From contig NZ_JAALJI010000013.1 of NCBI RefSeq assembly GCF_011064595.1, positions 1 through 64,000 of the forward strand: a stretch of 64,000 nt of DNA, read 5' to 3'. Below, piece after piece: positions 1-64,000 of the stretch; the first letter of the stretch is position 1; every line of letters starts with the position of its first letter. Below the pieces are notes generated by a model that did no database searches, was not told the DNA's origin, and saw nothing but the letters and a program-made list of their open reading frames with translations. The position numbers were made by a program, and so were the translations under genes. The stretch is from Paludisphaera soli. GTDB taxonomy: Bacteria; Planctomycetota; Planctomycetia; Isosphaerales; Isosphaeraceae.

Positions 1-15
1 AGACCCCGTATCAGC

Positions 16-900
16 ATGGACCCCGATCGACGGGGCGACCAGGACCGCGAGGATTACGCCGCGACGGTCATCGGTCTGTACGCCGAGCTTTGGCTGCTCG
101 CCCAGACCGATGAGCAGCGCGTGATCCTCGACCGCGAGATGCACCGATTCCGCGACGGCTATTACCAGCGGGTGATCGCGTTCCACGCCAGCTACTCGCG
201 GGTGGTTTCGTCTTTCATCGCCGGCCCGTCGAACTTCCCCGTCGAGCGTATGCGGAAGCGCGGGGACGCGGCCCACAACAGGCTCAACGAGCTGATCGAC
301 TACCGCAAGAAGGCCGCCGAGGCGGTCCGCAGGAAGGTGCTGGCCGCCCGGCCGGTGGAGGCCGTGGACGCCGAGGAGTGGGGCCGGCTGCAGCGGGACG
401 TCCGCCGGTCCCTGGCGACGATCGCGGGGATCGACGACGGTACGGAACGTGGGTACGACCGCTCGGCGTTCGCGAACTCGATCGCGGGCAAGGTCGAACG
501 CCTCGCGAAGGCCGGGGAGGTCCGCCTGGTGGAGCGTGCCGTCGAGCTGGTCCAGGCCTGGCAGGAGGAGAGGGCCAAGCCCGCGTTCACGCCGCGGCAC
601 AAGTTCTGGACTTTCCCCGCGCTGGCCGGGATCGTCGCCGCCGTCCAGGCCAACGCGCCGGCCGGCGAGCCCGAGACGGTGGGGGCGGTCGAAGCCCTGC
701 GGATCCTCGCGAACCCGCTCGTCGACCGCGTCCAGATCGTGTCCGACGGGATCCCCCCGGCCGACCTACGGGCGCGGCTGAAGGCGGAAGGCTGGAACTG
801 GTCCCGCCGCGAGGGGGCCTGGCAGCGGAAGCTCACCGACGCGGTCAGGGCCCCGACGCTGCGGCTCACCGGCGCCGGGAAAGAAACAGCCGGCGTCTGA
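16..900 (+). CDS. Phage/plasmid-like conserved protein, possibly N-terminally truncated by the window
   Basis: 294 residues from ATG at 16; the frame is open to base 1, so the true start may lie outside the window. The N-terminal half is helical and contains 'AGPSNFPVERMRKRGDAAHN' at about residues 69-88. From memory, this kind of segment (a G-P-x-x-F-P-V core followed by an R/K-rich helix) occurs in phage and plasmid accessory proteins. The C-terminus has a short alpha/beta module around 'RARLKAEGWNWSRREGAWQR' (about residues 255-274), resembling the small C-terminal module of antirestriction-associated mobile-element proteins. No catalytic motif is recognised and function is unknown. Its position in a segment that ends at a tRNA 3' end supports a mobile-element origin. 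Confidence 0.7.
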   Translation: MDPDRRGDQDREDYAATVIGLYAELWLLAQTDEQRVILDREMHRFRDGYYQRVIAFHASYSRVVSSFIAGPSNFPVERMRKRGDAAHNRLNELIDYRKKAAEAVRRKVLAARPVEAVDAEEWGRLQRDVRRSLATIAGIDDGTERGYDRSAFANSIAGKVERLAKAGEVRLVERAVELVQAWQEERAKPAFTPRHKFWTFPALAGIVAAVQANAPAGEPETVGAVEALRILANPLVDRVQIVSDGIPPADLRARLKAEGWNWSRREGAWQRKLTDAVRAPTLRLTGAGKETAGV

Positions 901-942
901 CGCGATGGACCGATCCCGGAATGCGAGCCTCGCGGTTCGTCG

Positions 943-1065
943 TCAGGCGGCGGCGCTTGCCTCGATCGACCGAGACAACGCTCTGATCGAGGAGGCCCGC
1001 CGGTCGAGGCCGAAGTCGAGGCGTGTAAGCTCCCGAATGGCCCCCTCGTCGAAGTCGGGGAACAT
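943..1065 (-). CDS. Small acidic/helical ORF, unknown function
   Basis: 40-residue ORF with ATG at 1065 and a GCGAGG ribosome-binding site five bases upstream. It ends in TGA at 943-945. The sequence (starts MFPDFDEGAIRELTRLDFGL) has a helix-like, codon-biased composition typical of real high-GC genes. It lies on the same strand as three other tiny ORFs up to 1895. No family is recognised. It could be a chance ORF; only the RBS, composition and strand clustering support it. Confidence 0.3.
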   Translation of the reverse strand: MFPDFDEGAIRELTRLDFGLDRRASSIRALSRSIEASAAA

Positions 1066-1167
1066 CGAGGCCTCGCGGCTCTCGGAAAGCGAGAGAAGCT
1101 CGGCGGGCGGATGAGGTTCGCGGGCGTGTGTGCGCCGCCGGCGGGAAGCGACCGATCGTCGGGAACT

Positions 1168-1407
1168 TTAACCCATTGCCGCGACGGAGGCAGGGGTACG
1201 GACCATGATACTCCCACGGCGGATCGCGCCCGTCGGCTTCGGCCGTCCGGCCGTCCAGGGAGACGAGGAAGGCAGGACGTATCGACCTCGAAGGCGGTCG
1301 GCCCACTCCGAGCCACTGCTCTCCTCGTGCCCGCATCGGTTGATCCAATTCAGGAGGAGGGCCGAGATCGCCCACAGGACGATATTCGTCATCAAGAGCC
1401 AGGCCAT
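1168..1407 (-). CDS. Small single-pass membrane protein
   Basis: 79 residues from ATG at 1407 (a TTG two codons upstream is an alternative), with GCAGAGG seven bases before the ATG. Residues 1-22 (MAWLLMTNIVLWAISALLLNW) form a single hydrophobic segment, followed by a charged polar tail. The tail after about residue 35 is proline/arginine rich and may not be conserved. Predicted to sit in the inner membrane; no family recognised. One of three consecutive minus-strand tiny membrane ORFs in this accessory segment. Confidence 0.45.
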   Translation of the reverse strand: MAWLLMTNIVLWAISALLLNWINRCGHEESSGSEWADRLRGRYVLPSSSPWTAGRPKPTGAIRRGSIMVRTPASVAAMG

Positions 1408-1545
1408 TTTCAAACCTCTGCATAGAGGTCTTCATTCCGCCCGCATCCGACGCGGGCGTGTTTCATTAAGCATACGCACTCATGCAGGATTGGTGACTCG
1501 GGGCATCACGAGTTGTCGAAATTATCCGTCGCGACGCCGTGCGCA

Positions 1546-1656
1546 TCACCGAGGCTTCTTCCAACGCCCCAGGAGGATGTACACGGCCGCCCACCAGCCG
1601 AGCGAGGCCAAGATCCTGATTTGGACCGTCATGCGCCCCTGATTCCCTGGGATCAT
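1546..1656 (-). CDS. Tiny single-pass membrane peptide (36 aa)
   Basis: ATG at 1656 is preceded by AAGAGGCGGGGA, a good ribosome-binding site; a second in-frame ATG lies eight codons later. It ends with TGA at 1546-1548. From the second Met the sequence reads MTVQIRILASLGWWAAVYIL, then a basic end LGRWKKPR, which is the layout of a bitopic membrane peptide with a positive-inside C-terminus. Function unknown. It lies 138 bases upstream of the next tiny membrane ORF on the same strand. Confidence 0.45.
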   Translation of the reverse strand: MIPGNQGRMTVQIRILASLGWWAAVYILLGRWKKPR

Positions 1657-1736
1657 TCCCCGCCTCTTGAGGAAATCTAAGGCCTGACCGGACGTGGAGG
1701 AACCAGGATGCTCTCGAATCGACGTCCGCGTCGCGA

Positions 1737-1895
1737 TCAGGCGGCGTCTTGGTTCGCGAGGCGGGGGAGTTCGGTCGCGACTTCAAACATGACGCCCAAA
1801 CGTTCCTCGCTCTGGCTCGAAACGCTGAGCACCGACAGGACGAGCGCGACCGAGCACAGATAGAGGGCGACCAGTATCGTGACCATCGATTTCAT
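1737..1895 (-). CDS. Tiny single-pass membrane protein (52 aa)
   Basis: ATG at 1895 (alternative ATG at 1886), ending in TGA at 1737-1739. Residues 4-24 (MVTILVALYLCSVALVLSVL) are a clean hydrophobic helix, followed by a soluble acidic tail of about 28 residues (SQSEERLGVMFEVATELP). It is the first of the minus-strand tiny ORFs and is divergent from the small-gene cassette starting near 1901-1931. The start has only a weak AGG immediately upstream. No family recognised. Confidence 0.45.
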   Translation of the reverse strand: MKSMVTILVALYLCSVALVLSVLSVSSQSEERLGVMFEVATELPRLANQDAA

Positions 1896-1930
1896 CCTAG
1901 GTGAGTGGTTGGTCCCACAAACAACCTAAG

Positions 1931-2101
1931 ATGCGAGCTAAGGTGAGTGTCTTAAAAATTTCTCACGAGGAAGTGGTCGAGCTCAACCGCCTCGCGAACA
2001 CGTGCGCGGCCGACGCTTCAAAGGATGACTCTGGACCCGCCGACGACCTGAAAGATCTGACCCGACTCCCTGAGCCGAAGGTGGCTTCGGCGACCCAATG
2101 A
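1931..2101 (+). CDS. Small hypothetical protein, first gene of a coupled cassette
   Basis: 56 residues from ATG at 1931; an in-frame GTG at 1901 would add ten residues. The start of the protein (MRAKVSVLKISHEEVVELNR) looks like a strand followed by a helix. Its stop overlaps the next start as ATGA at 2098-2101, which strongly suggests translational coupling and supports this ORF being real. No domain recognised. Confidence 0.5.
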   Translation: MRAKVSVLKISHEEVVELNRLANTCAADASKDDSGPADDLKDLTRLPEPKVASATQ

Positions 2102-2385
2102 AACTCCCGCTGCGCATCGTGCCGAACGCCCTCGGCGGGCTGGCCGACGTGAAAGACTCCGAGGATGACAACGTCGCGTTCTGCGTCGACCCGGCCGAGG
2201 CGGCGCGGCTCGTGGGGTTCGCCAACGGCCGTGACTCGCTCCTGGCCGCGCTGAGGGAGGCCGCAGCCGACGTCGCCGAGCTGCGGCGGCACCTGCGGAA
2301 GTTCGCCCAGACGACCGAGTGGCACGACGAGCGGCCCAGGCTGATGAGAGACCCGAACGACCCTATCGAGGAACGAGACCGATGA
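2098..2385 (+). CDS. Small hypothetical protein, second gene of a coupled cassette
   Basis: 95 residues. It overlaps its upstream neighbour by ATGA (2098-2101) and its downstream neighbour by ATGA (2382-2385). The middle contains FCVDPAEAARLVGFANGRDS and an amphipathic helix, DVAELRRHLRKFAQTTEWHD. Good GC-rich codon usage. No family recognised. The double overlap makes it one of the better supported genes in this accessory segment. Confidence 0.6.
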   Translation: MKLPLRIVPNALGGLADVKDSEDDNVAFCVDPAEAARLVGFANGRDSLLAALREAAADVAELRRHLRKFAQTTEWHDERPRLMRDPNDPIEERDR

Positions 2386-2747
2386 GCCAGAAGCGATACC
2401 GCCGAAAGCCGACCCTTCACGTCGAGATGGGCCGGGAGTTCATGAGCGGCGAGCCGTTCGTCCACGTCATGACCGAGGGGAGTCGGCGGGCACGAGCCAT
2501 CCCCTGGGAAGAGTTTCAGCGGGACTTCGACGAGGTGCGCGACGATCCGACCGGTCCGGAATCCGAGTCCCGGTCGGGCTTCGAACTGCTGAACGGGCCT
2601 GATCGTAAGCCGAAAACAGCCGAGGACGGCCTGACGATCCACGAGGCGGGGGCGCTCGCGGGGTTCGAGATTCTGCTGAAGGCCGTGACCGCGAACGGAC
2701 CTGATGACATGATCCTCGTCCAACGCCGCACGGCGGGGCATGGGTAG
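2382..2747 (+). CDS. Small hypothetical protein, third gene of a coupled cassette
   Basis: 121 residues from ATG at 2382, which overlaps the previous stop; the open frame extends 21 codons further upstream but the overlap favours this start. The N-terminus is basic (MSQKRYRRKPTLHVEMGREF), with a middle region of alternating charges. No catalytic motif or known domain recognised. Probably co-translated with the two genes before it. Confidence 0.55.
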   Translation: MSQKRYRRKPTLHVEMGREFMSGEPFVHVMTEGSRRARAIPWEEFQRDFDEVRDDPTGPESESRSGFELLNGPDRKPKTAEDGLTIHEAGALAGFEILLKAVTANGPDDMILVQRRTAGHG

Positions 2748-2777
2748 CGGTCGTTAAGCGTTGCGTCCGCCCGACTC

Positions 2778-3131
2778 GTGCTTTCCGCTGTCGGAAAGCT
2801 TCGCAGCCAGCAGTTCCGCTCAGAAGCAGTCCGCTCAGAGGCGGCCGGGCGAAACCGCCGGGGGGAGTGGATCGCGGCGTGTTACCTCAAGTACGACCTC
2901 AAAGGGTTCGACCTCGCTTGCTGCACTTCGGAAGGCACCGGCGTCGGAGATTCGCAAGTCGGCGTGCGACCCAGCGGCGTGAATGGCTACGGGCAGACAT
3001 TGTTCATCCCGACGAACGAATGGGACGACGCCCGTCGACGTTGGATCGAGGACGGCAGGCCGACGAACCGACCGTGTCGCTTTCCCGCTACGGAATCGCT
3101 ACGGAAATCGACGCTGTACGGAGATCCGTAG
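2778..3131 (+). CDS. Hypothetical protein, possibly a gene remnant
   Basis: 117 residues from GTG at 2778. The stretch WIAACYLKYDLKGFDLACCT (residues about 33-52) and GYGQTLFIPTNEWDDARRRW (about 70-89) look protein-like, whereas the first 30 residues are repetitive (SEAVRSEAAGR) and may not be coding. No good ribosome-binding site was seen. It may be the 3' part of a longer, decayed gene near the end of the accessory segment. Function unknown. Confidence 0.4.
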   Translation: MLSAVGKLRSQQFRSEAVRSEAAGRNRRGEWIAACYLKYDLKGFDLACCTSEGTGVGDSQVGVRPSGVNGYGQTLFIPTNEWDDARRRWIEDGRPTNRPCRFPATESLRKSTLYGDP

Positions 3132-3294
3132 TCGGGGCGGGCGATTGGCTGTAAAACGAGGAAGGCGAACGACCTGGAGAGTCGGCCGCCTGCGTGGGGC
3201 CTGAGACGGCGTGCCTCGTGGCTTCGGCCGTCGTTCGGAGGAGTCTCGCCCCGCAAGGCCGTACGATTCACGGCTTGCGGAGGAAATGCGGAAT

Positions 3295-3367
3295 GGGCGA
3301 TACAGGATTCGAACCTGTGACCTCATGCGTGTCGAGCATGCGCTCTAGCCAACTGAGCTAATCGCCC
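3295..3367 (-). tRNA. tRNA-Val (anticodon GAC)
   Basis: Read on the minus strand it folds as a complete 73-nt cloverleaf: acceptor GGGCGAT/ATCGCCC, D-arm GCTC/GAGC, anticodon stem CATGC/GCATG with loop TCGACAC giving anticodon GAC (reads GUC/GUU), and a T-arm ACAGG/CCTGT with loop TTCGAAT. No CCA is encoded. The 3' end (base 3295) faces the accessory segment at 1-3294, the orientation expected if the tRNA served as an integration site. Confidence 0.96.
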
Positions 3368-3443
3368 GGGATTCTGGCTTGGGGCTGATCGCCCCGGGAG
3401 CCCTAATATAGGGATCGGCGAGCCGGGGGTCAAGGGGGTGGCG

Positions 3444-3468
3444 GGGGGACGTCGCGAAATCGTCCCCC
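3444..3468 (-). terminator. GC-rich hairpin after frr, no U tract
   Basis: 8-bp stem (GGGGGACG/CGTCCCCC) with a nine-base loop, about 20 bases after the frr stop. No T run follows on the minus strand, so it would be a U-less terminator or a 3'-end stabilising hairpin. Confidence 0.4.
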
Positions 3469-3487
3469 GGGGCTTGGTGGGGGCGGA

Positions 3488-4048
3488 TCAGGACTCGAGG
3501 ATCTCGGCGGCCTTCTTGTCGGCGAGGTCGTTGACCTTGCCCTCGAACTTCTTGGTGAGGCCCTGGATCTCGTCCTTGCAGGTGGTGACGTCGTCCTCGG
3601 TGAGGATCTTGTCGGCCTGCTCCTGGTCGGCCTGCTTGTTGGCGTCGCGGCGGATGTTGCGGATGGAGACGCGGGCCTCCTCGGCGAGGTCCTTGACGCG
3701 GCCGACGAGCTTCTTGCGGTTCTCGACCGAGAGGGGCGGGATGTTCAGGCGGACGGCCTTGCCGTCGGAGTTGGGCGTCAGGCCCAGGTCGCTGGCCTGG
3801 ATCGCCTTCACGATGTCACCGACGACCGAGGGGTCGAACGGGCGGATGAGGATCTGCTGGGGCTCGGGCGTGCTCAGGTTCGCCAGCTGCTTGAGCGGCG
3901 TGGACGAGCCGTAGTAGTCGACCCGGACCGATTCCACGAGGCCGACGTTGGCCCGCCCGGTGCGGATGCCGCGGAGCTGGTCGGTCAGCAGGGTGACGCT
4001 CTTCTCCATCCGATCTTCGGCTTCGAGGGCGATTTCTTCGATGCTCAT
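3488..4048 (-). CDS. frr: Ribosome recycling factor
   Basis: 186 residues, the normal length for RRF. It splits post-termination 70S ribosomes together with EF-G so that subunits can be reused; it acts in the cytoplasm. Start ATG at 4048 (MSIEEIALEAEDRMEKSV). Hallmarks are the N-terminal helix with LRGIRTGRANVGLVESVRVDYYG, the small second domain around TPEPQQILIRPFDPSVVGDI, and the return helices VENRKKLVGRVKDLAEEARV and SIRNIRRDANKQ. It is the last gene of rpsB-tsf-pyrH-frr, the classic bacterial order, 98 bases after pyrH. Confidence 0.96.
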   Translation of the reverse strand: MSIEEIALEAEDRMEKSVTLLTDQLRGIRTGRANVGLVESVRVDYYGSSTPLKQLANLSTPEPQQILIRPFDPSVVGDIVKAIQASDLGLTPNSDGKAVRLNIPPLSVENRKKLVGRVKDLAEEARVSIRNIRRDANKQADQEQADKILTEDDVTTCKDEIQGLTKKFEGKVNDLADKKAAEILES

Positions 4049-4146
4049 CGGGTCGGCTCCCAGGATCGGCGTCGGTCGCGTTGGGTTGGATCGGGTCGAG
4101 GCGGCGGGGATCGGTCGGGATCGGGCGCGGGGGCGAGTCGCGGGCC

Positions 4147-4920
4147 TCAGGCCGAGGCGGCGCCGGCGCGGGGGCGGGGCCCGGGGCCGACCCAGGTGCC
4201 GAGCGGCTCGCCGCAGACGGCGCGCTCGATGTTCCCTTCCTTCTTGAAGTTGAACACGAGGATCGGCAGGCGGTTCTCCATGCACATGCCGATGGCGGTC
4301 ATGTCCATGACCTTCAGCTCGTCGCGGAGCACCTGGTCGTAGGAGAGCGACTCGTAGAGCAGGGCGTGGGGGTTCTTCTCGGGGTCGGCCGAGTAGACGC
4401 CGTCGACCCGGGTGGCCTTGAGCAGGACGTCGACCCCCAGCTCCTTGCCGCGGAGGGCGGCGGCGGTGTCCGTCGTGACGAACGGGCTGCCGGTCCCGGT
4501 GGCGAGGATGATGACCCGGCCCTTGCTCAGGTGGGAGAGCGCCCGGCGGCGGATGAACGGCTCGGCGATCTCGTCCATGCGGATGGTGGTCTGGAGGCGG
4601 GTCTCGCAGCCCATGCTCTCCAAAGCGTCCTGCAGGGCGAGGCCGTTGATGACGGTGGCGGTCATGCCCATGTAGTGGGCGGTGGCCTCCTTGATGACGT
4701 CGGACCCCCGGCTGAGCTGGGCGCCGCGGAGGATGTTGCCGCCGCCGACGACCACGGCGATCTCGACGCCGAGCGAGGCGACCCGCGTGACCTGGCGCGC
4801 GATCCGGCTGACCTCCTCGACGCTGATCCCCCCCTCGCCGGGGCGGCAGAAGCTCTCGCCCGAGAGCTTCAGGAGGATGCGGCGGAAGGCGGGCTTCTCG
4901 GTCGAGACGGGGGAGTCCAT
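4147..4920 (-). CDS. pyrH: Uridylate (UMP) kinase
   Basis: 257 residues from ATG at 4920. It phosphorylates UMP to UDP with ATP in pyrimidine nucleotide synthesis and belongs to the amino-acid kinase fold, normally a hexamer. Seen: the nucleotide-binding start [12 protein letters not shown], the glycine loop [12 protein letters not shown], the [12 protein letters not shown] segment, the [15 protein letters not shown] motif typical of bacterial PyrH, and the C-terminal [20 protein letters not shown]. An extra P/A/G-rich tail of about 15 residues follows. The open frame continues upstream into the intergenic hairpin region but no better start exists. Position between tsf and frr agrees with the call. 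Confidence 0.96.
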
Positions 4921-4990
4921 GTCCTTATCCTTCGTTGCGGTGCGGAGCGACGGGTCCGTCCGGCCTCGGTGCGGGGGGAAGGGCGGGGGG

Positions 4991-5029
4991 GACGCGCCGG
5001 ACGCCGGGGCCGAGGGCGTCCGGCGCGTC
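4991..5029 (-). terminator. Perfect 15-bp GC hairpin between tsf and pyrH
   Basis: GACGCGCCGGACGCC and its exact complement GGCGTCCGGCGCGTC flank a nine-base loop, 31 bases after the tsf stop. No T run follows on either strand. It could be a U-less terminator, an attenuator or an mRNA 3'-end/processing structure between cistrons. Confidence 0.5.
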
Positions 5030-5060
5030 GATCTCAGGTCGGCTTCGTTCGGGCGTCGAC

Positions 5061-5657
5061 TCAGTGGGCCTCGCCGACGATGAAGCGGGCGAAGCGGGCG
5101 ACGGAGATGTTCTCGCCGACGCGGGCGTTGACGGCCATGATGACGTCCTTGACGCTCTTCGAGTCGTCGCGGATGAACGGCTGGTCCATCAGGACCGACT
5201 CGGCGTACCAGGCGTCGAGCTTGCCGACGGCGATCTTCTCCTGGATGGCCTCGGGCTTGTCGCCCACCTGGCTCATGAAGATCCGCTTCTGCTCGGCCAC
5301 GGCCTCTTCGGGCACGTCCTCGCGACGGACATACTTCGGGTTGACGGCCATGACGTGCAGGGCCAGGTCCTTGGCGAGCTGCTTGAACTCGTCGTTGCGG
5401 GCGACGAAGTCGGTCTCGCAATTCAGCTCCACCAGGACGCCGGACTTGGAGTCGTGGTGGATGTAAGCCTCGACGCGGCCGGCGGTGGCGGCGCGTCCGG
5501 CGCGAAGCTCGGCCTGCTTGAGCCCGCGCTCCTTGGCCAGGGTCTCGGCCTTGGCCAGGTCGCCGTCGGCCTCGGTCAGGAGCTTCTTGCACTCCATCAG
5601 GCCCAGCCCGGTCTTCTTGCGGAACTCGTTGACAGCCTGAGCCGTGATCGCGGCCAT
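5061..5657 (-). CDS. tsf: Elongation factor Ts
   Basis: 198 residues, the short form of EF-Ts (many bacteria have about 280). It is the nucleotide exchange factor that recycles EF-Tu from GDP to GTP state. Seen: an N-terminal UBA-like domain ([19 protein letters not shown]), the diagnostic [20 protein letters not shown] with TDFVARN (about residues 81-87), and the VMDQPFI-like segment [10 protein letters not shown]. The C-terminal [17 protein letters not shown] is the expected end of the core domain. Lies 221 bases after rpsB and 140 before pyrH in the conserved cluster. Confidence 0.96.
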
Positions 5658-5812
5658 CGGGGACTCTCCTCTTTCGTCGTTCGGTCGTCTTCGTGTCTTC
5701 GGCGGATGGGGGCGGTGGGGGTCGCGCGTCCGATCGAACCCGGTCGCGACGGCCGGCCGGCCCGTCGGGGGTCGGCCCGCCGAGCGGGGGGGGATTTTTC
5801 ACGACGGCGCGG

Positions 5813-5844
5813 GCCCGGCCGCCGTCGGGGGACGGCGGCCGGGC
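5813..5844 (-). terminator. Perfect 14-bp GC hairpin between rpsB and tsf
   Basis: GCCCGGCCGCCGTC, loop GGGG, GACGGCGGCCGGGC; 35 bases after the rpsB stop. No U tract follows on the minus strand. Same placement and style as the hairpin after tsf, suggesting a functional 3'-end element rather than chance. Confidence 0.5.
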
Positions 5845-5878
5845 GATGGTCGCGGGGCGGGCCCTCGCGGGGCGAGGG

Positions 5879-6925
5879 TCAGGCGCCCTCGGGGGCCTGC
5901 TCGGGAGCCGGGGCGTCGGCCTGCGGCTCGGCCGGGGCCGGAGCGGCCTCGGGGGCCGACTCGACGGGGGCCGGGGTCGACTCGACGGTCGGCTCGGCGG
6001 CGGGGGCCGACTCGGCCACGGGGGCGGCTTCGGCCACGGGGGCCGGGGCCGGCGTGGGGGCGGGGACGGGAGCCTGGCCGGGTCCGGCCGGGGGACGGGG
6101 GCCGCCGCCCATGCGGAGGCCGTCGCGCGGGCCGCCGGGGCCGCGACGGTCGCCGCCGCGTCCGCCCCGGTCGCGATCGCGACGGTCGCGGGGGCCGCTG
6201 CGGGCGTCGCGCTCGTCCTCGGCCGACGGCGGCGGCAGGTCGGGGGCCGTGGCCTTGCCCTCGATGATCGCGTCGGTCAGCCGCTTGATCAGCAGCTCGA
6301 TCGAACGCATGCTGTCGTCGTTGGCCGGGACCGGCAGGTCGACCATGTCGGGGTCGCAGTCCGTGTCCAAAAGCGCCACGACCTTGACGCCCAGCTTGCG
6401 GGCCTCGGCGACCGCGATGTGCTCGCGGCGCGGGTCGACCACCAGCAGGGCCTCGGGCAGCCGCGTCATGTTGCGGATGCCGCTCAGGTTGCGCTCGATC
6501 TTCTTGCGCTCGCGGGTGAGCGTCGAGATCATCTTCTTGGAGTAGCTCGCGGCCTGCTCGCCGTCGAGGATCGTCTCCAGCTCCTCGAGACGCTCCAGCC
6601 GGCTGCGGATCGTCCGGAAGTTGGTCAGCGTGCCGCCCAGCCAGCGCTCGGTGACGTAGGGCATGCCGCTGCGGGTGCATTCCTCGACGAGCGTCTCGGA
6701 GGCCTGCCGCTTCGTCCCCACGAACAGGATCAGCCCGTTCTGCGAGGCGATCTTGTTGAAGTACTTGGTGGCGCGAAGCAGCCCGCGCACCGTCTCCTTC
6801 AAGTCGATGATGTGGATCAGGTTGCGCTTGCCGTAGATGTACGGCTTCATCTTCGGGTTCCAGCGGCTGGCCCGATGGCCGAAGTGCACGCCGGCGTCGA
6901 TCAGATCTTTGACGACCAGGGACAC
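5879..6925 (-). CDS. rpsB: Ribosomal protein uS2 (S2) with long low-complexity C-terminal extension
   Basis: 348 residues from GTG at 6925, preceded by GAGAGGTGG five bases upstream; the protein then begins [21 protein letters not shown]2 is a 30S subunit protein needed for S1 docking. The core to about residue 230 has all family hallmarks: [52 protein letters not shown], and [20 protein letters not shown]. Beyond it lies an extension of about 110 residues: first an Arg/Gly/Asp-rich box ([20 protein letters not shown]), then a Pro/Ala/Glu tail. Usual bacterial S2 is about 230-260 residues, so the extension is unusual. First gene of the cluster; its promoter should lie in 6926-7700. Confidence 0.95.
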
Positions 6926-7700
6926 GAATTCCACCTCTCTTGACGACGATTTCGATCCAGCCGCGATCCCCGGAGCGTCGCGCCCAGGGCGGCCTTGCGA
7001 GGGTCGAACGGAACGAAGGTTTACCACAAATCCAAGGAAGGCAGTGACCTGCGCGAAGCTTGAACGCCCAGGGTCGCACGTCGACCTCGGATCGAGGTCG
7101 CAACCACAAAGGCCCGGCGTGGACTTCGCGCACCGCCCGCGCATCGCCCCTTGCTTAAGGGGAGACTCAGTTTATCGCCTCGACCCCTCGTCGTCAAATG
7201 GCCCACGCCGACGGGGCGGCCCGTCCGATGGCCTGTGTCAGACTTCGGCCCTGCCCGCGCGACCCCGCGTCTCCATCTCGTCGATGCGTCCCATGATGAA
7301 GGTGGGGCGTTCCCGTTCGGCCGTCACAGCGGGGGGGGGACTCGGTCTGGAGGCTCACGTCGGGGAGGTTCCATCTCATGTTCGATGCGACTACGAGATG
7401 TCGAGTTCGCGCCGAACGAAGCCAATTCTGGAGACGCGGCGTTCGCGTTAGGCGATCGGGGGAAACATGTTACATCCGATGGCTTCGTTTTGCTGGCGGG
7501 CGAACGGACCCAATTCCGTGCGCCGGCACCCCCCCGCGTCTGTGAGGAGTGGGAGTCGCGAAAAGCGCGCGAACGAAGCCAATTTCAACCGAGCCTCTGG
7601 GCGTTGCAAAGTCCTGGCGCGTCACGGAATACGTCCAACCATGCCTGCTCGCCATGAGACGAACGAACCCAAATCGAAGCCAATCCCGCCGATCGGCGGC
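6926..7700. other. Gene-free region upstream of rpsB with short repeats
   Basis: About 775 bases between the divergent side of rpsB and the end of the UbiD-family gene. No convincing gene. It should carry the rpsB promoter and 5' leader. From 7411 to 7690 it contains several copies of a short motif close to GAACGAAGCCAATT (see the repeat entry), and a perfect 14-base palindrome CCGCCGATCGGCGG at 7686-7699 next to the stop of the UbiD-family gene. Confidence 0.5.
7411..7690. repeat. Cluster of short interspersed repeats, consensus near CGAACGAASCCAAT
   Basis: Related copies occur at 7413-7427 (CGAACGAAGCCAATT), about 7497-7515 (CGAACGGACCCAATT), 7570-7584 (CGAACGAAGCCAATT) and 7660-7673 (CGAACGAACCCAAA, followed by GAAGCCAAT), plus an inverted degenerate copy at about 7479-7492. 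The same motif is found inverted at 34552-34660. All copies are intergenic. Too short and too irregularly spaced for CRISPR. Confidence 0.6.
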
Positions 7701-9530
7701 TCAATAGACGCCGAACAGCGGCCTGCCGGGGGCGGCGAGGCGATCGACGCGGCGTTCGGTCTCGGGATCGTCGATCAGGGGGGGGGCGTGATGGGGCTTG
7801 ATCCGGGCGTCGATGACCAGGGGGCCGGTGCATCCCCAGTGCTTGTCGCGGGTGAAGGCCCCGAGGCCGTGGACGTCGGCGGCCGGGTTGGAGCGGGTGA
7901 ACACGACCCAGAGGAAGTTGTTGAGGGTCCGGGCGGTGAACTCGGCGTCGTCCACGACCACGATCAGCGGGAAGGCCCGGATCGGGTCGTCGGGGCCGAA
8001 CGAGTCGGCGAACGCCTCGATCCGCGTCGCGTCCGGGTCGAACTTCGGGCCGGCGACGGCCAGGATCCCGGGACGCACCAGGCGGAGGTCGCGGAACCCT
8101 TCGGGCAGGCCAAGCCCCGGGGGAAGCTCGCGGGGAAGCTCCCGACGCTTGGGGCCGGCGGCGGCCATGACGACCTTCGACCCCTGGTTCAGGCCGTGGC
8201 CGGAATAGTCCAGGGTGTCCATGGTGGTCTGGGTCTGGAAGTGGAGGTCGGTCCGCCAGTCGATCCGTTCGAGGAGGTGGCCGAGGAACGCGCCGATGTC
8301 GTGGATGTCCAGCCCCGGGTCGTCCTCGCGGGCGACGATCAGCAGGTACTTGGCCAGCGAGAGCTGGCCCTGGCCCAGAACGGCGTTGGCGACCGTGAGG
8401 ATCTCCTGGGGCCGGCGGACCTCGGCGTAGGGGACGTATCGCTCGCTCGCGATCGCCAGCAAGAGCGGGTGGACGCCGGCCGCGTCGACGGCGTGGACCG
8501 CGTGCAGGCCGGGGATCACGGTCGGGATCAAAGGGCCGGTCAGGTCGTGGATCAGCTCGCCGAACGAGGTGTCCTCCTGCGGGGGCCGGCCGACCGAGGT
8601 GAAGGGCCAGATCGCCCCCTCGCGATGGTAGACCCGATCGACCCGGAGGAAAGGGAAGTCGTGGGCGAGGCTGTAGTAGCCGAGGTGGTCGCCGAAGGGC
8701 CCCTCCGGCTTTCGGGCGTCCGGGTCGACGACGCCCGAGATGACGAAATCGGCCTCGGCGGGCATCGCCAGGCGTCCTTCGGGGGCGACCATCGTTACGC
8801 GACGACCGCCGAGCGCCCCGGCGAAGGCCAGTTCCGGGAGCCCTTCCGGAAGGGGCATCACGGCGGCGACCGTCAGCGCGGGGGGGCCGCCGACCACGAC
8901 GTTGACCCGCAGGGGCTCGCCCCGCCGGATCGCCGCCGCGTGATGGACGCCGATCCCCCGGTGGATCTGGTAGTGCAGGCCGACCTCCCGGTCCCGCTCG
9001 TAGGAGTTGCCGGCGATCTGGACCCGGTACATCCCCAGGTTCGACTTCGCCAGGCCGGGCCGGTCGGGGTCCTCGCTGTAGACCAGCGGCAGGGTCACGA
9101 ACGGCCCGCCGTCGTCCGGCCAGGACTGCAAGGCGGGGAGCTGGGACAGGGTCGTCTGGTGGGCCAGGATCGGGCCCCGGCGGACCTTGCGGGGGAGGAG
9201 CCGGAGGGCTGTCAGGGGAAGCCCGCGATACCGCCAGGGGCGCTTCATCGCGACCGAGGGGTCGACCTTCAGCTCGACGAGGCGGCGGACCGATTCGAGG
9301 GTGTCGCGGAACAGGAACCGGGCCCGCTCGATGGTCCCGAACAGGTTGCCGACCATGGGGAACGGCGTCCCCTTGACCCTGCTGAACAGGATCGCCGGCC
9401 CCCCCGCCTGGTACACCCGGCGCTGGATCGCGGCCACTTCCAGGTGCGGGTCGACCTCCTCGTCGACGACGATGAGCTGCCCGGTGTTGCGGAGATCCTG
9501 GACGCATTCGGCGAGCGAGCGGTAGCCCAT
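7701..9530 (-). CDS. UbiD-family decarboxylase
   Basis: 609 residues from ATG at 9530. UbiD enzymes are prenylated-FMN-dependent (de)carboxylases acting on aromatic or unsaturated acids, including steps in ubiquinone and menaquinone pathways. Seen: the N-terminal [20 protein letters not shown], the [15 protein letters not shown] segment that carries the conserved Arg, the H-x-Q-I-H element [13 protein letters not shown], and [14 protein letters not shown], which carries the catalytic Glu and metal/cofactor residues. The C-terminal [20 protein letters not shown] matches the family's end domain. Length (about 600) fits the longer MqnL/UbiD-like group; the exact substrate is not decidable. No UbiX-like flavin prenyltransferase lies in this window. 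Divergent from the threonine aldolase gene. Confidence 0.9.
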
Positions 9531-9702
9531 CCGGGCGGTTCCTCGGGGGTGTCAAGGTGGGGCGGAAGGCGGCCAAGTAACCATACGGTCGAGAGGCCCG
9601 TTCGTCGACCGCCGAGGCTTCCGGGTTGACCACCCCGGCCGCCGGGCCGGACAATTTCGGGCGCCGAGATCCCAGAAGCCGACGCAGCGGAGATGCAGGA
9701 CG

Positions 9703-10770
9703 ATGACCCGACCGCCGATCGACCTCAGGTCCGACACCGTGACCCGGCCGACCCTCGCCATGCGGCGAGCCATGGCCGAGGCCGAGGTCGGCGACGACGT
9801 GTACGGCGAGGACCCGACCGTCCTGGCCCTGGAGGCCCGGACCGCCGAGTTGCTGGGGAAGGAGGCGGCGGTCTTCACACCCTCGGGCACGATGGCCAAC
9901 CAGGTCGCGATCGGAGTCCACACCCGGCCCGGCGACGAACTGATCTGCTCGTCCACGTCCCACGTCTACCTGTGGGAGGCCGGCGGGATCGCCCGGCACT
10001 GGGGCGTCACCGCGCGGACGTTCCCCGGCGAGTTCGGCCTCCTGGGCCTCGCCGAGATCGCGGACGCGGTTCGGCCCGACGACCCGCACATGGTCCGCAC
10101 CCGGCTCGTCGCGCTGGAGAACACCCACAACCGGGGCGGCGGCCAGGTTCACCCGATCGAGGGCGTGCGGGCGATCGCGAAATGGGCCCGGGAGGAGAAG
10201 TTGGCGATGCACCTCGACGGTGCCCGGCTGATGAACGCCGTGGTCGCCTCGGGCGTCCCGGCCGCCGAGTGGGCTCGCTGGTTCGACACTGTGGCGATCT
10301 GCTTCTCGAAGGGGCTCGGCGCGCCCGTGGGCTCGGCCCTGGCCGGCTCGGCCGAGGCGATGCGGGAGGCGCGGAAGCTCCGCAAGCTCCTGGGCGGCGG
10401 GATGCGCCAGGCGGGGATTCTCGCGGCGGGGGCGCTCTTCGCGCTCGACCGCCACGTCGACCGGCTGGCCGAGGACCACGCCCACGCCCGGCTTTTGGCC
10501 GAGGCTTTCGAGGACGTGGAGGGCCTGACGCTCGAATCGGGGCCCGTCGAGACCAACCTGGTCTGGGTGGCCGTCGACCCCGACCTGGGGACGGCGGCGG
10601 AGATCGCGGCGCACCTGCGGTCCCACGGCGTCCTGGTGGCCGCCCTGGGCGAGCAGACGCTCCGGGCCTGCACCCACCTGGACGTCTCCCGCGCCGACGT
10701 CGACCGGGCTTCGGCGATCATCCGCGAGATCACGCCCGAGGCCCTCGCGGTGGAAACCGTCGTCTACTGA
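9703..10770 (+). CDS. Low-specificity L-threonine aldolase (PLP-dependent)
   Basis: 355 residues from ATG at 9703. The family cleaves L-(allo)threonine to glycine and acetaldehyde with PLP. Seen: the opening [30 protein letters not shown], the PLP-ring stacking region [13 protein letters not shown], the His-containing [24 protein letters not shown], the Asp/Arg pair [11 protein letters not shown], and the Schiff-base lysine in [12 protein letters not shown] (about residue 205). All key residues are present and length is typical. Divergent from the UbiD-family gene and convergent with the secreted protein at 10872-13109. Confidence 0.93.
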
Positions 10771-10794
10771 GCCTCGGGACGAAGTGCCCGGAAC

Positions 10795-10842
10795 GAAGAA
10801 AGGCCGAGGCACCCCAGAAGTTTCCGGAGCGCCTCGGCCCAT
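10795..10842 (-). terminator. Rho-independent terminator for the gene at 10872-13109
   Basis: On the minus strand GGCCGAGGC and its complement GCCTCGGCC (10802-10810 and 10831-10839) enclose a 20-base loop and are followed by TTTCTTC. It sits 33 bases beyond the stop of the minus-strand gene and just after the threonine aldolase stop. Confidence 0.6.
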
Positions 10843-10871
10843 GGCGAGTCCGAGTGGATCTCAGGCCGTGA

Positions 10872-13109
10872 TCACTGCTCGTAGGTCACGACGGCCGCTT
10901 GCTGGGGAACCTGGACCTGGATCGGGATCGAACCGTTTTCGGTCTCGGTCGCCGCGACGACCGCCTGCGACTGAGGATCGTTCGCCTGCATGGCGACCGG
11001 CGGCGCGGGCATCGGCTCGTTGGTCCGCACGAGGTTGACGCGGACCCAGCCCGAGGGGTCGACCGACGAGACCGACTGGATGGCCAGCCCCGGGATGCGG
11101 ACGTTGTCGAGGTTGGCGTCGATCGGCTGGGTGCGGATCCGGCCGAGCAGGGCGGTGATGACCAGGGCCCCGCTGAACCGGTTCAGGGGCTGGGCCTGAT
11201 CCTCGCTGTCGCGGATCGTCACGACCTGGGCGGTCGGCGGCACGGTGATGTCCTCGATCTTGGCTCCGAGGTGGTAGGACGAGGCGGAGCGGGGCTCGAC
11301 CTTGTAGGAAAGCGCGATCTCGGCCTGGGGCAGCTTGATGCGCAGGACCTTGGCCCCGGCCCCGACGGCCCTCCCCGCCTGGGACGACGGGTCGGGGGCC
11401 GGGACGTCCAGTTCGAGGTCCTTGACGATGGCGACGAGGAACCCGCGAGCGTCGGCGGCGAACTCGGGCGGCTGAGAGGGTCGGCGGATCCGCAGGGCCT
11501 GGACCTTGGGATTGTTCGCCTTCTGGGCCTCTTCGACTGCCTTGAGATACGTCGGGAAGTTGACGTTCCGGGTCACCGTGACCGCCTGAGCCGGCGGGGT
11601 GCCGGGGGGGACGTCATGGGTGACGATCATGAGGTTCTCGACCGCCTGCACGTCCGGGCGGAGGAACAGGGCGTCGGCCGCGCTGGTCAGGACCGATCCG
11701 ACATGGAGGTCGGCGGTGAGGCCGGCGTCGGGGACGGCCAGGCGGGCGGGCTGCGGGGCGTCGGCCCCGCGCTGGGCCGCGCCGGTGCGGGACTGGAAGA
11801 GCCCGCCGACGTAGACCGCCTCGGGCCGCGACCGCATGGACAGTCCCGAGACCAGGAACTCCTGGATGGCCAGGAGGTTGTTGCCGATCAGGAACTGCTG
11901 GATCTGGGCGTTGCGCTGGGCGGTCTCGCCGGCGATCCGCTCCAGCGCCTCTTCCTGGGCCTCCTGGGGGATCCGCTGCTGGAACTCCTTGACGGCGTTC
12001 TGGTAGACCTCGTTGTTGATCCGGTCCTGGTTGTAGCCGACCAGGCCGGCGACGGCCCGCATCAGCCCGCCGCCGGGCTGCGGCGTCGAGCAGATCTGGG
12101 CGTTGACGTTGTGCGAGGCGACCGGGGTGAGCGACAGGCCGGAGGTGCTGATCAGGGCGTAGATCGTCTGCTCGGCCCAGTCGAGGGAGGTCGCGGAGAA
12201 CTGATACATCTTAGCGGCGCGACGGCCCTGGTCGTCGGAGGCGACCTGCTGCTGGAAGTCGTGGATGGGCGTCGTGCTCTGAAGCATCTGCTTGTTGTAG
12301 AACAGGATGCCGTCGTCGCTGGGGAGCAGCCCGAAGCCCGTCTTGGGGCCGGCCGTGACCTGGGACCAGTAGCCCTTGCGGTAGACCGGGCCGGTCGTGA
12401 TCAGCGGGGCGTCGAAGAGGGGCTGGACGATCGACAGGTCGGCCGTGATGTCCAGGTTCGGCTGGTTGAACAGGCCGTTCACCGCAGCCTGGAGGTCGGC
12501 CGAGGGCTGCCACGGCTGGGTGGCGTTCCGCTGGCTCAGCTCGCCGAGGGCCTTATGGATCTCCTTCAGGCCCTCCTGACGCTGGGTGACGGTCGAGGCC
12601 GCGTGGTACTTCGAGAGCGCCTGTCCCAGATCCTGGCCGACGAACTCGGCCCAGCGCCGGCGGTTGGCCTGCACGGCGGCGTCGTCGGTCGGCGGCAGGC
12701 CGCGGAGGCGGTCATTGAGCCGGCGTTCGGCCCAGGCGAGTTGCACGCGGGGGCGGAGCCAGGCCCGGAGCTCCTCGCGGATGACCTGGGCGGGCTGCCA
12801 GGGGACCGGCGCCAGGGCGGCCGACATCTGATAGAGCTGCCCCAGGGGCGCCAGGCGGTCTTCGGGGCTCTGGGCGTCGGTGTAGGCCTTGAGCTGGCCC
12901 AGCATGGCCTGGAAGAAAGCCCCCCAGCCGGGGGCGTTGGGATCGCTGGGGACGTCGGTACGGGCCCAGGCCTCGTTGACGTCCCGGATCGCCTTCTCGA
13001 CGTTGGCGTAGGTGGAGGGCGCCGGTGCGGCCGTCGCGTGCGGCGGCCCGAACAGGCCCAGGGCGACGGCGGAGGCCGCCAGGATCGCTCTCGACACGAC
13101 TCGTTGCAT
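10872..13109 (-). CDS. Large secreted hypothetical protein
   Basis: 745 residues from ATG at 13109 with a clear signal peptide (MQRVVSRAILAASAVALGLF, cleavage after ATAA near residue 28). The mature protein is Gln/Ala-rich and helical in the first half (for example RQEGLKEIHKALGELSQRN), with more strand-like sequence later (LRIKLPQAEIALSYKVEPRS). The C-terminal 40 residues contain IPIQVQVPQQAAVVTYEQ. No known domain recognised. Likely exported, perhaps associated with the planctomycete envelope. It ends at a terminator shared with the threonine aldolase end. Confidence 0.75.
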   Translation of the reverse strand: MQRVVSRAILAASAVALGLFGPPHATAAPAPSTYANVEKAIRDVNEAWARTDVPSDPNAPGWGAFFQAMLGQLKAYTDAQSPEDRLAPLGQLYQMSAALAPVPWQPAQVIREELRAWLRPRVQLAWAERRLNDRLRGLPPTDDAAVQANRRRWAEFVGQDLGQALSKYHAASTVTQRQEGLKEIHKALGELSQRNATQPWQPSADLQAAVNGLFNQPNLDITADLSIVQPLFDAPLITTGPVYRKGYWSQVTAGPKTGFGLLPSDDGILFYNKQMLQSTTPIHDFQQQVASDDQGRRAAKMYQFSATSLDWAEQTIYALISTSGLSLTPVASHNVNAQICSTPQPGGGLMRAVAGLVGYNQDRINNEVYQNAVKEFQQRIPQEAQEEALERIAGETAQRNAQIQQFLIGNNLLAIQEFLVSGLSMRSRPEAVYVGGLFQSRTGAAQRGADAPQPARLAVPDAGLTADLHVGSVLTSAADALFLRPDVQAVENLMIVTHDVPPGTPPAQAVTVTRNVNFPTYLKAVEEAQKANNPKVQALRIRRPSQPPEFAADARGFLVAIVKDLELDVPAPDPSSQAGRAVGAGAKVLRIKLPQAEIALSYKVEPRSASSYHLGAKIEDITVPPTAQVVTIRDSEDQAQPLNRFSGALVITALLGRIRTQPIDANLDNVRIPGLAIQSVSSVDPSGWVRVNLVRTNEPMPAPPVAMQANDPQSQAVVAATETENGSIPIQVQVPQQAAVVTYEQ

Positions 13110-13618
13110 TACTTCGCTCCCAGGGTGGTGTTGCGTCCTCCGGCGAGAAGCCTATCAGACGCTTTATCGCTCGGCCGCGACACTCGGTTGACGGTTTCCC
13201 GGTCGCCGTCCGCCTTGGCGGACCCAACCTGATCGTTTCAACGGATGCACGGACGCCGGTGATACAGGGTTAATTTAAGATACACAGAATGTAGCGGATG
13301 AGTAAGCAGGCCGGCTTGATCCCCGCCGCGACGGGGGGATGCGCGGTCGATGCCGATTCCGGAGCCGGGGGAGAATGCGAACCACGTTCCGGCGCGACGA
13401 AAACCGGCGGCGGGTTTGCCAGGCCGCTTCCGATCGGGGGATGTGGTCGCGTCGCACGGACCTCGCGTGTTACGATCCATGACCGGGTCGCTCCGGCCCA
13501 CGAGACCAGTCTCCGTGCGAGGGACGGGTTCGACGACCGGGGGGAGCGTCCTCCGAGCGCTTCGTCATCATCGAGATTCATCCCCGCCGAAGTCCCGCGG
13601 GCGATGCGAGGTTCCGTC
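13110..13618. other. Divergent intergenic region
   Basis: About 500 bases between the start of the secreted protein gene (minus) and the FG-GAP lipoprotein gene (plus). It contains an AT-richer patch near 13260-13300 (GGGTTAATTTAAGATACACA), which stands out from the GC-rich surroundings and is a plausible promoter region. ORFs here lack convincing starts and composition. Confidence 0.35.
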
Positions 13619-15649
13619 ATGGGATGCACCAATCGTCAGGGTCGGCCATATGCTCTCGGCGGGGCGGCCGTGCTCGCCATCGCCTTCGCGACTGCGGGCT
13701 GTGGGGGCGGGGCCGGCGAGGGCCGTGGTGAAGCGGCGAAAGGGCCGCTCGCCCCGAACGTCAAGGCTCCCGCCGCGCAGGCGGCGAAGAAGCCGGCCCG
13801 CGAGGTCTCGTCGATCGCGGGCGACCGGGTGACGCTGGTCTCGTCCTCGACGAAGCTCTCCAAGCAGACCGAGTCGAGCCCCTTCCGCTTCGCCGAGGTC
13901 GCGAAGGAGTGGGGGGTCGACTTCGTCCATTTCTCCGGCATGGTCGAGGAGAAGCACTTCCCGACGGCCAACGGCTCGGGCGTGGCGATCTTCGATTTCG
14001 ACGGCGATGGCCTACTGGACCTCTATTTCGCCACCCAGACCCTGCTTCCGCTGGGGACCGCCGAGAAGGGTCCCAACCGCCTGTTCAGGAACCTGGGAGG
14101 AGGCCACTTCGAGGACGCGACCGAACGCTCCGGCCTCGGTTTCCGGGGGTTCTGCCACGGCATCGTCGTCGGCGACCTGGACAACGACGGCGACCCCGAC
14201 GTCTTCCTGTGCAACTACGGGTCGAACAGGCTCTATCGAAACCAGGGCGACGGCACGTTCGAGGACGTCAGTGCGGCTGCCGGCGTGGATCGGCCCTCGT
14301 GGTCCTCCGGCGGGGCGACCCTCGACTATGACAACGACGGCGACCTGGACATCTACGTCGCCAACTACGGCCGCTGGAACTATCCCGAGGATCACCAGCT
14401 CGTCGGCGACCTCGAGAAGAAGGTCTGGCTCTACGCCTCGCCTCGGACGATCGTGGGCGTCAAGCACATGCTCTACCGCAACAACGGCGACATGACCTTT
14501 ACCGACGTCTACGACCAGGTCATCACCGTGGAGTCCGACGCGGCGCAGAAACCGAAGGCCGAGGGCCAGCCCCAGGCTGGCGAGGCGAAGCCAGTCGACG
14601 CCACGGACGGGTCGCGGAAGCCCAACCCCAGGACCGACGGCCACGGCTTCGGCGTGGTCGCCGCCGACCTGAACGACGACGGCCTGATCGACATCTACGT
14701 GGCCAACGACATGACCCCCAACTTCCTCTTCTTCAACCGGGGCGACGGCACCTTCGACGACGCCACCGAGCTGTCCGGCGCCGCGTTCGACTACAACGGC
14801 TCGGCCCAGTCGGGAATGGGCGTGGACGCCGAAGACGTCGACGGCGACGGCCTGCCGGAACTGCTCGTCACCAACTTCGCCCAGGAGTACGCGACGCTCT
14901 ACCAGAACTTCGGCAACCGCGGGTTCTTCGACAACACCGCCTTCTTCGGCCTGGCGTCCGACACGATGCCGTTCGTGAAGTGGGGGACGGCCCTGGCTGA
15001 CTTCGACAAGGACGGCTGGCCCGACCTCTTCATCAGCAACGGCCACGTCGACGACAACCGCCGCCTGCTCGGCCAGCCGATCGACTACGAGGAGCCGCCG
15101 CTCCTCTTCCGGAATATGGCCGGCAAGCGGTTCCGCCTCTCCACCAAGGACGTGGGCCCATACTTCGAGCAGGCGCACGTCGGCCGGGGGGCGGCCTTCG
15201 GGGACCTGGACGACGACGGCGATATCGACATCGTCGTCAACGAGAAGGACCGTCCCGCCGCGATCCTCCGCAACGACACCCCGACCGAGAACCACTGGGT
15301 CCGCCTGGCGCTGCAGGGGACGAAGAGCAACCGCGACGCGATCGGCTCGCTGGCGATCGTGAAGACCCCCCGGCGGACGATCTACCGCCAGCTCAAGGGG
15401 GGCGTCAGCATGGAATCCTCGAACGACCCGAGGCTGCTCATCGGGGTCGGAGCCGAGCCCATCGAGAAGCTGACGATCGTCTGGCCCTCCGGCATCGTCA
15501 CCGAGATCGACAAGCCCGAACTCGACCGCGAGCACAAGATCGTCGAACCCGCCGACAAGGCCCCGACGATGCCCTACGGCCAGCCCCGCGTGAAGCGGAA
15601 GCCTCCCCAGCCCGCGACCGTCCCCGAGCCGAAGCCCGAGGCGAAGTGA
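13619..15649 (+). CDS. FG-GAP repeat / ASPIC-UnbV lipoprotein (CRTAC1-like)
   Basis: 676 residues from ATG at 13619, chosen because GAGG lies eight bases upstream; ATG at 13604 would add five residues. The N-terminus is a lipoprotein signal with lipobox ATAGC (Cys at about residue 28), so the protein is probably lipid-anchored. It carries at least seven FG-GAP/VCBS-type calcium-loop units, such as AIFDFDGDGLLDLYFA, VGDLDNDGDPDVFL, DYDNDGDLDIYVANY, ADLNDDGLIDIYVAND, AEDVDGDGLPELLV, ADFDKDGWPDLFI and GDLDDDGDIDIVV, expected to form a beta-propeller. The C-terminal NHWVRLALQGTKSNRDAIGS is the ASPIC/UnbV domain. Such proteins are common in planctomycetes; precise role unknown. Confidence 0.92.
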   Translation: MGCTNRQGRPYALGGAAVLAIAFATAGCGGGAGEGRGEAAKGPLAPNVKAPAAQAAKKPAREVSSIAGDRVTLVSSSTKLSKQTESSPFRFAEVAKEWGVDFVHFSGMVEEKHFPTANGSGVAIFDFDGDGLLDLYFATQTLLPLGTAEKGPNRLFRNLGGGHFEDATERSGLGFRGFCHGIVVGDLDNDGDPDVFLCNYGSNRLYRNQGDGTFEDVSAAAGVDRPSWSSGGATLDYDNDGDLDIYVANYGRWNYPEDHQLVGDLEKKVWLYASPRTIVGVKHMLYRNNGDMTFTDVYDQVITVESDAAQKPKAEGQPQAGEAKPVDATDGSRKPNPRTDGHGFGVVAADLNDDGLIDIYVANDMTPNFLFFNRGDGTFDDATELSGAAFDYNGSAQSGMGVDAEDVDGDGLPELLVTNFAQEYATLYQNFGNRGFFDNTAFFGLASDTMPFVKWGTALADFDKDGWPDLFISNGHVDDNRRLLGQPIDYEEPPLLFRNMAGKRFRLSTKDVGPYFEQAHVGRGAAFGDLDDDGDIDIVVNEKDRPAAILRNDTPTENHWVRLALQGTKSNRDAIGSLAIVKTPRRTIYRQLKGGVSMESSNDPRLLIGVGAEPIEKLTIVWPSGIVTEIDKPELDREHKIVEPADKAPTMPYGQPRVKRKPPQPATVPEPKPEAK

Positions 15650-15657
15650 GGCGGCCC

Positions 15658-15909
15658 ATGGATTCGACGCCGTTCCTACGTCCGGTCTGCCTGGCCCTCG
15701 CCGCCCTCGCGATCATCGCCGGTGGGCTCGGCATGCTCGTGAGCCTGCTGGCCCTGAGCCTCCGAGGCCCGGCGGACGTCATCGCCGGGGCCTCGGGCTT
15801 CGTCGCCGGCGCGATCCTGGTCGGGTCCGGGCTCGTCTCCCTGACCATGCTCGCCACCCGGCCGCCGGCCACCACGACGAAAGCTTTTGGCGGCTCCGAG
15901 ATCGACTGA
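15658..15909 (+). CDS. Small two-helix membrane protein
   Basis: 83 residues from ATG at 15658, with GTGAGG six bases upstream that overlaps the previous stop; an in-frame GTG at 15646 is an alternative. Two hydrophobic segments (about residues 12-32 and 42-65) separated by a short polar turn, then a polar C-terminus. The nine-base gap to the FG-GAP lipoprotein gene suggests co-transcription. No family recognised. Confidence 0.65.
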   Translation: MDSTPFLRPVCLALAALAIIAGGLGMLVSLLALSLRGPADVIAGASGFVAGAILVGSGLVSLTMLATRPPATTTKAFGGSEID

Positions 15910-15951
15910 GGAGGCGGCCCGCGCCATACCGGTCCCGAAAGGGGTGCCCGC

Positions 15952-17142
15952 TCAGGTCGTGTAATCCGCGTTGAGGTGGACGTACTCGGCGGTGAGGTCG
16001 CAGGTCCAGAAGCGGATGGAGGCCGGGCCCCGGGCGAAGAGCAGCCGCAGGTGGACGGCGCGGTTGGCGCGGAGGTCGGTCGAGAGGGTGGCGGCGTCGA
16101 AGTTCGTAGGCGTCCCTTGCTCGTAGACGCAGACGCCGTTGATCCAGAGCGAAAGCTGGGTCTCCTCGAACGGCACTCCGGCGTAACCCGCGGCCGAGAC
16201 GATCCGGCCCCAGTTCGGGTCGGCCCCGTGGATGGCGGTCTTCACGAGCGGGCTGTCGGCCACGGCCCGCGCGAGGGTCCGCGCCTCCTCGCGGTCGGTG
16301 CAGCCCTCGACGTCGATCGTGATGAAGTGGGTCGAGCCTTCGCCGTCGGCCGCCATCTCCTGGGCGAGCGTCTGGCAGGCGTCGTGCAGCTCCCGGCCGA
16401 ACGCCTTCAGGGAGTCGCCGCGTAGGGGCTCGTCCGAGGCCAGGCCCGAGGCCAGCAGCAGCACCGTGTCGTTCGTGCTGGTGTGGCCCTCGACAGAGAG
16501 GCAGTTGAAGCTCTCCTCGACGGCCTCGGACAACATCGCCTGGAGGTCCGCCGGAGCGATCCGGGCGTCGGTGGTCAGGAAGGCGAGCATCGTCGCCATC
16601 CGGGGGCCGATCATCGCCGCCCCCTTCGCCATGCCGAACAGCGAGGCACCGTCGACCGTGCGCGCGATCGTCTTGGTGCGGGTGTCGGTCGTGAGGATCG
16701 CCTGCGCGGCGGTCCGAAAGCTCTCCGGGTCGGTCGAGAGGCCGGGGGCGGCCGCGTTCAGGCCGGCTTCGAGCCGGTCCATCGGCAACTGGTGGCCGAT
16801 CACGCCGGTCGAGGCGATCAGGACCTGGTTCGGCTCGCAGCCGACGAGCCCGGCCGCGACCTCGGCCGTGCGCCGGACGTTCGCCTCGCCCTGGGCCCCC
16901 GTCGCCGCGTTGGCGTTGCCCGCGTTGACGACCACAGCCCGCATCGAGTCGGACGGGATCAGGGGGCGGCACCATCGGACCGGGGCCGCGCAGACGCGGT
17001 TGGTCGTGAAGGTGCCGGCGGCGGAGCAGGGGACGTCGGCGACGAGCATCGCCAGGTCGAGCCCGCCGGAGGGCTTGATGCCGGCCTTCACCGCGGACGC
17101 GCGGAAGCCTTTGGGGACGAGGATCGGCGACGCTTCGCTCAT
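15952..17142 (-). CDS. argJ: Bifunctional glutamate N-acetyltransferase / amino-acid N-acetyltransferase
   Basis: 396 residues from ATG at 17142. ArgJ transfers acetyl from N-acetylornithine to glutamate, closing the cyclic arginine pathway, and may also use acetyl-CoA. It is made as a precursor that self-cleaves before a Thr. Seen: PKGFRASAVKAGIKPSGGLD at the start, VVVNAGNANAATGAQG, IASTGVIGHQLP, and the cleavage region AKGAAMIGPRMATMLAFLTT with the nucleophilic Thr in MATML (about residue 190). The C-terminal WGRIVSAAGYAGVPF and the last residues NADYTT are typical. It is separated from argBDF by about 7 kb. Confidence 0.95.
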   Translation of the reverse strand: MSEASPILVPKGFRASAVKAGIKPSGGLDLAMLVADVPCSAAGTFTTNRVCAAPVRWCRPLIPSDSMRAVVVNAGNANAATGAQGEANVRRTAEVAAGLVGCEPNQVLIASTGVIGHQLPMDRLEAGLNAAAPGLSTDPESFRTAAQAILTTDTRTKTIARTVDGASLFGMAKGAAMIGPRMATMLAFLTTDARIAPADLQAMLSEAVEESFNCLSVEGHTSTNDTVLLLASGLASDEPLRGDSLKAFGRELHDACQTLAQEMAADGEGSTHFITIDVEGCTDREEARTLARAVADSPLVKTAIHGADPNWGRIVSAAGYAGVPFEETQLSLWINGVCVYEQGTPTNFDAATLSTDLRANRAVHLRLLFARGPASIRFWTCDLTAEYVHLNADYTT

Positions 17143-17551
17143 GGACCTGGACCTCGAAACCGGCGGTTGACGACGGGGCGACCTCGCCCCGCGCCCCTCG
17201 AAAATACCGCCGAACCGGGGGGATGAACAGCCGTCCTCAAGACTCCTGAGTCGACGCGAAAGCCGGACGATTGGTTCGGACGTCCCGGCTGATTCGAGGT
17301 TGCCGGTTGTGGTGTCTGCGAAAACCTTCGCGGACTTCGGGGCGATTAGGTTACTGGCGTAACGGATGTAAGGAGTATGCATCCTGGGTAGAGAGGGCTA
17401 TTGGGTTATTTAGATAAAGACCCTGAAGGGGGGGGCTGGGGCGAGACGAACAGTAAGGGTGGTTGGCGGCCCAGGGTCTCTGAGGCGGAGCCTCGGATCC
17501 GACGGTCGTATGAGCGCCGAAGTCAGTCGGGAGTGTACCGTGGAGCGTCCG
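17143..17551. other. Divergent intergenic region between argJ and the YTV-repeat gene
   Basis: About 410 bases with no convincing gene. An AT-richer stretch at 17340-17430 (for example GGGTTATTTAGATAAAGACC) is a plausible promoter area for the downstream YTV-repeat gene. No clear operator or riboswitch was recognised. Confidence 0.35.
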
Positions 17552-19840
17552 ATGTTGAGAAAACTACCGTGGCTCGCCCTGACGGTCCTAGGATTGGGAC
17601 TCGGGGCCGCCACGCACCCGGCACAGGCTAGTTACGCTGGCGGGGCCTCGTTGAGGCACTGTCCCGTGCCCCAGGAATGCGGCGGGCACGTCGAGTACCA
17701 GCTCCAGCGTCAGACGGTCCTGCAGAACGTGCAGGAGACCGTCTATGAGACGCAGCAAATCCCCTGCGTCCGGACCGTGACCGAGACGGTGATGCAGCCG
17801 CGGACCATCCAGTCGGTCCGCAACGTCGTCGAGAACCACGTCCGCGACGAGTCTTACACGGTCAACCGCCCGGTCTACCGGACGGTCAACCAGACGGTGA
17901 ATTACACCGTCCAGAAGCCGGTCACCCGGACCATCTGGAAGGACGTCGCCTACACGGTCAGCCGGCCGGTGAAGGAAACCCACTACGAGACGCGGACCTA
18001 CACCGTCCAGCGTCCCGTGCGGGAGACCACGATGAAGACCACGTACTACAACGTCAACCGCCAGGTGCGCGAGACGTCGTTCAAGGACGTGACCTACACC
18101 GTCTGCCGCCCGGTCCAGGAGACCATCTTCAAGACCGTGAACGAGGTGATCTGCACCCCGGTCCAGGAGACGGCCTACAAGACCGTCTGCTACACGGTCC
18201 AGCGGCCGGTCCAGAAGACCTGCTACCGCACCGTGCCGTACACCGTCCAGGTGCCGGTGCAGTCGACGGTGATGCAGTCCCAGCCGTACACCGAGATGGT
18301 CCCCGTCAAGCAGACCGCCTACAAGCAGGTGGCCTACACGGTGTCCCGTCCGGTCCGCGAGACGATCATGAAGGAGTGCCGGTACACGGTCCAGGTCCCC
18401 GTCCAGCGGACGGAATACAAGACCTGCACCTACACGGTCTCCCGCCCGGTCCGCGAGACGGTCATGAAGGAATGCCGCTACACAGTCTGCCGGCCCGTCC
18501 AGACGACGTCCATGAAGACGGTCTCAAAGACGGTCTGCAACACCGTCACCGAGACGGTCATGAAGGACGTCTGCGAGACGGTCTGCGTCCCCAAGACGGT
18601 GGTCAAGCAGGTCTCCAAGACGGTCTGCGTGCCGGTCGTCCAGTCGTACTACGTCCCGGGCAAGACGGTCTGCGTCAACGGCTGCCTCGTCGAGACGCCG
18701 GGGACGTGGTGCCAGAAGACGGTCATGTGCCCCCAGACGGTCGTCGACAACGTCGAGTGCACCGTCTATGAGTCGCAGGCGGTCCGCAAGCAGGTCCCCG
18801 TGACGGTCTGCCGGACGGTCCCCACCGTGGTGACCGAGCATGTCCCGGTCGTCACCTGCCAGATGGTCTCGGAAGAGGTCGTCAAGCAGGTGCCGGTCAC
18901 GGTCTGCCGCACCGTGCAGGAAGTGCAGTCGAAGCAGGTCCCGTACACGGTCTGCGAGTACGTCCCCCAAGAGGTCGTCAAGCAGGTGCCGGTCACGGTC
19001 TGCAAGACGGTCCAGGAGACCTGCACGAAGACCGTCCCCTACACGGTCTGCTCGATGGTCCCCCAGACCCGCACCCGCTGCGTCCCGGTCAGCGTCACCA
19101 AGATGTGCGCCAAGACCGAGTACCGTCAGGACCCCTATCAGGTCACGACGTACGTCGCCGAGAAGCAGACCCGGCAGGTGCCGTACACCTACACCCGCAC
19201 GGTCCGCGAGACCCGCGCCAAGCAGGTGCCTTGCACGATCACGCGGATGGTCCCCCAGACCTGCGTGAAGCGCGTCCCGATCACGACCTGCCGCATCGTC
19301 ACCGAGACCTGCTCCAAGCAGGTGCCCGTGACGACCTGCCGGATGGTCGCCGAGACCCGCTCCTGCCAGGTCCCCGTGACCACCTGCCGCACCGTGGTCG
19401 AGCAGCGCGTGAAGCAGGTCCCGCAGACCATCTGCGAGACCATCACCGAGCAGCGGACCAAGTGCGTGCCGGTGACCGTCTGCGAGATGCAGCAGGTCGC
19501 CTGCACCCGCCAGGTCCCCTACACGACCTGCCGCCAGGTGGTCGACACCAAGGTCGTGAACTGCCCGGTGACCGTCCAGCGCCAGGTGGCCGAGACCAAG
19601 ACCGTCTGCGTGCCCCGCACCGTCTGCAAGCAGGTCCCGGTCGAGGTCTGCGTCCGGGTGCCCGTCCAGGTCGTCTGCGAGCCGGCCGTCCTGCCGTCGG
19701 CCCAGGTCGTCCCTTCGTCCCAGAGCGTGATCGCCTCGCCGCAGGCCACGAGCCTGCCGATGACCACCCTCCCGGCGTGCGACGCGTGCGACGCCAAGCA
19801 CCCGTTCTTCGCCAAGAAGGCCCGGCACCTGTTCCGTTGA
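17552..19840 (+). CDS. YTV-repeat, cysteine-rich exported protein
   Basis: 762 residues from ATG at 17552, with GGAG eight bases upstream. Signal peptide MLRKLPWLALTVLGLGLGAA with cleavage after AQA near residue 28. The mature protein is almost entirely repeats with an exact 16-residue period. Array 1 (residues about 102-341; 17855-18574) has 15 units of type YTVxRPVxETxxKxxx. Array 2 (residues about 413-700; 18788-19651) has 18 units of type KQVPVTVCRxVxETxx. A Cys-rich linker with YYVPGKTVCVNGCLVETPG joins them. YTV proteins are a planctomycete surface family described from proteomic work. The regular Val/Thr alternation suggests a long beta-structured fibre or solenoid, with the many Cys possibly cross-linking; that is inference. 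Long ORFs in other frames here are repeat shadows. Confidence 0.92.
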   Translation: MLRKLPWLALTVLGLGLGAATHPAQASYAGGASLRHCPVPQECGGHVEYQLQRQTVLQNVQETVYETQQIPCVRTVTETVMQPRTIQSVRNVVENHVRDESYTVNRPVYRTVNQTVNYTVQKPVTRTIWKDVAYTVSRPVKETHYETRTYTVQRPVRETTMKTTYYNVNRQVRETSFKDVTYTVCRPVQETIFKTVNEVICTPVQETAYKTVCYTVQRPVQKTCYRTVPYTVQVPVQSTVMQSQPYTEMVPVKQTAYKQVAYTVSRPVRETIMKECRYTVQVPVQRTEYKTCTYTVSRPVRETVMKECRYTVCRPVQTTSMKTVSKTVCNTVTETVMKDVCETVCVPKTVVKQVSKTVCVPVVQSYYVPGKTVCVNGCLVETPGTWCQKTVMCPQTVVDNVECTVYESQAVRKQVPVTVCRTVPTVVTEHVPVVTCQMVSEEVVKQVPVTVCRTVQEVQSKQVPYTVCEYVPQEVVKQVPVTVCKTVQETCTKTVPYTVCSMVPQTRTRCVPVSVTKMCAKTEYRQDPYQVTTYVAEKQTRQVPYTYTRTVRETRAKQVPCTITRMVPQTCVKRVPITTCRIVTETCSKQVPVTTCRMVAETRSCQVPVTTCRTVVEQRVKQVPQTICETITEQRTKCVPVTVCEMQQVACTRQVPYTTCRQVVDTKVVNCPVTVQRQVAETKTVCVPRTVCKQVPVEVCVRVPVQVVCEPAVLPSAQVVPSSQSVIASPQATSLPMTTLPACDACDAKHPFFAKKARHLFR
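17855..18574 (+). repeat. Array 1: 15 tandem coding repeats of 48 bp (YTV type)
   Basis: Each 48-bp unit encodes 16 residues starting YTV with a conserved R-P-V or V-P-V at positions 5-7 and E-T or R-T around 9-10. No unit length changes across the array; units differ in sequence, so the array is old. Confidence 0.9.
18788..19651 (+). repeat. Array 2: 18 tandem coding repeats of 48 bp (KQVPVTVC type)
   Basis: Same 16-residue period as array 1 but a different consensus, KQVPVTVCRTVxETxx, with Cys at position 8 in most units. Phase and composition suggest the two arrays share an origin and then diverged. Confidence 0.9.
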
Positions 19841-19849
19841 GCCCGATCC

Positions 19850-19872
19850 CGCGAGCGGTCGGACCGCTCGCG
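19850..19872 (+). terminator. GC hairpin directly after the YTV-repeat gene
   Basis: 9-bp perfect stem CGCGAGCGG/CCGCTCGCG with loop TCGGA, ten bases after the stop. No T tract follows. It precedes the canonical terminator at 19925. Confidence 0.45.
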
Positions 19873-19924
19873 ACAAGCCAGCCCCCCGTTTCAGGTCAGC
19901 CTTTCGGCGCTCCCTGAATCGGCG

Positions 19925-19960
19925 AACGCCCCCCGACGGGAAACCGTCGGGGGGCGTTTT
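19925..19960 (+). terminator. Rho-independent terminator of the YTV-repeat gene
   Basis: CGCCCCCCGACGG, loop GAAA, CCGTCGGGGGGCG, then TTTT. 13-bp perfect stem extended by two A-T pairs. It lies between the convergent YTV gene and rdgB. Confidence 0.85.
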
Positions 19961-19976
19961 CGCGTTGCCGTTCGGT

Positions 19977-20633
19977 TCAGCCCTCGGCAACCTCCAGGAC
20001 GAGCTTCTCCAAGCCCGGCCGGAGGTGGGCGAAGGCCCGCGAGCGGTGGCTCAACTGGTGCTTCACCAGCGAGGACAGCTCGCCGAACGTCCGGTGATAC
20101 TCCGGGATCAGGAACATCGGGTCGTATCCGAAGCCCCCCGGCCCGCGAAGCTCGCGGATGATCCGGCCTCGGACCGCCCCCTCGGCTTCGAGCCGGATGC
20201 GGCCCTCGGGGTCGGAGACGGCCAGGACGCAGCGGAAGGCGGCGCCCCGGCGGTCGTCGGAAACGGCGGCCAGGGCCTCCAGCAGCTTTCGGCAGTTGGC
20301 GTCGTCGTCGCAGGGCTCGCCCGCGTACCGCGCCGAGTAGACCCCCGGAGCGCCGTCGAGCGCGTCGACCGCCAGGCCGGAATCGTCGGCGAGGACCCAA
20401 GCCCCCAGCGCGAGCGCCGTCTCGGAAGCCTTCTTGCGGGCGTTGCCGGCGAACGTGTCGGCGTCCTCGACCACTTCGGGGACGTCCGGATAGGCCGCGA
20501 TCGACTCGATCCGGAGGAGGTCCATCCAGGGCCGACGCTCCCACGGCGGCGTGATCAGCTCGGCCATCTCGCGGCATTTCTTGACGTTGCGGGAGCCGAG
20601 GACGAGATGGATCGGCGGCGAGGGGACGCTCAT
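19977..20633 (-). CDS. rdgB: XTP/dITP diphosphatase (HAM1/RdgB family)
   Basis: 218 residues from ATG at 20633. The enzyme hydrolyses dITP, dHAPTP and XTP to monophosphates, keeping deaminated purines out of nucleic acids. Seen: the nucleotide-binding start LVLGSRNVKKCREM, EDADTFAGNARKKAS, VLADDSGLAVDALDGAPGVY with SARYAG, and GGFGYDPMFLIPEY (the substrate-specific motif). All usual acidic metal ligands are present and length is normal. Confidence 0.95.
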   Translation of the reverse strand: MSVPSPPIHLVLGSRNVKKCREMAELITPPWERRPWMDLLRIESIAAYPDVPEVVEDADTFAGNARKKASETALALGAWVLADDSGLAVDALDGAPGVYSARYAGEPCDDDANCRKLLEALAAVSDDRRGAAFRCVLAVSDPEGRIRLEAEGAVRGRIIRELRGPGGFGYDPMFLIPEYHRTFGELSSLVKHQLSHRSRAFAHLRPGLEKLVLEVAEG

Positions 20634-20793
20634 GGTGTCGATCGTCGTTCCGGGTTCGGGAGGCCGGGCCGGGGGGCCGCGAGCCGGCTTCGAAGCGCGA
20701 AGTCGCCGCCCCCCGGGGCGAGGGGCGACGACTCATTGTCTCCGGCGTTTCGGACGCCGTGAAGGGGCGCGACCGCCCGGGGCTCATTTCACC

Positions 20794-21876
20794 TCACTTC
20801 ACGAAGTTCTGCTTGATCGGCGCCAGGTCGGTCAGCATCGAGGCGGGCGCGATCATCGTGTCGAGGGTCTTGGACCGGGACTTGCCGTCCATGAGGGGCA
20901 CGGCGAGCTTCAACAGGGCGTCGCGCATGGCGCCGGCGCGGGGATCGTCGGGCGACTCGAACGAGCCGACGAAGACCTTGCTGGAGGTCCGGTCGTGGTA
21001 GACGAAGACGGGCTGGCCGAGCTGCGCCACGTCCTTGTCCTTGCGCATGACGTTGGCGATCTTCTCGGCGTCGCTCGCGGCTGTGCGGAGGGGACTCTTG
21101 AGCAGCGCCAGGCTCCCCTGGAAGTTCGAGTCCTTTTCGTCGAAGGTCGAGCGGCCGGAGAACTCGGCGATCTGAAGGCTGTAGCGGCCCGGGCAGTGGG
21201 CGATGCTCTGTTCGCCCGAGTTCATCTGGAGGATCAGCCGGTCCTTCTTGACCTGGTAGAGGTCCTGGGCGGCGACGTAGGGGTTCGTCGTCCGGATGGC
21301 GTTGCTGAGCCCCTTCCGCCAGTGGAAGATCGAGGAGACGTTCTCCAGGCAGCTGGGGTTGATCTTCTTGACCTTGTGGAGCAGGGCGGAGGCGGCCTTC
21401 TCGGTCTTCTCGTCGCCCACGAGCACGGCGGCCTGGTCGAGCGTCCGGATCTTCTCCGGCACGTTCACGTTGGCCTGGACGACCTGCGGGTCGGCCTGCG
21501 GGGGGATTCCGCGGATGTTGCTCCCCCCCGGCCTATCCTTGTTGCGCAGGATGTAGGCCGGCAGGTTGTACTCGCTCCGCAGCTCCTTCACGAGCGCCAG
21601 CGCCAGACGCTGCGAGTCGGGGCCCTGGAAGGTCTTGGCGAGGACCATGAACGGGCCGTTCTCCTTCGTGAGGAGGTAGGGCTCGATCGGGTCGTCGGGC
21701 AGGTCCATCGTCGGCGCGTGGAGCTGGTCGACGGGGGTCGGCTCGAAGGCCGCCGGCGCCGGGCCTTCGTCCGCCGCGGGGGCGTTCGAGCCGCCCCGGA
21801 CCGGGAGGGACTGCGCCCAGGCGGGCCCGCCCGCCAGGGCTCCCAGGAGTGCCATCGTGGCAAGAGGCTTCTTCAT
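20794..21876 (-). CDS. Secreted hypothetical protein
   Basis: 360 residues from ATG at 21876 with GGAAGGGG upstream. Signal peptide MKKPLATMALLGALAGGPAW, cleavage after AWA near residue 21. The mature part has a Pro/Ala-rich linker, then an alpha/beta region (LALALVKELRSEYNLPAYIL, VPEKIRTLDQAAVLVGDEKT) and later YSLQIAEFSGRSTFDEKDSN and GQPVFVYHDRTSSKVFVGSF. The pattern of paired strands and helices resembles SPOR-like small repeats (LPAYILRNKD, VFVYHDRTSSKVFVGSFES), but I cannot assign it firmly. Probably periplasmic or surface-associated. Confidence 0.75.
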   Translation of the reverse strand: MKKPLATMALLGALAGGPAWAQSLPVRGGSNAPAADEGPAPAAFEPTPVDQLHAPTMDLPDDPIEPYLLTKENGPFMVLAKTFQGPDSQRLALALVKELRSEYNLPAYILRNKDRPGGSNIRGIPPQADPQVVQANVNVPEKIRTLDQAAVLVGDEKTEKAASALLHKVKKINPSCLENVSSIFHWRKGLSNAIRTTNPYVAAQDLYQVKKDRLILQMNSGEQSIAHCPGRYSLQIAEFSGRSTFDEKDSNFQGSLALLKSPLRTAASDAEKIANVMRKDKDVAQLGQPVFVYHDRTSSKVFVGSFESPDDPRAGAMRDALLKLAVPLMDGKSRSKTLDTMIAPASMLTDLAPIKQNFVK

Positions 21877-22215
21877 GGACGATCCCCTTCCTTGTCGGAT
21901 CATCGACGGCCGGCACGCGTCGAAGCCCGAGGGGGGCCGGCGCCCGGCGTTATTCCGAACTGGTTCCGAAGGTCGCCGCGCGGGGCGGGGGCCGATCGTC
22001 GGATCGAGCCGCCCACCGGCGGAACACGCGCGGGACTTTAGCAGAAGGTCGCAAAACCGCCCAGATCGATCGAAGGGGAAATCCCAGCCGGTCCGCCCCG
22101 CCGGGCGCCTCCCCGGGCGGGCAGGCTTTCCGCCCGTCGCCCGCCTCATCGCCCGGGCCGTCGGTCGTATGCCGAACCGCATGCAGCGAGGACGGGGGCC
22201 TCCCGCGGCGCTTCG

Positions 22216-23637
22216 CTACTTCACCCCGGCCCGCGTTTCGTCCGCCAGCCGACGGACGGCTTCGACGACGACGTCCTGGACGCGAGGCTCGAAGAAGCCG
22301 ACCATGGCTCCCAGGTTCCGACTCCACGCCCAGAGGGTCACGCCGATCGCCTCGTGGCCCCCCTCGGCGACAACCTTCGCCGTCGGCAGATAGCCGAAGC
22401 AGTCGTTGTTGTAGCCGGAGATCCAGAGCCCGTCCGGTCCGAGGGCCTGTCGCAACAGCGTCGCGTATTCGGCGACCGGCTCGCCCGGCAGCGCCGCCAG
22501 CGTCAGGCTCTCGCCGAGCCGCCAGACCGCCACGGGCGCCGTGTAGCGGGTAGGCAGCCGCTCGCCGGCGTCCAGCACCGCGAGCATGTGGCGGGCCTGC
22601 CACGCCTGGAAGTTCGGGCGATCCCGATAGCCCTCGATCTGCTCGCGAGACAGGTGTTGCAGGGGCAGATCGATCTGCGCGTAGGCGACCTGGAGCGGTC
22701 CGACGACGGGGGCGAGCGGCCCGTCGAGCACCCGGCAGACCTCGCCGCCCAGCGCCTCGCCGTGACTCCGGGCCGCCTCGATCGTGCCGCGAGGCTCCGG
22801 ATTGGCGTCGCCGCCGCAACCGGCCAGGAACAGGGCCGTCGCGCCAGGGTGCCGCTCCTCGACGACGCGTCGCGCGTAGCCGGGGTAGTCGGCGCTGATG
22901 ACGTTCCGGGTGCCGGCGGCCACGGCATGGCAGGAGCAGCCGAAGGCCACGGCCAGGGGCTTCCCTTCCGGCGAGTCGACCCGCAGGACGGGGACCGCGT
23001 CGTCCACCGACGCGGCCGGGTTGGGCACCATGACGACCCCTCCCGACTTCGGGAGCCGGCGGCTGGTGGGGACCTTCGTGCGTCCGGCCGCCCAGGAGAG
23101 CTTCGCCGGTCGGAGTGAGGCGAGGGCGCGCTCCACCAGGTCGACGAGCTGATCCTGCAGCCGGCGGGTGTAGGCGATCGTCGCCTCGGCCTGCTCGGGG
23201 GTCATGTCCGGGTGGGCGACGTTGAGCTTCAGGTTCGGATCCAGGCTGACGACCGGCCCGGTGTGGGTGTGCGAGGCGTTGAAGATCAGCCGTTCGCGGC
23301 CCAGGCCCGTCCGCTCGGCGATCCGGCGCGTCACGGCGTCGGTAACGATGGCGGACTGGAACGCGACCAGGTCGGCCGCGACGAGCACGGCGCGGCGGCC
23401 CTGGGCGTCCTCCAGGGCCAGCGCGCGGGCCGACAGGTCGTCGGCGACCCCTTCGAACGGCCCCTTGCGGTCGGTGTAGCCGAGCAGGGTCAGGGGCCGC
23501 TCGGGCGTGATCACGACCGTGGCCGTCCCGGCCTTCCAGGACGGCGGCGGCTCCCCGTCCTCGAAGTCCCGAGTCGCCGAGACGCCGACGCCCAGCATGG
23601 AAAGCCCGATCACGATCGCTCGACGGACTCCGCTCAT
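22216..23637 (-). CDS. Neutral/alkaline non-lysosomal ceramidase-like protein
   Basis: 473 residues; ATG at 23637 is favoured because GAGGAG lies six bases upstream (ATG at 23640 is too close). The N-terminus is a probable signal (RRAIVIGLSMLGVGVSATRD). The family N-terminal domain is recognised by GTATVVITPERPLTLLGYTD, DDLSARALALED, FNASHTHTGPVV (metal-binding histidines) and FLAGCGGDANPEPRG (nucleophile-region glycine-rich loop). True ceramidases hydrolyse N-acyl sphingosine; many planctomycete relatives have this domain without known substrate, so the activity is not certain. The C-terminal ceramidase domain is shorter than in the 700-residue enzymes. Confidence 0.82.
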   Translation of the reverse strand: MSGVRRAIVIGLSMLGVGVSATRDFEDGEPPPSWKAGTATVVITPERPLTLLGYTDRKGPFEGVADDLSARALALEDAQGRRAVLVAADLVAFQSAIVTDAVTRRIAERTGLGRERLIFNASHTHTGPVVSLDPNLKLNVAHPDMTPEQAEATIAYTRRLQDQLVDLVERALASLRPAKLSWAAGRTKVPTSRRLPKSGGVVMVPNPAASVDDAVPVLRVDSPEGKPLAVAFGCSCHAVAAGTRNVISADYPGYARRVVEERHPGATALFLAGCGGDANPEPRGTIEAARSHGEALGGEVCRVLDGPLAPVVGPLQVAYAQIDLPLQHLSREQIEGYRDRPNFQAWQARHMLAVLDAGERLPTRYTAPVAVWRLGESLTLAALPGEPVAEYATLLRQALGPDGLWISGYNNDCFGYLPTAKVVAEGGHEAIGVTLWAWSRNLGAMVGFFEPRVQDVVVEAVRRLADETRAGVK

Positions 23638-23748
23638 CATCAGCTCCTCGATTCCATCAGGGCGCCTTGAGCCTTCCGCGAAGAGCATGAAGGGATGCCG
23701 AGGTCGTCGAAGGTCGGCACGCCTGGGGATTTTCCGTCGGTCGGCGGA

Positions 23749-24453
23749 TCAGGCGTCGCCGAGCGCCGCCTTCTGGGCCAGGGCGAGCTGGTCGATGCCG
23801 GCCTCGGCCATGTCGAGGAGCTGGTCGAGCTGCTTGCGAGAGTAGACGCCCCCCTCGCCGGTCCCCTGGACTTCCACCAGGCCGCCGGAGCCGAGGCGGA
23901 CGACGTTGCAGTCGACCTCGGCCTTGGAGTCCTCGGAGTAGTCGAGGTCGACCATCGGCCGGCCGGCGACGATCCCGACGCTGACGGCCGCGATCGACTC
24001 CTTCAGCACCGCCGCGGCTTGCTCCGGGCCGAAGCGGTTGCGGAGACCCAACGCCACGGCGAGGTAGGCGCCGGTGATGGCGGCCGTCCGGGTGCCGCCG
24101 TCGGCGTTGACCACGTCGCAGTCGACGTGGATCGTCCAGGGGCCGAGGGCCTGGCGGTCGACGATCGCCCGCAGGCTGCGGCCGATCAGGCGCTGGATCT
24201 CGGTCGCCCGGCCGTCGGTGCGCCGCGAGATCCTCGTCGGCGTGCTGCCGGGGAGCATGGCGTACTCGGCCGTGAGCCAGCCCACCCCCTTGCCTTCGAG
24301 GAAGGGGGGGACCGAGTCGGCGAGCTGCGCGGTGACGAGGACGGTCGTCCCTCCGCAGGCGTAGAGGACGCTCCCGGCGCAGTTGGCGGCGAAGCCGGGG
24401 GTGATCCGCACGGGGCGGATCTCGTGGTCCTGTCGTCCGTCGCGGCGAGTCAT
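23749..24453 (-). CDS. rph: Ribonuclease PH
   Basis: 234 residues from ATG at 24453. Phosphorolytic 3'-to-5' exoribonuclease trimming tRNA 3' tails. Seen: RPVRITPGFAANCAGSVLYA, GWLTAEYAMLPGSTPTRISR (the diagnostic AEYxMLPxxT), RTDGRATEIQRLIGRSLRAI, and DCDVVNADGGTRTAAITGAY. GAGGAGC, spanning the argF stop, serves as ribosome-binding site and the gap to argF is only 11 bases, so it is likely expressed with argBDF. The C-terminus is slightly short but complete. Confidence 0.95.
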   Translation of the reverse strand: MTRRDGRQDHEIRPVRITPGFAANCAGSVLYACGGTTVLVTAQLADSVPPFLEGKGVGWLTAEYAMLPGSTPTRISRRTDGRATEIQRLIGRSLRAIVDRQALGPWTIHVDCDVVNADGGTRTAAITGAYLAVALGLRNRFGPEQAAAVLKESIAAVSVGIVAGRPMVDLDYSEDSKAEVDCNVVRLGSGGLVEVQGTGEGGVYSRKQLDQLLDMAEAGIDQLALAQKAALGDA

Positions 24454-24464
24454 GGCGATGCTCC

Positions 24465-25508
24465 TCAGCCCCGGAGCCGGTCGGCGGCCGAGCGGTCGCC
24501 CACCAGCCATTCCAGCAGGGCCATCTGGAAGTACATGCGGTTGGCGGCCTGCTGGAAGACCCGGCTGCGGGGGCCGTCGAGCACCCCGGAGGCCACCTCC
24601 TCGCCGCGGTGGGCGGGGAGGCAGTGGAGGAACACGGCGTCAGGCTTCGCCAGCGACATCAGCTCTTCGTCGACCTGGAACGGCGAGAAGATCTCCCGGC
24701 GCTGGTCGGCCTCGTGCTCCTGGCCCATGCTGGCCCAGACGTCGGTGTAGACGGCGTCGGACCCCTCGGCGGCGTCGCGTGGGTCGTTGGAGACCCGCAG
24801 GCAGGATCCGGGAAACCGCGACGCGAAGGCGGCGGTGAAGGCTTCGGGGTACTCGTACCCCTCGGGGCAGGCCAGGACGAACTCGACGCCCAGCAGGGCG
24901 GACGCCTCGGCGAGCGACATGGCGACGTTGTTGCCGTCCCCCACGAAGCCGAGCTTGAGGCCCTCCAGGCGGCCCTTCAGCTCGAACAGCGTGAGCATGT
25001 CGGCCATGGCCTGGCAGGGGTGAGCGTCGTCGGAGAGGGCGTTGACGACCGGCACCGTGGCGTACTCGGCCAGCTCCTCGAGCATGGAGTGGGCGAAGGT
25101 CCGCACCGCCAGGGCGTCGACGTACTGGCTGATGACCCGGGCGAAGTCGGCGACGCTCTCGCGCACGCCCATGCCCACGTCCTTGCCCCGGAGGAAGATC
25201 GAGCTTCCTCCCAGCCGCGTGAACGCGGCCTCGAAGCTGACGCGGGTGCGAAGCGACGGCTTCTCGAAGACCAGCCCGAGCGTCTTGCCGAGCAGGGGGG
25301 GGGTGCGGCCCGGCTCGGGCGGCCCTTCCTTCAAGGCGACGGCGCGGTCGAGCAGGGTGCGGGCGCGGTCGGCGTCGATCCCCCGGAGGTCGAGGAAGTG
25401 TCGAGGTCCGGGACGGCCGTCGACCTGGGACGGTCGGGCGGCCGCGACCCCCTGGGGGGCGGGCGCGGCCGCGACCTTGGCCCCGCGGCGATTCTTGGAG
25501 CTTTTCAG
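24465..25508 (-). CDS. argF: Ornithine carbamoyltransferase
   Basis: About 347 residues. Transfers carbamoyl from carbamoyl phosphate to ornithine, giving citrulline. Seen: FEKPSLRTRVSFE (carbamoyl-phosphate loop), ALSDDAHPCQAMADMLT (HPxQ), FVGDGNNVAMSL, and FLHCLPAHRGEEV (HCLP ornithine site). The start is unclear: no ATG or GTG exists in this frame near the argD end. A CTG at 25508 overlaps the argD stop as CTGA and has GGGAGG eight bases upstream; the nearest conventional start is TTG at 25547, without a well-spaced ribosome-binding site. I give the CTG. Either choice leaves an unconserved Ala/Pro/Lys-rich leader of about 35 residues before the family start PRHFLDLRGI. Confidence 0.93.
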   Translation of the reverse strand: MKSSKNRRGAKVAAAPAPQGVAAARPSQVDGRPGPRHFLDLRGIDADRARTLLDRAVALKEGPPEPGRTPPLLGKTLGLVFEKPSLRTRVSFEAAFTRLGGSSIFLRGKDVGMGVRESVADFARVISQYVDALAVRTFAHSMLEELAEYATVPVVNALSDDAHPCQAMADMLTLFELKGRLEGLKLGFVGDGNNVAMSLAEASALLGVEFVLACPEGYEYPEAFTAAFASRFPGSCLRVSNDPRDAAEGSDAVYTDVWASMGQEHEADQRREIFSPFQVDEELMSLAKPDAVFLHCLPAHRGEEVASGVLDGPRSRVFQQAANRMYFQMALLEWLVGDRSAADRLRG

Positions 25509-26719
25509 ATCACTGCCTCCCGCAAGACGTCGGCCAGGATCGCGCAACCCTGGTCGATCTGTTCGTCGCTGATGGTCAGGGCCGGCAGCAGCCGGACGAC
25601 GTGGCCGTGGGTCGCGTTGATCAGGAGCCGGCGATCGAGGCAGCGGGCCACCACGTCTGAGGCGTCGAACGTGAGGTCCAGGCCGATCATCACGCCCTGG
25701 ATCCGGATCTCCCGGATCTTCTCCGGCAGCTCGCCCTGGAGCGCCTGGAACTGGCCCCGGAATCGTTCGCCGATCGCCAGGCCGCGCTCCAGAAGCCCCT
25801 CGTCGTCGATCGTCTCGACGGTCGCCAGCCCGGCTCGGCAGGCGATCGGGTTGCCTCCGAAGGTCGAGGCGTGCATGCCGGGCTTGAGGACCGCCGCCAC
25901 CTCGGGCTTGGCGATCATCACCCCGGCCGCGATCCCCCCCGCCAGGGCCTTGGCGCAGGTGAGCACGTCCGGCACGACGTCCGAATGCTGGTAGGCGAAC
26001 CAGGTCCCCGTCCGGCCCATGCCGGTCTGGACCTCGTCGAGGATCAGCAACGCCCCGTGGCGGTCGCAGAGCTTGCGGAGGCCCGGCAGGAAGCCGGCCG
26101 AGGGGATCCGGACGCCCCCCTCGCCCTGGATCGGCTCCAGCATCACGGCCGCGGTCTCGTCGTCGATCGCGGCGGCGACCGCCTCTAGGTCGTCGTACTT
26201 GGTGTAGACGAAGCCCGGCAACATCGGCCCCAGTCCTTCGTGGTACTTGGGCTGGGCGGTGGCGGTCAGCGCGGCGAAGGTCCGGCCGTGGAAGCCCCCC
26301 TCCATCGTCAGGATCTTGGACTTGCCTCGGGAGTGGCCGTAGGCGCGGGCCAGCTTGATGGCCGCCTCGTTGGCCTCGGCCCCGCTGTTGCAGAAGAAGC
26401 ACTGGCCGCCGAAGCTGCGCCCGGAGAGCGCGCGGGCGAACTCCCCCTGGGCCTCCATGTACCACGTATTCGGAACGTGGATCAGCCGGCCGACCTGATC
26501 GCGCACGGCCTCGACCACCCTGGGCGGGCAGTGGCCGAGGAGGTTGCAACCCCAGCCGGGGAAGAAGTCCAGATAGCGACGGCCTTCCGCGTCCCAGATC
26601 CAGGAGTTCTCGCCGCGGACGAGCGAGACCGGGTAGCGTCGATAGTTCGGCACGACGTAGCGGTCGAACTCGGCGATGGTCTCCTGCGAGGTCGGGTGCG
26701 TGGAGTGTGCGTGTGCCAA
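25505..26719 (-). CDS. argD: Acetylornithine aminotransferase
   Basis: 404 residues from TTG at 26719 (sequence CTTGGCACAC on the minus strand); the protein start HPTSQETIAEFDRYVVPNY aligns with the usual family start, so TTG is favoured. PLP enzyme converting N-acetylglutamate semialdehyde to N-acetylornithine. Seen: CFFCNSGAEANEAAIKLARA, MEGGFHGRTFAALTAT, MLEPIQGEGGV, LILDEVQTGMGRTG, and the Schiff-base lysine in LTCAKALAGGIAAG (about residue 250). Second gene of argB-argD-argF, 106 bases after argB; its stop overlaps the proposed argF start. Confidence 0.95.
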   Translation of the reverse strand: MAHAHSTHPTSQETIAEFDRYVVPNYRRYPVSLVRGENSWIWDAEGRRYLDFFPGWGCNLLGHCPPRVVEAVRDQVGRLIHVPNTWYMEAQGEFARALSGRSFGGQCFFCNSGAEANEAAIKLARAYGHSRGKSKILTMEGGFHGRTFAALTATAQPKYHEGLGPMLPGFVYTKYDDLEAVAAAIDDETAAVMLEPIQGEGGVRIPSAGFLPGLRKLCDRHGALLILDEVQTGMGRTGTWFAYQHSDVVPDVLTCAKALAGGIAAGVMIAKPEVAAVLKPGMHASTFGGNPIACRAGLATVETIDDEGLLERGLAIGERFRGQFQALQGELPEKIREIRIQGVMIGLDLTFDASDVVARCLDRRLLINATHGHVVRLLPALTISDEQIDQGCAILADVLREAVI

Positions 26720-26825
26720 GGGCGGGGGCTCCGGGAGGGGCGCGACCGATCGGGGACGCGTCCCGCCAGCTTCGTGCGGCGTCAGGACGTCGAGGGGGTC
26801 GATTCGGGGACGGGGCCGGGTCCGT

Positions 26826-27764
26826 TCAGCGGACCAGGACGGGGCGGCGGCCCGGGGGCGAGGCCCGGTCGGTGTGCTCGTCGCGGGCGATCTCGGTCCC
26901 CACGCCGCTCTCGGTGAAGATCTCGAGCAGCAGGGAGTGCCGGAGCCGGCCGTCGATGATGTGCGTCTTGCGGACGCCCGCCTCCAGGCTGGTCAGGCAG
27001 GCCTCGACCTTGGGGATCATCCCCTTGTCGATCACCCCCTCACGGATCAGCTCGCGGCACTCGTCCGGGTTCAGACCGCGGATGAGGCTGGAGGGTTCGT
27101 CGCGGTCGCGGAGGATGCCGGGGGTGTCGGTCAGGAAGACGAGCTTGTCGGCGTGGAGGGCCTGGGCGACGGCGGCGGCGGCCGTATCGGCGTTGACGTT
27201 CAGGAGCATCGCCTCGTCGTCGTCGTCCTCGGCCAGCGAGGGGAGCACGGGGACCACGCCGGCCAGGCAGAGGTTCTCGATGGGGGTGGCGTCGACCTCG
27301 ACGACCTCGCCGACCCGGCCCAGGTCGGCCGCCTCGCCGTCGTCGCCGGGCATCGCCAGGCGGCGGCCGTAGAGGCACTGGTGGGTCTTGTGGTGCAGGC
27401 CCGACGCCCGGCCGCCGAACTTGTTGATGTGCCGCACGATGTCGGCGTTGATCTCCTCGGCGAGCACCCGGGCGACGATCTCGAGCGTCGCGTCGTCGGT
27501 GTAGCGGCGGCCCTTGACCCAGCGCGGGGTGAGGCCGGCCTTCTCCATCGCCACGGTGATGGCCTTGCCGCCGCCGTGGACCACCACGGGCCGCATCCCC
27601 ACCGTCTGCATGAACACCACGTCGACCAGGAGCGCCCGCAGGGAATCCGGATCCTCCATGACCGAGCCGCCGACCTTGATGACCGTGAACCGCCCGTGGA
27701 ATTTCCGCATGTATCCCAGGGCCGCGATCAGGACGTCGGCTTTTTGGATCGCCTCTTCATACAC
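26826..27764 (-). CDS. argB: Acetylglutamate kinase
   Basis: 312 residues from GTG at 27764, with CGAGGT upstream; the N-terminus EEAIQKADVLIAALGYMRKF is the normal family start, so GTG is preferred to the internal ATG. Phosphorylates N-acetylglutamate, the usual feedback point of arginine synthesis. Seen: VIKVGGSVMEDPDSLRALLV, RPVVVHGGGKAIT, LNVNADTAAAAVAQAL, FLTDTPGILRD and GMIPKVEACLTSLEAGV. The N-terminal helix present here is the kind linked with arginine-sensitive hexamers in the family (established for other ArgB, inference here). First gene of argBDF-rph, divergent from gltA. Confidence 0.95.
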   Translation of the reverse strand: MYEEAIQKADVLIAALGYMRKFHGRFTVIKVGGSVMEDPDSLRALLVDVVFMQTVGMRPVVVHGGGKAITVAMEKAGLTPRWVKGRRYTDDATLEIVARVLAEEINADIVRHINKFGGRASGLHHKTHQCLYGRRLAMPGDDGEAADLGRVGEVVEVDATPIENLCLAGVVPVLPSLAEDDDDEAMLLNVNADTAAAAVAQALHADKLVFLTDTPGILRDRDEPSSLIRGLNPDECRELIREGVIDKGMIPKVEACLTSLEAGVRKTHIIDGRLRHSLLLEIFTESGVGTEIARDEHTDRASPPGRRPVLVR

Positions 27765-28058
27765 GGCTCGGCACCTCGACCCCGTTTGAAAACCGCGTGC
27801 GCCGCGAGCAAACCGCCATTCTGCCCGACCGCACTTCAAATGTAAAGGGCGATCGAGGTCCGGCGAATTCCTCGCTAAGCTTCGAACCGCCCGCCCTTTG
27901 CGATCGATCCGAAGCTCGCGGATCGGTAAGGGTTTCCGACGGCGGCGGATCATTCCCAAGGCGAAAAGCCGGTGTAGAATGGAACATTCGGCGAATGATT
28001 CCGACCTGGTCTTCTTGGCGGGAAGCCCTGCAGGCTTGACTGCGTGGAGTGTGAGGCG

Positions 28059-29351
28059 ATGGCGCGGACTGCGACCTTGACGTTCAATGACCGGTCGATT
28101 CAGCTTCCGGTCGTGGAAGGTTCCGAGGGCGAGCTGGGGCTGGATATTGCGAAGCTCCGGTCCGAGACCGGCCTGATCACCCTCGACCCCGGGTATGGCA
28201 ACACCGGCGCCTGCACCAGCGCGATCACCTTCATCGACGGCGAGAAGGGGGTGCTCCGCTACCGCGGCATTCCCATCGAGCAGCTCGCCAAGGAATCGAC
28301 GTTCGTCGAAGTCGCCTGGCTCTTGATCTTCGGCCGGCTCCCCCGGCAGGCCGAACTCGACGACTTCCGCGAGCGGCTGATCCGCAACGCCCCGCTCCAC
28401 GAGGCCTTCAAGCACCACTTCGAAGGCTTCCTGGTCGACGCGCCGCCGATGGCGATCCTCTCGGCGATGGTCAACACGATCGCCTGCTTCCCCCGCAAGG
28501 GCGCGGAAGACGAGAGCCCCGAGGAGCGGTTCCTCGAGGACGCCTCCCAGCTCATCAGCAAGGTACGCACCATCGCCGCCTACTCCTACAGGCGGGCGAT
28601 GGGCCTCCCCTTCGTCTACCCCGACTTCAAGCTGCCGTACGTCGCGAACTTCCTGCACATGATGTTCTCGATGCCCTACGAGCAGCACATCGCCGCGCCC
28701 GAGGTGGTGGAGGCGTTCAACCTCATCCTGCTGCTGCACGCCGACCACGAGCAGAACTGCAGCACCTCGACAGTCCGGATCGTCGGCTCCAGCCAGGCGA
28801 ACATCTACGCCTCGTGCGCCGCGGCCGTCGGCGCCCTGTGGGGGCCGCTCCACGGCGGGGCCAACATGGCCGTCCTGGAGATGCTCGAGAAGATCCACAA
28901 GGGGGGCATCAGCGCCGCCGAGGCCATCAAGATGGCCAAGGACCCCAACGACGACTTCCGGCTGATGGGCTTCGGCCACCGGGTCTACAAGAACTTCGAC
29001 CCCCGCGCCAAAATCCTCAAGCAGGCGGCCGACAAGGTCCTCGGCCAGCTCGGCGTCAAGGACCCGCTGCTCGACGTCGCCCGCCAGCTCGAAGAGATGG
29101 CCCTCGAAGACCCGTACTTCGTCGAGCGCAAGCTCTACCCGAACGTCGACTTCTACAGCGGCATCATCATGCGGGCGATCGGCATCCCCACCAACATGTT
29201 CACGGTGATCTTCGCCATCGGCCGCATGCCCGGCTGGATCGCCCAGTGGAAGGAACAGCACGACGAGCCCAAGGCTCGCATCGCCCGCCCTCGCCAGATC
29301 TACACCGGCCCCACGGTGACCGACTACGTGCCCGTCGGCAAGCGCGGCTGA
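28059..29351 (+). CDS. gltA: Citrate synthase (type I/GltA-like)
   Basis: 430 residues from ATG at 28059 with GTGAGG just upstream. Condenses oxaloacetate and acetyl-CoA at the entry of the TCA cycle. Seen: the N-terminal beta domain (GLDIAKLRSETGLITLDPGY), RYRGIPIEQLA, active-site LLLHADHEQNCSTSTVRIVG, GALWGPLHGGANMAVLEML, the second catalytic His in GFGHRVYKNFDPRA, and the catalytic Asp in NVDFYSGIIM. Length and N-terminal domain fit the large hexameric bacterial form. 88 bases upstream of mscL on the same strand. Confidence 0.96.
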   Translation: MARTATLTFNDRSIQLPVVEGSEGELGLDIAKLRSETGLITLDPGYGNTGACTSAITFIDGEKGVLRYRGIPIEQLAKESTFVEVAWLLIFGRLPRQAELDDFRERLIRNAPLHEAFKHHFEGFLVDAPPMAILSAMVNTIACFPRKGAEDESPEERFLEDASQLISKVRTIAAYSYRRAMGLPFVYPDFKLPYVANFLHMMFSMPYEQHIAAPEVVEAFNLILLLHADHEQNCSTSTVRIVGSSQANIYASCAAAVGALWGPLHGGANMAVLEMLEKIHKGGISAAEAIKMAKDPNDDFRLMGFGHRVYKNFDPRAKILKQAADKVLGQLGVKDPLLDVARQLEEMALEDPYFVERKLYPNVDFYSGIIMRAIGIPTNMFTVIFAIGRMPGWIAQWKEQHDEPKARIARPRQIYTGPTVTDYVPVGKRG

Positions 29352-29439
29352 CCACCGCCGTCGCACGGCCCGAAGGGCCGGCACGTCGTGTGCTCCCGGA
29401 GTCCGGCGGATTCTTCACCCCGGCTCCGGAGGACATGAC

Positions 29440-29889
29440 ATGGCTATCTCGGGCCTCGACCCGACGCAGAAGGCCTGGTCGTTGATCGACGAGTTCAAGA
29501 AGTTCGCCTTCAAGGGGAACGTAATCGACCTGGCGGTCGGCGTGATCATCGGCGGGGCCTTCGGCAAGATCGTGGACTCGCTGGTGAAGAGCCTCATCAT
29601 GCCCCTGCTCAGCGTCGTCCTGCCGTCCCAGCAGAGATATCAGGACTGGGCCTGGACCCTTCGCGGCCAGCAGGTCCCCTACGGCCAATTCCTCGCTGAG
29701 GTCGTCAACTTCCTGATCGTGGCCGCGGCCCTCTTCTTCTTCGTCGTCAAGTTCCTGGGCTGGCTGACGAAGACTCGCAAGGATGAAGAGGCCAGGCCGC
29801 CGGCGCCGAGCCGGGAGGAGGCCCTCCTGGCCGAGATCCGCGATCTCCTCAGGGCGCAGGGCGAGGTAGGGCCCGGGGCACGTCCTTGA
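29440..29889 (+). CDS. mscL: Large-conductance mechanosensitive channel
   Basis: 149 residues from ATG at 29440 with GGAGG nine bases upstream. Homopentameric membrane channel opening under high membrane tension to release solutes in hypo-osmotic shock. Seen: EFKKFAFKGNVIDLAVGVII (N-terminal helix and TM1), GAFGKIVDSLVKSLIMPLLS, and TM2 VVNFLIVAAALFFFVVKFLG, followed by the cytoplasmic helix EEALLAEIRDLLRAQGE. The last 41 bases overlap the 3' end of the convergent apbE-like gene. Confidence 0.95.
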   Translation: MAISGLDPTQKAWSLIDEFKKFAFKGNVIDLAVGVIIGGAFGKIVDSLVKSLIMPLLSVVLPSQQRYQDWAWTLRGQQVPYGQFLAEVVNFLIVAAALFFFVVKFLGWLTKTRKDEEARPPAPSREEALLAEIRDLLRAQGEVGPGARP

Positions 29890-30889
29890 ACCGGGACGAC
29901 TCGTAACGCCTGATCCCCTCGGGCGTCTCGCGGGTGAAGACGCCGGCGGCGCCGGGGATGGAGTCGATCAGCTCCAGCCCCTTCTCGGGGCCGAGCATGT
30001 AGGCCGCGGTCTCCAGGACGTCGGCGGCCTCGCCGTCCGGTGCCACGACGGTGACGCTCGCCCGATCCTCGATCGCCCGGCCGGTCCTGGGGTTGATGAT
30101 GTGGGAATAGCGGCGGCCGTCGATGGCGACGAACCGCTCCGCGTCGCCCGAGGTCGAGACGGCCGCGTCCTTGAGCGAGAGGTAGATCTCGGGCTCGGTC
30201 TTCGACGGTTCGAGGGTCGCCACGCCGATCGTCCACCCTTCGGCGTCCGGCGGCGGGCCCGAGACCACGATGTCCCCCGCGCCGGCGACGAGCGCCCGGT
30301 CGACGCCCCGCGCGCGGAGGACGTCGATCGCCGCCTGCGCGGCGTAGCCCTTCGCCGTGCCGCCGACGTCCAGCTTCATGCCGGGCCTCGTCAACCGGAC
30401 GGTCCGCGCCTTCGGGTCCAGGACGAGCTTGTCCATGCCGACGAGCGCCAGCGCCTCCTCGAGCTTCTCGGCGTCGGGGAGCTTGCGATCGCGGCGGGCG
30501 CGCCGCCAGAGCCGGCCGACCGGGGCGATGGTCGGATCGAGCCATCCTCCGGTCTTGTCGTACCAATATCTGGATTTCTCCAGGACGTCGAACAGGTCGG
30601 GCCCCACCGCGACCGGGGGGCCCCCGGCGGCGGCCGAGAGCCGGGAAAGCTCGCTCTCGGGGTCGTAGTCGCTGAGGACCGCGTCGAGCGCGGCGATCCG
30701 ATCGAAGGCGGCCCGGGAGGCGCGTCTGGCTTCGGTTTCGCCGGTGGAGTATAAGAGTATCTTGAACGAGCTTCCCATGTGCGTCTCGACGAATTCGAAA
30801 CGCGCGAGCTCGCCCGCCGAAACCGAACCGACGAGTGTCGACACCAAGAACCAAGCGCTCAGGCGAACGCTCATGGGTGATGGAGCCAC
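29849..30889 (-). CDS. apbE: FAD:protein FMN transferase (ApbE family)
   Basis: 346 residues from GTG at 30889, chosen for GGGGAGG four bases upstream; ATG at 30874 is an alternative. Signal peptide around MSVRLSAWFLVSTLVGSVSA. ApbE attaches FMN covalently to Thr/Ser of exported flavoproteins such as Na+-NQR or Rnf subunits. Seen: THMGSSFKILLYS, LDAVLSDYDPESELSRL, KLDVGGTAKGYAAQAA (Mg/FAD site), VAGAGDIVVSGPP, AVSTSGDAERF, and YSHIINPRTGRAI. No flavoprotein target lies in this window. Divergent from the SUMF1-domain gene (80-base gap); convergent overlap with mscL. Confidence 0.93.
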   Translation of the reverse strand: MAPSPMSVRLSAWFLVSTLVGSVSAGELARFEFVETHMGSSFKILLYSTGETEARRASRAAFDRIAALDAVLSDYDPESELSRLSAAAGGPPVAVGPDLFDVLEKSRYWYDKTGGWLDPTIAPVGRLWRRARRDRKLPDAEKLEEALALVGMDKLVLDPKARTVRLTRPGMKLDVGGTAKGYAAQAAIDVLRARGVDRALVAGAGDIVVSGPPPDAEGWTIGVATLEPSKTEPEIYLSLKDAAVSTSGDAERFVAIDGRRYSHIINPRTGRAIEDRASVTVVAPDGEAADVLETAAYMLGPEKGLELIDSIPGAAGVFTRETPEGIRRYESSRFKDVPRALPRPAP

Positions 30890-30968
30890 GGTACCTCCCC
30901 TGACGATCCTCATTCGCCGTCCGAGCGCGCGTCTCGGTCGGAACTCGACCTGCTGGAGCATATCAAAA

Positions 30969-32021
30969 GTGAGCCGCTCGACGCATGCCCCGACCCGCGC
31001 CGTCGCCCTGGCCCTGGCCCTCGCCCTGGGATGTTCGGCGCGACCGGCCGCGGCCCAGGCGCCCGCCCCGAAGACCGAAGCGGAGATGAAGCCCTACACG
31101 CAGGAGATCCCCGGGACCGAGGTGAAGTTCGACCTGGTCCCGATCCCCGGCGGCCAGTTCGTGATGGGCAGCCCCGAGGACGAGGCCGACCGCGGCGAGG
31201 ACGAAGGGCCGCAGCACCCCGTCTCGATCGCCCCGTTCTGGATGGGGACCCACGAGGTCACCTGGGACGAGTACGACCTCTTCTGCTTCTCGCTCGACCT
31301 CAAGAAGAAGGCCCGCGACGGCGTCGACCTGAAGAACCAGGCCGAGACCGAGATGAAGGCCGACGCCGTGACCCGGCCCACGCCCCCCTACGCCGACATG
31401 ACCTTCGGATACGGCCACCGCAACCAGCCGGCCATCTGCATCACCCACCACTCGGCCATGGAATACTGCCGTTGGCTCTCCGAGAAGACCGGCCAGCTCT
31501 ACCGCCTGCCGACCGAGGCCGAGTGGGAGTACGCCTGCCGAGCCGGCACGAAGACGCCGTACTTCTTCGGCGACGACCCGGAGAAGCTCGAGGAATACGC
31601 CTGGTACGTCGAGAACGCCGAGAAGCCCATGCCGATCGGCAAGAAGAAGCCCAACCCCTGGGGCCTGTTCGACATCCACGGCAACGTGGCCGAGTGGTGC
31701 CTGGACCACTACGAGCCCGACTTCTACAAGCAGTTCGCCGGCGACAAGCCGACCCCGGGGCCGTTCAACGCCCCCACCGCCAAGGAGTATTCGTACGTGG
31801 TCCGCGGCGGCTCGTGGGACGACGACGCGGACAAGCTTCGCAGCGCCGCGCGTCGGGGCTCGGACCTTGAATGGAGCGTCCAGGACCCGCAGCGGCCGCA
31901 GAGCATCTGGTGGCACACCGACGCGACGTTCGTCGGCTTCCGGATCGTCCGCCCGCTGGCCGAGCAAGAGTCCCTCAAAGGCATGAAGTCCCTCGTGGTC
32001 AAGGGGAAGGGGACGCGCTGA
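30969..32021 (+). CDS. Exported SUMF1/formylglycine-generating-enzyme-like domain protein
   Basis: 350 residues from GTG at 30969 (no ATG fits); a signal sequence ALALALALGCSARPAAAQA follows, which could be a lipobox (ALGC) or an AxA cleavage site. The SUMF1/C-lectin-like fold is clear: VPIPGGQFVMGSPEDEADRG, MGTHEVTWDEY, YRLPTEAEWEYACRAGTKT, IHGNVAEWCLDHYEP, VVRGGSWDDDADKLRSAARR and FVGFRIVR. The active-site cysteines of true FGE (normally in the RGGSxxC region) are missing, so it is probably not a sulfatase activator but a binding or unknown-function member, as in many planctomycete paralogues. Confidence 0.88.
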   Translation: MSRSTHAPTRAVALALALALGCSARPAAAQAPAPKTEAEMKPYTQEIPGTEVKFDLVPIPGGQFVMGSPEDEADRGEDEGPQHPVSIAPFWMGTHEVTWDEYDLFCFSLDLKKKARDGVDLKNQAETEMKADAVTRPTPPYADMTFGYGHRNQPAICITHHSAMEYCRWLSEKTGQLYRLPTEAEWEYACRAGTKTPYFFGDDPEKLEEYAWYVENAEKPMPIGKKKPNPWGLFDIHGNVAEWCLDHYEPDFYKQFAGDKPTPGPFNAPTAKEYSYVVRGGSWDDDADKLRSAARRGSDLEWSVQDPQRPQSIWWHTDATFVGFRIVRPLAEQESLKGMKSLVVKGKGTR

Positions 32022-32157
32022 GCCCCGCCTTGCGGCCCCGATCGGATCCGCAGTGAGCCTCGCACGGAAACGTCCCCTGTCCGGGGCGGCGACGTGCCCC
32101 CCGGCCGCGTGAGGCCGGGAGCGTCCCGCCTTCCCCTTTCCCGGGAGTCGCCGAGTC

Positions 32158-33429
32158 ATGACCGATCCCAGTCGTCGCACGTTCCTGAAGACCTCCTCCG
32201 CGGCCGCCGCCGGCCTCGGCTTCCTGAGCAACGCCAACGCCCACGCCCGCGGCAACGACGTCATCAAGGTCGGCGTCGTCGGCTGCGGCGGCCGCGGCAC
32301 CGGCGCGGCGGACAACATCTGCGAGGCCGCCGGCACCACCTACAACATCAAGATCCACGCCCTCGGCGACGTCTTCGAGGACAACCTCAAGAACTGCCGC
32401 GAGAGCGTCAAGAACAGCCCGGCCTCGAAGGACAAGTACGACGTCGCCGACGACCGCTGCTTCACCGGCCTCGACGCCTACAAGCAGGTCATCGAGTGCT
32501 GCGACCTGGTCATCCTGGCCACGCCCCCGGGCTTCCGCCCCCAGCACATCGAGGCCGTCGTCAAGGCCGGCAAGCACCTCTTCGCCGAGAAGCCCGTCGC
32601 GGTCGACGGCACCGGCATCCGCAAGGTCATGGCCGCCGCCGAGGAGGCCAAGGCCAAGAAGCTGGCCGTCGTCGTCGGCACCCAGCGCCGGCACCAGCCC
32701 GGCTACCTGGAAAGCCTGAAGCGGATCCACGAGGGCGCCATCGGCGAGGTGACGGGGGGCCAGGTCTACTGGAACCAGGGCGCGATCTGGGCCCGCAAGC
32801 GCCAGGAGTCCTGGACCGACGTCGAGTACCAGCTCCGCAACTGGTACCACTACCTCTGGCTCTGCGGCGACCACATCGTCGAGCAGCACGTCCACAACCT
32901 GGACGTGGCCAACTGGGCCATCGGCGCCCACCCCGTCCGCGCCGTCGGCATGGGGGGCCGCCAGATGGAGGCCGGCCCCGAGCTGGGCCAGAGCTACGAC
33001 CACTTCGCCGTCGACTACGAGTACCCGAACGAGGTGCACGTCATGTCGATGTGCCGCCAGATACCCGACTGCGAGAACAACGTCTCCGAGACGATCGTCG
33101 GCAGCAAGGGCCGGTTCCACAGCAACGGCTACCGGTTCACCGGCGAGAAGAAGGAGCGGGTTCGCGTGCAGGACGGCAACGCCTACGTCCACGAGCACAC
33201 CCACCTGCTGGAGAGCATCGTCGCCGGCCAGCCGCTCAACGAGCTGAAGCAGGTCGCCGAGAGCACGCTGACGGCGATCATGGGTCGGATGTCGGCCTAC
33301 ACCGGCAAGGCCGTGACCTGGGAGCAGGCCCTCGAGTCCAAGCTCGACACCTTCCCCCAGTCGCTCGACCTGAAGGGGAGCCTCGCCGAGCCCCCGTTCC
33401 CCCGCCCCGGCACGACCGAGCTGATCTGA
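32158..33429 (+). CDS. Tat-exported Gfo/Idh/MocA-family oxidoreductase
   Basis: 423 residues from ATG at 32158. Starts MTDPSRRTFLKTSSAAAAGL: a twin-arginine signal (SRRTFLK), so it folds with cofactor inside and is exported. Then IKVGVVGCGGRGTGAADNIC, the Rossmann NAD(P) loop, and HLFAEKPVAVDGTGIRKVM, with the catalytic E-K-P motif. RQESWTDVEYQLRNWYHYLW, GDHIVEQHVHNLDVANWAI and GMGGRQ are typical of the planctomycete sugar-oxidoreductase group. Substrate unknown. It lies between the SUMF1-domain and ThuA-domain genes, both also exported, which suggests extracytoplasmic sugar or glycan metabolism (inference). Confidence 0.92.
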   Translation: MTDPSRRTFLKTSSAAAAGLGFLSNANAHARGNDVIKVGVVGCGGRGTGAADNICEAAGTTYNIKIHALGDVFEDNLKNCRESVKNSPASKDKYDVADDRCFTGLDAYKQVIECCDLVILATPPGFRPQHIEAVVKAGKHLFAEKPVAVDGTGIRKVMAAAEEAKAKKLAVVVGTQRRHQPGYLESLKRIHEGAIGEVTGGQVYWNQGAIWARKRQESWTDVEYQLRNWYHYLWLCGDHIVEQHVHNLDVANWAIGAHPVRAVGMGGRQMEAGPELGQSYDHFAVDYEYPNEVHVMSMCRQIPDCENNVSETIVGSKGRFHSNGYRFTGEKKERVRVQDGNAYVHEHTHLLESIVAGQPLNELKQVAESTLTAIMGRMSAYTGKAVTWEQALESKLDTFPQSLDLKGSLAEPPFPRPGTTELI

Positions 33430-33584
33430 ACCACGCCGGGCGGCTCCCGCCGCCCCGGCCCGATCGACGACCCGACCGCCGAGGGGGGCGGGAGGCCGCG
33501 AGGACTTCCTCCCGGCGTCCCGCCCCCTCGCCGCATCCGGCCGGCCCTCCCACCCCGACGACCCACCCCAGCAGAGGACGCACC

Positions 33585-34475
33585 ATGACGCGGAATCGAC
33601 TCGTCGGCCTCGCGGCCGGCCTGCTCGCGGCGACGCTCGCCGCCTCCACCCCGGCCTCGGCCGCCGACCCGGCCAAGATCGTCCTGATCGCCGGCCGGCC
33701 CAGCCACGGGCCCGGCGACCATGAGTTCAACGCCGGCTGCAAGCTGCTCGCCAAGTGCCTCGCCCAGGTCCCGGGCGTCCAGCCCGTCGTCGTCGCCGGC
33801 GGCTGGCCCGAGGACGAGTCCGTCTTCGACGGCGCGAAGGCCCTCATCTTCTACATGGACGGCGGCTCCGGCCATCCGGCCATCCAGGGCGACCACGCGG
33901 AGAAGCTCCAGAAGCTCGCCGACAAGGGCGTCGGCCTGGGCTTCATGCACTACGGCGTCGAGGTCCCCAAGGGCGAGCCGGGCGCGAAGTTCCAGGACTG
34001 GATCGGCGGCTACTACGAGACCTACTTCTCGACCAACCCCCACTGGACCGCCGCCATCGAAAGCCTCCCCGACCACCCGATCACCCGGGGCGTGAAGCCT
34101 TTCGCCGTGAAGGACGAGTGGTACTATAACATCCGCTTTCGCCCTGAGATGAAGGGGATCACCCCGATCCTCGTCGCCAAGCCCGACGACGCGACCCGCG
34201 ACACCTCGCACAGCTCGCCCCCCGGCCCCTACAAGCACATCCAGGAGGCCAAGGGCCGTCCCGAGGTCCTCGCCTGGGTCGTCGAGCGGCCCGACGGCGG
34301 CCGGGGCTACGGCTTCACCGGCGGCCATGCGCACGCCAACTGGGGCGACCCGGACTTCCGCAGGCTCAACCTCAACGCCATCCTCTGGACCGCCGGCCTC
34401 GACGTCCCCGCCGAAGGCGTGGCCTCCGAGGTCTCCCCCGAGGAGCTGAAGCAGAACCTCGACCCCAAGAAGTGA
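33585..34475 (+). CDS. Exported ThuA-domain (trehalose-utilisation-like) protein
   Basis: 296 residues from ATG at 33585 with AGAGGAC upstream. Signal peptide MTRNRLVGLAAGLLAATLAA, cleavage after ASA near residue 28. The ThuA / glutamine-amidotransferase-like fold is shown by KIVLIAGRPSHGPGDHEFNA, ALIFYMDGGSGHPAIQGDHA, GVGLGFMHYGVEVPKGEPGA, DHPITRGVKPFAVKDEWYYN, and the terminal GRGYGFTGGHAHANWGDPDF. ThuA in rhizobia takes part in disaccharide oxidation; in planctomycetes ThuA-like genes often adjoin Gfo/Idh/MocA genes as here (155-base gap). Confidence 0.9.
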   Translation: MTRNRLVGLAAGLLAATLAASTPASAADPAKIVLIAGRPSHGPGDHEFNAGCKLLAKCLAQVPGVQPVVVAGGWPEDESVFDGAKALIFYMDGGSGHPAIQGDHAEKLQKLADKGVGLGFMHYGVEVPKGEPGAKFQDWIGGYYETYFSTNPHWTAAIESLPDHPITRGVKPFAVKDEWYYNIRFRPEMKGITPILVAKPDDATRDTSHSSPPGPYKHIQEAKGRPEVLAWVVERPDGGRGYGFTGGHAHANWGDPDFRRLNLNAILWTAGLDVPAEGVASEVSPEELKQNLDPKK

Positions 34476-35090
34476 CCCGCGTCTCGATCCCGGAATTCTC
34501 AACAGGGGAGGGATCCGCCCCTCCCCGACACCCAAGAATCGCCCGTCGCCGAGATTGGGTTCGTTCGCGCGGGCCGAAAACGAACCCGATCGACGTAAAG
34601 ATATTGGTGTCATGGGGTTATCGGTCATTTTTGGGTCAGATGATTGGGTTCGTTCGGCGCGCTTCATGGATGTTCCGCGGGCACGGGAGCTGCAGGGTGG
34701 ATCGCATGACCAGGGGGGGATGAAGCTCGCGATCGAACGTCGCGCGGCATCCCCCAGGATGAGAATGGTCCCAGTTCGAGGAGAGCGGAGAAGATCCCGT
34801 CGACGACTTTGACAGATGATGCAGCGATCCTCTTCGTTGCCAGCCCCTTCCCCCCTCGCTTGGGAAGGTCGCCCGCAGGGCCGGAGGTGGGGCCAGCTGG
34901 AGGGCCGTCGGAGTCACGACGGGACAATCCTCGCTTCGCCGGTTCGGTCGCGGTTCGGTCCGATCTCCGAATCGACCAGCTACCGCCTCTCCCGGGTCGC
35001 ATCGGCGAGGAAGGACATCGTTCCGATGCAGCTCTTGCTGCGGCAAAGGCCCTGGCACCCAGGAAAGTGGATCGTTCGCGGAGGTCCCTC
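34476..35090. other. Gene-free region with inverted copies of the dispersed repeat
   Basis: About 615 bases between the ThuA-domain gene and a small conserved gene. Apart from the repeat copies at 34552-34660 I see no RNA gene or convincing ORF. AT-richer than neighbours around 34595-34650. Confidence 0.45.
34552..34660. repeat. Inverted copies of the CGAACGAASCCAAT repeat
   Basis: GATTGGGTTCGTTCGCGCG at 34552-34571 and GATTGGGTTCGTTCGGCGCG near 34642-34661 are near-identical to each other, about 90 bases apart, and are the reverse complement of the motif at 7411-7690. A partial forward copy (AAAACGAACCCGATC) lies between them, so the pair flank a small segment. Confidence 0.6.
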
Positions 35091-35384
35091 GTGAACGACG
35101 CTCCTGAATCCATCGATGGAGCGAAGGTCGTGCTGTTCGCGTTGATCGACCAACGGTGCCGGCACACCGGCAACTGCCGCCAGGAGGTGGCGGGCGTCGC
35201 CCAGGGACCGGCGGCCGGGCTCGCGATCTGCCAATACGGGGAGGAAGCGGGCTGCTATCTGCTTGGGTGCGACGCCGCCTGGCACTGCGTCACAGACACA
35301 TGGCATCGCACGGTCGACGAGGCCATAAGTCAGGCCGAGTTCGAATACGAAGGCGTCAGGGAAGCCTGGAGGCGCAACGCCTGA
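35091..35384 (+). CDS. Small conserved-looking cysteine-containing protein
   Basis: 97 residues from GTG at 35091 with GGAGG seven bases upstream; a longer frame upstream is not convincing. The core VVLFALIDQRCRHTGNCRQE, AAGLAICQYGEEAGCYLLGC and DTWHRTVDEAISQAEFEYEG reads as a compact two-layer fold. From memory, similar small proteins with the ending AEFEYEGV occur in planctomycetes, without known function. No signal peptide. Confidence 0.65.
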   Translation: MNDAPESIDGAKVVLFALIDQRCRHTGNCRQEVAGVAQGPAAGLAICQYGEEAGCYLLGCDAAWHCVTDTWHRTVDEAISQAEFEYEGVREAWRRNA

Positions 35385-35610
35385 CGGCGCGATCGAGAAA
35401 GCCTCGGCCACCTCTCGGCAGCGCGATGTCGTTCCCCGGGGAGCTCGCCTCGGGTGCCGGGCGCAAGGGATTCATTCGCCGCGAGACGCCTTGATTTCCC
35501 CCCGGGGATCTTCGAACCTGGAGGCTCCGGCGGCGTCCCGGGCCTGACCTCTCTCGGGGCGCGGGCGCCTGTCATTCATCACCTCGGCCCATCAGGGAAG
35601 GAACATCGGC

Positions 35611-37659
35611 GTGATCCAACCGTCAGCATTCCGTTACGCGCTGGCCCTCGCGCTCGTCGCCGCCCCCGCGGCCCGAGGCGACGACCCGGCCCCCGCGCCA
35701 GCCTCGACACGATCGGGCGTCGACCCATCCGGCTTCGACAAGTCGGTCCGGCCCCAGGACGACTTCTTCCGCTATGTGAACGGCGGCTGGATGCAGAAGA
35801 CCGAGATCCCCGCCGACAAGTCGCGCTGGGGGACCTTCGACCAGCTCATCGACGAGAGCGACGCGGCCATCCGCGCCATCATCGAAGAAGCCGGGAAGTC
35901 CGACGCGCCCGAGGGCTCCGAGGCCCGCAAGGTCGGCGACCTGTACAAGAGCTTCCTGGACGAGGCCCGCGTCGACGAGCTGGGCCTGAAGCCCCTGGCC
36001 GACGACCTCGCCAGGGTCGACGCCCTGGCCGACAAGAAGGCCCTCGTCGCGCTGCTGGGCTCGCTCCAGCGTCAGGGTGCGGCCGGCGGCCTCTTCGGCG
36101 CGGGGGTCGGCGTGGACGCGAAGAAGTCGGACCAGTACGTCGTCTACATGGGGCAGGGGGGGATCAGCCTCCCGGACGAGTCGTACTATCGCGAGGAGAA
36201 GTACAAGGAGATCCGCGACCAGTTCGTCGCCCACGTCGAGAAGATGCTGACGCTCGCCGGGATCGAGGACGCCAAGGCGAAGGCCGCCCGCGTCCTGGAG
36301 CTGGAGACGGCCGTCGCCAAGCACCACTGGGACCGCGTCAAGCGCCGGGACCGCACGCTCACCTACAACAAGAAGACCCTCGCCGAGGTCGAGAAGCTCG
36401 CCCCCGCGATCGACTGGAAGACCTGGCTGGAGAATCTTGGCGCGCCCAAGATCGACGAGGTCGTGGTCGCCCAGCCCGACTTCTTCGAGGCCGCGTCCAA
36501 GCTCGTCGACGAGGTCCCGCTCGACGACTGGAAGACCTGGGTCCGCTGGCGGCTGATCCACGACGCGGCGGAGTACCTGAGCAAGCCGTTCGTCGACGAG
36601 GACTTCGCGTTCTTCGGCCGCACCCTCTCGGGGACGCCGGAGCTTCGCCCCCGTTGGAAGCGCGGCGTGGCTTTGGTCTCGGGCGCGATGGGCGAGGCGG
36701 TCGGCAAGCTCTACGTCGAGCGGCACTTCCCGCCCGACGCCAAGACCCGCATGAAGGTGCTGGTGGACAACCTGACCGCCGCCTACCGCGCGAACATCTC
36801 CGACCTGGACTGGATGAGCCCCGAGACCCGGGCGAAGGCCCTGGACAAGCTCGCCAAGTTCACGCCCAAGATCGGCTACCCGGACAAGTGGCGCGACTAC
36901 TCCAAGCTGGAGATCAAGGCCGACGACCTGCTGGGGAACGTGCGCCGCGCCGACGCCTTCGAGAACGACCGCGAGTTCGCCAAGCTCGGCGGGCCGATCG
37001 ACCGGGACGAGTGGGGGATGACCCCGCACACGGTCAACGCCTACTACAACTCGACGCTCAACGAGATCGTCTTCCCCGCCGCCATCCTCCAGCCGCCGTT
37101 CTTCGACCTCCAGGCCGACGACGCGGTGAATTACGGGGCCATCGGCGCGGTGATCGGTCACGAGATCGGCCACGGCTTCGACGACCAGGGGTCGAAGTCC
37201 GACGGCGACGGCAACCTCGTCAACTGGTGGACCGACGCCGACCGCAAGGAGTTCGAGGCCCGCGCCAAGAAGCTGATCGAGCAGTACGACGGCTTCGAAC
37301 CGCTCCAGCTCCCCGGCCAGAAAGTGAACGGCGCGCTCACGATCGGCGAGAACATCGGCGACCTCGGCGGCCTCACGATCGCCTACAAGGCTTACAAGCG
37401 ATCGTTGGGGGGCAAGGAGGCGCCGGTGATCGACGGCCTGACGGGCGACCAGCGGTTCTTCCTCGGCTGGGCGCAGGCCTGGCGCGGCAAGATCCGCGAC
37501 GCCGAGCTGTCGCGGCGGCTGGCCGTCGACCCGCATTCGCCGTCCGAGTTCCGCTGCAATGGCGTGCTCCGGAACCTCCCCGAGTTCTACGAGGCCTTCG
37601 GCGTCAAGGAAGGGGACAAGCTCTGGCTCCCCGAGGTCGAGCGCGTCCGCATCTGGTGA
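35611..37659 (+). CDS. M13-family zinc metallopeptidase (neprilysin/PepO-like), exported
   Basis: 682 residues from GTG at 35611 with AAGGA nine bases upstream. Signal peptide FRYALALALVAAPAARGDD. Zinc endopeptidase cleaving oligopeptides. Seen: the N-terminal VRPQDDFFRYVNGGWMQKTE of the M13 lid domain; NAYYNSTLNEIVFPAAIL (substrate-binding N-A-Y/F region); the zinc site VIGHEIGHGFDDQG (HExxH, about residues 517-521); the third ligand in GENIGDLGGL (Glu about 580); and the terminal FRCNGVLRNLPEFYEAFGVK. Ends in VRIW instead of the usual CxVW. Full length for the family. Confidence 0.95.
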   Translation: MIQPSAFRYALALALVAAPAARGDDPAPAPASTRSGVDPSGFDKSVRPQDDFFRYVNGGWMQKTEIPADKSRWGTFDQLIDESDAAIRAIIEEAGKSDAPEGSEARKVGDLYKSFLDEARVDELGLKPLADDLARVDALADKKALVALLGSLQRQGAAGGLFGAGVGVDAKKSDQYVVYMGQGGISLPDESYYREEKYKEIRDQFVAHVEKMLTLAGIEDAKAKAARVLELETAVAKHHWDRVKRRDRTLTYNKKTLAEVEKLAPAIDWKTWLENLGAPKIDEVVVAQPDFFEAASKLVDEVPLDDWKTWVRWRLIHDAAEYLSKPFVDEDFAFFGRTLSGTPELRPRWKRGVALVSGAMGEAVGKLYVERHFPPDAKTRMKVLVDNLTAAYRANISDLDWMSPETRAKALDKLAKFTPKIGYPDKWRDYSKLEIKADDLLGNVRRADAFENDREFAKLGGPIDRDEWGMTPHTVNAYYNSTLNEIVFPAAILQPPFFDLQADDAVNYGAIGAVIGHEIGHGFDDQGSKSDGDGNLVNWWTDADRKEFEARAKKLIEQYDGFEPLQLPGQKVNGALTIGENIGDLGGLTIAYKAYKRSLGGKEAPVIDGLTGDQRFFLGWAQAWRGKIRDAELSRRLAVDPHSPSEFRCNGVLRNLPEFYEAFGVKEGDKLWLPEVERVRIW

Positions 37660-37667
37660 TCGACCGC

Positions 37668-37697
37668 GGGGGCGGGCGGCCCGCGCCGCCCGCCCCC
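37668..37697 (+). terminator. 12-bp GC hairpin right after the M13 peptidase gene
   Basis: GGGGGCGGGCGG and CCGCCCGCCCCC with a six-base loop, nine bases after the stop, extended by CGACC/GGTCG with a two-base bulge. No T tract. It lies before the next gene at 37718. Confidence 0.4.
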
Positions 37698-37717
37698 GGT
37701 CGCGGGGACATCGACGC

Positions 37718-38233
37718 ATGAAAGCGACGCTCGCCCGATACCTCGTCGCCGGGATCGTCCTCGCGTCCTCGGCGCGGGCCGAGGAACCGCCGAAGGACAA
37801 GCCCGCCGAGTCGGCCCTGACCATCGACAAGCCTGTCGTGTGTCGCACGATCGGAGGCTTCGAGGATTACGAGAAACTCCCCAACGCGTCGCAGACGAGC
37901 GACGAGAAGCTCCTGGTGTACTACCGGCCTCGCGGCTATGAGGTCGCCCCGAAGGGGGACCGCTTCGCCGCCCGATTCACGCAGGACGGCCAGGTCCGGG
38001 CGAAGGGGAAGAAGAAGGTGTTGCTCCGCAAGGCGAAGCTTCTCGATTACGAGGCCGTCGCCGACCGACCCCCGCGCGAGGTGTATCTGCAGAATACGTT
38101 CTCCCTCAAGGGCCTCCCCCCGGGCGAGTACGAGTACGACGTGATCCTGCGGGACGAGAACGCCAGGACCTCGGCCACCGCGACGGTCGAATTCCGCGTC
38201 GTCCCGGCTCGCCTCCCTAAGGCCGAGGATTGA
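37718..38233 (+). CDS. Small exported hypothetical protein
   Basis: 171 residues from ATG at 37718. Signal peptide MKATLARYLVAGIVLASSAR, cleavage after ARA near residue 21. The mature part reads as a beta-sandwich: VCRTIGGFEDYEKLPNASQT, LLVYYRPRGYEVAPKGDRF, KKVLLRKAKLLDYEAVA, LPPGEYEYDVILRDENART and ATATVEFRVV. The ending resembles small Ig-like or proline-rich exported proteins of planctomycetes. Only two bases separate its stop from that of the convergent HlyD gene. Confidence 0.72.
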   Translation: MKATLARYLVAGIVLASSARAEEPPKDKPAESALTIDKPVVCRTIGGFEDYEKLPNASQTSDEKLLVYYRPRGYEVAPKGDRFAARFTQDGQVRAKGKKKVLLRKAKLLDYEAVADRPPREVYLQNTFSLKGLPPGEYEYDVILRDENARTSATATVEFRVVPARLPKAED

Positions 38234-38235
38234 AC

Positions 38236-39372
38236 TCAGGGGCGATCGGGAGCTTCGCCCAGGTCCAGGAACACGTCCATCTGCTGGCCGACGTAGACCT
38301 TCGTCGGCGGGACGTCGGGGAGGGCGTAGAGGACCTGGAGCACCCGGGTGTCCACGCGTTCGGCGTTGTCGCCGGTGAGGCTCCGCTTGGGGATGACGTA
38401 GGGCTCGATGCGGACGAAGGTGAGCGGGAACTCGGGCTCGGTGCGGCCCTTGAGCGTGGCGGAGGCGGGGACGCCTTCGCGGAACCTCGGCAGGTCGTTC
38501 TCGTCGATGTCGACGCGGACGTGCAGCCGGTCGACCTCGCCGATCACGACCATCGGCTGGTTCCAGGCCTGGGTGGCGATCTGGCCGGGTCGGACGTTGA
38601 CCTGCAGCACGACGCCGTCGACCGGCGCGCGGACGATCAGGCGGTCGAGCAGGATCCTGGCGTTGTCCACGAGGCTGCGGGCCTGGAGCACGGCCGCGCG
38701 TTGGACCGCCACGTCTTCCTTCCAGGCCCCCGCCTGGAGCTTCTCCAGGTCGGCCTTGGCCCGGTCGACGGCCGCCTTGGCGGCGGCCCGGGTGTAGCGG
38801 TCGCGGTCGTACTCGCTGGCCGCCAGCATGCTCCGCTGATAGAGCTGGGCGCTGCGGGTGAAGGCCGCCTCGGCGTCGAGCAGGCGGGCCTCGGCCTCCT
38901 CCAGCGCGGCCTGGGCGGGCGGCAGGTCTTCGAGCCTCGGCATGTTCTCCAGGCGGTGGAGCTGGGCCTCGGCGGAAGCCAGGGCGGCCTCGCGGGACGT
39001 CAGCTCGGCCTCCAGCTCGCGGCCGTCGATGCGGAAGAGCGGCTCGCCCTTCTTGACCCGGTCGCCGACCCACTTGTGCGGCGGGTCGTAGCCGGGCCGG
39101 CCGTCGACGTGGACCTCCATCACGACGCCCGGCACCGGCGTGCCGATCGGGATGTTCTCGCGCTGGGCCTCGACCAGGCCCATGCCGTGCACGCTCTCGG
39201 CGAACCGCGAGGGGCGCTCCGGGGGCGGCAGGACGGGTTTCGCGGGAGGCGGGGCCTTGCTCTTCAGGACCGGCCGCCCCGATTCCAGGCCGACGTCGTA
39301 CGGCAGGACGCTGCGGATCGCCAGGGCGATCCCCAGCAGGGCGACGATCGGCAGGACGATTCGCATGAACAT
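38236..39372 (-). CDS. HlyD-family periplasmic adaptor (membrane fusion) protein
   Basis: 378 residues from ATG at 39372. One N-terminal membrane helix (MRIVLPIVALLGIALAIRSV), then IPIGTPVPGVVMEVHVDGRP (first half of the lipoyl/barrel-sandwich domain), a coiled-coil hairpin of about 130 residues (AELTSREAALASAEAQLHRL, RAKADLEKLQAG), then LIVRAPVDGVVLQVNVRPGQ (second half) and beta-barrel. Couples an inner-membrane transporter to an outer-membrane exit. Last gene of tetR-permease-ATPase-hlyD. Confidence 0.92.
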   Translation of the reverse strand: MFMRIVLPIVALLGIALAIRSVLPYDVGLESGRPVLKSKAPPPAKPVLPPPERPSRFAESVHGMGLVEAQRENIPIGTPVPGVVMEVHVDGRPGYDPPHKWVGDRVKKGEPLFRIDGRELEAELTSREAALASAEAQLHRLENMPRLEDLPPAQAALEEAEARLLDAEAAFTRSAQLYQRSMLAASEYDRDRYTRAAAKAAVDRAKADLEKLQAGAWKEDVAVQRAAVLQARSLVDNARILLDRLIVRAPVDGVVLQVNVRPGQIATQAWNQPMVVIGEVDRLHVRVDIDENDLPRFREGVPASATLKGRTEPEFPLTFVRIEPYVIPKRSLTGDNAERVDTRVLQVLYALPDVPPTKVYVGQQMDVFLDLGEAPDRP

Positions 39373-39406
39373 AATCGGTGAACCTTATGAATAGGCGACG
39401 GGGGTT

Positions 39407-40159
39407 TCACGCGGCCGATCTGTCGGGGGCGCGGTCCTCGACCTTGTCGACGCGGCCGTCGTCCATGTGAGCGATCCGGTCGCCGAAGTGGAAGACGCGG
39501 TTGTCGTGGGTGACGACCACCACGGCGCGGTCGCTCCGGACGGCCGACTCGCGCAGCAGTTCCATGACGGTGAGTCCCGTCTCGTGGTCGAGGGCCGCGG
39601 TCGGCTCGTCGCAGACCAGGAGTTGGGGGTCGTGGACCAGCGCCCGGGCGATCGCCACCCGCTGCATCTGGCCGCCCGAGAGCTGCGAGGGGAGGCTCCC
39701 CACCTTCTTCGCCATGCCGATCGAGGCGAGGACCTCGGAGGCCTTGGCGACCGCCGGGCCTTTCTTCCAGCCGGCGATCACCAGCGGGATCGACGCGTTT
39801 TCGGCGGCCGTCAGGGCGGGGAGGAGGTTGTACTGCTGGAAGACGAAGCCGATCCGGCGGGCGCGGAATCGGGTCTTGGCCCGGTCGCCCATCTTCGTGA
39901 TGGCCTCGTCGAAGACCGCCACCTCCCCCTCGTCGGCGTCGAGGATGCCGGCGATCACCGAGAGGAGCGTGGTCTTGCCGCAGCCCGAGGGGCCGACGAT
40001 CAGCGACATCTGGCCCGAGTACAGGTCCAGGTCGACCCCGTCGAGGGCCTTGACGAGCTGGTCGCCGCGGCCGAAATGCTTGGTCAGCCCGCGCACCCGC
40101 ACGGCCACGCTGGGGCCGGCGGGCGACGAATCGGCCTTGGGGGGGGCGTCGGCGGGCAT
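39407..40159 (-). CDS. ABC transporter ATP-binding protein (MacB/LolD/DevA-like)
   Basis: 250 residues from ATG at 40159. Walker A GPSGCGKTTLLS, Q-loop FQQYNLLPALTAAEN, signature LSGGQMQRVAIARAL, Walker B LLVCDEPTAALDHET and a His switch VVVVTHDNRVFHFGD are all intact. The closest group is the type VII/MacB-LolD ATPases. Starts four bases after the permease stop, so almost certainly co-translated with it. Confidence 0.95.
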   Translation of the reverse strand: MPADAPPKADSSPAGPSVAVRVRGLTKHFGRGDQLVKALDGVDLDLYSGQMSLIVGPSGCGKTTLLSVIAGILDADEGEVAVFDEAITKMGDRAKTRFRARRIGFVFQQYNLLPALTAAENASIPLVIAGWKKGPAVAKASEVLASIGMAKKVGSLPSQLSGGQMQRVAIARALVHDPQLLVCDEPTAALDHETGLTVMELLRESAVRSDRAVVVVTHDNRVFHFGDRIAHMDDGRVDKVEDRAPDRSAA

Positions 40160-40163
40160 GGAG

Positions 40164-41603
40164 TCAGCTCCGGAAGACGACGGCCGGCTCCAGGCGGACG
40201 ACCCGCTGGACGCTCACCAGGCTCGCCAGAACGCAGATGAAGACGATGGCCGCCGCCGTGATCGGCAGGAGCTGCCAGGGGGTGAAATACGCCAGCTCGG
40301 TCGGGTTGCCCCAGCGGTCCAGCGTCTTGAAGCCGAAGAGGGTGGAGAGTCCCACGCCGATGCCGTAGCCGATCGCCCCCACGACGGCCGCCTGCAGCAG
40401 GATCATGGCGACGATCCGCCCGTTCGACGCGCCCATCGCCTTCAGCGAGCCGAACTGCTTGATGTTCTCGATCGTGAAATTGTAGAAGGTCTGGCCGGCG
40501 ATCGCGGTGCCCACCAGGAAGCCCAGGAACACCGTGATGCCGAAGTTGATCGGGATGCCCGTATAGATCAGGTAATACTTGATCGTGCGGTAGGTGAAGT
40601 TCTCGCTGGTCCAGGCCCCCAGCCCGGTCGCGCGGCGGATCCGCTCGGCGACGATCTCGGGGGGGAGCTTCTTCCCGCCCTCGTCGTCGGCCGTCTGGGC
40701 GAGGATGAACGTGAGCATCTTCCGCTCCATCGGCATGAACCGCTTGGCCCGGCTGTAGAGCGTGTAGACGACCGGGCTGGACTGGAAGCTCCGCGTCGCC
40801 TCGCAGACCCCCACGATCACGGCGCGACGGTCGTTCATCTCGATCTCGGGGGCCGACCTTAAAAACGCTCGAAGTCGAGCGACGTACGCCTCGTCGGACT
40901 CGGGAGGGTCGGCGAACGGCTCCTCCAGGTGGCAGCCGGGGAAGAGCTTGCGGAGCCCGACGCGGTCGATCACGATCGACTCGGGCCTTCGGAGGTCCTC
41001 CAGCGTGCCGACCCACATCCGGCCCCGCTCGCCGGGGCCGATCACCGGGCCGCCGGGGGGCGCCCCGACCATAGACGAGTCGTCGACGCCCAGCAGGATC
41101 ACCGACTCGACCACGTTGACCTCGGCCGGGTCGTACCAGCGCGGCGGGGGCGTCGAGAAGTCGCCGGAGGCCGGCGCGAACAGGTCGAGGCCTTTCGTGA
41201 ACACGTTCGAAGGCGAGGGCGAGCGCGGCGGTCCTTCCCGCTCGCGTCGCAGGACGTCGGGCGGGTAGGTGGCGGCCTTGATGTCGCCCGGGTCGAAGGT
41301 GAGCTTGGCCCGGCCGTTCCCCTTGTAGAGGGGCACGGCCCACTTCACCCCGTTCACCCCGCGGACGCGGTCGAGGTTGCTCTCCAGCATCGGCTTCACG
41401 TCGTCGACGAACCGCACGCCCGGGTCCATCACCCAGAGGTCGGCGCCGGTCACGTCCGAGATCAACGCGCAGGTGCGGAGCATGAGGCCGCAGAAGATCG
41501 AGCCCTGCTGGGTGATCAGGGCCGCCGCGAACGTCAGGCCGATGACGATGCCCAGGAACTTGGCCCGGTCGCCCACCAGCATCTTGATCGCGATCCAGGA
41601 CAT
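40164..41603 (-). CDS. ABC transporter permease (FtsX/DevC-like)
   Basis: 479 residues from ATG at 41603 with AAAGGG upstream. One N-terminal TM helix (FLGIVIGLTFAAALITQQGS), a large periplasmic domain of about 300 residues, and a C-terminal block of three TM helices (VFLGFLVGTAIAGQTFYNFT, MILLQAAVVGAIGYGIGVGL, PITAAAIVFICVLASLVSVQ) with the FtsX-type coupling element FGSLKAMGASNGRIV. This is the type VII layout. It pairs with the ATPase and HlyD protein; export of a small molecule, lipid or lipoprotein is expected, substrate unknown. Confidence 0.92.
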   Translation of the reverse strand: MSWIAIKMLVGDRAKFLGIVIGLTFAAALITQQGSIFCGLMLRTCALISDVTGADLWVMDPGVRFVDDVKPMLESNLDRVRGVNGVKWAVPLYKGNGRAKLTFDPGDIKAATYPPDVLRREREGPPRSPSPSNVFTKGLDLFAPASGDFSTPPPRWYDPAEVNVVESVILLGVDDSSMVGAPPGGPVIGPGERGRMWVGTLEDLRRPESIVIDRVGLRKLFPGCHLEEPFADPPESDEAYVARLRAFLRSAPEIEMNDRRAVIVGVCEATRSFQSSPVVYTLYSRAKRFMPMERKMLTFILAQTADDEGGKKLPPEIVAERIRRATGLGAWTSENFTYRTIKYYLIYTGIPINFGITVFLGFLVGTAIAGQTFYNFTIENIKQFGSLKAMGASNGRIVAMILLQAAVVGAIGYGIGVGLSTLFGFKTLDRWGNPTELAYFTPWQLLPITAAAIVFICVLASLVSVQRVVRLEPAVVFRS

Positions 41604-41614
41604 GATCGACCCTT

Positions 41615-42256
41615 TCAGGAGTTCGTCGCCTCGTCCCGCCCCGCCGGGGGGCCGAGCCCCAGGGCCGCCAGCGTGAACGTCGCGACGTGGTCGGCGAGGT
41701 AGTCGTCGTCCAGCAGGCCCTTGCTCTCCGGACCGATCAGGCGCTTCGTCACCGCGCCGGTGAGCCGGTACATCAGGCACTGGCCCACCACGCTGAAGCA
41801 GAGGGCGTTCAGGCGGCGGTCGTCCGCCTCGGGGCGGATCTCCCGCATGATCGACTTGAGCATCTCGAACCGGGGGCGAATCCAGCCCTGGACCACCTCG
41901 TCGAGCGCGGCCGAAGGGTCGGAGATCTCCCTCGCCATCATCCGGGTCTGCCAGGCGTGTTCTTCCTTCAGGGCGACGATGTGATGGAAGAAGAAGCGGA
42001 TGAAGCCGCGGAGCTTCTCCGCCGGCGGCACGTCGCCGAGGGTGGGTGTCACCTCCGGGCCCCCTCCGCGATAAGCCTCCAACAACACTTCGCGGTACAG
42101 CCGCTCTTTATCGCCGAAGTGGTAGTTCACGGCCGCCAGGTTCGCACCGGCCCGGTCGCAGATCGACCGGATCCGGGCCTGGTCGTAGCCCTTCTCCGCG
42201 AACTCGCGCCCGGCCGCCTCGATCAGCCGCGCCTTCGTCGTGTCCTGATTCTCCAT
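41615..42256 (-). CDS. TetR-family regulator, CecR-like
   Basis: 213 residues from ATG at 42256. N-terminal HTH: ARLIEAAGREFAEKGYDQAR, ANLAAVNYHFGDKERLYREV (recognition helix with N-Y-H-F-G). The C-terminal domain with LRGFIRFFFHHIVALKEEHA and WQTRMMAREISDPSAALDEV resembles the CecR/YbiH group. In E. coli cecR heads an operon with a HlyD-like protein and ABC transporter genes, the same layout as here. Likely autoregulates and controls the downstream transporter; the permease starts 11 bases after it. Confidence 0.92.
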   Translation of the reverse strand: MENQDTTKARLIEAAGREFAEKGYDQARIRSICDRAGANLAAVNYHFGDKERLYREVLLEAYRGGGPEVTPTLGDVPPAEKLRGFIRFFFHHIVALKEEHAWQTRMMAREISDPSAALDEVVQGWIRPRFEMLKSIMREIRPEADDRRLNALCFSVVGQCLMYRLTGAVTKRLIGPESKGLLDDDYLADHVATFTLAALGLGPPAGRDEATNS

Positions 42257-42284
42257 CCGACTTCATGCCTTCAAACGGAAGATT

Positions 42285-42325
42285 CAATCGGTCGATTCAA
42301 ACGAGTGTTTCATCGATTCTATCCG
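42285..42325. promoter_or_regulatory. Possible operator upstream of tetR
   Basis: Between tetR and holA, AAAC(gagt)GTTT at 42299-42310 forms a small dyad flanked by two direct TCGATTC copies (42292 and 42313). Position 40-70 bases before the tetR start fits an autoregulatory site. Weak evidence. Confidence 0.25.
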
Positions 42326-42450
42326 GAGGCACCTCGGGGTCAAGTCGAAAATCAGGGAGGGGGACCCGCCCGCGACCGACCTCGTCAGTCGTCGTGGAAT
42401 CTGTCAGGATGCAGTCGAGGCGAATTCGAGAGGGACGCGGGGGCGAGTCG

Positions 42451-43455
42451 ATGCGTGGCCTGGACTGGCTGAAGGACGGGTCGAAACGGGAGCCCACGCC
42501 GCTTTACGTGGTCTTCGGCGACGATCCCTATTTGCGCCGAGAGGCGGTCCGGCGGGCGATCCGGGCCGAGATCCCCGGCGACGACGCCGACCTGAGCGTC
42601 GCGCGGTTCGAGGGGGCGTCGGCGAAGCTCGCGGACGTGGTGGACGAGCTGCGCACGCTGCCGTTCTTCTCGAAGCGGCGGGTCGTCCTGGTGGAGGAGG
42701 CCGATCCCTTCGTCTCGGCCTATCGGAAGGAGTTGGAGACCTACGTCGAGGGTCCGAGCGCATCCGGGAGCCTGATCCTGGCTGTCCGCTCCTGGCCGAG
42801 CAATACGAGGTTGGCGAAGTCGGCGGTCAAGGCCGGGCTGGCGATCGACTGTTCGAGCCCGAGCGAGTCGGACCTGCTCCGCTGGCTCCCCTCCTGCGCG
42901 ACGAAGGCCCAGTCCAAGCTCGGGGGCGAGGCCGCCAAGCTGCTGCTCGAACTCGTCGGCCCGGAACTCGGCATCCTCGCCGCCGAGGTCGAGAAATTGG
43001 CGGTCGCCACGGCCCACGTCGGTGAGATCCGCCGCGAGGACGTGGCGAAGTTCGTCGAGGCCGGCCGGATCGAGGAGGTCTGGGACGTGGTCAACGCCGC
43101 GACCGAGGGCAAGGGCGATCTCGCGGCCCGGCTCCTGGACGACCTGATCGCCAAGGGGGAGCACCCCGTCAAGCTGCTGGCCCAGATGACATCCTCGTTG
43201 ATGCGAGTCCACCACGCCGGGCGACTCCGTGCGGCAAGGCTCAGCGTGAACGAGGCCTGCGAGGCCGCAGGCATCCGACCGTTCGCCGTCCAGCAGACCA
43301 CGAGGCAGCACAGCCACCTCGGCCCCGGTCGCGTCGATCGGCTCCCTTCCTGGCTGCTCCAGGCCGACCTCGACGTGAAGGGAGGGAGTCAGCTCAACCC
43401 CCGCGTCGTGCTCGAACTGCTCCTCGTCCGTCTCGCACTGCCGCGACGCGATTGA
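42451..43455 (+). CDS. holA: DNA polymerase III subunit delta
   Basis: 334 residues from ATG at 42451 (ATG at 42409 is an alternative). Delta opens the sliding clamp as part of the clamp loader. Seen: TPLYVVFGDDPYLRREAVRR at the start (delta N-terminal AAA-like domain), LRTLPFFSKRRVVLVEEADP (clamp-interacting region with L-P-F-F), AAKLLLELVGPELGILAAEV and the C-terminal collar domain LLDDLIAKGEHPVKLLAQMT. Sequence of delta is poorly conserved but domain order and motifs agree. Divergent from the tetR operon. Confidence 0.92.
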   Translation: MRGLDWLKDGSKREPTPLYVVFGDDPYLRREAVRRAIRAEIPGDDADLSVARFEGASAKLADVVDELRTLPFFSKRRVVLVEEADPFVSAYRKELETYVEGPSASGSLILAVRSWPSNTRLAKSAVKAGLAIDCSSPSESDLLRWLPSCATKAQSKLGGEAAKLLLELVGPELGILAAEVEKLAVATAHVGEIRREDVAKFVEAGRIEEVWDVVNAATEGKGDLAARLLDDLIAKGEHPVKLLAQMTSSLMRVHHAGRLRAARLSVNEACEAAGIRPFAVQQTTRQHSHLGPGRVDRLPSWLLQADLDVKGGSQLNPRVVLELLLVRLALPRRD

Positions 43456-43656
43456 AGCGGCATTGTTCTGCTATAAGATGCTGCATTGAGGGTGAGCCGA
43501 GTTCTTTGATCGTTCCCTCCTGAGCTTCTCGCTTGGCGCAACCGTCGAACGAGCCGGAGAATCGCTCTCCGGAATCGCCGGATTCTTCTTGAGTTCGGAC
43601 CTGAAAGTGGCATCCTTGATGAGAGCGGCAAGTCCGCTGGCTCGATACAGCGGCTG

Positions 43657-43682
43657 AAGCAATCATGTCAGCAAGATTGCTT
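43657..43682 (+). promoter_or_regulatory. Leader hairpin just before the ribosome-binding site of the 43704 gene
   Basis: AAGCAATC and GATTGCTT form an 8-bp AT-containing stem with a ten-base loop, ending five bases before the AGGAGG at 43687-43692. A smaller hairpin AGCGG/CCGCT lies upstream. Such a layout could modulate translation; untested. Confidence 0.3.
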
Positions 43683-43703
43683 ACTTAGGAGGAATCAGGC
43701 ACC

Positions 43704-43952
43704 ATGGATACGCCTGACGCCGTGTGTGCGACGACTCTGGCGGATCAGGTGGCCGATCAGGTCCGCCGCTCGACGCATGGGCGGATCCGAAACCTCACGG
43801 TCCGGGAAGATGCGGGCCGCGTGCTGGTCACCGGCGAGGTTCGCACCTGGCACACCAAGCAGCTCGCCCTGCAAGGGGCCCTCGAACTGCTCTCCGGCGA
43901 TCGCTTCCGCGAGCAGATCACCGTGGTCCGCGCGGTCCTCGCACCGCGCTGA
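43704..43952 (+). CDS. Small BON-domain-like protein
   Basis: 82 residues from ATG at 43704; AGGAGG lies upstream at 43687. The sequence has the helix-strand-strand-helix layout of a BON domain: ADQVADQVRRSTHGRIRNLT, VREDAGRVLVTGEVRTWHTK and QLALQGALELLSGDRFREQI. BON domains bind membranes or small molecules, and often occur in exported proteins; this one lacks a signal peptide. Function unknown. The 250 bases before it hold a structured leader. Confidence 0.7.
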   Translation: MDTPDAVCATTLADQVADQVRRSTHGRIRNLTVREDAGRVLVTGEVRTWHTKQLALQGALELLSGDRFREQITVVRAVLAPR

Positions 43953-44243
43953 GGGGCCCGTACCTTCCGCCCCGTGGACTTCGACCGGCCGATTCGTCAG
44001 CGATTGACGCCCGAAACCATCGACTCCCGATCCACGTCCCACGGGCGTCCCGCTCCTCGCGAGCCGGACGCCTTGTTGCATTCTAGAGGCAGTCGCCACG
44101 GAGTCGCGCAGGCGGACCCTTGGGGTCGGGTGGGCCTGGCAAGATCGGATGCCTCGGCAAGGTGAAGGAACCATAGCAACCGAAGCACGTCGGGGCGGGC
44201 GGGAATCGCGAAAGGGAGGAAGCCTGATCGGGAGGGGGGCCGA
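43953..44243. other. Intergenic region, nothing recognised
   Basis: About 290 bases between the BON-like gene and the terminator of the PEP-CTERM gene. No convincing ORF, RNA or repeat seen. Confidence 0.4.
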
Positions 44244-44280
44244 TGAAAAAAGCGGCGACCGTTGGATCGGCCGCCGCTTT
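44244..44280 (-). terminator. Rho-independent terminator of the PEP-CTERM gene
   Basis: On the minus strand AAAGCGGCG and CGCCGCTTT pair with an inner CCG/CGG, followed by a run of six T. Located 41 bases after the stop at 44322. Confidence 0.85.
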
Positions 44281-44321
44281 GCGCAGGGATGCGTTTCATG
44301 CTTTCTTACCGCGACATTACT

Positions 44322-45224
44322 TCAGGCGGCGTTCTTGCGGCGGGACCGTGCGCGCCAGGTCATGCCGCCGATGACCAGGGTCCAGGCGAGGACCGTGGCC
44401 GGCTCGGGCACCTGCTCGCCCAGCGGACCGATGTAGCGCCAGTCCATGTAGGTCTCGCCGGCGACGCCGTCGAGGCCGGAGCCGGCGTACGCCGAGACCC
44501 AGAAACCCTTGGTCGACATGTCGCCGCCCACCAACTCCTTGAAGTTGGCGATGGTGAACTCGAGCTGGGGCTGGGAGGGGTTGGGGTCGAAGGCCAGGTT
44601 CCCCAGGTGCTTGTTGTTGTTCAGGGGCGTCCCGAACATGTAGGCCAGCCCACCCGAGGCGCGGTTCAGATCGACGTTGGCGACGGTGTAGCCGTTGATC
44701 CCCAGGCCGTTGAGCGACTTGTCGGCCGGCACACCGGCGATGGCGACGACCTGCCCAGGGATGCTCCTGTCGGTCGGGTTTTCGCGGGCGATCAACAGGG
44801 CAAACGACTTGTCGCTGGTCGGGGTGTTGGCGCCCAGCTTGGCCGGATCATAGGGCGTGGGCGTCCCCGAGGGGTCGCCGTTGGCCTGGCCGAACGGCGC
44901 GTACTGCCCGCTCTTGTTGGCCCAGGTGTTGAAGCCGACGGCCAGGGCGTCGGTGCCCCCGCTGTAGCTGAAGCGGATGTCCTTGACGTTCCAGCCGGAC
45001 GTCCAGCCGTTCTGGGTGATCCAGTTCGACTGGCCGATCGTCGTGGGGGACGAGGTGACCTGTTCGACGTGGATCCGGCCGGTGGCAGGGCTGCCCTTGC
45101 TCTCGGCGAAGTCTTTCTCCACGAAACCGGTCAGGTTGATCGGGGCGGCGAGCAAGGCGGACGAGGTGGGTCCTATCAGCACGCCGAGTGCAAGGCTCCA
45201 CAGTCCAAAGCGACGGTAAACCAT
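44322..45224 (-). CDS. PEP-CTERM sorting-domain surface protein
   Basis: 300 residues from ATG at 45224. N-terminal signal (WSLALGVLIGPTSSALLAAP); the C-terminus has the complete PEP-CTERM signal: VPEPATVLAWTLVIGGMTWR then RARSRRKNAA. Such proteins are processed by an exosortase, which was not found in this window. The ectodomain (for example NVKDIRFSYSGGTDALAVGF, GNLAFDPNPSQPQLEFTIAN, FWVSAYAGSGLDGVAGETYM) resembles that of the divergent neighbour at 45500-47089, so the two are likely paralogues. Function unknown. Confidence 0.88.
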   Translation of the reverse strand: MVYRRFGLWSLALGVLIGPTSSALLAAPINLTGFVEKDFAESKGSPATGRIHVEQVTSSPTTIGQSNWITQNGWTSGWNVKDIRFSYSGGTDALAVGFNTWANKSGQYAPFGQANGDPSGTPTPYDPAKLGANTPTSDKSFALLIARENPTDRSIPGQVVAIAGVPADKSLNGLGINGYTVANVDLNRASGGLAYMFGTPLNNNKHLGNLAFDPNPSQPQLEFTIANFKELVGGDMSTKGFWVSAYAGSGLDGVAGETYMDWRYIGPLGEQVPEPATVLAWTLVIGGMTWRARSRRKNAA

Positions 45225-45499
45225 GACGAGACTCCTTCTACGTATGGTCGTTTCGTCCCGCGGAAGCCGGGGGAGGCGTGACGCGTTCCTGCGTCAGCCG
45301 GGACGATCTAAGCCAGGCGTTGTTGAGACCAGGGCCTGGCGAGCAAACCACGACTCAGCCAGATGGTCAAGTTGACGGATCGATACGCTGTTTCCAGCCG
45401 TCGGGAATGATCGGGTCTCGGCCCGGCTCGCTCGCGATCGGCTCACCACCGTCTCCCTCGTCGGGGGACCGGGATCTCGCTAGAAAGGACGATGGCGCG
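45225..45499. other. Divergent promoter region between the twin surface-protein genes
   Basis: 275 bases between the two divergent starts. No ORF with good support. It is expected to hold the promoters of both; no clear boxes recognised. Confidence 0.35.
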
Positions 45500-47089
45500 A
45501 TGTCGCTATTCGCTAGACTGCTGCAAGCTGTACGTTCGTGGCGCCGAGGTCGCGGCGGCATCAGGGCGGTCCGCACCGCCGGCATCGCCATGGAACAGCT
45601 TGATCATCGGCAAATGTTGAGCGTCACCTTCACGGGAAACGTCGCAACCGATTTTCCCGCCACGCAAACTCCAGGTGTTGTAATCCTACCCGACAACGCC
45701 AACGTCCAGCATCCGGTCATCGGCGACCCGGCGTTGGCCAACCTGGTCGGAGTCTCGGGGTTCGACATCAACAGCCTCCGGGTCAGCTACTCCCCCGAGA
45801 ACAACGGGACGCTGTTCCTGGGCATCGAGCAGCCGGCCAATCCGAACGACCCTCTCGGTCGCCCCGTGATCGCCAGCGACGCCGACAATAACGGAAACTC
45901 AGGAACCGTCAACCCCGCAGTTTCGGCTTTAGGCCTGGGCGTCCAGGATCCGGCCGATTTCGGCGGGACCGAGTTCATGGGGGTGTACCTCGACTTCCTG
46001 GGGACGGGCACCGGCCAGATCGTCGCCGGGTTCTCGCAGAACGTCCCGGCGGGCGGGGCCGCGAAGGTCTTCCAGGTCGCCACCGCCAGCCAGGCGGGCC
46101 CCAACGTGGCCCCCACGTTCGTGACCCCGCTGCCCCAGTTCCAGGGCAACATCTACACCCAGAACGACCCCAACCACCCCAACATGGAGCTGTCGATCGT
46201 CAACTTCGACACGCTCTATCAACAGGTGACGGGGTCCCCCATCGCCCCCACGGCGGTCTTCAACGTGGGCGCCTTCGCCGGCTCCGCGCAGGACGGGCCG
46301 ATCAGCGAGGCCTTCTTCCCGGCCCAGCCCGTGCTCCTGAGCGCCGCGACCCCCGTGCCGGAGGTCTGCCCGCCGATCTCGCCGCCGATCCTGATCAACC
46401 CCCACGAACACCGGATCATCGACAACGCGCACGGCGACCTGGTGCGGGTGTACGTCCAGGGGACGTCCGGCTTCGACCCGTCCACGATCGATCCGGCCAC
46501 GGTCGAGCTGAACGGAGCCAGCCCGGTCGCCACGAAGCCCTACCAGTTCCCCAGGAGCCCGTTCCCGTCCCAAATGTTCGCCTTCCGGGCGAGCGACATC
46601 GACGCGGAGCCCGGCCTGCAGACCCTGACCTTCCGGGCCAAGACGTTCGACGGCCAGGAGGTGATCTCCTCGAACGTGGTCGTGAACGTCCCGAACTCGG
46701 CGCAGGCCTCGGGCCGGCTCAAGTTCCTCATGAACCGCACCGGCCAATCGCAGTACAATTCGCTCCGTCGCCTGGCCGCGAGCAACCCGGATGCGATCCT
46801 CGATCCCAGCATCCTCGGCGGGGCCCCGACCTCGGGCCTTGCGGCCAGCGTCGCCCCGGCTCGGGTGAACCTCGGCCCGGCCACGGCGGCGGCCGCTTCG
46901 GTGATCGTGAACTATTCGCCCTCGGCCGTGCAGGGGCCCGTCGACCTGCCCCGCCAGGTCGTCTCGATCCCCACGGCCCAGAGCGGTTCCAAGCTGCCGA
47001 GCCGGCTCAATCGCAGCATGGCGGATTACCTGGATCAGGTCGACGCCCCGGTCGAGGACCACGACCTCGTGCTGAGCGGCGCCCATTGA
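45500..47089 (+). CDS. Surface protein with planctomycete N-terminal sorting motif
   Basis: 529 residues from ATG at 45500 with AAAGGA upstream. No classical signal peptide, but an Arg-rich lead followed by MEQLDHRQMLSVTFTGNV near residues 34-51, which matches the planctomycete-type motif (LEpLExRxLLS) of exported surface proteins. The ectodomain (INSLRVSYSPENNGTLFLGI, NIYTQNDPNHPNMELSIVNF, VFNVGAFAGSAQDGPISEAF) parallels the PEP-CTERM neighbour. A following region (GDLVRVYVQGTSGFDPSTID, ATVELNGASPVATKPYQF) looks Ig-like. No hydrophobic C-terminal anchor. Confidence 0.8.
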   Translation: MSLFARLLQAVRSWRRGRGGIRAVRTAGIAMEQLDHRQMLSVTFTGNVATDFPATQTPGVVILPDNANVQHPVIGDPALANLVGVSGFDINSLRVSYSPENNGTLFLGIEQPANPNDPLGRPVIASDADNNGNSGTVNPAVSALGLGVQDPADFGGTEFMGVYLDFLGTGTGQIVAGFSQNVPAGGAAKVFQVATASQAGPNVAPTFVTPLPQFQGNIYTQNDPNHPNMELSIVNFDTLYQQVTGSPIAPTAVFNVGAFAGSAQDGPISEAFFPAQPVLLSAATPVPEVCPPISPPILINPHEHRIIDNAHGDLVRVYVQGTSGFDPSTIDPATVELNGASPVATKPYQFPRSPFPSQMFAFRASDIDAEPGLQTLTFRAKTFDGQEVISSNVVVNVPNSAQASGRLKFLMNRTGQSQYNSLRRLAASNPDAILDPSILGGAPTSGLAASVAPARVNLGPATAAAASVIVNYSPSAVQGPVDLPRQVVSIPTAQSGSKLPSRLNRSMADYLDQVDAPVEDHDLVLSGAH

Positions 47090-47206
47090 CCGCCTGAAGG
47101 CCGGGCCGGGGGGGACGCGACACCCCCCGCCCGGCCTGGCCGGCCCCGCCATCCCGGCGATACGATGGACGCGGACGCAATGAGACTTCCATCGAGGGCG
47201 AACGCC

Positions 47207-47467
47207 ATGGCCGATTTCTCGCCGTATCAGAAGAAGATCATCGACCGCTATTACCGGAATTTCGACGCCATCACTTACCAGCGGCTCTCGGAACTGGCCT
47301 CGGACCTCTATCTCGCCGAGGGGAAGTCGAAGGAGCGGCTCTGGAAACGCGTCGAGGAGGCGCTTCGGAAGGTCGAGTTCCCCGAATCCCGGATCGCCCA
47401 TCTGATGGAGAAACGCGACCCGCAGTTGCTCGTCGCCATTCTCAAGGAGCTGGATCGGGAGTCTTGA
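47207..47467 (+). CDS. Small conserved hypothetical protein
   Basis: 86 residues from ATG at 47207, chosen for GAGGG eight bases upstream (ATG at 47165 would add 14 residues). The sequence FSPYQKKIIDRYYRNFDAIT and LSELASDLYLAEGKSKERLW is strongly helical; from memory very similar short proteins occur across planctomycetes. No motif indicates a function. Cytoplasmic. Confidence 0.75.
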   Translation: MADFSPYQKKIIDRYYRNFDAITYQRLSELASDLYLAEGKSKERLWKRVEEALRKVEFPESRIAHLMEKRDPQLLVAILKELDRES

Positions 47468-47961
47468 AGGGGAGTGGCCGTCGAATTTGACCGCAAATTG
47501 GGACACGATAGGATTTCGGTGGTTCTCATTCACCTAGACGAAGTCCTACAATGACGATGGAGAGATCGGTACGATCGCACCTTTTTCGCTCGCGAGCGTA
47601 TTGAGGTGTGTGAGTTGATGCCGACGCAGGCCCTAGGCCGAGCCTCTTTGCGAGAGGGGCTCGCGAGCAAACGGCCTAAAATCAGATGTCCCTGAGCGGC
47701 GGAAGTGGCCGGCTGCGGCTTTCCGTCGGACTCGGCTTCGATAGGCGCTCCGAAGTCGATTCTTTGGCGGATTTAATATGGCGTTTCGTTTAAGCTTTCT
47801 TGACAGCCAACGCCACGTTCCGTACAAGTCCGTCTTCAGTCGCGCTAACTTTAAGTCGACCGCACGATTCCGACCTCCGCGTCGGATCGCCCGCTCATTC
47901 GGTCCGTTCGCCCGTTCATCCGATCGGTTAGGATGCTGGAAATCTAGCGGCGGGAACTTCC
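47468..47961. other. Gene-free region with a foldable element
   Basis: About 490 bases. TAGGCC (47634-47639) and GGCCTA (47673-47678) enclose an inner imperfect hairpin GAGCCTCT/AGAGGGGCTC; the palindrome CTCGCGAG occurs twice nearby. No conventional RNA gene recognised. Should carry the promoter of the HTH gene at 47962. Confidence 0.35.
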
Positions 47962-48519
47962 ATGATGACACTTGCTCAGCGCGTCCGGGATTTTCGATAC
48001 GCCAAGGGGTGGGGACCGGACGAGTTGGCCAGCCGCGCGGAGATCTCGCGCACGGCGCTCTATCAGATCGAGAGCGGCAAGACCGGGTTGCCCCGGGCCG
48101 GGACGCTCCGCCGGATCGCCGTGGCCCTAGACGTCTCGATGAACGTCCTGCTCGGCGAGGATGAGGATCCTTCGACGATCCCCACGCGGGGCGTCGGCGA
48201 GCGGCCTCAGGCGGTCGCTCGATCGAGGAGCGGGGATCGCTGGTTCCCCGCCGAGGGGGGCCCCTTGGCCCTGCCTGGCGTCGCGAACCCGGCCGTCCGC
48301 GGGGTGTCGGACGACTTCCGTGAGGCCGTCCGGCCCCAGGTCGATCCCCCCCGGCCCGCCCTCTCCGCCCACGAGAGCGCCCTGCTCCGCGAGGGCGAAC
48401 TGATGTCCAAACTCCACGACCTGCTCCATTCCGGGGTCGGGGCGAGCGTGGCGCGGATCCTCGACGAACTGCACGGGCTCGTGGCCAAGCCGCGCAACCC
48501 GCACGTCAAGCAGGTCTGA
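47962..48519 (+). CDS. XRE-family helix-turn-helix regulator
   Basis: 185 residues from ATG at 47962 (next codon is also ATG). Residues 3-65 are a classic Cro/CI HTH: LAQRVRDFRYAKGWGPDELA, SRAEISRTALYQIESGKTGL and LRRIAVALDVSMNVLLGED. The C-terminal 110 residues are Pro/Arg-rich, then helical (ALLREGELMSKLHDLLHSGV, ARILDELHGLVAKPRNPHV), with no sensor domain recognised. Targets unknown; no operon partner. Confidence 0.88.
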   Translation: MMTLAQRVRDFRYAKGWGPDELASRAEISRTALYQIESGKTGLPRAGTLRRIAVALDVSMNVLLGEDEDPSTIPTRGVGERPQAVARSRSGDRWFPAEGGPLALPGVANPAVRGVSDDFREAVRPQVDPPRPALSAHESALLREGELMSKLHDLLHSGVGASVARILDELHGLVAKPRNPHVKQV

Positions 48520-48650
48520 CATCGTCGGATCCGGCAGAATAGCTTTCTCGGGACGATTCTTAGGGTAGATTTCCTCAAGTCGCCCCTCCGAACTGACGAA
48601 GGGGCGGACCTCCGAACGCCGTCGCGGCGAATCCAACCCGAGATCGCACC

Positions 48651-49118
48651 ATGAACCTCCTCGCGCGCCACGCGGATCGCCCCATCAGGATCTTTCACCT
48701 TGCGGGGGCGGTCGTCCTGATCGCCGCGGCCTCCTCGGGCGCGGCCCGGGCCCAGGGCCTGGACGCGGTCTGCGAACCCCCATCCCTGGGGACCTTCGAG
48801 CCGACCCCCTATCTCATGGTGGGGGGGGCGAATCCGATCGGGGGCGGCTACTCGCCGCTCGGCACCTTCGGCGACACCTCGATGGCGCTGAACGGACCGG
48901 TCTCCCCGTTCCGGTCGGTGTCGGCCCCGATCGTGACATACAACCGCGGCTATGACGGCGTGACCCGGGCGGTCCCCGGCGTCTCCTCGTCGACGCCCAA
49001 CCAGCCGATCCTGTCACCTTTCGTCTACCCGACCCGTCGCAGCAACTACTACGCTCCTCGGGGCAGCCGTACCCCGCCCTGGTGGACGAGCGGCGTCAAT
49101 TGGATCGACCAGAACTGA
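48651..49118 (+). CDS. Exported small hypothetical protein
   Basis: 155 residues from ATG at 48651. Signal-like N-terminus (IFHLAGAVVLIAAASSGAAR, cleavage after ARA/AQ). The mature part is Gly/Pro/Ser-rich without secondary structure pattern (TPYLMVGGANPIGGGYSPLG, VPGVSSSTPNQPILSPFVYP, PWWTSGVNWIDQN). From memory, such short disordered exported proteins are common in Isosphaeraceae. Function unknown. Confidence 0.68.
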   Translation: MNLLARHADRPIRIFHLAGAVVLIAAASSGAARAQGLDAVCEPPSLGTFEPTPYLMVGGANPIGGGYSPLGTFGDTSMALNGPVSPFRSVSAPIVTYNRGYDGVTRAVPGVSSSTPNQPILSPFVYPTRRSNYYAPRGSRTPPWWTSGVNWIDQN

Positions 49119-49233
49119 GGGCCCCCCGCGCGGCGGAAGCCTCGACCCTCGGCTCGGCCCGGTGGTAGACTCAGGGACCGGTCCGCGGTCGCGCCCGGGG
49201 TCATCGAGGTCGTCCGGGGTGGGGAGTCGGTTG

Positions 49234-52089
49234 ATGTCCGAGGGTCGCCTGTCTCCCCCCGCTCCGAGGTCGTCCAGGTCGGAGAAGTCACGGGACGATC
49301 GGTCTCCCTCCGGGGCCGCCTGGGGCCTGCGGTTGTTCGACGCGGTGCTCATCGGATTCTTCCTGACGCTCGGTTTCCTGCTGGGCGTCTTCCGCCTCAA
49401 GGACACGGACTTCTACTGGCACCTTCGGACGGGCAACCTCATCCGCCAGTCAGGCCAGATCCCGCGTGTGGACTTCTACACCTTCACGCGCGCGGGATCG
49501 CCCTGGATCGACCTGCACTGGATCTTCCAGGTCGCCATCAGTTGGGTCTACGAACAGGGGGGCGTCCCGGCGCTGACCCTGGCGAAATGTCTGGTCACCT
49601 GCGCGGCGCTCCTGTTCCTGATCACGGCGAGGCGTCGCGAATGGCCGGTCTGGGCGATGATCCTCGCGTGGATCCCCGCCCTGCTCGTGCTCTCGGGCCG
49701 CATGTACATCCGCCCCGAGACGTTGACGCTCCTCTACCTGTCGATCTTCCTGGCGGTCCTCTGCCGCTGGGACCGTCGGCCCTGGCTCGCCTGGGCCCTG
49801 CCGATCGTGCAGGTGGCCTGGGTGAACTCTCACGGCCTGTTCATCCTGGGGCCGATCATCCTCGGCTTCGCCCTGATCGACGCGGCGCTCCGGCGGGGGG
49901 CCCTTTCCGTGGATCGGCGGCGATGGTGGTCGACGGTCGTGCCGGCCTCGGCCGCGACCGGGCTGGCCTGCCTGCTGAATCCCTACGGCCTCCACGGGGC
50001 GATCTACCCGCTGGAACTGGCCGGCACGATGCGGAGCCCGGACTTCTCGCGGACGATCGCCGAGCTGAAGCCGATCCCGCAGTTCATCCAGGAGAGCGGA
50101 TTCGGCAACGTGCCGCTGCAGATCCACTTCGCGACCATCGCGCTCGGCGCCCTCAGCTTCCTGATCCCGATCCTCGACGCTGGGGCCTCGCGGCTCCGGG
50201 GCGAGCGGGCCGCAAGCGAGCCCGCCCCCCCGCCCGAGCCGGACGGCCGCAAGCGGAAGCGTGCGAAGGACCCAGAAGCGGCGTCGACGAAGAAGACGAC
50301 CCGGAAGGCGAAGCCCGCGACCTCGGCGCCGGACGAGGCTGATCGGCCCGGCTGGCGGATCAGCCTGCTCCGGCTGCTTCTGTTCGCCGCCTTCTCGATC
50401 CTGAGCTTGCAGGCGACGCGGAACAGCCACCAGTTCGCGGCCGTGGTGGGGACCGTGACCGCCTGGAACTTCGCCGAGTGGGTCGCCGCCCGCCACGCCC
50501 GTCGCCAGGCCGCCGGGATGGCGGACGCGCCTTCGGACGCCGTGCGGCCCCGGGTCGTCGCTCTCGTGGCCCTCATCTTCCTGACTTTCGCCGTGGGGAG
50601 CGGGTTCTTATACACCTGGGCCGGCGAGGGTCGCGTGATCGGCTGGGGTGAGGAGCCGCTCTGGTTCCCCCACGAGTCGGCGAAGTTCGCGGGCGGGCCC
50701 GAGATGCCCGACCGCTTCCTCAGCTTCCACAACGGCCACGCCTCGCTGTTCATCTACTACCACAGCCCGGAGCGGCCGGGAGGCCCGGGGAAGACCGTCT
50801 TCACCGATCCACGCCTCGAGGTCACCGGCCCGGAGCTTTACCGCCGCTATCTCGACATCAAGGATTGGATCGCGAAGGACAACCCCCGCTGGCAGCGCGA
50901 GCTAGACGCCGAGGGGCGGCCGTCGATCCTGGTCGACCACGAGTACAACACCGAGGTCGGCGCCGCTCTGCTCAGGAGCGGGCGCTGGCGATGCGTCCGG
51001 TTCGACGACATCTCGGCGGTGTTCGTCCACGAGTCCTACCGCGAGGCCGTGGCGGCCCACGAGGTCGACTTCGCGGCCCGGCACTTCCGGCCGTCGGCCG
51101 AGTTCGAGCCCCGCGGCGAGGCGGCCCTGATCGCCGCGTCGAAGGGCCTGCGCAACTATGCGAACTTCCTCAGCGCCGGGGCGCGGGGCGACCTGACCCG
51201 GCCCATCCTCTGGCTGGCCCTCGACTACGCCCGCCGGGTCGTGAGGGCCGAGCCCGACTCGCTGGAGGGGTGGAAGTCGCTCGGCTACGCCGAACTGCTG
51301 CGCGATCCGACCGCGCCCGCGGCCCGCTGCCGCGTCCCGTTCGACCCCGTATTCGACCTGTCGCCGGCGCGGGCCACCTACGCGCTACGCCGGGCCTCGT
51401 CGATCGCCCCTCGCGACTTCCTCAGCCTCGCGGTGCTCCAGAAGTCGTACGAGAATCGGGGGATGCTGGAGCCCCTCCTCAAGGTCCTGGACCGCGTGCT
51501 GCTGCTGAGCCCGATCAACCCGCAGCAGACGGGGCTCCAGAACGAGGCCGCGGCCATGCGGGGGCCGATCCTTCAGCGCCTGGCCGAGCCGATCCCCACC
51601 TCGTGGAAGAACATCGACGAGCTGGACCGGCTCGTCGAACATGAACTGGAGTTGGGCCGCGTGGAGACGGCGGCGGCGTTGCTGGAGAGCGCCTATCCGC
51701 CGGGGAAGGGGGGCTGGGACGCCGTCGAGCGGCTCTCGACGATCCTCCTGCATCTGGGCGAGCCGGGGCGGGCCCGCGAATACCTGCGGCAGGCCCCGAA
51801 CGTCCCGAAGCCGGCCGTCCGCGACGCCCGGTTGGCCGCCTGCGACCTGGTGGAAGGCCGGTTCGACGAGGCCCGCGAGCTGTATCTCCGGGCGATCGCC
51901 GCCGACCCTTCGCTGTTCGAGGCCCGATATGGCCTGGCCGTGCTCGAACAGGACGACGCCCGCGCCGCCGAGGCTTATGAGCAGGCGATGGCCGCCGTGG
52001 CCTGCGCCCCCGGCGACGCGGCCCGGAGCGTGGCCCAGGCCGTCGCTTCGGCGGTCCGTCGCTTCGCCGTCGCCGATCGCCCCGAGTAA
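49234..52089 (+). CDS. Large multi-pass membrane protein with TPR-like C-terminus
   Basis: 951 residues from ATG at 49234, with GGGGAG seven bases upstream. After a polar Ser/Arg-rich lead the protein has about nine or ten TM helices (for example LFDAVLIGFFLTLGFLLGVF, WAMILAWIPALLVLSGRMYI, WALPIVQVAWVNSHGLFILG). KDTDFYWHLRTGNLIRQSGQ right after TM1 is a motif seen in GT-C-like membrane proteins of unknown specificity. The C-terminal 350 residues are helical repeats resembling TPRs (AREYLRQAPNVPKPAVRDAR, EARELYLRAIAADPSLFEAR). A Lys/Arg-rich cytoplasmic loop lies near residues 340-370. Possibly a polyprenyl-sugar glycosyltransferase, unproven. Confidence 0.82.
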   Translation: MSEGRLSPPAPRSSRSEKSRDDRSPSGAAWGLRLFDAVLIGFFLTLGFLLGVFRLKDTDFYWHLRTGNLIRQSGQIPRVDFYTFTRAGSPWIDLHWIFQVAISWVYEQGGVPALTLAKCLVTCAALLFLITARRREWPVWAMILAWIPALLVLSGRMYIRPETLTLLYLSIFLAVLCRWDRRPWLAWALPIVQVAWVNSHGLFILGPIILGFALIDAALRRGALSVDRRRWWSTVVPASAATGLACLLNPYGLHGAIYPLELAGTMRSPDFSRTIAELKPIPQFIQESGFGNVPLQIHFATIALGALSFLIPILDAGASRLRGERAASEPAPPPEPDGRKRKRAKDPEAASTKKTTRKAKPATSAPDEADRPGWRISLLRLLLFAAFSILSLQATRNSHQFAAVVGTVTAWNFAEWVAARHARRQAAGMADAPSDAVRPRVVALVALIFLTFAVGSGFLYTWAGEGRVIGWGEEPLWFPHESAKFAGGPEMPDRFLSFHNGHASLFIYYHSPERPGGPGKTVFTDPRLEVTGPELYRRYLDIKDWIAKDNPRWQRELDAEGRPSILVDHEYNTEVGAALLRSGRWRCVRFDDISAVFVHESYREAVAAHEVDFAARHFRPSAEFEPRGEAALIAASKGLRNYANFLSAGARGDLTRPILWLALDYARRVVRAEPDSLEGWKSLGYAELLRDPTAPAARCRVPFDPVFDLSPARATYALRRASSIAPRDFLSLAVLQKSYENRGMLEPLLKVLDRVLLLSPINPQQTGLQNEAAAMRGPILQRLAEPIPTSWKNIDELDRLVEHELELGRVETAAALLESAYPPGKGGWDAVERLSTILLHLGEPGRAREYLRQAPNVPKPAVRDARLAACDLVEGRFDEARELYLRAIAADPSLFEARYGLAVLEQDDARAAEAYEQAMAAVACAPGDAARSVAQAVASAVRRFAVADRPE

Positions 52090-52104
52090 CGAGGCGTGGG
52101 GGAA

Positions 52105-52146
52105 ACGAAATCGGGACGCGTCGGCGGATGCCGCGCGTCCCGATCG
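52105..52146 (-). terminator. Terminator between convergent genes
   Basis: ATCGGGACGCG (52110-52120) pairs with CGCGTCCCGAT (52134-52144). On the minus strand TTTCGTTTC follows, so it would mainly stop transcription of the gene at 52176-52535, and may serve both directions. Confidence 0.6.
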
Positions 52147-52175
52147 AGTTCGAGCCGGACCGACGCGAGGTCGGT

Positions 52176-52535
52176 TCAGGCGGTGACCTTCTTGGCGGGC
52201 TTCACGAGGGTGGCGCGCCAGTCCTCGTAGAGCGACTTCAGCTCCTCGACGGTCACGCCGCCGTGGTCCTCGCCGCTGTTCCAGCGGGCGAAGAGGGCCG
52301 TGTGGCGATCCCGGAGCGGGCCGCGGGGGAGGAACCGGCCGTGGAACTTCTTGACGTACTTGAGGCGGGGATCGGCGGGGGGCCGGGGGGCTTCCGGCTT
52401 CTTCTCCTCAACGACCGGGGCCTCGGCCGGCGCGGCTTCCTTCTTGGGCTTCTTCGGCTTCACCGCGTCCGCGGGGGGCCCCTGCTTGGGCTTCTTGACC
52501 TTCACATTTCCCTTGTCGGCGTCTTTCTTGGCCAT
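52176..52535 (-). CDS. Small Lys/Ala/Pro-rich conserved protein
   Basis: 119 residues from ATG at 52535. The first 55 residues are a Lys/Pro/Ala/Glu-rich disordered tail (MAKKDADKGNVKVKKPKQGP, KPKKPKKEAAPAEAPVVEEK). The rest is a compact domain with RLKYVKKFHGRFLPRGPLRD and GVTVEELKSLYEDWRATLVK. No known family recognised; the charged tail suggests nucleic acid or protein binding, but that is only a guess. Confidence 0.65.
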   Translation of the reverse strand: MAKKDADKGNVKVKKPKQGPPADAVKPKKPKKEAAPAEAPVVEEKKPEAPRPPADPRLKYVKKFHGRFLPRGPLRDRHTALFARWNSGEDHGGVTVEELKSLYEDWRATLVKPAKKVTA

Positions 52536-52838
52536 CGGGCGGATCCTGCAACGTCTTCGCGCGGAAAGAGATAAAGGAGAAAGACCGCCGGTGCGGCGGT
52601 CGCAACGCATCCCGCGCGGGTCGGCCGGACGAAACGGCCGGACTCCGGGCGCAGGCCTCGACCCGAGCAGTCTAAACCAAATCGGGCCCGCCTGGCAAGC
52701 GCACCGGGTTCGGCTCGGGTCGGGGGGAATGAAAATCGGCGATCCGCGACCGCCGCGGGTGCGGGCGGTCGCGGATCGCGAGGGTCGGGGCTCAGCCGAC
52801 GTCGACTTCCCGGATCAGCGGGATCGCACGCCGAAAGG
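52536..52838. other. Intergenic region, nothing recognised
   Basis: About 300 bases between the start of the Lys-rich protein gene and the end of the broken giant gene. No ORF with support, no repeat or terminator seen. Confidence 0.4.
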
Positions 52839-55800
52839 TCACAGGACCATCCGGGCCATCGGCGCGAGCCGGGCGAGGGGGGCGACGCGGCCGAGCCGTC
52901 CCGCCGTTCGGCGGACGACGGAGTTGACGTGGCTGTTGAAGCTCGCGGAGGTCTCCTGGGGCGTGCCGTCGAGAAAGGTCACCGCTGGGGAGCCCCCCCG
53001 GGTCGACAGCGACCGCCAGGTGATGCTGGCGACGAAGTCGGTCCCCGGCTCGTTCCGGCCCGAGCCGTCCAGCCCGACGCCCGAGGCCCCGGCCACCCCC
53101 TGCGGCAGCCGGCCGTTGAGCACCAGGCTGTACGTCCAGTGGATGTTCAGCCGCTGCGAGGGGTAGAGCGTGACAGTGAAGGTCGCCGGGTCGTAGACCG
53201 CCCGCGAGACCGGGATCAGCCGCCCGCCGCCCCGGGTGATCCGTTAGTTGGCGGGATCCTGGGCGGAGGCCGCGTCGAGGGCGCTGTTGAACGTCAGGGC
53301 GATCGTCGTGGGCGAGAAATGGAAGCCGTAGCGGCTGAGGCCGACGACCCGCGGCCCGGCGGCGTCGAGGACAACCTCGGACACGCTGGCCGAGGAGTCG
53401 CCGCTCGCCGAGGTGTAGACGGCCCGCAGGGTGCTGACGCCCAGGGGCAGCGCCCCGACATTGAGGCTGGCCGAGCCGTTCACGACCGGCACGGTCCCGA
53501 GGAGGGTGGTGCCGTTGTAGAACGAGACGGTCCCATCGAGCGGCGGGTCTCCCGGCGTGGTCGGGACGATCGCGGCCGTCAGCACGGTCGTCCCGTCGGC
53601 CTGGGTCGCCGCCGTGAAGGTCGTGCTGGTCCCGGCCGGGTCGACCAGGACCGAGACCGGCACCAGCGAGGTAACGGGGGCGTAGTTGGCGTCGCCGGCG
53701 TAGACGGCGCGGATGACGTGCCCGCCCACCGAGAGCCGGGCGTTGGGGAGCACCGCCTGGCCACGCATCGTCGGCACATCCTGGGCCGCGAGGCCCGCCA
53801 GCGACGAGGGCGTCATCGGTGCTGAGCCGAGGTAGACGTCGCCGTCGTAGAAGGCGACGTTCCCGGTCATCGGCGCCCCCGCCGAAGCGGCGGTGAGGGT
53901 CACGCTCTCGCCGTAGTAGACCTGCGGCTCGGACGAGACGATCGCCCCGGCGGCCGTGTCGTTGCGGGTGATCTCCACCGTGATCGGGGAAGAGGCGACG
54001 GACCGGAAATAGGCGTCGCCCGCGTAGATCGCCATGTAATGGATTTGACCGGTCGCGAGGCTGGAGAAGGAAGCCGTCGCCACGCCCTGGGCGTCGAGCG
54101 TGGCCGTGCCGATCAGCTCGTCGCCGGCTTAGAAGCCGACGAGCCCGGTCGGGAAGAGGCCCGCATAGGAGGCCACGGTCATGGTGAAGACGACGGGCCG
54201 GCCGTATTCGGCCGTCTCGGGCGATGCCGCGAAGGTCGTCGCCGAGGTGACCAGCACCGACTGCACGACGCTGGAAGACCGAGCGGCCGCATGGACCGAA
54301 TCGCCGTTGTAGACGGCGAAGATCGGATGCGGGCCGGGCTCCAGCCCGGACATCGAGAACGTCGCCACGCCGTCGACCAGGGGGACGACGCCCAGCAGGA
54401 TGGTCCCGGTCATGAACGAGACCGAGCCGCTCGGCATAGCGAGGCCCGCCGTCGTGGCGGCGACGCTCGCCGTGAAGACGATCGATTGCCCCGGCGAGCT
54501 GGGAATGGCCGAGGACGCGATCGTGGTCGTGACGGCCGCCCCCCGGACCGTGAACTCATAGACGTTCCGGGTCGACGCCAGATTGTTGTCCAGGACGCTG
54601 ATGATCCCGCCGAAGGGCATGCCCTCGGTGCTCGTGGGGATCCCCGAGATGAGCCCGCTCTCGCTGAGCGTCAGGCCCGGCGGAAGGCCGCCTTCGAGGC
54701 TGTAGACGTATCCCTGGCCCGAGCCCCCGGTGGCGACGAGCTGCTGGCTGTAGTAGGTGCCGACGACGAACGTCGGCAGGGTCGCCGGGCTGATCGCCAG
54801 GGCGGGGTTGACCACCAGGCTGTAGGTCGCGGTCCCCACTCCGCCGTTGTCGCCGACGGCGGTGACGATCACCGAATATGGCGAGCCTGAGGAACTGGTC
54901 GGGGTGCCGGTCAGCTCACCCGTCGGGCAGAGCGTCAGGCCGGCGGGCAGCCCTGTCGCGCTGTAAACGTAGCCGCTGCCCGAGCCGCCCGAGGCCGTGA
55001 GTTCCACCAGGAAATCGTTGTTCACCGTCATGATCGGCAGTGAGGCCGTCGTCGGCGTGCCGATCAGGAGGCCCTCGGGAGAGAGCGACAGGCCCGGCGG
55101 CAGGGCGCTGGCGTCGGGCGAGACGCTGAAGACGTAGCCCTGGCCCGAGCCCCCCGTGGCCGTGAACTGCTGCTCGAACGCGTTCATCGCGGTGAGCGTC
55201 GGCAGCGATGCAGGGGTGACGGCCACCGTCGAATAGACGGTGATCTCATACTCCTGGGTGTGCTCTGCGTTCTGGTCGTCCACCACGGTCACGGTGAACG
55301 TATACACGCCCGGGTCGTCGTTGACGTAGCCCATGATCTGGCCCCCGCCGCCCATCATCAGGCCGTTCGGCAGGCCGGTGGCGGAGAAGGCGTAGCCCTG
55401 TCCCGAGCCCCCTGACGCCGTGAGCTGAGGGGCGTACAGGTTACCGACCGCCGTGTTCGGCAGCGTCAGCGGGCTGATGGAGATCGCCGGATTCACCGGG
55501 ATAGTATAGGTGTCGACGGTGCTGGCGCCCTGGTCGTCGGTCAAGGTGACCAGGACCGTGAACGGCGAGCCCGTCGTCGTGGTCGGCGTGCCCGTCATGA
55601 GGCCGCTCGAGCTGATGCTCAGGCCCGGCGGCAGCGTGGCCGAACTGAACGTGTAGCCCTGGCCGGAGCCGCCCGTGGGGCTGAGTTGGAGGCTGTAGGG
55701 GCTGCCCACGGTCGGGACGTCGATCGTGCCGTGGGTGATGTCGAGGGCGGGGTTGACGGTCAGCGAGTAGGAGACCTCGCCGGTGGCGCCGTTCGAGTCG

Positions 55801-57991
55801 GTGACCGTCACCAGCACGGTATAGGGCGAGCCCGCGTTGCCGGTCGGAGTGCCCGTGATCACGCCCCCCGCGCTGATGGCGAGGCCCGTCGGCAGGCCGG
55901 TTGCGCTGAACGTGTATCCCGTGCCCAAGCCCCCGAAGCCGGTCAGGGTCGCCGTGTACGCGCTCCCCACGGCCGGCTGGGCGAGGGACGCCGGGGTAGC
56001 CGAGATCGCCGGGTTGATCGCGAGCGTGCTCGAAACGACCCGGACGTTCCCGTCGCCGTCGGTGACGGTGACGTCGACCGTGAACGGCGACCCCATATCG
56101 CTCGTCGGAGTGCCGGTGACGAGGCCGCTCGCATTCATCGAAAGCCCGGCGGGCAGGCCGGTCGCCGAGTAGGTGTAGCCGGATCCCGAGCCGCCCGTGG
56201 CGGTCGTCTGGAAGGAGTAGGCGCTGTCCACGGCCCCGGGCGTGAAGGACGTCGAAAGCGAGATGGCCGTGTAGACGGTGAGCGTCACGGCCTGCGAATC
56301 GTCCGGCGAGATGCCGTTCGCGGCGGTGATGGTAAGGTTGTAGACCGCGGCCTGTCCCGCGGCCGGGGTGCCCGTGATGGTCGCCGTGCCGTCGCCGTTG
56401 TCTATGAACGTCAGGCCGGTCGGGAGCATCTCGGTGTACGAGATCGCGGCCGTGGGCGAGCCTGTCGTCTCGATGATGAAAGTGCCGTCGCTCCCGACCG
56501 CGAACGAGGCGGCCGACCCGCTGGTGATCTCCGGCGCACTGGTCTGCGTCGCCTGCACCGCGCCGATGTCGACCATGCTGTTGTTCGTCCGGGGCTCCCC
56601 GCGCTGGTCGGTCGTGACCGAGACGGGGACGGCCGCGAGGTCGCCCGCCTCCAGGGCCGGGCTGTCGCTCGCCGGCAGGAATGTCCGGGTCGGTCCGCCG
56701 TTGTCGGCCAGGGCGCCGAGCTTGGGGTCGGCGTTGGAGACGATCGTCCCGGAGAAGTTGACCGCGTCGCCGATCAAATTGCCGACCTCGGTGGCGGTGA
56801 AGCCACCGGAATTGATCGAGTTGCTCATGATGTCGGCGGTCGACCCATAGAGGATCGAATTGTTGACGACGACCGAGGAGACGTTGTCGTCCCCGAGGTT
56901 GTAGACGGCGCCGCCGTACTCGGCGATGTTCTGGTAGAACGTGGCGAGGTCGATCGTGAGTTCGCCGTTGTAGTTGAACACGGCGCCACCAAGCCCCTGG
57001 CCGTCGGTGTCCCCCGACCCGCCCGTCACGGAGTTGTTGGTGAACGTCGAGTTCAGGATGTTGACCGTGCCCTGATGGTTGAAGTTGGCGCCGCCGAAGC
57101 CGGCCCCGCCGCCCCCCTGGTAGGTCCCGCCGATGGAATTTCCGCCGGAGCTGGCGCCGAAGCCGCGTTGCCCTCCCGTGGCGCCCGCGCCGCCGCCGCC
57201 GCCGAAGCCGCCGGCTCCGCCCGTCCCGCTGATCCTGAAGCCGCCGCCGCCGCCACCGCCGCCGAAGCCCCCCTGGCCGCCCGTGGTGGACATGGCTCCG
57301 CCGCCGCCGCCGCCCAGGTAGGCGTCCGAGAGCCCGGTGCCGTCTCCGCCTTCGAAGTTATAGGCTCCGCCGCCGCCGCCGTCGGTGACCGCTTCCGGGG
57401 TCGACATGGCGCTGCCGCCGCCGTAAGCGAATGTCCCGCCGGCGTTCAGGCCGCCGGCGCCCGAGAAGATGTCGTCGCCGACCCCGCCGTCCCCGCTCGG
57501 GCCGGCCACGCCGCCACCGCCGCCCGGGTTCGTGCCATTCTTCGCCCCGCCGGCGCCCCCCGCGCCGCCCACGGCACCGCCGCCGCCGGACGAGTCGGTG
57601 CTGCTCGCCCCCGCGCCGCCAGCGCCCCCCCGGGCGAGCCCGTCGGCGACCGTGACGTTCATCAGCGACAGGCCGCCTCCGCTACCGACGCCGAAGATCC
57701 GCCGCTCCTGGTTCCCGCTGATGGTGAGGCCGGGGGGCCGCCCGCGTCGATCGTCACCTCGTCGGCGCCGATCGTCAGCGCCGTGGGGCCGAAGTCGGTC
57801 GTCTCGCTGTTCGTCAACAGGGATATCGTGAATCCCGCGAGGTCGCCGTTGAACGTGATCAGGTCGCGCTCGGCGTTCGCGGCGGCGTCCAGCATGGCCT
57901 GGCGGAGCGTGCCCACGCCCGCGTCGCCCGGGTCGACGACGACGAAGACCGCGGGGACCGCCCGATCCTCCGGCGACTCTAGGAGCGGCAT
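52839..57991 (-). pseudogene. Giant putative-Ig (He_PIG) surface protein gene, disrupted
   Basis: One reading frame, interrupted three times. It begins at ATG 57991 with the planctomycete sorting motif (MPLLESPEDRAVPAVFVV) and a CSLREA-like start (GVGTLRQAMLDAAANAERDL). Near 57732-57737 a run of six C (minus strand) shifts the frame; adding one C would join TIDAGG to a continuing TISGNQERRIFGVGSGGG. The frame then runs through a Gly-rich region, a choice-of-anchor-Q-like domain (SPALEAGDLAAVPVSVTTDQ) and about nine He_PIG domains (LPAGLSMNASGLVTGTPTSD and relatives). Next come Ig-like repeats with a TAA at 54129-54131 inside LVGF*AGDELIG, and a second TAA at 53244-53246 inside DPAN*RITRGGG. 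It ends at 52839. Both TAA replace an expected Tyr. The same frame (mod 3) is kept across both stops. Confidence 0.8.
54129..57662 (-). CDS. Largest uninterrupted fragment of the giant surface protein (1177 aa)
   Basis: Open frame from ATG 57662 to the first premature TAA. Contains the Gly-rich segment (56.9-57.6 kb), anchor-Q-like domain (56.5-56.9 kb), tandem He_PIG domains (54.6-56.4 kb) and the first Ig-like repeats. As it lacks both the export motif (before 57662) and the C-terminal part, it is unlikely to work alone. An annotation pipeline may call it a separate gene. Confidence 0.55.
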   Translation of the reverse strand: MNVTVADGLARGGAGGAGASSTDSSGGGGAVGGAGGAGGAKNGTNPGGGGGVAGPSGDGGVGDDIFSGAGGLNAGGTFAYGGGSAMSTPEAVTDGGGGGAYNFEGGDGTGLSDAYLGGGGGGAMSTTGGQGGFGGGGGGGGFRISGTGGAGGFGGGGGAGATGGQRGFGASSGGNSIGGTYQGGGGAGFGGANFNHQGTVNILNSTFTNNSVTGGSGDTDGQGLGGAVFNYNGELTIDLATFYQNIAEYGGAVYNLGDDNVSSVVVNNSILYGSTADIMSNSINSGGFTATEVGNLIGDAVNFSGTIVSNADPKLGALADNGGPTRTFLPASDSPALEAGDLAAVPVSVTTDQRGEPRTNNSMVDIGAVQATQTSAPEITSGSAASFAVGSDGTFIIETTGSPTAAISYTEMLPTGLTFIDNGDGTATITGTPAAGQAAVYNLTITAANGISPDDSQAVTLTVYTAISLSTSFTPGAVDSAYSFQTTATGGSGSGYTYSATGLPAGLSMNASGLVTGTPTSDMGSPFTVDVTVTDGDGNVRVVSSTLAINPAISATPASLAQPAVGSAYTATLTGFGGLGTGYTFSATGLPTGLAISAGGVITGTPTGNAGSPYTVLVTVTDSNGATGEVSYSLTVNPALDITHGTIDVPTVGSPYSLQLSPTGGSGQGYTFSSATLPPGLSISSSGLMTGTPTTTTGSPFTVLVTLTDDQGASTVDTYTIPVNPAISISPLTLPNTAVGNLYAPQLTASGGSGQGYAFSATGLPNGLMMGGGGQIMGYVNDDPGVYTFTVTVVDDQNAEHTQEYEITVYSTVAVTPASLPTLTAMNAFEQQFTATGGSGQGYVFSVSPDASALPPGLSLSPEGLLIGTPTTASLPIMTVNNDFLVELTASGGSGSGYVYSATGLPAGLTLCPTGELTGTPTSSSGSPYSVIVTAVGDNGGVGTATYSLVVNPALAISPATLPTFVVGTYYSQQLVATGGSGQGYVYSLEGGLPPGLTLSESGLISGIPTSTEGMPFGGIISVLDNNLASTRNVYEFTVRGAAVTTTIASSAIPSSPGQSIVFTASVAATTAGLAMPSGSVSFMTGTILLGVVPLVDGVATFSMSGLEPGPHPIFAVYNGDSVHAAARSSSVVQSVLVTSATTFAASPETAEYGRPVVFTMTVASYAGLFPTGLVGF

Positions 57992-58276
57992 GCGGCGACG
58001 CTCGGGGCCGAGGCGCGAGGGCTTGCGGTGTTCCGGGGGCGACGCTTGAGACGCATGGTGGGGCGGCTCCGGCTGCGAGAGGTCGAACCCCGGAATTGGG
58101 CGGGGCTCGGCTCAGGTCGAGATTGGACGTCGATCGTCGGCATGGCGTCGCGGTACGGCCGTCGGGCCGACGATCGCATCACCGCCTAAACCATTAAGGC
58201 GCGCGGGCCGGGATGAGAACGTCGGGGATCGGAGAATGATCCGTGAATCCCTTCACCCGAGCCCCGTGCGGCGGGA
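57992..58276. other. Upstream region of the giant surface gene
   Basis: 285 bases between the giant gene start and the end of the glycosyltransferase gene. An Arg-rich frame at about 58057-57983 (MRLKRRPRNTASPRASAPSV) resembles the basic lead that precedes the sorting motif in other planctomycete surface proteins but is one frame off, so a further frameshift near 57990-58010 is possible. Confidence 0.4.
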
Positions 58277-59425
58277 TCAAGCCTCGCAGCAGGACAGGAT
58301 GCCCGAGAGGCATCCCGCGTAGGCTCGGGCCCGGACTTCGGCCGCGAACGCCGAGGCCCGATCGCGGGGGCCGCCGGGCCGCGACAGCACGGCGACGGCG
58401 TCGGAGATCGCCGACAGCGGCTGGCGGCCGACCAGCGCGCGGCCCGACCCCAGCTCCGCCACGGCACGTGCCGTCAGGCCCTGCTCTAGGTGGATGGGCA
58501 GGAGGATCTTCGCCCTCCCGAGGCAGAGCGCCGATTCGGTCGTGTTGAGGCCGCCGTGGTGGATCACGACGGCCGCCTCCGACGCCGCGCGCCCGATCGG
58601 CGGCGGGGTCTCGCGGACCGCAACCCCCGCGCCACGCAAGGCGACCTGGGGGGCGGTCGCGTTGCGGAGGTACGCTTCGCCGGCGAATCCGCTCGCGGCC
58701 AGGTGCGAAAGCAGGTCGCAGGCCCTCGGGAAGTCCCCGGACAGATAGGGGAAGAAGTGCCGGATCGGCCCGCTCGCGGGCGGAGTGGGTCGATGCAAGG
58801 GCTCGACCATCTCGTCGCGCCGGAATCCGCGATAGGCGTCGATCTCGGGCAGGGTGTGGACGAAGCGATCGCCGCTCCCCAGGGCTTCCGGGAGCGTCGC
58901 CGGCGCGGGGCGTCCTCGGCGGGCCAGGGCCTCGCGGATGTTCGCCAGGATCGGGGCGGGGTCGAATGTGGGAGCGGCTTGCGGGTTGATGGTCGGGAAA
59001 TCGTCCCCCTCGGCGGGGGGGACCGCGAAGCCGATCCCGATCGTCACGCAAGGGACCTCGCCGGACGCGGCCAGGTGCAGCGTCGGGGCGAAGTCGCAGA
59101 CGACCGCGTCGGCGCGGGTTTGCTCGACGATCGTCCGCCAGGCGTGGACGAGCAGGCCCAGGCCGTGAGGCTCGGCGTAACCGGCGATCCCCAGGACGTC
59201 GGTGAATCGAGACGCCTGGAATCCGGGCGGGGGCGGGGCGAGCCAGAGCGGCGCCTGCACGACGCGGTGGCGACGATCCCGGAGCAGGGGGGCCGAGGTT
59301 CGCAGGTCCTTGAGGGCGAGGATCGGCGAGTGGCCGCGTTCGGCCAGGGCGTCGGCGATCTCCAGCAGACGGGCCGCGTGGCCCAGGCCGCCGCCGAGTT
59401 CCCATCTCAGGAGGATCGTCTTCAT
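58277..59425 (-). CDS. Glycosyltransferase, GT1/MurG-like fold
   Basis: 382 residues from ATG at 59425. N-terminal acceptor domain: ILLRWELGGGLGHAARLLEI (Gly-rich loop), ADALAERGHSPILALKDLRT, ADAVVCDFAPTLHLAASGEV. C-terminal donor domain: AAVVIHHGGLNTTESALCLG, the typical sugar-nucleotide binding HHGGxxT, then LPIHLEQGLTARAVAELGSG. Members glycosylate lipids or small molecules. It lies 84 bases after the Gfo/Idh gene of the lipid A cluster, suggesting a role in glycolipid or surface polysaccharide, but a separate unit is possible. Confidence 0.85.
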   Translation of the reverse strand: MKTILLRWELGGGLGHAARLLEIADALAERGHSPILALKDLRTSAPLLRDRRHRVVQAPLWLAPPPPGFQASRFTDVLGIAGYAEPHGLGLLVHAWRTIVEQTRADAVVCDFAPTLHLAASGEVPCVTIGIGFAVPPAEGDDFPTINPQAAPTFDPAPILANIREALARRGRPAPATLPEALGSGDRFVHTLPEIDAYRGFRRDEMVEPLHRPTPPASGPIRHFFPYLSGDFPRACDLLSHLAASGFAGEAYLRNATAPQVALRGAGVAVRETPPPIGRAASEAAVVIHHGGLNTTESALCLGRAKILLPIHLEQGLTARAVAELGSGRALVGRQPLSAISDAVAVLSRPGGPRDRASAFAAEVRARAYAGCLSGILSCCEA

Positions 59426-59509
59426 CGCTGGCCCCTCGCGTCGCGGGGCCTCCAGCCGGCCCGGCTCACGACACGATACGACGCCGGCCCACCCGGGGCG
59501 ACCGCGGGG

Positions 59510-60628
59510 TCAGCCCGACGTCCGGGAATGCCGCTCGACGCGGCTCCCGCGCCAGGCGTGAGGGCCGCGGAGGACCGAGGCCGATTGGGCGGCGTGGGCC
59601 GGGGAAGCCGGCGGGGTCGGGTCTCCCTCCCAGCGGTGGGCCTCTAGGCTGCGCACGATCTGGTCGGCGAGCCGCACGGCGGCGAGCGCATCCTCTCCCG
59701 TGACTCGGGGGCGGCTCCCCTGGCGGACCGAGTCGACGAACTCCTGCAGCTCCAGGGTGAGCTGGTCGCAGCCGGGCGGCTCGACCCGGTCGACGCGGAG
59801 GACCTTCCCGAAGAGGTGCTCCTTGATCGCGGCCGGCTGCGCGAGGTCGACCCCTTCGAGGTCGACGCCCCCGGCGAGGAAGTCGTCCGACGGCCGGACG
59901 ACGGTCGCCTGCTTGGCGGCGAAGTCGAGCGAGGCGTAGCCCTCGGCCCCCCAGATCCGCATCTTGCGCGAGGTCGCGTAGCTCGCCCGGCTGGCCGACA
60001 GGTTGGCGACCGTCCCGTTCTCGAACTCGATCCGCGCGTCGGCCACGTCCTCGTGGTCGCCGAACAGGCTCACGCCCACGGCCGAGACCGACCGCACGGG
60101 CGAATCGACCAGGCTCAGGACCAGGTCGATGTCGTGGATCATCAGGTCGAAGACGACGCCGACGTCGGTCGAGCGGAAAGTGTACATCGCGAGCCGCTCG
60201 GCGCTCAGGAACTTGGGCCGGATCGGCGAGCCCTGGAGCGTCGAGAACGCCGGGTTGAAGCGTTCGATGTGGCCGACCTGGAGCGTCGCGCCGGTGGACC
60301 GGGCGATGGCGACCAGCTCCTCGGCCTCGGCGGTCGATCCGGCGAGCGGCTTCTCGACCATCGCCGAGACGCCGTTCTCCAGGAAGAAGCCGGCGACCTC
60401 GCGGTGGAGGAAGGTCGGCACGGCGATCGAGACGGCGTCGACCCGGCCGAGCAGCTCGCGGTAGTCGTCCACCGCGAGGGTCTTCAGGCCCTCGGCGATG
60501 GCGCGGGCCTGGTCGGGCCGCGAATCGGCGACGGCGACGAGCTCGACGCCCGGCAGCGATCCCAGGATCCGGGCGTGATGGCGGCCCAGGTGGCCGACGC
60601 CGACGACGGCGACTCGCAGCGGTTTCAT
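59510..60628 (-). CDS. Gfo/Idh/MocA-family oxidoreductase in the lipid A cluster
   Basis: 372 residues from ATG at 60628 (no signal peptide, so cytoplasmic). NAD(P) loop VAVVGVGHLGRHHARILGSL, catalytic SAMVEKPLAGSTAEAEELVA (E-K-P), LQVGHIERFNPAFSTLQGSP, and the His pair FDLMIHDIDLVLSLVD. Starts 46 bases after lpxA. In Acidithiobacillus a Gfo/Idh-type enzyme (GnnA) encoded beside lpxA oxidises UDP-GlcNAc so that lipid A receives amide-linked chains; the same may hold here, but its partner aminotransferase GnnB is not in this window. Substrate therefore open. A Pro/Ala/Arg-rich tail of about 35 residues ends the protein. Confidence 0.87.
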   Translation of the reverse strand: MKPLRVAVVGVGHLGRHHARILGSLPGVELVAVADSRPDQARAIAEGLKTLAVDDYRELLGRVDAVSIAVPTFLHREVAGFFLENGVSAMVEKPLAGSTAEAEELVAIARSTGATLQVGHIERFNPAFSTLQGSPIRPKFLSAERLAMYTFRSTDVGVVFDLMIHDIDLVLSLVDSPVRSVSAVGVSLFGDHEDVADARIEFENGTVANLSASRASYATSRKMRIWGAEGYASLDFAAKQATVVRPSDDFLAGGVDLEGVDLAQPAAIKEHLFGKVLRVDRVEPPGCDQLTLELQEFVDSVRQGSRPRVTGEDALAAVRLADQIVRSLEAHRWEGDPTPPASPAHAAQSASVLRGPHAWRGSRVERHSRTSG

Positions 60629-60674
60629 CGGTCGGACTCTCCGTGTCTCATCGTTCGATCCTCCCGCCCGGCGC

Positions 60675-61490
60675 TCAGGCCGAGGCGGCGAGCCGGGCGC
60701 GGTCGCGGCCTCGGCCGTGGCGGCCCTGCTGCTGGTTCTCGATGAAGTCGAGCAGGTTGCGGACCTCGGGGCAGACCTGGCCGTGAGCCTCCAGGACCTC
60801 ATGCGCCTGCTTGGCGATCATCCGGGCGCGGTAGATCAGGCGATGGGCCTCGTGCAGCGCGGTGATGGCCTCGGGGAGGATCCCATGCCGCTTCAGGCCG
60901 ACGATGTTGATGCAGCGGACCTTCGAGGGGTTGCCCTCGACGAGCATGTACGGCGGCACGTCGTGGTAGGCCCGCGTCAGGGCGCCGATGTAGCTGTACC
61001 GGCCGACCGTGACGAACTGGTGCAGGCCGCAGCCGGCGGAGACCGTGGCGTGCGATTCCATGTGGATGTGGCCGGCGAGCATCGTGTTGTTGGCGATCAG
61101 GATCCGGTCGCCCAGGATGCAGTCGTGGCCGACGTGGACGTTGGCCATGAAGTAGTTGTGCGAGCCGATCCGGGTGACGCCCTCTTCCTTGCAGCTCCCG
61201 CGGTGGATCGTGACCCCCTCGCGGAAGGTGTTGTCGTCGCCGATCTCGAGGCGGGTGGGCTCGCCCTTGTAGGTGAAATCCTGGGGGTCGCCGCCGAGCA
61301 CCGTGTTGGGGTGGACGACGTTGTTCTCGCCGACCGTCGTGTGCCCCAGGATGCAGACGTGCGCGATGAGGCGGGTGCCTTGGCCGATCCGGGCGTCGGG
61401 GCCGATCACGCAGTACGGGCCGATCTCCACCCCGTCCGCGATCTCGGCGCGGGGGTCGATGCACGCGGTGTCAGCGATCATGGTGGCCAT
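60675..61490 (-). CDS. lpxA: UDP-N-acetylglucosamine acyltransferase
   Basis: 271 residues from ATG at 61490. First enzyme of lipid A synthesis; adds 3-hydroxyacyl from ACP to UDP-GlcNAc. Left-handed beta-helix hexapeptides are obvious: PRAEIADGVEIGPYCVIGPD, IGQGTRLIAHVCILGHTTVG. The catalytic His lies in YFMANVHVGHDCILGD (about residue 120-125), with IHRG before it. The C-terminal helical domain LKRHGILPEAITALHEAHRL is typical. Ends with a short Arg-rich tail. Between LpxC-FabZ and the Gfo/Idh gene. Confidence 0.96.
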   Translation of the reverse strand: MATMIADTACIDPRAEIADGVEIGPYCVIGPDARIGQGTRLIAHVCILGHTTVGENNVVHPNTVLGGDPQDFTYKGEPTRLEIGDDNTFREGVTIHRGSCKEEGVTRIGSHNYFMANVHVGHDCILGDRILIANNTMLAGHIHMESHATVSAGCGLHQFVTVGRYSYIGALTRAYHDVPPYMLVEGNPSKVRCINIVGLKRHGILPEAITALHEAHRLIYRARMIAKQAHEVLEAHGQVCPEVRNLLDFIENQQQGRHGRGRDRARLAASA

Positions 61491-61576
61491 GAGAATGGTT
61501 CCTACAGCCGGTCAGCGGGATTTGGGGGAAACTTGGCTGTTCCGAAGCGAGGGCGTCCCGAGGCCGCCCCGCGGGC

Positions 61577-62926
61577 TCAGGCGGTCGGCGGGGCGTCGAT
61601 CAGCACGAAGCGGATCCTCGCCTCGGCGGCGGTGGCGTCGCCGACCTTGGCGACGCCCCGGACGCTGGCGTAGGCCGTCTTGATCTTCACCGCCTCCACC
61701 TCGAGGCGGAGCTGGTCGCCGGGGGTCACCTGGCGTCGCAGCTTCACGCCGTCGACCGAGGCGATCACCGCGGCCCGGCCGAGTCGGTTCACGGTCGAAG
61801 CGATCAGGACGCCGGCGGCCTGGGCCATCGCCTCCAGGATGAGCACACCGGGCATGATCGGTCGGCCCGGCCAATGACCTTGAAAGAAGGGCTCGTTGGA
61901 GCTGACATTCTTGATCCCCACGACCCGGCGGCCGGGCTCCAGCTCCAGCACGCGGTCGAGCAGGAGCATCGGGTAGCGGTGAGGGAGGATCTCGAGGATG
62001 CCGAGGATGTCGATCGTGCCGTCGTCCCGGACGGGGAGGGCGGCGGCCCGCGGGCGGACCTCCTTCTCGCGGTCCTTCTCGATCGACTGGATCAGCTTGC
62101 GCACGAGCAGGGCGTTGGTGTGGTGCCCCGAGCGATGGGCGACGACGAAGCCGTGCAGGTCCATGCCCAGGAGCGCGAGGTCGCCCACCATGTCGAGGAC
62201 CTTGTGGCGGGCGCACTCGTCGGCGAACCGCAGCTCGTTGCCCACGACCCCGGCGGGGCCGAACATCAAGACGTCGGCCTCGGTGGCCCGCAGACCGATC
62301 CCCGCGGCGCGGAGCGCCTTGGCCTCCTGCTCCAGCAGGAACGTCCGGCAGGGGGAGACGTCGCGGCGGAAGGACTCGGGCGAGAGGGCGACCAGCACGC
62401 TCTGGTTGCCGATCGGCGACGCCTGGCCGTAGTCGAGGTGGTACGAGAGGGTCAGGCCCTCGGCCGAGTTGGGATGCGCCGCGAGCACGGCGTCCCCCTC
62501 GCGGACGACGAACGACCGCTCCAGCGAGAGGGCCTGCCGGGGCCGGTCCTGCTCGACCACGCCGGCCTCGTCGATCATCGCGACGTAGCCCTTGCTCGAA
62601 CCGTCGAGGCCCGGCAGCTCCGGGGCGTCGATCTCGATGGTGCAGTTGTCGACCTGCATGCCGGCCAGCGCGGCCATGACGTGCTCGATCATCTCGACCT
62701 TGGCGGCGCCGTCCTGGACGGCCGTGCGTCGCTGGGAGGGGACGACCTGGCTGATGTGGGCGGCGACCCCGGGGCGGCCGGGGAGGTCCGTGCGGACGAA
62801 CCGCACGCCCGAGTCGGGCTCGGCCGGGAGGAACCGCAGTTTGACGTCCGCGCCGTGGAAGAAGCCGACCCCTTGCAGGGCCGCCTCGCGGGCGAGGGTG
62901 CGTTGGGGACGCTTGGAGATCTGCAT
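61577..62926 (-). CDS. lpxC/fabZ: Bifunctional LpxC deacetylase - FabZ dehydratase
   Basis: 449 residues from ATG at 62926. Residues about 1-285 are LpxC (UDP-3-O-acyl-GlcNAc deacetylase): AALQGVGFFHGADVKLRFLP, zinc ligand in EMIEHVMAALAGMQVDN, second site ECARHKVLDMVGDLALLGMD, and a catalytic His in VAHRSGHHTNALLV. Residues about 305-449 are FabZ: ILEILPHRYPMLLLDRVLEL (catalytic His), NVSSNEPFFQGHWPGRPIMP, GVLILEAMAQAAGVLIAS (catalytic Glu). This fusion is known in planctomycetes, Bacteroidetes and a few others; it couples lipid A and fatty acid synthesis. Second gene from the right of the cluster. Confidence 0.96.
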   Translation of the reverse strand: MQISKRPQRTLAREAALQGVGFFHGADVKLRFLPAEPDSGVRFVRTDLPGRPGVAAHISQVVPSQRRTAVQDGAAKVEMIEHVMAALAGMQVDNCTIEIDAPELPGLDGSSKGYVAMIDEAGVVEQDRPRQALSLERSFVVREGDAVLAAHPNSAEGLTLSYHLDYGQASPIGNQSVLVALSPESFRRDVSPCRTFLLEQEAKALRAAGIGLRATEADVLMFGPAGVVGNELRFADECARHKVLDMVGDLALLGMDLHGFVVAHRSGHHTNALLVRKLIQSIEKDREKEVRPRAAALPVRDDGTIDILGILEILPHRYPMLLLDRVLELEPGRRVVGIKNVSSNEPFFQGHWPGRPIMPGVLILEAMAQAAGVLIASTVNRLGRAAVIASVDGVKLRRQVTPGDQLRLEVEAVKIKTAYASVRGVAKVGDATAAEARIRFVLIDAPPTA

Positions 62927-63106
62927 ACCTTCCCTGGTCCTTTCGCCCGGCGCGGAGTCTGCCTCGCGGCCGGCTTCCCTTCGAAGTCCCGATCGATCCG
63001 TGATCGAGACGGCTCCCCGGCGCGGGGCGACGGCGACGCGCCGGGGATTGCGGACGGCGGCGTCGGGTGCGGGCCGATCGGCCCGCCCCGGCGACCGAGG
63101 ATCAGA

Positions 63107-63850
63107 TCAGCGGAGGCTCGCCTTGGGGGCGGCGGCGGAGGCCGGGGCGGCCGCGCCGGCGGGGGCGCCCGGGGCCCCGGCGGGGGGCGTCGCGGCCTTG
63201 GCGGTCGGGCCGCCGGCGGCCTTGTACACCGCGTTCAGGTTGTAGACCACGTCCTGGGTGATGTCGTTGGCCGGGTCGAAGTAGATCATCGGGTTCGACA
63301 TGGCGGCCATGACCGAGTTGGGGTTCGCCCCGCTCGGGGTCTGGTTCGTCACCTTCATCACGTAGGTCATCTTCCGGGCCTTGGCGATCTTCTTGGCGAC
63401 CTCGGTCACCTCGTTGTACAGGCTCGCCATCGCCTCGGCTTCCCGAGACTGGAACTCGCGCTCGGCCTGCTCGCGGCCGGCCTCGAGCTTCGCCTTCATC
63501 TCGGTCAGCTTGTTCTCCTGCTTCTTGAAGTCTTCCTGGCCCGGGGTGAAGCGCTGGAGCAGCTCGGCCTCCTGGACCATCTCCTGCTGGAGCTTCATCA
63601 GCTGGCCTTGCCGATCCTTCAGCGCGCCCTGGAACTCCTCGTTGGCGTACTTCACCTTCTCGTAGTTCTTGAAGACGCCGTCCAGGTCGATGGTGCCGAT
63701 GACCGGCGCGGTCCCTTCCTTGAACTGCGAGGCGCCGCCGTTCGTCTTCCGCACGGCCCCGTCCTGCTGGCCCTGGATCGGCGCGACCAGGAGGCCGGCC
63801 CCGACGACGCCCAGGCCCACCGCCACGATCAAACGAGATGAGAGAACCAT
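63107..63850 (-). CDS. OmpH/Skp-family periplasmic chaperone
   Basis: 247 residues from ATG at 63850. Signal peptide MVLSSRLIVAVGLGVVGAGL, cleavage after GQ near residue 28. Skp domain: IGTIDLDGVFKNYEKVKYAN, then a long coiled coil (LKDRQGQLMKLQQEMVQEAE, DFKKQENKLTEMKAKLEAGR, REQAEREFQSREAEAMASLY) and the return AKARKMTYVMKVTNQTP and DITQDVVYNLNAVYKAA. Longer than E. coli Skp (161) because of a Pro/Ala/Gly-rich tail. It escorts outer-membrane proteins; position next to lpx genes is the usual bacterial layout. Confidence 0.93.
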   Translation of the reverse strand: MVLSSRLIVAVGLGVVGAGLLVAPIQGQQDGAVRKTNGGASQFKEGTAPVIGTIDLDGVFKNYEKVKYANEEFQGALKDRQGQLMKLQQEMVQEAELLQRFTPGQEDFKKQENKLTEMKAKLEAGREQAEREFQSREAEAMASLYNEVTEVAKKIAKARKMTYVMKVTNQTPSGANPNSVMAAMSNPMIYFDPANDITQDVVYNLNAVYKAAGGPTAKAATPPAGAPGAPAGAAAPASAAAPKASLR

Positions 63851-64000
63851 CGGTCAAACTCCTTTTTACACCGCTGGTGGTGGTCGCGGGCCGTCGCCCA
63901 ACTCGCGCTCGACCGGGGAGTCCGTCGAACGGCGGGTCGTCCCTCGCGCATCCGGGCGAGGTTCGAGCGTCCGCCCGAGGGCGACCGACGGCCGGGAGAC

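Follow-up and report, generated by a model that had tools for sequence, protein, structure and literature searches.

A probable recently inactivated giant surface-protein gene in the planctomycete Paludisphaera soli

The 64,000-nucleotide stretch of Paludisphaera soli DNA analysed here (the window) carries on its reverse strand what we consider, with high probability, to be a pseudogene, namely a recently inactivated and dispensable giant surface-protein gene of an Isosphaeraceae-like planctomycete. Measured against an intact orthologue at the same locus in a congener (G003), the gene is disabled by two in-frame TAA codons, one certain frame change and one probable frame change, and the locus lacks the gene altogether in four of five congeners. 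Its status as a pseudogene is read from DNA, in the assembled sequence of one strain. The sequence-only reading of this region had proposed recent pseudogenisation of an otherwise intact sequence; the comparison with relatives supports that proposal and adds two further lesions to those it described.

Gene architecture and lesions

Giant genes, defined as those longer than 5 kb, are a known feature of planctomycetes, Isosphaeraceae included (PMC5352709). With a coding length of about 5.2 kb between the ATG at 58056 and the TGA at 52839, the present gene falls within this class. On the minus strand, the frame read from 57728 extends over 1629 codons to the terminal TGA, with the two TAA codons as the only stops inside it. 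Tandem Ig-like repeats make up a large part of the gene, with eight stretches matching PF05345 and four matching PF16640. The C-terminal module matches PF13205 (Big_5) weakly here (E 2e-4, below the cut-off) and above the cut-off in the G003 orthologue. The ancestral gene, more than 5 kb long, would have encoded a basic N-terminus with a LEDR motif, a glycine-rich beta-helix-like region with a choice-of-anchor Q domain, He_PIG repeats, Big_3_5 domains and a Big_5-like C-terminal module (Table 1). This domain order is the one that would be expected of planctomycete giant surface-protein genes, and the domains suggest that the original product was secreted or exposed on the cell surface, perhaps resembling an adhesin or an S-layer protein.

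Table 1. Features of the decayed gene and its neighbour (positions in the window)
Feature	Position	Strand	Evidence or remark
Whole decayed gene	52839..58056	-	probable ATG 58056-58054 to terminal TGA 52839-52841; homologue architecture, start-to-LEDR distance, codon-phase signal
Probable first frame-change site, C5 run (between 58056 and ~58010)	58035..58039	-	
N-terminal planctomycete motif LLESPEDRAVPA (homologues LLEDR/FLEDRAVPA)	57962..57991	-	
C6 run with frame change	57732..57737	-	upstream frame open from 57991 to stop at 57662
Glycine-rich beta-helix-like region, choice-of-anchor Q domain at its end (P0001 residues 334-392)	56550..57728	-	NCBIfam NF041518, E 4e-17
He_PIG Ig-like repeat array, 8 stretches, period ~87 aa	54550..56550	-	Pfam PF05345, E 2e-59; spacing
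Junction of shortened repeat, ~96 nt absent, frame kept	55030..55060	-	unit of 55 aa vs 86-89
Big_3_5 Ig-like domains, n=4	53350..54540	-	Pfam PF16640, E 2e-44
In-frame TAA at conserved Tyr (VGF-Y-x-G)	54129..54131	-	
In-frame TAA at conserved Tyr (N-Y-R/Q-I)	53244..53246	-	
C-terminal module (GLSRYG...LTF.S.LD...NY.I), Big_5-like	52842..53320	-	PF13205
Neighbouring glycosyltransferase-like gene, intact	58277..59425	-	weak PF06722/MGT matches

Both TAA codons interrupt a frame that is otherwise coding throughout. According to the sequence-only reading, the same frame continues with coding quality across each of them, and this is what we find: under a codon-usage model for which 155 long genes from the source genome served as training set, the four segments score 0.33, 0.25, 0.27 and 0.23 (both alternative frames score -0.41 or lower), their GC3 values are 0.952, 0.922, 0.939 and 0.963, and the codon-phase signal is undiminished past both stops. 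The same reading expected tyrosine at the two positions, and tyrosine is indeed present there in all alignable homologues. At the upstream site (54129-54131) the aligned residue is Tyr in G001 and G003 (VGFY) and in G004 and G005 (VAFY); at the downstream site (53244-53246) it is Tyr in these same four genomes and in the source genome's own paralogue C130 (NYR, NYQ or KYR). Genome-wide rates were taken from a 464 kb sample of the source genome, in which seven stops are flanked on either side by strong coding signal; apart from these two none of the seven is TAA, and some of the remaining five are plain gene borders.

That two independent nonsense changes both turned Tyr into TAA had been called striking, which overstates the case. 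Stops can arise in this gene by 297 single-base routes, of which 58 lead from Tyr to TAA, and the chance that both nonsense changes would be of this kind lies between 0.02 and 0.04 (about 0.04 with equal rates, 0.02-0.03 with a transition bias). If C-to-A changes dominate, TAC-to-TAA accounts for 47 of 125 routes and the chance rises to 0.14. The pattern is a mild coincidence (2-14%) that requires no special cause.

A frame shift at a C run near 57732 had also been proposed, and the C6 run listed in Table 1 bears it out: homologues pass this region in one frame, with six residues separating TID from LTISG. The placement of the gene start at 57991 fares less well, as the original gene probably began upstream of this position. 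In G003, G004 and G005 the homologues open with a basic stretch and reach the LEDR motif 28-29 codons after their start; in the source gene the LEDR-type motif is present and a basic N-terminal stretch (MRLKRRPRNT, from ATG 58056) lies in another frame. The distance from ATG 58056 to the position matching LEDR is 83 nt, compared with 84-87 in the homologues, and the codon model prefers the ATG 58056 frame over roughly the first ten codons and the 57991 frame thereafter. Because of where the homologues start, we take ATG 58056 to be the probable original start, which in turn makes an additional one-base frame change probable between this ATG and LEDR, at or near the C5 run; homology and a short codon-model signal both point to it.

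A further irregularity lies in the He_PIG array, where successive repeats are spaced 87, 87, 87, 86, 55 and 87 aa apart, leaving a gap near 55040, whereas all 19 units of the G003 orthologue are 86-89 aa apart. This is probably a partial repeat deletion at about 55040. It keeps the frame and could be older than the loss of the gene, and the fold of the shortened Ig unit should nevertheless be broken. Small mutations would have built up to inactivate the gene: one-base frame changes at two C-rich runs (that at the C6 run certain, the other probable), the conversion of two Tyr codons into stops, and the partial repeat deletion, with slippage and point mutation as the presumed causes.

Homologues and the accessory status of the locus

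The syntenic orthologue in G003 (L021:6909-15746) is an uninterrupted frame of 2946 aa flanked by the same TPR-protein gene and the same downstream genes. It shares the domain order of the source gene and 48.9% identity over 1309 aligned residues, and differs from it in being unbroken and in having 19 regularly spaced He_PIG units as opposed to about seven. The flanking genes themselves (the TPR-protein gene at 49162-52089 and the genes from about 59510 on) are conserved in each of the five congeners that were searched. In four of these (G001, G002, G004 and G005) the same flanks lie only about 24-57 bp apart and the surface gene is absent at the locus. Since the flanks are nearly adjacent without it in these four, the gene is a dispensable, accessory one whose presence varies between species.

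Homologues are found at other genomic sites in G004 and G005, and a remnant is found at another site in the sister species G001 (L020:11175-12541). This remnant is the closest relative of the source gene (68% identity in amino acids, 78% in DNA) and is likewise decayed, being 5'-truncated and frameshifted. It differs in location, in comprising the C-terminal third only, in its frameshift and in having kept Tyr at both TAA positions. A protein scan of genome contigs with P0001 returned no matches, and a scan with the C-terminal alignment A1 returned more distant relatives only, plus the G004 record.

Relative to G003, the source copy has a pN of 0.290 and the G001 fragment one of 0.308. As the source copy thus carries no excess of amino-acid change, its loss is likely to have been recent, and it was probably tolerated. 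The ratio dN/dS was considered as a test of relaxed selection and proved uninformative: pN/pS is about 0.6-0.8 even between intact copies, and substitution rates cannot reveal relaxed selection in a gene family that evolves this fast.

The glycosyltransferase-like gene next to the surface gene has no close match in the five congeners. The segment 52720-59510, which holds both, is an accessory one; in G003 the surface gene occurs but its glycosyltransferase-like neighbour does not.

Other explanations for the interrupted frame

Some or all of the lesions might be consensus errors of a draft assembly, such as indels in C runs and single-base miscalls, in which case the living gene would be intact. 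We regard this as unlikely, while acknowledging that the genome is a draft of 197 contigs, that two lesions lie at C runs and two are single-base changes, all possible types of error, and that the coding signal is otherwise intact. Against it stand a marker-gene completeness of 99.97% and the fact that nowhere else in the 464 kb sample, with its five other stops that have coding on both sides, is there a comparable cluster of lesions. Repeat collapse removes whole units and would not be expected to break the repeat phase, and a decayed copy exists in the sister species as well. Much less probable still is that the gene serves as a silent store, tolerating lesions while its segments are copied into expressed paralogues by gene conversion. 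Its repetitive nature and the presence of several domain paralogues in the genome would suit such a role; the best paralogous match, however, is 67% identical in DNA over 1 kb, more divergence than recent conversion would leave, near-identical long tracts are absent from the genome, and the intact paralogue C130 differs in its N-terminal half.

The sequence-only reading had itself offered phase variation at the C run and stop readthrough as alternatives, and neither holds up well. For a full-length product, two frame changes and two stops would need to be bypassed jointly, whether or not ribosomal slippage assists at the C run, and we consider this very improbable despite the frame change at a C6 run and despite TAA being the rarest stop in the sample (7 of 224). 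Phase variation is unlikely because C6 runs are common (403 C6/G6 runs in the 464 kb sample, or 8.7 per 10 kb) and a change at this one could not rescue the other lesions, leaving both TAA codons and the second frame change in place. The tract is of ordinary length and is accompanied by other disabling or probable lesions, unlike the unusually long tract, as sole lesion, of a phase-variable gene. As for readthrough, TAA ends normal genes in the sample, with coding sequence after it in none of seven cases. A TTA anticodon is absent from all 55 tRNA matches, and every tRNA-Tyr among them has GTA; one odd match (L105) has no clear anticodon (gg). Reassignment would place TAA at conserved Tyr in many genes and remove it as a terminator; only two such codons occur in 464 kb. 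Programmed recoding at several sites, through which C-run slippage and TAA read as Tyr would still yield the full-length surface protein, strikes us as scarcely credible.

Hardly more can be said for a series of independent genes, each starting on its own at a lesion, a reading we consider extremely improbable. Internal ATG and GTG codons do open mechanical ORFs of 1177, 279 and 94 aa, yet these starts have no N-terminal export region, coding signal and homology cross the stops within single Ig-like domains, and in the intact relatives the frame runs through unbroken, as the G003 gene between the same neighbours illustrates.

Significance and further observations in the genome

We therefore return to a recently inactivated gene as the preferred reading: an ordinary pseudogene of a fast-changing and dispensable gene type. 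It resembles the planctomycete giant genes described in PMC5352709, which cites the lists of Reva and Tummler 2008 and Kohn et al. 2016, in its size above 5 kb, its repeat-rich surface architecture, the occurrence of several such genes per genome, and its phylum and family. It differs in being broken, a condition that the published lists, as represented there, count giant genes without asking about. The locus documents the turnover of such genes, with one long copy in a congener, none at the locus in four others, a decaying copy in the source genome and a remnant at another site in its sister species. It is also a warning, as gene callers break up loci of this kind and report three or four spurious 'hypothetical proteins' in their place.

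Several other places in the source genome caught our attention. An in-frame TAG at L041:3116 (G000:C1:3116, minus strand) has strong coding on both sides (KRID*AAGND), reads like part of a single gene and possibly marks a nonsense-broken one, perhaps for a phage portal-type protein, and another at L049:3472 (G000:C165:3472, plus strand; KDDP*EPSRVEAIDG), also with coding on both sides, looks like the interruption of one primase-like gene. A scan for frame switches was noisy, with many of its 127 matches being natural gene junctions, and caps the number of other frameshifts only roughly. At L052:1400-3400 (G000:C187, ~201400-203400) there is a near-identical repeat block of about 1 kb with one translated stretch occurring twice; the TAG-containing open frames in it probably just mirror a repetitive gene encoded on the opposite strand. 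A cluster of tRNA-Ser(cga), tRNA-Ser(gct) and a low-scoring tRNA-Tyr(gta) at L112:85-441 (G000:C149:8884-9240) duplicates other tRNAs of the genome, and the 12 kb contig that carries it may be a mobile element or a contaminant. Beside a tRNA-Pro(ggg), finally, the tRNA-like gene at L105:105-178 (G000:C165:68105-68177) has an abnormal anticodon loop (ARAGORN: tRNA-???) and is probably a decayed tRNA.
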